Assembly (NCBI GenBank): GCA_029776465.1
Contig: JAKOTC010000218.1
Coordinates: forward strand, 1-14,646
Length of the DNA stretch: 14,646 bases
Direction: 5' to 3'
Origin: Bacillota bacterium
GTDB taxonomy: Bacteria; Bacillota; Clostridia; Oscillospirales; JAKOTC01
How positions within the stretch are numbered: position 1 is the stretch's first letter; each line of letters starts with the position of its first letter. Under the pieces are notes generated by a model. The model was not told where the DNA came from and did not search any database. It saw only the letters and a program-made list of their open reading frames with translations. Positions 1 through 14,646 of the stretch are shown here, one piece after another. Position numbers and translations under genes: made by a program.

Positions 1-453
1 CCCATCCTGATGGTTTCGGCCAAGCAGCTGCCCCAGGACAAGCGGATGGGTTTTCTGGCCGGAACGGACGATTATATGACCAAGCCCTTTGACTCGGAGG
101 AGCTGATTCTCCGCATCCGGGCCCTTCTGCGCCGCGCCCAGATTGCCAGCGAGCAAAAGATCGTCATCGGGGATGTGACCCTGGATTACAACAGTTTTAC
201 GGTCACCAAGGGCGGCCAGACCCAGGAGCTTCCCCAAAAGGAGTTTTTATTGCTTTATAAGCTGCTCTCCTATCCGGACAAGATCTTCACCCGCATTCAG
301 CTGATGGACGAAATCTGGGGCAATGACAGCGAATCGGGCTGGGAGACGGTGACAGTGCATATCGGCAGGCTGCGTAAGCGGTTTGAGGGCTGGGAGGAGT
401 TTGAAATCGTGTCGGTCCGGGGGCTTGGATATAAGGCGGTAAAAAAGGTATGA
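1..453 (+). CDS. OmpR/PhoB-family response regulator, 5' end cut by the window
   Basis: This is the C-terminal part of a DNA-binding response regulator, the output half of a two-component system. The visible chain opens in frame at base 1 with the end of the receiver domain: PILMVSA (beta-4 with the switch Ser) and then YMTKPF, which carries the conserved receiver lysine. The phosphorylated Asp lies upstream, outside the window. After a short linker comes a complete OmpR-type winged-helix domain (about the last 95 residues), with FLLLYKLLSYPDKIFTR, the recognition-helix region ETVTVHIGRLRKR and the closing VRGLGYKAV hairpin. Its stop overlaps the start of the sensor kinase as ATGA, so the two are translationally coupled. 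The true start is not visible. What it regulates cannot be told from this piece; the downstream ABC transporter is a candidate but is separated by two genes. Confidence 0.95.
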   Translation, partial: PILMVSAKQLPQDKRMGFLAGTDDYMTKPFDSEELILRIRALLRRAQIASEQKIVIGDVTLDYNSFTVTKGGQTQELPQKEFLLLYKLLSYPDKIFTRIQLMDEIWGNDSESGWETVTVHIGRLRKRFEGWEEFEIVSVRGLGYKAVKKV

Positions 454-1538
454 AGCGAATTGAAAGAAGAAAGCGGATTGAGAGGAACCAGCGGCTGGCC
501 CTGACCCTTCTCTTTTCCTCCATCGTGTTCTGTTTTATCATTGTGACCATGCTTCTTGTGGGGACGGTCATCCTCTTTTTGATTCATAAGGGGATTATCA
601 GGGAGGGCAACGACCTGCCCAGAGCGGACCATCTGATTTTCAACATCATGGTCGCCAGCGTGCTGCTGGGCTCCGCCCTGACGGCGGTCACCAGCCGCAT
701 CCCCCTGAAGCCCGTCAACTCTTTTATCAATGCCATGAACCGCCTGGCTTCGGGGGACTATAAGACCCGCCTGCATTTCGGGCGGTTTTTCGAGCGGCAC
801 CCCACCGCGGTGGAGCTGATGGAAAGCTTCAACCACATGGCGGAGGAGCTAGAAAAGACCGAGATGCTCCGCTCGGATTTCATCAATAATTTTTCTCACG
901 AGTTTAAAACCCCCATCGTTTCCATCGCCGGGTTTGCCAGGCTGCTGAAGCAGGGCAATCTGACCGAGGAGGAAAGGCTGGAGTATATCAATATCATCGA
1001 GGAGGAATCCCTGCGGCTTGCGGCCATGGCCACCAATGTCCTGAACCTGACCAGGTTCGAGCACCAGACGATTCTGACTGGCGCCTCTTCCTTCAATCTC
1101 TCCGAGCAGATCCGCAACTGCGTGCTTCTTCTGGAAAACAAGTGGAGCAAAAAGAATATCCAGCTGGACCTGGACTTTGAGGAATATACCGTTTGCGCCA
1201 ACGAGGAGATGCTGAAAGAGGTTTGGATCAACCTGCTGAATAACGCGATTAAATACGCCGACCGGGACGGAACGGTGAAAGTGGATATAGCCCGGACCGA
1301 AAAGGGGATTTCGGTCTCCGTCTCCGATACCGGGGAGGAGATCCCGGAGGAGGCCAAGGAGCTGATCTTCCGGAAGTTCTATCAGCTGGACAAGTCCCAT
1401 TCCAACGGCGGCAACGGCATCGGGCTGGCGATTGTCAAGAGAATCGTGGAGCTTCACGGCGGGGAGGTCACCCTCTCCTCCGGCAACCGGGAGACGGTGT
1501 TCAGGGTTTTTCTGCCTCAGCCCCCCTCCGAACAATAA
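450..1538 (+). CDS. Membrane sensor histidine kinase (HAMP-HisKA-HATPase)
   Basis: Sensor kinase partner of the response regulator just upstream, with which it shares ATGA. The 362 residues show two membrane helices (about 17-45 and 62-82), a HAMP linker (about 84-137), a HisKA dimerisation domain with the phospho-accepting His150 in NNFSHEFKTPI, and a HATPase_c domain. That domain has its N-box at WINLLNNAIKYA (about 259-270), G1 box SDTGEEI (about 292) and G2 box GNGIGLAI (about 321). All catalytic motifs are intact. The segment between the two helices is only about 16 residues, so there is no room for an extracytoplasmic sensing domain; the signal may be read in the membrane or through a partner protein. 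This is an inference from topology. It is followed after 13 bases by a terminator, so the pair forms the end of an operon. Confidence 0.95.
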   Translation: MKRIERRKRIERNQRLALTLLFSSIVFCFIIVTMLLVGTVILFLIHKGIIREGNDLPRADHLIFNIMVASVLLGSALTAVTSRIPLKPVNSFINAMNRLASGDYKTRLHFGRFFERHPTAVELMESFNHMAEELEKTEMLRSDFINNFSHEFKTPIVSIAGFARLLKQGNLTEEERLEYINIIEEESLRLAAMATNVLNLTRFEHQTILTGASSFNLSEQIRNCVLLLENKWSKKNIQLDLDFEEYTVCANEEMLKEVWINLLNNAIKYADRDGTVKVDIARTEKGISVSVSDTGEEIPEEAKELIFRKFYQLDKSHSNGGNGIGLAIVKRIVELHGGEVTLSSGNRETVFRVFLPQPPSEQ

Positions 1539-1551
1539 CCTATAGATGCTC

Positions 1552-1605
1552 ATGCTCCCCCTGCGGGTAGCGGCCGGATGGCCGTCCCCGGGGGAGCATT
1601 TTTAG
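1552..1605 (+). terminator. Intrinsic terminator after the two-component system
   Basis: ATGCTCCCC (1552-1560) is exactly complementary to GGGGAGCAT (1591-1599), with further GC-rich pairing inside (cggcc/ggccg), followed by TTTTTAG. It closes the regulator-kinase operon. Confidence 0.9.
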
Positions 1606-1689
1606 TTTCGTTTCAGTTTAGAAAAGGATGCTATAAATAGAATGCCGGATTTTTATATTGCTTCCGGTTTGTCTGTGAGGAGGTTTTTT

Positions 1690-2112
1690 ATGAAGAGATG
1701 GATTTCATCCGCGGGGTACAGGCTTCGTGGCTTTATGCAGGGGCGGTATGGCTATGACGAACTCTTCCGCTTCCTGTCCCTGACCGGCGTGGCGCTGATG
1801 CTTCTGTCCTATCTGCCCTATCTTCGCTTTTTATACATTCTCGAGTTTGCCCTGCTGGCGTGGTCCTGGGTCCGGACTTTTTCCGGGAATATCGGCAAAT
1901 GCCGTCTGCAGCGGGAGCGGTATCTCAATATCCGGAACCGCGTGACGGGGAAGGCTCATCTGTATCGAAGCATCTGGCGGGACCGGAAGACCCACAAATA
2001 TTATCAATGCCCAAGCTGCAAAACGCCCCTGCGGATCCGAAAGCCCGGGAAGGGCAAACGGATTGTCGTGACCTATTCCGGCTGCGGGCAGGACTTTGAA
2101 AAAAGAACCTGA
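1690..2112 (+). CDS. Small membrane protein with a degenerate C-terminal zinc ribbon
   Basis: Protein of 140 residues from ATG 1690, chosen because AGGAGG (1678-1683) sits 6 bases upstream. An ATG at 1642 in the same frame adds 16 residues but lacks a comparable site. It has a basic N-terminus, a hydrophobic stretch from about 25 to 65 (one or two membrane helices), a basic region, then a zinc-ribbon-like tail. The tail has C107-P-S-C110, a basic strand, and Y129-S-G-C132. In the usual ribbon the second knuckle is also CxxC, so the third cysteine is replaced here by tyrosine (codon TAT, one base from TGT). I do not recognise a specific family beyond small clostridial membrane proteins of this build. 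It lies 12 bases before the J-domain gene and is probably cotranscribed with it. A TATAAA at 1632 could be part of its promoter but has no good -35. Confidence 0.8.
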   Translation: MKRWISSAGYRLRGFMQGRYGYDELFRFLSLTGVALMLLSYLPYLRFLYILEFALLAWSWVRTFSGNIGKCRLQRERYLNIRNRVTGKAHLYRSIWRDRKTHKYYQCPSCKTPLRIRKPGKGKRIVVTYSGCGQDFEKRT

Positions 2113-2124
2113 TGAGGATGAAAT

Positions 2125-2850
2125 ATGACCGACCCCTATAAAGTGCTGGGCGTCCCGCCGGGGGCTTCCCAGGAAGAGATTAAAAAAGCCTACCGAAAAA
2201 AGGCCAAGGAATATCACCCCGATCTGCACCCGGACGACCCGGGAGCGGCGGAGAAGATGAACCAGCTCAACGAGGCCTATGAAATGCTTCAAAACCCGGA
2301 GAAGTTCAGGGCCGGGCAGGGGCGGGAGTCCTATGCCGGCCGGCAGGACGGCCCTCAAAGCGGGCAGGGCTATGGCCGGTACGGTGATTTCGGCGGCTTT
2401 GATTTTCATTTTGATTTTAACGATCTGTTCGGCTTCGGGTTTGGCGGCGGGCCGGCAGACACAACCCCCCGTCCCCGGGCGGGGGACTCTGCCGAGCTTG
2501 TCCGGGCCATCCAGGCCCTCAACGGCGGGCGCTTTCGGGAGGCCGCCGCCATCCTTTCCCGCATGGCCGGCAGCGAGCGAGACGGGCGCTGGCATTATGT
2601 GAGCGCGGTCGCCTATCATGGGATGGGGCAGACAAAAAGGGCGCTGGCGCTTTTGCAGCAGGCCATTCGGATGGAACCGGGCAATCCGGTGTACATCCAG
2701 CTTTTTCAGGAATACACCGACCTCAGCCGGAGAGCTGTCTTTACCTCCCCCTTCCGGCGGCTGAGAAAATTTATTTTCGGATGGATGGCCTTTCGCCTTG
2801 CCTTCTACCTTCTTGAAACACTGGTGTACAGCTTCAGGTTTGCCCGTTGA
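2125..2850 (+). CDS. J-domain (DnaJ-like) protein with TPR-like region and C-terminal hydrophobic segment
   Basis: Likely co-chaperone that recruits and stimulates an Hsp70 (DnaK). The N-terminal J-domain (about 3-60) is complete: DPYKVLGV at the start, a basic helix II ([11 protein letters not shown]) and the essential HPD motif at residues 31-33. A Gly/Phe-rich stretch follows (about 85-112, [20 protein letters not shown]). Then comes a helical region resembling two TPR units (about 125-195, with [12 protein letters not shown] and [20 protein letters not shown]), and a hydrophobic tail (about 205-238) that could anchor it in the membrane. The zinc-finger and substrate domains of true DnaJ are absent at 241 residues, so this is a specialised J-protein, not DnaJ itself. 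The likely substrate is unknown; neighbouring membrane proteins are candidates. Confidence 0.9.
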
Positions 2851-2902
2851 TCGGCGGAAAAACGGGAATACTAACAGGAATCGGAATTTTTTTCGGGGGT
2901 TG

Positions 2903-2934
2903 AATCCGCCCGGGCCGGGAGATTTTGGCGGATT
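2903..2934. repeat. Inverted repeat between the J-domain gene and the ABC transporter promoter
   Basis: AATCCGCC (2903-2910) and GGCGGATT (2927-2934) are exact inverted copies around a 16-base loop. No T-run follows, so it is not an ordinary intrinsic terminator. It lies just upstream of the promoter at 2960-2988 and could be a weak 3'-end structure or a regulator site. Confidence 0.45.
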
Positions 2935-2959
2935 GCAGGGCAAACTGGAAAAAAAGAAC

Positions 2960-2988
2960 TTTTCACCGGGGCAAATCGGTGTTATAAT
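2960..2988 (+). promoter_or_regulatory. Probable sigma-A promoter of the ABC transporter
   Basis: A perfect TATAAT (2983-2988) lies 17 bases after TTTTCA (2960-2965), which matches TTGACA at four of six positions. It would start transcripts near 2995 and give a 5' leader of about 235 nt before the transporter gene. Confidence 0.65.
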
Positions 2989-2994
2989 ACTACG

Positions 2995-3229
2995 GAAGAT
3001 TAAAATGCGGGACGGTCTGCGCTGCCGCCGGCATTCCGCCGGGGTATGGGGCGCCCGAATCGGATGCCCGGGATTGAAAACCGCCGGTGCCCCTTCCGTT
3101 TGCCCGGGAGGCGGCACTTTGCCGCTTTTAATGAAATCCGGCTGCGAACACCCCCAAGGCGGGACTTTCGCAGCCTTAACGCCTGCCCTTAGGCAGGAAC
3201 GGTCACAGAGTAAGTAAGGAGGATATCAA
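2995..3229 (+). promoter_or_regulatory. Long structured 5' leader of the ABC transporter, function unknown
   Basis: This 235-base leader between the promoter and the TTG start contains three simple hairpins. GCGGCA/TGCCGC (3111-3125) is followed by TTTTA and looks like a weak terminator. GGCTGCGAA/TTCGCAGCC (3140-3148 with 3167-3175) is a perfect 9-bp stem. CCTGCC/GGCAGG (3182-3197) has a CTTA loop. The short sequence TGCCCGGGA also occurs twice. I did not match it to any riboswitch class I know, and no convincing leader peptide is visible. Confidence 0.4.
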
Positions 3230-6226
3230 TTGCTCGAACTTAAAAAGATAACCAAAGTTTACCCCGCCGGCGGGGAGAATGTGGAGGCCCTGAAGGGAAT
3301 TGACCTTAAATTCCGGGACAGTGAATTTGTGTCGATTCTGGGCCCCTCCGGCTGCGGTAAAACCACGATGCTGAACATTATCGGAGGCCTGGACCATTAC
3401 ACCTCCGGCGATCTTGTCATCAACGGCAGATCCACCAAAGAGTATAAGGACCGGGACTGGGACACATACCGAAACCATTCGGTGGGCTTTGTCTTTCAAA
3501 GCTATAACCTGATTCCCCACCAGACCGTTCTGTCCAACGTGGAGCTGGCCCTGACCCTGTCCGGCGTCCCCAAAAAGGAGCGGCGCAAGCGGGCCAAGGA
3601 GGCCCTGGAGAAGGTGGGCCTGGGGGATCAGCTGCGCAAGAGGCCCTCGGAGATGTCCGGCGGCCAGATGCAGCGGGTGGCCATTGCCCGCGCCATCGTC
3701 AACAACCCCGACATCATCCTGGCCGATGAACCCACCGGCGCCCTGGACACCGAAACCAGCGTGCAGGTAATGGACATTCTCAAGGAGATTGCCAAGGACC
3801 GGCTGGTGGTGATGGTGACCCACAACCCGGATCTGGCGGAGAAGTATTCCACCCGGATCGTGCGGATGCTGGACGGCCGGATTCTCAGCGACAGCAGGCC
3901 CCTCTCCGAGGAGGAGGCAAGGCAGGAGACCGCCAAGGCCAAAAGCCGGGAGGAGAACAACCGCAAAAAGAAAAAACCCTCCATGTCCTTCGGCACCTCT
4001 TTCGGACTCTCCCTGAAAAACCTCTTTACCAAGAAGGGCAGAACCGCCCTGACCAGCTTTGCCGGCTCCATCGGCATTATCGGCATCGCTTTGATCTATG
4101 CGGTTTCCCAGGGCACCACCGCCTTCATCGACGCGGTGCAGGAGGAAACCCTCGCTTCCTACCCCCTGACGATTGAGGCCCGGAGCGTGGATGTCTCCAC
4201 CCTCCTCTCCACCTTTATGGGGAAAGCCCAGTCCGTCACCGAGCATGAGAACGACGCCGTCTATCAGAAGGCCATGCTCTATGAGATGACCAACGCCATG
4301 AACTCCCTGGAAGCCCAGGAGAACGACCTGAAGGCCTTCAAAGGATTTATCGAAAAGGAGCGGGCGAACGAAAACAGCAAGCTGAGCGCGGCGCTGGCGG
4401 GGGTGCAGTACACCTATGACGCCGACCTGCTGATCTACACCAAAAACGTGGACGGCACCATTATGCGCTCGGATACCGAGGCCATGACCCTGGAGCTGGT
4501 GAAGAAGTATCTCAACGTGGATATGTCCTCCATGATGGCCCTCCGCAACCAGTCCCTGATAGGCGGCTCCTCCATGATGACCTCCTCCATGAACCTGTGG
4601 AAGGAACTGATTCCCGGCGAGAACGGAAAACTGGTCAACGAGGTCATTGAGAAGCAGTATGATATGATCTACGGAAGCTGGCCCACAAGGTATGACGAAA
4701 TCGTGCTCTTTTTGGATGAAAATAACGAGATCGACGACATGACCCTCTACGCCCTGGGCCTGAAATCGGAAGAGGAGATCAAGAAGCTGATGGAAGCGGC
4801 GGTCAACCACACCACCGTGGACTATGAGGTGCAGAAATGGTCCTATGAGGAGATCTGCAAGATGGACTTCCGGACCATCTTAAGCTCCGACTGCTATACC
4901 TATGACGAGAAAACCGGCACTTATACCGATCTTCGCAACAGCGAAGCCGGATTGAAATATCTCTATGACAACGGGCTGACCCTCCATGTGGTGGGAATCG
5001 CCAAGCCCGCCGAGGGCTCCATCGCCTCCTCCAGCAAAAGTTCTCTGGGCTATACCAGCAAGCTGACGGAATATATCATCGAGAAGGCCGCCCAGTCGGA
5101 AGCGGTGAAAGCCCAGAAGGAAAATCCCAACACGGATATCTTTACCGGCCTGCCCTTTAAGGATCATGACGGCACGCTGACCACCGAGAAAAAAGCGGCG
5201 GAATTCAAGGAGTATATCGCAAGCCTGGACGCCTCGGGAAAGGCTTCCGCCTATCTGAAGATCATGAGCATCCCCTCCGACGAGGCAACCCAGCAGTTCG
5301 TTTCCAGCACCCTGGCCCGGATGACCCGCGCGGATATGGAAGCCGCCATCGGGCCGGCCATGGCCCAGCAGATGGGGGTGGACGAGGCGACGATCACCGG
5401 CTATGTCTCTTCCATGAGCGATGAGGACCTGAAGGAACTGTTTGCCAAGGCTTTGACCGAGCAGTACCGCGCCCAGTATGCCGCCCAGGTCAAGCAAAAG
5501 CTGAGCGGCATGACCAGCGAGCAGCTGGCCGCCGCCATGGATATGGCCGCCGCCCAGTATACCGACGAGATGTGCGCCCGGTATTATGACGAGGTTCTGG
5601 AGTTTTCGGATTCCACCTATGAGAAGAATCTGATTCAGCTGGGCTGCGTGGATATGGACAGCCCGGCCTCGGTGAACCTCTACGCCTCCTCCTTTGCCAA
5701 CAAGGATGTCATCAAAGAGGTTATTGCGGAATATAATGAGAGTGTGGATGACCTGGCGGAGATCAGCTATACCGACTATGTGGGTTTGATGATGTCCTCC
5801 ATCACCACCATCATTGACGCCATCACCTATGTTTTGATTGCCTTTGTGGCAGTGTCTTTGATCGTATCCTCCATTATGATCGGTGTAATAACTCTGATTT
5901 CAGTGCAGGAGCGCACCAAAGAGATCGGTATTCTGCGCGCCATCGGCGCCTCGAAGCGAAACGTTTCCAGCATGTTCAACGCGGAAACCGTTATCATCGG
6001 CTTCACTTCGGGCCTGCTGGGCGTGGTCATCACCTATCTGCTCTGTATCCCCATCAATTTGATCCTGCACCACCTGACAGGATTAAACAACCTCAGCGCC
6101 ATCCTGCCGGTTCCCACGGCTGTTATCCTGATTGTAATCAGTATGCTGTTGACGCTGTTTGCCGGCATCATCCCCTCCCGCAGCGCCGCCAAGAAGGACT
6201 CGGTGGTGGCCCTGAGAACAGAATAA
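3230..6226 (+). CDS. MacB/FtsX-type ABC transporter, ATPase and permease fused, with large external domain
   Basis: Single-chain ABC transporter of 998 residues. It starts at TTG 3230; AAGGAGG (3216-3222) sits 7 bases upstream, and the next in-frame Met is already inside the Walker A region. The N-terminal ATPase (1-225) has Walker A GPSGCGKTT (38-46), Q-loop Q90, signature MSGGQ (142-146), Walker B IILADE (162-167) and the switch His198. After a charged linker (225-255), membrane helix 1 lies at about 273-293. An external domain of about 570 residues follows, then three C-terminal helices (about 864-888, 920-945, 963-982) of the FtsX/MacB permease fold, including the cytoplasmic ERTKEIGILRAIGASK motif. 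MacB-type transporters are mechanotransmitters that act on external substrates such as peptides or lipoproteins and do not pump through the membrane. The external domain is larger than in MacB or BceB, and its substrate is unknown. It stands alone, between its own promoter and terminator. Confidence 0.95.
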   Translation: MLELKKITKVYPAGGENVEALKGIDLKFRDSEFVSILGPSGCGKTTMLNIIGGLDHYTSGDLVINGRSTKEYKDRDWDTYRNHSVGFVFQSYNLIPHQTVLSNVELALTLSGVPKKERRKRAKEALEKVGLGDQLRKRPSEMSGGQMQRVAIARAIVNNPDIILADEPTGALDTETSVQVMDILKEIAKDRLVVMVTHNPDLAEKYSTRIVRMLDGRILSDSRPLSEEEARQETAKAKSREENNRKKKKPSMSFGTSFGLSLKNLFTKKGRTALTSFAGSIGIIGIALIYAVSQGTTAFIDAVQEETLASYPLTIEARSVDVSTLLSTFMGKAQSVTEHENDAVYQKAMLYEMTNAMNSLEAQENDLKAFKGFIEKERANENSKLSAALAGVQYTYDADLLIYTKNVDGTIMRSDTEAMTLELVKKYLNVDMSSMMALRNQSLIGGSSMMTSSMNLWKELIPGENGKLVNEVIEKQYDMIYGSWPTRYDEIVLFLDENNEIDDMTLYALGLKSEEEIKKLMEAAVNHTTVDYEVQKWSYEEICKMDFRTILSSDCYTYDEKTGTYTDLRNSEAGLKYLYDNGLTLHVVGIAKPAEGSIASSSKSSLGYTSKLTEYIIEKAAQSEAVKAQKENPNTDIFTGLPFKDHDGTLTTEKKAAEFKEYIASLDASGKASAYLKIMSIPSDEATQQFVSSTLARMTRADMEAAIGPAMAQQMGVDEATITGYVSSMSDEDLKELFAKALTEQYRAQYAAQVKQKLSGMTSEQLAAAMDMAAAQYTDEMCARYYDEVLEFSDSTYEKNLIQLGCVDMDSPASVNLYASSFANKDVIKEVIAEYNESVDDLAEISYTDYVGLMMSSITTIIDAITYVLIAFVAVSLIVSSIMIGVITLISVQERTKEIGILRAIGASKRNVSSMFNAETVIIGFTSGLLGVVITYLLCIPINLILHHLTGLNNLSAILPVPTAVILIVISMLLTLFAGIIPSRSAAKKDSVVALRTE

Positions 6227-6247
6227 ACATCTCTTCTTTGCCTTTTT

Positions 6248-6276
6248 GCGGATTCTTCGGAATCCGCATTTTTATT
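6248..6276 (+). terminator. Intrinsic terminator after the ABC transporter
   Basis: GCGGATTC and GAATCCGC form a perfect 8-bp stem closed by a TTCG tetraloop (6256-6259), followed by ATTTTTATTTT. On the other strand the stem is followed by A's, so it acts on + transcripts only. Confidence 0.95.
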
Positions 6277-6299
6277 TTGCCGGCCGATATCGTCTGCAA

Positions 6300-6329
6300 A
6301 ATAAAAATGCATCCATACTCAATGGATGC
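6300..6329 (-). terminator. Intrinsic terminator of the CLC transporter gene
   Basis: On the - strand GCATCCA (6329-6323) pairs with TGGATGC (6315-6309) around a 7-base loop and is followed by ATTTTTATTTT. The stop codon of the CLC reading frame (6319-6321) lies inside the loop. Confidence 0.85.
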
Positions 6330-7674
6330 TATGCGACGGGTTTATGCCGCGTACAGCGGAATGACTTTTTCCCGTTGGATATGTAGGCAACGGCGGATAC
6401 GATGGCGAAGGCGGTAGCGGGGGCCGAAGACTCCGCCCCGATAAACACCGGGGCAAAAAGGCGGCTGAGCCGCGTACAGCGGGATTATTTTTGCAAAGAA
6501 TAAATCGACTTTTCCCGTTGGATATGTAGGCGAGGGCGGATACGACGGCGAAGGCGGGGAGGTGGCGGGGGCCGAAGACCTCCGCCCCGATAAACACCGG
6601 GGCCAAAAAGGTGTTGGTGGCGCTTCCGAAGACCCCGATATAGCCCAGGGCCGCCGACAGCTCCACGGGCAGCCCCAGAACAGCCGACGCGACACATCCC
6701 ACCGAGGCGCCGATGGAAAAGAGGGGCACCACCTCGCCCCCGTAATATCCGGCGGCCAGCGTGAAAACAGTAAAGAGGATTTTTAGCCCAAAATCCCAGA
6801 GCATGCTTTCTCCCGAGAGGGCCGCCATAATCAGATTGCTGCCCGGCCCGGAGTATCGGCCCTGAAAACAGGCGATGGAAAGAAGGCCGATGGCGGTGCC
6901 GAATACCAGAATCCGGGTGATGTTGTTTTGAATGCAGCCGGACAAAAGGGTTTTGGCCTTTTTCAGCAGGAGGGAGAAGGCCATGCCCACCAGGCCGAAG
7001 AGGAGGCCCAAGGCGGCCAGCTTTATCCCCGACGGGAGATTGAGGGAAAGTTCGCAGTGTAGGGCATAGGTGAACTTTTCCTGCCCCAGCATCCCCGAAA
7101 CATGGCTGGCGGCATAGGCGGACACCAGAGCGGGGAGAAGGGCGGCGTACTCAATCGAACCCCGGCGAAGGAGCTCCAGCGCAAAGAAAACGGCGGCAAG
7201 GGGGGTGCGGAAGAGCCCGCCGAAGCCCGCCGCCATGCCGGAAATCATCAGGGTCTTTTGGGCCTGGGGGATTTGGAGCTTTCCTCCGATATAGCTGCCC
7301 AGAGTGCCGCCGATCTGGGTGGCCACTCCTTCCCGGCCGGCGCTGCCTCCGAACAGATGGGTCAGCCAGGTGCTTCCGATGACCATGGGGATGAGCCGCA
7401 GGGGGATGGAGGAACGCTTGTCCTGATGGATCTCAAATAAAAGGGCCATCCCTTTTGCGCTGTCTTTGCCGAACCGATTGTAGCACCAGGCGATGAAAAC
7501 GCCCGCCAGGCCCAGAAAGGGCAAAAGATAGAGAAAATGCCCGCTTCTGAAATCTCCGATCTTCAGCAGGACCACGCCGAAGAGGGCGCAAATTGCGCCT
7601 GTCGCCACGCCCAGGGGGAGGGTGATCAGGCAGAAAATCAACTGATTGCGGTAAAAGGTAAGGGTTTCTTTCAT
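6319..7674 (-). CDS. CLC-family anion transporter, probably CLC-F type fluoride/proton antiporter, altered C-terminus
   Basis: Polytopic membrane protein of the CLC chloride channel/antiporter family, 451 residues. The start at 7674 has GGAG 8 bases upstream. The selectivity/gating segment is GGSAGREGVATQIGG (109-123), with the gating glutamate at E115. The second CLC motif reads AGYYGGEVVPLF (308-319), where chloride CLCs usually have a GxFxP form, and the third is GVFGSATNTFLAP (348-359). GREGV together with GGEVVP fits, as far as I recall, the CLC-F branch that exports fluoride; the fluoride-riboswitch-like leader supports this. The core fold ends near residue 387 (AYISNG). The last 60 or so residues are read out of frame through a diverged duplicate of the gene's own 3' end and are Pro/Arg/Ser-rich, so the tail is probably non-native. 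The transporter core looks intact. Confidence 0.88.
   Translation of the reverse strand: MKETLTFYRNQLIFCLITLPLGVATGAICALFGVVLLKIGDFRSGHFLYLLPFLGLAGVFIAWCYNRFGKDSAKGMALLFEIHQDKRSSIPLRLIPMVIGSTWLTHLFGGSAGREGVATQIGGTLGSYIGGKLQIPQAQKTLMISGMAAGFGGLFRTPLAAVFFALELLRRGSIEYAALLPALVSAYAASHVSGMLGQEKFTYALHCELSLNLPSGIKLAALGLLFGLVGMAFSLLLKKAKTLLSGCIQNNITRILVFGTAIGLLSIACFQGRYSGPGSNLIMAALSGESMLWDFGLKILFTVFTLAAGYYGGEVVPLFSIGASVGCVASAVLGLPVELSAALGYIGVFGSATNTFLAPVFIGAEVFGPRHLPAFAVVSALAYISNGKSRFILCKNNPAVRGSAAFLPRCLSGRSLRPPLPPSPSYPPLPTYPTGKSHSAVRGINPSHSIH
6346..6460 (-). repeat. Tandem duplicate of the CLC 3' end, distal copy
   Basis: This segment repeats, with divergence, the one at 6469-6610. Both begin (+ strand) with GCCGCGTACAGCGG, share CCCGTTGGATATGTAGGC, and end near CCGATAAACACCGGGG. 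Read on the - strand in the ancestral frame it still encodes APVFIGAE, then AFAIVSAVAYISNGK, although the annotated gene crosses it in another frame. Relative to the proximal copy it has a net 6-base deletion after GAE, which keeps the frame, and lacks about 20 bases near the 3' side. Confidence 0.85.
6469..6610 (-). repeat. Tandem duplicate of the CLC 3' end, proximal copy (in frame with the gene)
   Basis: Partner of the copy at 6346-6460. On the - strand it encodes the natural end of the CLC fold, LAPVFIGAEVFGP and then AFAVVSALAYISNGKS. It carries about 20 additional bases (around 6485-6508) not found in the other copy. Confidence 0.85.
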
Positions 7675-7691
7675 AGGGTCATCTCCAAAAG

Positions 7692-7737
7692 CAAAAAAAT
7701 AGCCGATAACAACTGCACAGCGCAGAAGTCATCAGCC
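7692..7737 (-). terminator. Terminator of the CLC leader, overlapping the fluoride-riboswitch-like element
   Basis: On the - strand GGCTGATGAC (7737-7728) pairs throughout with GTTATCGGCT (7710-7701), with three G-U pairs. An inner CTGC/GCAG stem (7725-7722 with 7716-7713) lies inside, and ATTTTTTTGC follows. It lies 18 bases before the CLC start, so it would stop transcription inside the leader. Its 5' arm is the conserved 3' half of the putative fluoride aptamer, the arrangement of a transcriptional ON switch. Confidence 0.8.
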
Positions 7738-7760
7738 GGTGGGCGGTTCTTCTTTCCCGC
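7722..7760 (-). promoter_or_regulatory. Probable fluoride (crcB) riboswitch aptamer, shortened at its 5' side
   Basis: On the - strand AACCGCC (7748-7742) is followed after four bases by GGCTGATGACTTCTGC (7737-7722), very close to the conserved 3' half of crcB-motif RNAs as I remember it. AGAAG (7753-7749) can form P1 with CTTCT (7728-7724), and GCC/GGC can form a short P2. The 5' GGnGATG strand and its pseudoknot partner are not recognisable in the expected place, so the aptamer may be degenerate or a variant. The overlap with a strong terminator and the CLC-F-like gene downstream support the call. Confidence 0.55.
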
Positions 7761-7763
7761 ATT

Positions 7764-7791
7764 TATATAGCATTGGTGCATTTTGGGGCAA
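7764..7791 (-). promoter_or_regulatory. Probable promoter of the CLC gene
   Basis: On the - strand TTGCCC (7791-7786) and TATATA (7769-7764) are separated by 16 bases. Transcription would begin near 7758, just ahead of the riboswitch-like element. Confidence 0.5.
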
Positions 7792-7961
7792 CTCGTTTGC
7801 CTCTGTCCCGCCTTCGGCGGGGAAAAAAGAGGGGATTCACTGCGGTGTTCGAGGGGATCATCGCTGAGGTGCTCGACTGCCATGCTTGGAAAATCCGGGG
7901 ATGCGCCGGGGGAAACAGAGTTTTATAAAGCCCTGAAGCCGCGGGGGCTTGCAGGGCCCGC
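7792..7961. other. Intergenic stretch without a gene
   Basis: I see no supported gene here. It contains a hairpin-forming repeat (CCCGCC 7807-7812 with GGCGGG 7816-7821, TTC loop) without a T-run. There is also a weak direct repeat, CGGTGTTCGA / AGGTGCTCGA (near 7843 and 7869). With the promoter and leader of the CLC gene on its left and the terminator at 7962 on its right, it separates two - strand genes. Confidence 0.5.
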
Positions 7962-7987
7962 AAAAAGGCCCTCCCGATCTGGAGGGC
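7962..7987 (-). terminator. Intrinsic terminator of the flavoprotein gene
   Basis: On the - strand GCCCTCC (7987-7981) pairs with GGAGGGC (7974-7968) around a 6-base loop and is followed by CTTTTT. It begins 8 bases after the stop of the gene at 7995-8387. Confidence 0.9.
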
Positions 7988-7994
7988 GCTTGTG

Positions 7995-8387
7995 TTAAAA
8001 TCGGATGGTTTCGGGCTGGGCTGTGAAGGAGCTGAAGGTGGCGGTGGCGTTTTTGAAGTAGAGGACCTGGGTGTTGCCGTCGTTTTCATCGTACATGGAG
8101 CGAAGCTGGGGATAGGCGTCCAGCATGGCCTTCCGGGCCTCTACCCGGTCATCCTCCACCAGCTCGCCTGTCAGGCGGAGCCATACCCCGTCCTTAAAGG
8201 CGCAGATTTCCGCTTTGGGATTGGCCTGAAGCTGCTTTGAAACGGGTTTTCTCTTGCCGGTCTGGATGTAGAGCTTGTTCTCGAAAATCAGAACTGTGCC
8301 GAAGGGGCGGACTCTCGGCTGATCGCCCTCCACCGTGGCCAGGTAATAAGTGCCCACGTCCTTTAAAAATTCATATACTTTTTCCAT
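7995..8387 (-). CDS. Pyridoxamine 5'-phosphate oxidase-like flavin-binding protein
   Basis: Small single-domain protein of 130 residues with the split-barrel fold of the PNPOx-like family. It opens with MEKVYEFLKDVGTYYLATVEGDQPRV in family style (helix, then the first barrel strand), followed by RPFGTVLIFENKLYIQTGKRKPVSKQL and the closing strands WLRLTGELVED. Members of this size bind FMN or F420 as dimers and act as small oxidoreductases, and some contribute to nitroimidazole or general redox reactions; the substrate cannot be told here. The start at 8387 has GGAGG 8 bases upstream, and an extended -10 promoter lies at 8421-8429. It is monocistronic, with its own terminator. Confidence is high for the family and low for any specific function. 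Confidence 0.88.
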   Translation of the reverse strand: MEKVYEFLKDVGTYYLATVEGDQPRVRPFGTVLIFENKLYIQTGKRKPVSKQLQANPKAEICAFKDGVWLRLTGELVEDDRVEARKAMLDAYPQLRSMYDENDGNTQVLYFKNATATFSSFTAQPETIRF

Positions 8388-8420
8388 TTGAATGACCTCC
8401 GTTTTTGGACTTGCCTCACT

Positions 8421-8429
8421 ATTATATCA
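8421..8429 (-). promoter_or_regulatory. Extended -10 promoter of the flavoprotein gene
   Basis: On the - strand TGATATAAT (8429-8421) is a perfect extended -10 element (TGnTATAAT), about 34 bases before the start codon. No good -35 is visible, which is usual for this promoter type. Confidence 0.7.
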
Positions 8430-8518
8430 TACAACGATCAGTACCTTTTGTAAAGCGGAAAAGAGAATGGCGCTCGGCTGTTGGGGCAGGGAAATCAAGG
8501 CAGTCCGCCGAGGCAGGA

Positions 8519-8902
8519 CTACTCGTCTTTGAGATCCTTAAGAGCTTTGACAACTTTTAAGGCCTGGATTAAATCTTCCGGGGTTAAATCCGGATAGGCG
8601 GTAAAAATGATTTTGTAGTTTGGGTTTTGAGTGATCTTTTTTATAATATCCATGGTTTCACGGTCGATGACGATGGAATTTCCCTCCGGGTCATGGACCG
8701 TTGTTTTTTCGTCGTTCATCAGATAGCCTACGGATACGTTGAAATATTGGGCCAGAATCTTCAGCTTTTCGGCGGAGGGCTTTTGCTTGCCGCTCTTCCA
8801 CTGGGAGAATAAAGCCTGTGAAATGCCGGTGTCTTTGCTCACCGATGCGGGAGTCAGTCCCTTTTCTTGGATTAATTTAAAAATATTCTCAACAATACCC
8901 AT
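8519..8902 (-). CDS. XRE-family helix-turn-helix transcriptional regulator
   Basis: DNA-binding regulator of 127 residues. The N-terminal 65 residues form a Cro/C1-type HTH domain: IFKLIQEKGLTPASVSKDTG (helices 1-2), the recognition helix ISQALFSQWKSGKQKPS (about 27-43), and the typical KLKILAQYFNVSVGYLMN end. The C-terminal half has no recognised domain; it contains a short beta segment (NSIVIDRE) and ends in a charged helix, KALKDLKDE, that could dimerise. It starts at ATG 8902 with a modest AAAGG 10 or so bases upstream. The gene points away from a large dyad (8952-9000) and a + strand promoter, a layout typical of a repressor that controls its own promoter and a divergent transcript. Here that divergent transcript appears to be a non-coding RNA. 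This link is inference. Confidence 0.9.
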   Translation of the reverse strand: MGIVENIFKLIQEKGLTPASVSKDTGISQALFSQWKSGKQKPSAEKLKILAQYFNVSVGYLMNDEKTTVHDPEGNSIVIDRETMDIIKKITQNPNYKIIFTAYPDLTPEDLIQALKVVKALKDLKDE

Positions 8903-8951
8903 TGTATCACAGCCTTTGGTACAAAGTCGACAAAAACGAAGACAAACAACT

Positions 8952-9000
8952 AACTTAAGTTTTCTTAATTCGTGTATTGAAAATTAAGATAACTTAAGTT
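8952..9000. promoter_or_regulatory. Large operator-like dyad upstream of the XRE regulator
   Basis: The 19-base arms 8952-8970 and 8982-9000 are inverted copies with one mismatch around an 11-base spacer. Each arm contains the palindrome AACTTAAGTT and a CTTAATT element. The right arm covers part of the -35 and the whole spacer of the promoter at 8977-9005. Position, symmetry and neighbourhood suggest a binding site for the adjacent XRE protein. Confidence 0.7.
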
Positions 9001-9005
9001 ATAAT
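8977..9005 (+). promoter_or_regulatory. Sigma-A promoter reading into the probable small RNA
   Basis: TTGAAA (8977-8982) and TATAAT (9000-9005) are separated by exactly 17 bases. The predicted start is about 9012. It overlaps the dyad at 8952-9000, so a protein bound there would block it. Confidence 0.8.
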
Positions 9006-9011
9006 ATTTAC

Positions 9012-9228
9012 AGACATAAAAAATATTCAAAGGAGTACAAAAAAACTGGCCTGCCCGATGCAAGCTACATTATTGAATTTAACCCCATTTTTATTGTACT
9101 CCATCGGGCAGACGATGTCAACGCCGCATTACACATATTCCAAGATTATACCATCTTATTGCTGGTGTGTTTTGGCGTACTCTTTTGCGTATTCCGGGCG
9201 GTTTTATTGAATAACCGCCTTGTTTTTA
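9012..9228 (+). ncRNA. Probable unrecognised small RNA with an H-type pseudoknot
   Basis: A strong promoter, a terminator about 215 bases later and extensive pairing in between support a discrete RNA. Four perfect complementary blocks are interleaved: GGAGTACAA (9032-9040) with TTGTACTCC (9094-9102), and CTGCCCGATG (9051-9060) with CATCGGGCAG (9102-9111). The order A-B-A'-B' is a pseudoknot. Next comes a three-tier hairpin: ACGCC/GGCGT (9121-9125, 9174-9178), ACACAT/GTGTGT (9131-9136, 9165-9170) and AAGAT/ATCTT (9142-9146, 9153-9157). The terminator hairpin ends it. I do not recognise the family. A 50-codon reading frame (9058-9210) runs through it without a nearby ribosome binding site, so a coding role is less likely but open. 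Confidence 0.6.
9197..9228 (+). terminator. Intrinsic terminator of the probable small RNA
   Basis: GGCGGTT (9197-9203) pairs with AACCGCC (9213-9219) and is followed by TTGTTTTTATG. No protein-coding gene precedes it closely on this strand, which supports an RNA gene upstream. Confidence 0.85.
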
Positions 9229-9282
9229 TGAGCAAATATCGCAAATGTAAAAACATGTATTCGATTACATAAATATCAAGAT

Positions 9283-9390
9283 TTCAATTGAATAACCAGA
9301 TAAAGGCAAACTTATTGAAAAATAAGGACGCAAAGCTACGGGTCTAAGGTGGGTGCACTATGATCGCCGGGTTGCCAGGTGAATTTGAAG
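9283..9390 (+). promoter_or_regulatory. Class I cyclic-di-GMP riboswitch (GEMM-I) aptamer
   Basis: The hallmark GEMM-I strings occur in order: AAAGGCAAAC, a perfect 6-bp helix CTTATT/AATAAG capped by a GAAA tetraloop (9317-9320), GGACGCAAAGC, GGGTCTAAGGT, then TGCACTATGATCGCCGGGTT with the closing strand. TTCAATT (9283-9289) and the AATTTGAA region (9382-9389) can form P1. In the family, c-di-GMP sits where the helices meet and stabilises the fold. A terminator follows 12 bases later, so the switch acts at transcription on the chemotaxis operon starting at 9492. No clear promoter is visible just upstream. Confidence 0.93.
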
Positions 9391-9401
9391 GATAGGATGA
9401 A

Positions 9402-9440
9402 AGCTATGGCAACAGGTTTGCCATGGCTTTTTGTTTTTTC
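9402..9440 (+). terminator. Expression-platform terminator of the c-di-GMP riboswitch
   Basis: AGCTATGGCAA (9402-9412) pairs completely with TTGCCATGGCT (9418-9428), with one G-U pair, followed by TTTTTGTTTTTTC. Its 5' arm (TGGCAAC, 9407-9413) is also exactly complementary to GTTGCCA (9371-9377) at the 3' end of the aptamer. This offers a competing antiterminator when the aptamer is unfolded. Confidence 0.93.
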
Positions 9441-9491
9441 CATTGCAGCAAATAAAAGGAATTTGATTCTGAGCCATCGGAAGGGGTACAT

Positions 9492-9854
9492 ATGACAAAG
9501 GTATTGATAGTGGACGATGCTGCATTTATTCGGGCGCAGCTGAAGCAATTGCTTGTGGCCAATGACTTTGAGGTTGTGGGCGAGGCGGGCAACGGAATAG
9601 AGGCGCTCAAAAAGATTCGGGAGCTAAGGCCGGACATTGTCACGCTGGACATTACCATGCCCGAAATGGACGGCATCGAGTGCATGCAGGAGATCAAAAA
9701 GATGGGCTGCAATATGCCCGCCATCGTCATGGTTTCGGCCATGGGGCAGGAGCCCTTTGTTCAGAAGGCCATCCTCAACGGGGCGAAGGGCTTTATTGTC
9801 AAGCCCTATAAGCCGGAAGTGGTTTTGAAACAGCTGAATAAGTTCAGAAAGTGA
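9492..9854 (+). CDS. cheY: CheY-like single-domain response regulator
   Basis: Stand-alone receiver domain of 120 residues. In chemotaxis systems CheY carries the phosphoryl signal from the kinase CheA to the motor or another target. All active-site residues are present: the acidic pair D8-D9 (IVDDA), the phosphorylated D53 (TLDITMPEMDG), the switch Ser82 (MVSAMG) and K104 (VKPYKP). There is no output domain. ATG 9492 has AAGGGG 5 bases upstream. It is the first gene after the c-di-GMP riboswitch and begins an operon with a receptor, a CheW-type coupler and CheB. Whether it acts on a flagellar motor, on type IV pili or on transcription cannot be decided here. Confidence 0.93.
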   Translation: MTKVLIVDDAAFIRAQLKQLLVANDFEVVGEAGNGIEALKKIRELRPDIVTLDITMPEMDGIECMQEIKKMGCNMPAIVMVSAMGQEPFVQKAILNGAKGFIVKPYKPEVVLKQLNKFRK

Positions 9855-9884
9855 TAGAGATTTTGCGTTGAAAGGAGTGAAACC

Positions 9885-10154
9885 ATGCTTCAATTGACGG
9901 ATGAAGAGCTTTTGAGGTACATCAAAACCTGTGAGACGGAGGTCAATACCCTGGCGGAAATCCACAAGGTTCTGATTCAAAACAATGTAAAGTGCAATAT
10001 CGAAGATCTTCGCCAGAAGATCTTTCTTTTGCACCGGGACGGCTATATCGGAAATGAACCCACCCCCGACGGCGTGAATATGTACTACATCATTTTCAAC
10101 CCCGAGGACGCTGCGGCCCGGCAGGCGCAGCCCGAGGTTTCCCGGGAAATATAG
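9885..10154 (+). CDS. Small protein of unknown function in the chemotaxis operon, winged-helix-like
   Basis: Protein of 89 residues that I do not recognise. AAAGGAG sits 7 bases before ATG 9885, and the gene lies 30 bases after cheY and about 60 bases before the receptor gene, so it is a true operon member. It is predicted mostly helical. The segment NTLAEIHKVLIQNN, then IEDLRQKIFLLHRDGYIGNE, then PTPDGVNMYYIIF reads like two helices followed by a beta-hairpin, the pattern of a small winged-helix domain. This is a judgement from sequence pattern only. No membrane segment or signal peptide is present. It might regulate the operon or serve as an adaptor to the receptor or CheY. Confidence 0.8.
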   Translation: MLQLTDEELLRYIKTCETEVNTLAEIHKVLIQNNVKCNIEDLRQKIFLLHRDGYIGNEPTPDGVNMYYIIFNPEDAAARQAQPEVSREI

Positions 10155-10212
10155 GAGAAATTGAAGGATTTTTAACATTTTGAAATTTTCAATATTTTTG
10201 GAGGATGAATTT

Positions 10213-10302
10213 ATGGAGAAAAAACTTGCAAAGCCTTCGACTGCCGCAGTCGAGAAAGTGAGCGTGCCGATGCCGGCATCGGATGAGATGGAGAAAAAAA
10301 AG
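10213..10302 (+). other. Out-of-frame N-terminal coding segment of the receptor, with an A8 run
   Basis: The best translation start for the receptor is ATG 10213, with GGAGG (10200-10204) 8 bases upstream. It encodes [20 protein letters not shown] and so on. This frame meets the receptor body only if one A is removed from the run of eight A's at 10294-10301; then [15 protein letters not shown] reads through smoothly. As printed, the frame runs on to 10416 and stops. The segment therefore looks like the genuine N-terminus (about 28 residues), separated from its body by a homopolymer frameshift. Confidence 0.75.
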
Positions 10303-12154
10303 AGAGCTCGCAAGGAAGCAGGCCCAGGACAAGGTCAAAGCCCGGACCCTGGCAAAACAGCAGCAGTTGGCCGAACGGATCGCCGTTGCCACAGAGCAGC
10401 TGGCTTCGGGCATTGAAGAGGTCAGCAGCGCCGCCGAAGAACTGGGCGCAACCATGACCCAGATCGCCAGAGGAGCCAATGAGGCGACCTCGGCAGCCGA
10501 AGAGTCCAGAGCGGCCATCAACCAAATCGACAAGTCCTCGGTCATCGCCGAGAAAAACGCAAAGGAATCCCTGGAAAGGGTGGATATTGCGAAGGAGTTA
10601 ATCGAGAATACCTCCAACGACATTGAGCAGATGATCAAGGGCATCAAAGAATCTGCCGACACCAATCTGGAATCCGTCAAGCTGGTTTCCGAGCTGGAGA
10701 AGCAGTCCAATGAGATCGGGGAAATCGTTCAGGCGGTTGTGAGAATTGCCGACCAGACCAACCTGCTGGCGTTGAACGCCGCCATTGAGGCCGCCAGAGC
10801 AGGGGAGCATGGCAAGGGCTTTGCCGTGGTGGCGGATGAGGTGCGCAACCTTGCCGAGACCTCGGAGAAATCGGCCAGAAACATTCGGGAGCTGGTGACC
10901 GAGATCCAGAATAATGTCAAAGTGGTGGTGGCCGACATTGAACAGGCCGGAAAGGCCGCCAACGAAGAGGTGGAGAAGGCCAGGCAGACCACCGCCGACC
11001 TGGTGAAAATCAACGAGGAAATCCTTTCCGTGCAGAGAAGCGTGGCCGAGGTGGCTCAGAACGCAGTGGACGCCACCAAGGGAGCCGGCGAGTTTTTGGC
11101 CATCGCCGAACAGGTGGCAGCGGCTGCCGAGCAGCAGAGCAATGCCGCGGAGGAAGTAGAAAAGTCCATCCAGATGCAGAACAAGGCCTTCAGCGAATTG
11201 AACGCGGCCGCCAATGACCTGGCCCAGATGGCGGAAGACCTGAAGGTATCCACCGACGCCCAGAAGTCCTCCGAAGCCCTTGCGGCGGCCTCTGAAGAAC
11301 TGTCGGCCAATGTGGAGGAGGCCAACTCCACCGCCAATGAGATCCTGAAGGCCATGCAGCAGATCTCCTCCGGAGCCCAGGCTCAGGCCGAGCTGACCGA
11401 CAAAGCGGCGCAGCTGGCCGAAAGACTGGTGGTGGCCGCCAAGCAGATGAACGAAAGGGCAGGCTTCTCCGGGGATAAGATCACAGAGCTGCAGAAGCTG
11501 CTGGAGGCAAACAAGATCGCAGTGGACAATCTGATTGCCGGCATCTCCTCCTCCGCCCAGGCCAGCGTTGTCTCCGCCCGAAACATCAAGAGCCTGGAGG
11601 AGACCACCCGAAGAATTGACAAGATTGTGGACGCCATTGTGAATGTGACCATCCAGACCAATATGCTGGCGGTCAACGGTTCCATCGAGGCCGCCAGAGC
11701 CGGAGAGTTCGGCAGAGGCTTCTCGGTTGTCGCCGGGGATATCCGGGCCCTCGCCAACGAGTCTGCGGAAAACACCGACAAGATCAAGGACCTGGTCAGA
11801 GGGATTCAGGATCAGATCCAAAGGGTTGCGGCCGATATCGACCTCTCCAGCAAAACCTCCTTTGCCGAGGTGGAAAAGGCCACCAAGACCACTCACAACC
11901 TGAACATCATCGAGGAGAGCATGATCCGGATTCTGGAGGGCTCCAAAGAGATTCAGAAGGGCACCGAAGAATCCCTGGCGGCTCTGGAACAGGTGAAGAA
12001 GGGCATGGACCAGATTGCCACCGCCGCCCAGGAGTCCAGCAGCGGGGCCGAACAGGCGGCCACGGCGGCCAATCAGCAGGCAAGAGGTATGCAGGAGCTG
12101 GCAGAGGCGATCGAAGAGATCTCAGGGTTGGCTGATGAGCTTCAGAACATGTAA
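10283..12154 (+). CDS. Soluble methyl-accepting chemotaxis protein with two signalling tips
   Basis: Cytoplasmic receptor-type protein. The intact frame from ATG 10283 gives 623 residues, but that ATG has no ribosome binding site; the natural start is probably 10213 in another frame. No membrane helix or sensor domain is visible; the chain is almost entirely heptad-rich coiled coil. It holds two MCP hairpin tips. Tip 1 has [19 protein letters not shown] (157-175) followed by [17 protein letters not shown]. Tip 2, 300 residues later, has [19 protein letters not shown] (457-475) followed by [17 protein letters not shown]. Tips bind CheA and CheW. Tip 1 is canonical; tip 2 is a divergent variant. 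Ala/Glu/Gln-rich flanks could be methylation regions served by the downstream CheB. Its stop overlaps an ATG as TAATG, and the triple-CheW gene follows immediately. Confidence 0.9.
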
Positions 12155-12171
12155 TGGCGGAGGGGATGGCA

Positions 12172-13644
12172 ATGGCTTCTGGTATAAACAGTTCAAGCTT
12201 TACCGAGCGCCAGCTGGTTACCTTCCTGCTTGGAGAGGATGAGTTCGGTGCCGATATCATGGACGTCAAGGAGATCATCCGGGTCCCTGATATCACAAGG
12301 GTGCCCAATGCCCCCGCCTATGTGGAGGGCGCCTGCAACCTGAGAGGGAATGTTCTGCCCATCATCGACGGAAGAACCTGGTTCAACCTGGAGAGAAAAC
12401 AGCGGGATGAAAACAGCCGGGTGCTGGTCATCGATGTGGAGGGAAAGGCCACCGGGATCATTGTGGACAAGGTGTCGGAGGTCATGCGGGTGAACACCCT
12501 GGATATTGAAGAGCCCCCGCAGATTGTGAAAAACATGGATTCCGACTATTTGAACGGCGTGGTGAAGCTGGAGAACGGAAAAAGGCTGGTGATGCTTTTG
12601 GACGTGGTGAAGGCGCTGAGCGCCCAATGCGCCGGGCAGGACCGGGCCGACCGGCAGGAGGAAAACCTGCCTCAAAACAGCGCCTCTATCGGCGCCGCCG
12701 GGGTTGAGTCGATCGATGAGGAGCAGATGGTTTCCTTTCTCTTAGGCAAAGAGGAATACGCCATCGGCATCATGAAGGTGAAAGAAATCATCCGGGCCCC
12801 CCAGATTGTCAAGGTTCCCAACTGCGAAGCCTACATCGAAGGGGTGGTTTCCATCCGGAACAACCTGCTGCCCATCATCAACCTGCGGACCTATTTCGGG
12901 ATGGAGCACCTGGATGTGAGCGACTACACCCGAATTCTGGTGGTGGATATGGGGAATTTTACCGCGGGCATCATGGTGGACAAGGTGTCGGAGGTGCTGA
13001 GGGTGCCCAAAAGCATCATCCAGCCCCCGCCCAAGTTTACCGTTCAGAGCGGGGAGCAGCTGCAGGGCGTGGCCAAGCTGAACAACGGGGAGCGGATGAT
13101 CCTGATGCTGGAGCCCTCCAAGCTGATTTCGGCCGAGGAGCTCAGCGGAATCGGCGGAGTGGACGGCAGCTATGAGCACACCGAACAGAAAAGCATCGAA
13201 AGACAGGCGCTTGACGAAGAGCAGCTGGTTACTTTCAAAATTGAATCCGAGGAATACGGCGTGAAGATCGCCAATGTTCAGGAGATCAACCGGATGACGG
13301 AGGTCACCAAGATCCCCCGGGCCCCCTATTTCATCGAGGGCATTGTGAACCTGCGGGGGAATGTGATCCCGGTGCTGAATCTGAGAAGGCTCTTCAAGCT
13401 GCCGGATAAGCCCATATCCGACGCCACCCGGATCATCATCGTGGATTTCGAGGGCAAGAGAACCGGAATCGTGGTGGATTCGGTTTCCGAGGTGCTGAGA
13501 TTTGAAAAAAACCTGGTGGAGGCGCCGCCCGAGGTGCTGAGCAGCGGAATCGACAGCGACTATGTGGAGGGTGTCGGAAAGCTGGAGGGCAGCAGAAGAA
13601 TGATTCTGATTCTGAACACCCGAAAGGTTTTAAGCAACAGTTAA
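12172..13644 (+). CDS. cheW: Triple CheW-domain coupling protein
   Basis: Scaffold protein of three CheW domains in one chain, about 490 residues; ordinary CheW is about 150 with one domain. CheW links receptor tips to the kinase CheA in chemosensory arrays. The domains start near residues 13 (RQLVTFLLGEDEFG), 183 (EQMVSFLLGKEEYA) and 349 (EQLVTFKIESEEYG). Each has the conserved strand carrying the family's key arginine: NLRGNVLP (R58), SIRNNLLP (R229, with N in place of G) and NLRGNVIP (R395). No CheY or kinase domain is attached. ATG 12172 is preferred because GGAGGGG ends 6 bases upstream; an in-frame ATG at 12154, overlapping the receptor stop, has no such site but could be used by coupling. 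The fused triplet pairs with a two-tip receptor next door. Confidence 0.93.
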   Translation: MASGINSSSFTERQLVTFLLGEDEFGADIMDVKEIIRVPDITRVPNAPAYVEGACNLRGNVLPIIDGRTWFNLERKQRDENSRVLVIDVEGKATGIIVDKVSEVMRVNTLDIEEPPQIVKNMDSDYLNGVVKLENGKRLVMLLDVVKALSAQCAGQDRADRQEENLPQNSASIGAAGVESIDEEQMVSFLLGKEEYAIGIMKVKEIIRAPQIVKVPNCEAYIEGVVSIRNNLLPIINLRTYFGMEHLDVSDYTRILVVDMGNFTAGIMVDKVSEVLRVPKSIIQPPPKFTVQSGEQLQGVAKLNNGERMILMLEPSKLISAEELSGIGGVDGSYEHTEQKSIERQALDEEQLVTFKIESEEYGVKIANVQEINRMTEVTKIPRAPYFIEGIVNLRGNVIPVLNLRRLFKLPDKPISDATRIIIVDFEGKRTGIVVDSVSEVLRFEKNLVEAPPEVLSSGIDSDYVEGVGKLEGSRRMILILNTRKVLSNS

Positions 13645-13650
13645 AGTTCC

Positions 13651-13704
13651 GAATTGGGCGTGACCCCGGAGCAGGATTCCTGCTTCGGGGCACCCGAATT
13701 TTCC
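13651..13704 (+). terminator. Strong hairpin between the triple-CheW and cheB genes
   Basis: CCCCGGAGCAGG (13664-13675) pairs with CCTGCTTCGGGG (13679-13690), with one G-U pair and a 3-base loop. It is extended outward by AATTGGG with CCCGAATT and followed by TTTTCC. It can act as a partial terminator that lowers cheB relative to the upstream genes, or as an mRNA-stabilising end. Confidence 0.65.
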
Positions 13705-13723
13705 AATGATACAGGTGATGTTT

Positions 13724-14646
13724 GTGACCGACAAAATCAGAGTCTTGATTGTGGATGATTCTGCTCTGATGAGAAAGGCGCTCAAAGAAATTGTTCTGAC
13801 CGACCCGGCTCTCGCGGTGGCGGGAACGGCCAGGGACGGACAGGATGCCATTGAGAAAGCGCGGGATTTGAAGCCGGATGTCATCACAATGGATATCAAT
13901 ATGCCGGTTATGGATGGCCTGACTTCTATGCAGTACATTTTAAACGAGCATCCCCGGATGCCCATTTTGATCATAAGCTCTCTGACAACGGAGGGGGCCA
14001 TGACCACCTTCGAGGCCCTGGAGCTGGGCGCCTTCGACTATGTGGCCAAGCCCTCGGGGACGGTTTCCTCCAACATCCATGTTGTGGGAAGGGAGATTAT
14101 ACAAAAAATCAAGCTGGCCTATAAGAACGCCAGCAGAAAAAGTAAGGACCGGCTCAAGAGGCGGAGCGCCCTCCCTGCCGTCAAAAAATCCCCCCCTCTC
14201 CCCAAGGCGGGCAGACAAACCGCGGCCTCCAAAGTGGTGGTCATCGGCATCTCCACCGGAGGGCCCGGCACCCTGATGGAGGTTCTTCCCTCGCTTCCGC
14301 CGGATTTGAAGGCCGCCCTGATTATCGTGCAGCACATGCCCCCCACCTTCACCGCTTCCTTCGCCAAAAGGCTGGACAATGCCTGCCAGATTCCGGTGAA
14401 GGAGGCGGAGGCGGGGGATACCCTCCGGGACGGGTGGGGATACCTGGCCCCCGGCGGCTATCAACTGCTGGTCAGGCGGGAGGGGGGATTGATCCGCCTC
14501 TCCAAAAACCCCCAAACCGTCTTTATGCCCTCGGTGAATGTGACCATGGAGTCCGTTCTGGAAGCCTACGGCGGGGAAAATGTCGTGGGGGTTTTGATGA
14601 CCGGCATGGGGGATGACGGAGCGGACGCGATGGTTAAGATCCGAAG
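13724..14646 (+). CDS. cheB: CheB protein-glutamate methylesterase, 3' end cut by the window
   Basis: Chemotaxis adaptation enzyme. CheB removes methyl groups from receptor glutamates (and deamidates glutamines) when its receiver domain is phosphorylated by CheA. The N-terminal receiver (about 4-125) has the acidic pair in LIVDDSALMRK, the phosphorylated D57 (TMDINMPVMDG) and the lysine in YVAKPSG. After a basic, Pro-rich linker, the methylesterase domain carries its catalytic triad: S177 (GISTGGPG), H204 (QHMPPTFTASFAKRLD) and D298 (TGMGDDGADAM). The reading frame is open to the window end. GTG 13724 is the likely start, with AGGTG about 6 bases upstream; in-frame ATGs at 13706 and 13718 are alternatives. 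It implies that the two-tip receptor is methylated and that a CheR lies nearby. Confidence 0.95.
   Translation, partial: MTDKIRVLIVDDSALMRKALKEIVLTDPALAVAGTARDGQDAIEKARDLKPDVITMDINMPVMDGLTSMQYILNEHPRMPILIISSLTTEGAMTTFEALELGAFDYVAKPSGTVSSNIHVVGREIIQKIKLAYKNASRKSKDRLKRRSALPAVKKSPPLPKAGRQTAASKVVVIGISTGGPGTLMEVLPSLPPDLKAALIIVQHMPPTFTASFAKRLDNACQIPVKEAEAGDTLRDGWGYLAPGGYQLLVRREGGLIRLSKNPQTVFMPSVNVTMESVLEAYGGENVVGVLMTGMGDDGADAMVKIR

Follow-up and report, generated by a model that had tools for sequence, protein, structure and literature searches.

A phage CI-type repressor gene and an opposing structured RNA that may form a compact face-to-face switch

What might a predicted, strongly folding RNA do beside an XRE regulator gene? 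The question arose from a sequence-only reading of a 14,646-base stretch of DNA from a Bacillota bacterium (hereafter the window), which proposed that positions 9012-9228 encode a new small RNA class with a perfect H-type pseudoknot and that the RNA might regulate the neighboring chemotaxis operon. The answer that we favor, with a probability of about one half, is that the locus is a compact phage-type face-to-face switch, the 'lytic' transcript of which would be a structured non-coding RNA antisense to the leader of the repressor. The features on which the argument draws are collected in Table 1.

Table 1. Positions of the elements discussed, in window coordinates
Feature	Position	Strand	Remarks
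XRE gene, 127 aa, phage CI-type repressor	8519..8902	-	Pfam HTH_3, 1.2e-9
Palindrome AACTTAAGTT, candidate operator 1	8952..8961	.	elsewhere in the assembly only at 8991
RNA promoter TTGAAA(8977)-17-TATAAT(9005)	8977..9005	+	11/12 consensus; start assumed at ~9012
Palindrome AACTTAAGTT within ATAACTTAAGTTAT, candidate operator 2	8991..9000	.	touches the -10 of the RNA promoter
Structured RNA, ~215 nt	9012..9228	+	fold z -5.1; second copy z -4.2
Block conserved between both copies	9025..9126	+	71/99 columns identical (hand-made core alignment)
Alternative long-range helix, 5' arm	9028..9038	+	pairs with 9177-9187, 11 bp
Helix A, 5' arm GGAGTACAA	9032..9040	+	pairs with 9094-9102, perfect 9 bp
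Terminator-like hairpin GCTTGC-ATCGG-GCAGGC-CAG-TTTTTTT	9039..9065	-	directly past the opposing start; kept in the second copy
Helix B, 5' arm CTGCCCGATG	9051..9060	+	pairs with 9102-9111, perfect 10 bp
Opposing promoter TTGACA-17-TACAAT toward the XRE gene	9093..9121	-	11/12; start assumed at ~9086
Helix A, 3' arm TTGTACTCC	9094..9102	+	partner 9032-9040
Helix B, 3' arm CATCGGGCAG	9102..9111	+	partner 9051-9060
Intrinsic terminator of the RNA	9196..9228	+	stem 9196-9203/9213-9220, 9-nt loop, then TGTTTTTA
Neighboring c-di-GMP-I riboswitch before cheY, outside the unit	9295..9379	+	Rfam RF01051, 82.5 bits; terminator follows (element to 9431)

The predicted plus-strand RNA and its crossing helices

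Promoter and terminator lie where the sequence-only reading had placed them. The promoter is the sole plus-strand sigma-70 site in the window that matches at least 11 of the 12 consensus positions (spacers of 16-18), and the terminator was missed by our terminator scanner because its 9-nt loop exceeds the scanner limit of 8. The two perfect helices of 9 and 10 bp are likewise present; they cross and have base 9102 in common, and the judgment that chance would hardly produce them held up, as none of 3000 dinucleotide shuffles contained crossing helices of 9 and 10 bp. Of these shuffles, 265 had crossing pairs of at least 7 bp and 360 had any single helix of at least 9 bp. The stretch 9012-9235 (224 nt) has a predicted folding energy of -66.5 kcal/mol (z -5.1), with none of 200 shuffles equally low. 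That the helix A region has an alternative partner was also borne out, since the 11-bp helix of 9028-9038 with 9177-9187 belongs to the predicted minimum-energy fold. The three-tier hairpin described downstream fared less well: tier pairings are possible (e.g., 9121-9126/9173-9178 and 9131-9136/9165-9170), but these two go unused in that fold. By our own reasoning the crossing helices do not make a classical H-type knot, because the 10-nt linker between A and B would have to span both helices (about 19 bp) and the two 3' arms adjoin without a loop.

A second copy and the search for relatives

No known family could be assigned by the sequence-only reading, and Rfam agreed. At gathering score Rfam 15 gave no family in 9012-9228, the sole family in the window being RF01051 at 9295-9379, and a lax search of 8900-9500 gave, besides RF01051, only sub-threshold matches with E values of 0.18 and up. 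One further copy of the element was found within the window's own assembly (contig C172, locus L010, positions 729-806; 78% identity over 78 nt, E 5e-9), and this copy also matched no Rfam family at gathering score. The assembly has 1.27 Mb in 286 contigs and is 56% complete; both copies come from it alone, and the assignment of both contigs to one organism depends on assembly binning. The proposed 'new class' rests on these two copies in one assembly.

A BLAST search of 98 relatives (E<=0.01) gave, beyond the two places in the genome itself (G000), only short matches in six genomes. We then used a covariance model built from both copies (R1), with strict filters, on overlapping order, class and phylum samples of 394, 391 and 398 genomes that included G000. 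The order (E<=0.1) and phylum (E<=0.01) samples returned both known copies only. Three extra matches in the class sample (E<=0.1), with E values of 0.02-0.09, were judged to be due to chance from their alignments and the reading frames of one of them. An exact-pattern search of genome contigs, which misses variants of the exact word, gave 18 stretches, none with the rest of the element and most of them coding in appearance; viral contigs gave 6 and 3 matches, none fitting R1. Comparison of the RNA with phages gave three short weak matches and with plasmids none. Among 30 XRE loci of the order (both copies included), 20 were scanned for the core word and 16 upstream regions were inspected with no further copy found, nor did an R1 scan of 14 order XRE loci beside both copies find one. 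R1 was also run on three phage loci and on eight further HTH_3 loci from the same genome, and its single weak match (E 0.06, L084) was not accepted. In a literature search for an XRE-linked RNA of this kind none was recognised, although one may still be in print.

The second copy carries its own signals: a 10/12 promoter (ATGATA-16-TATAAT) with TATAAT at L010:710-715, nearly the same distance from AAAGGAG as in the window, and a different terminator (stem L010:846-854/864-872) about 150 nt after TATAAT. Its fold has a z of -4.2, with 0 of 200 shuffles equally low. Like the structured unit in the window, which the sequence-only reading had rightly set beside an XRE regulator, it adjoins a divergent XRE gene, the XRE proteins of the two loci being 29% identical. 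Its other neighbor is, by our own reading of the frame, a paaK-like gene with its own TTGAAA-17-TATACT promoter. Because the second copy adjoins an XRE gene and a paaK-like gene, not chemotaxis genes, the constant partner of the element in these sequences is the XRE gene, and the specific link to the chemotaxis operon that had been suggested is not supported.

This neighborhood bears on a quite improbable rival reading, in which the RNA belongs to the leader of the chemotaxis operon: transcripts from the promoter at 9005 would extend past 9228 to take in the c-di-GMP-I riboswitch as well as cheY, making the RNA an attenuator stacked before the riboswitch. Although the riboswitch and its terminator come directly after the RNA, and a 7-bp helix of 9051-9057 with the terminator arm 9195-9201 is possible, the copy beside the paaK-like gene and its separate promoter does not fit such a role, and the competing pairing of that copy uses other arms (815-822 with 864-871), so that no attenuator design is shared. 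From the RNA terminator to the riboswitch (9190-9300), no sigma-70-type site of at least 9/12 was found on the plus strand, as this reading would have it, but another sigma factor could serve the operon. Classical antisense attenuation of the downstream gene was rejected, as the competing pairings differ between the copies. The riboswitch resembles the RNA in being an adjacent leader element on the same strand; it is a separate element, and 9012-9228 does not match RF01051. Within the riboswitch region an antiterminator could form between GTTGCCA (9371-9377) and TGGCAAC (9407-9413), so that the riboswitch probably acts on the chemotaxis operon as an OFF switch. Further along, an 89-aa frame (9885-10154) between cheY and the gene of a methyl-accepting protein matched nothing in Pfam or NCBIfam at E<=0.001.

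Comparison of the two copies did not uphold the pseudoknot as the defining fold. Helix B is kept, its extended form retaining 11 of 12 pairs with one compensatory change of CG to UA and two one-sided changes; helix A shrinks from 9 bp in the window to 5 bp, only TACAA/TTGTA being retained, and the consensus fold of both copies has a nested helix in its place. Hence, for two sequences only, the covariation check came out in favor of helix B and against helix A, and the conservation of both crossing helices expected of an H-type pseudoknot was not found. The 9028-9038/9177-9187 helix has no counterpart of equal length in the helix list of the second copy. The consensus fold of the core is unusual on the plus strand (z -3.6; 3 of 1000 column shuffles as low) and less so on the minus strand (z -2.2; 25 of 1000). 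The first 44 core columns, from CAAAGGAG to ACAT, are identical at 39 positions, and the other conserved blocks are TATTGTA, ATC and TCAAC.

A conserved protein reading frame, which could have explained the conservation, was not found between the copies. Open frames run through the window RNA, but the ATG frame has 50 codons in the window versus 5 in the second copy, the other frame stops after LPDASYILITH in the second copy, and a protein search with the 50-aa frame found no homologue. A protein-coding explanation was rejected on these two grounds, the lack of a frame conserved between the copies and of a homologue of the 50-aa frame. The opposing transcript has no frame common to the copies that could encode an Apl, Cox or Cro protein. 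The frames differ and by our own reading none resembles a signal peptide, as a peptide pheromone of the pCF10 type would require. Nor was there the conserved small hydrophobic toxin frame of a type I toxin-antitoxin system with its antisense RNA (50 versus 5 codons, no homologue). A separate observation is that a strong Shine-Dalgarno-like AAAGGAG(G) lies near the RNA 5' end in both copies (window 9029-9035; L010 741-748); ATG, GTG and TTG are absent at the normal distance from it, and the shared ATG 22 nt downstream is in an unconserved frame.

The same frames enter into a highly improbable reading of the locus as a degenerate phage immunity region that lacks a present function, or as a small reading frame under decay. 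The XRE gene of the second copy has one in-frame stop (TGA), which together with its different palindromes suggests that this copy may be decaying, and the open frames through the window RNA would suit decay of a small reading frame. Yet those frames are not conserved and the 50-aa one found no homologue, the XRE gene of the window runs open from end to end and is on record in a second sequence with 2 of 127 residues different, and the signals stay in register while the XRE proteins have diverged to 29%. The 4.9-kb contig of the second copy has two in-frame stops, one in the paaK-like frame (L010 1296-1298) and one in the XRE gene, for which decay, strain mixture or sequencing error could be responsible. 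Flanking direct repeats, a mark of mobility, were sought at both copies: the window had no 9-base repeat and the second copy had one AT-rich 9-mer.

The putative opposing promoter, the repressor and its candidate operators

The sequence-only reading had overlooked the apparent phage-repressor nature of the XRE gene as well as two putative minus-strand signals that oppose the RNA, a promoter and a terminator. The opposing promoter (9121-9093) is the sole minus-strand sigma-70 site of at least 11/12 in the 14,646 bases. In register with it the second copy has TTGATT-17-TACAAT (L010:829-801, 9/12), and in register with the window hairpin it has AGCTTGC-ATCAG-GCAGGCT-TGG-TTTTTT. As a terminator the window hairpin is weak, with a 6-bp stem that ends 3 nt ahead of the T run; it is a candidate for an attenuator of the XRE leader or for the end of a 45-nt RNA. 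With transcript starts set by consensus at 7 nt past the -10, the XRE leader would run antisense to the RNA over its first 75 nt in the window and its first 73 nt in the second copy. The conserved block spans from just beyond the minus-strand terminator to just past the opposing -35.

When the columns of the two-copy core were shuffled, an aligned promoter scoring 11 and 9 arose in 1 of 5000 shuffles, one scoring 9 and 9 in 62, an aligned terminator in 3, and a 9-and-9 promoter plus terminator in none, figures that overstate significance in that the criteria were chosen post hoc from the sequence and the A run is broken up by shuffling columns. Neither an aligned promoter nor an aligned terminator is present on the plus strand of the core. 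Mononucleotide shuffles of the 305-nt locus (n=3000) gave 48 sites of at least 11/12 in total, never on both strands of one shuffle. Facing promoters alone are not special, because a crude scan of 30 XRE loci, one of which was too short to judge, found facing sites of at least 10/12 at three: the window and two loci with a divergent reading frame. The second copy (10 and 9) falls below that threshold. A divergent frame of at least 40 aa with a Shine-Dalgarno-like motif was present at 18 of the loci, neither copy of the element being among them. An alternative XRE promoter, TTGAAT-18-TATTAT (9030 to 9001, 9/12), would not overlap the RNA, and the second copy also has a 9/12 alternative site at about the same place (L010 742-714). 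Two other XRE loci, L033 and L021, combine strong matches to facing promoters with a divergent frame and are possible protein-coding counterparts of the switch.

The conserved block can also be read in another way. In an alternative that we rate as unlikely, the RNA is a trans-acting small RNA under control of the XRE repressor, the block GGAG...ACAT with its A run and GCAAGCUACAU binds target mRNAs or a protein, and the opposing promoter is incidental. The near identity of the first 44 core columns, the plus-strand consensus fold and the presence of a promoter and a terminator in both copies would all suit such an RNA, as would the arms of the extended helix B, which differ between the copies at 1 of 12 positions in the 5' arm and at 5 of 12 in the 3' arm, a pattern expected of a binding segment. 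However, the opposing terminator lies in that very block, and a search of the assembly on both strands for GATGCAAGCTACAT with at most one mismatch gave no further place and therefore no long target for that part of the RNA.

By its sequence the XRE protein is phage CI-like and its gene a CI-type repressor gene. At E<=1e-8 there were 30 homologues, the top one (P0001) being 98% identical (2 of 127 residues different) and the remainder 38-56% identical over 43-93% of the query. One is named 'Repressor protein CI [Caudoviricetes sp.]', and seven of the 30 sit on 36-38 kb contigs. Searches with the homologue P0020 gave 3 loci in viral contigs and 75 phage records; at a viral-contig repressor found in this way, frames that we read as ImmA-like and integrase adjoin, and a small HTH-like frame is divergent. 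The window's own XRE protein found no relatives among 56 candidate stretches of viral contigs, and neither phage genes nor conjugation genes were seen among the window's reading frames. Two AACTTAAGTT palindromes flank the -35 of the RNA promoter. In the 1.27-Mb assembly AACTTAAGTT occurs at 2 places, both at this locus (the control, the same letters backwards, occurs at 3), and this confinement suggests a dedicated local repressor. The second copy has other inverted repeats in place of AACTTAAGTT.

The proposed switch and its relation to known systems

Given these elements, the face-to-face switch would work as follows. The CI-type repressor would be made from a promoter inside the structured RNA gene and pointing against it (starts at ~9086 and ~9012, 75 nt shared). 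Repressor bound to the AACTTAAGTT palindromes at the RNA promoter would turn that promoter off. Should the RNA promoter win, its transcription would interfere with the repressor promoter, and the RNA, being antisense to the repressor leader including the terminator-like hairpin, would cause the repressor to fall. Mutual shut-off of the two sides could give two stable states, with the RNA in the position held in phages by cro, apl or cox. We infer repression, interference, bistability and all of the transcripts; the two promoter matches, the palindromes, the conserved leader hairpin, helix B and the repeated XRE pairing can be read directly from the DNA. The switch is argued for by the facing promoters, their shared register in the second copy and the repeated pairing with XRE genes despite 29% protein identity, where promoters and operator are consensus matches and the two copies come from one 56%-complete assembly.

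In P2-like phages the lytic and the lysogenic promoter are described as facing each other at a distance of 40-60 bp, and the repressor has its operators over the lytic one (PMC7498355). Our locus resembles the pR/pL arrangement of phage 186 described there in that a CI-type repressor and opposing promoters, here assigned by consensus, face each other at short distance, with candidate operators at the opposing, lytic-like promoter; it differs in that the assumed starts are about 74 bp apart (PMC7498355). The opposing transcript would also stop after about 215 nt, and it has no frame conserved between the copies and hence no Apl, Cox or Cro. On pCF10 the regulator promoter on the opposite strand is described as giving the poly-U Anti-Q RNA, and a short RNA ends at an inverted repeat (PMC7117660). 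Our locus shares with this prgQ/prgX region, as predicted features, a regulator promoter on the strand opposite the RNA, a poly-U antisense transcript from that promoter and a short RNA that stops at an inverted repeat, although the distance is 220 bp there versus about 74 bp here (PMC7117660). It also differs in that no conserved peptide frame was found at our locus and the XRE protein has only 127 aa. PrgX is larger and binds peptides. Convergent transcription with an antisense RNA has been modelled as bistable (PMC3134472). The opposing transcript at our locus differs from those of the P2-like phages, of pCF10 and of the modelled convergent pairs in that it folds strongly and carries no frame common to the copies.

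An extension of the switch that we consider unlikely is that a structured non-coding RNA replaces Cro in a minimal heritable switch, silencing the repressor by opposing transcription and by pairing with the leader attenuator, that the cassette sits at separate chromosomal sites, and that in the window it may also set the feeding of the c-di-GMP-controlled chemotaxis operon.

The locus illustrates that a striking perfect pseudoknot can mislead, as the second copy conserves one helix together with signals on the opposite strand. Phage switches serve as models for bistable gene control, and the repressor's opponent in the phage and plasmid cases compared here is a protein- or peptide-coding transcript. 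If the face-to-face switch is real, a chromosomal CI-type repressor opposed by nothing but a folded RNA would reveal how few parts such a switch requires, and antisense pairing and promoter interference could be tested directly in a system with no second protein.
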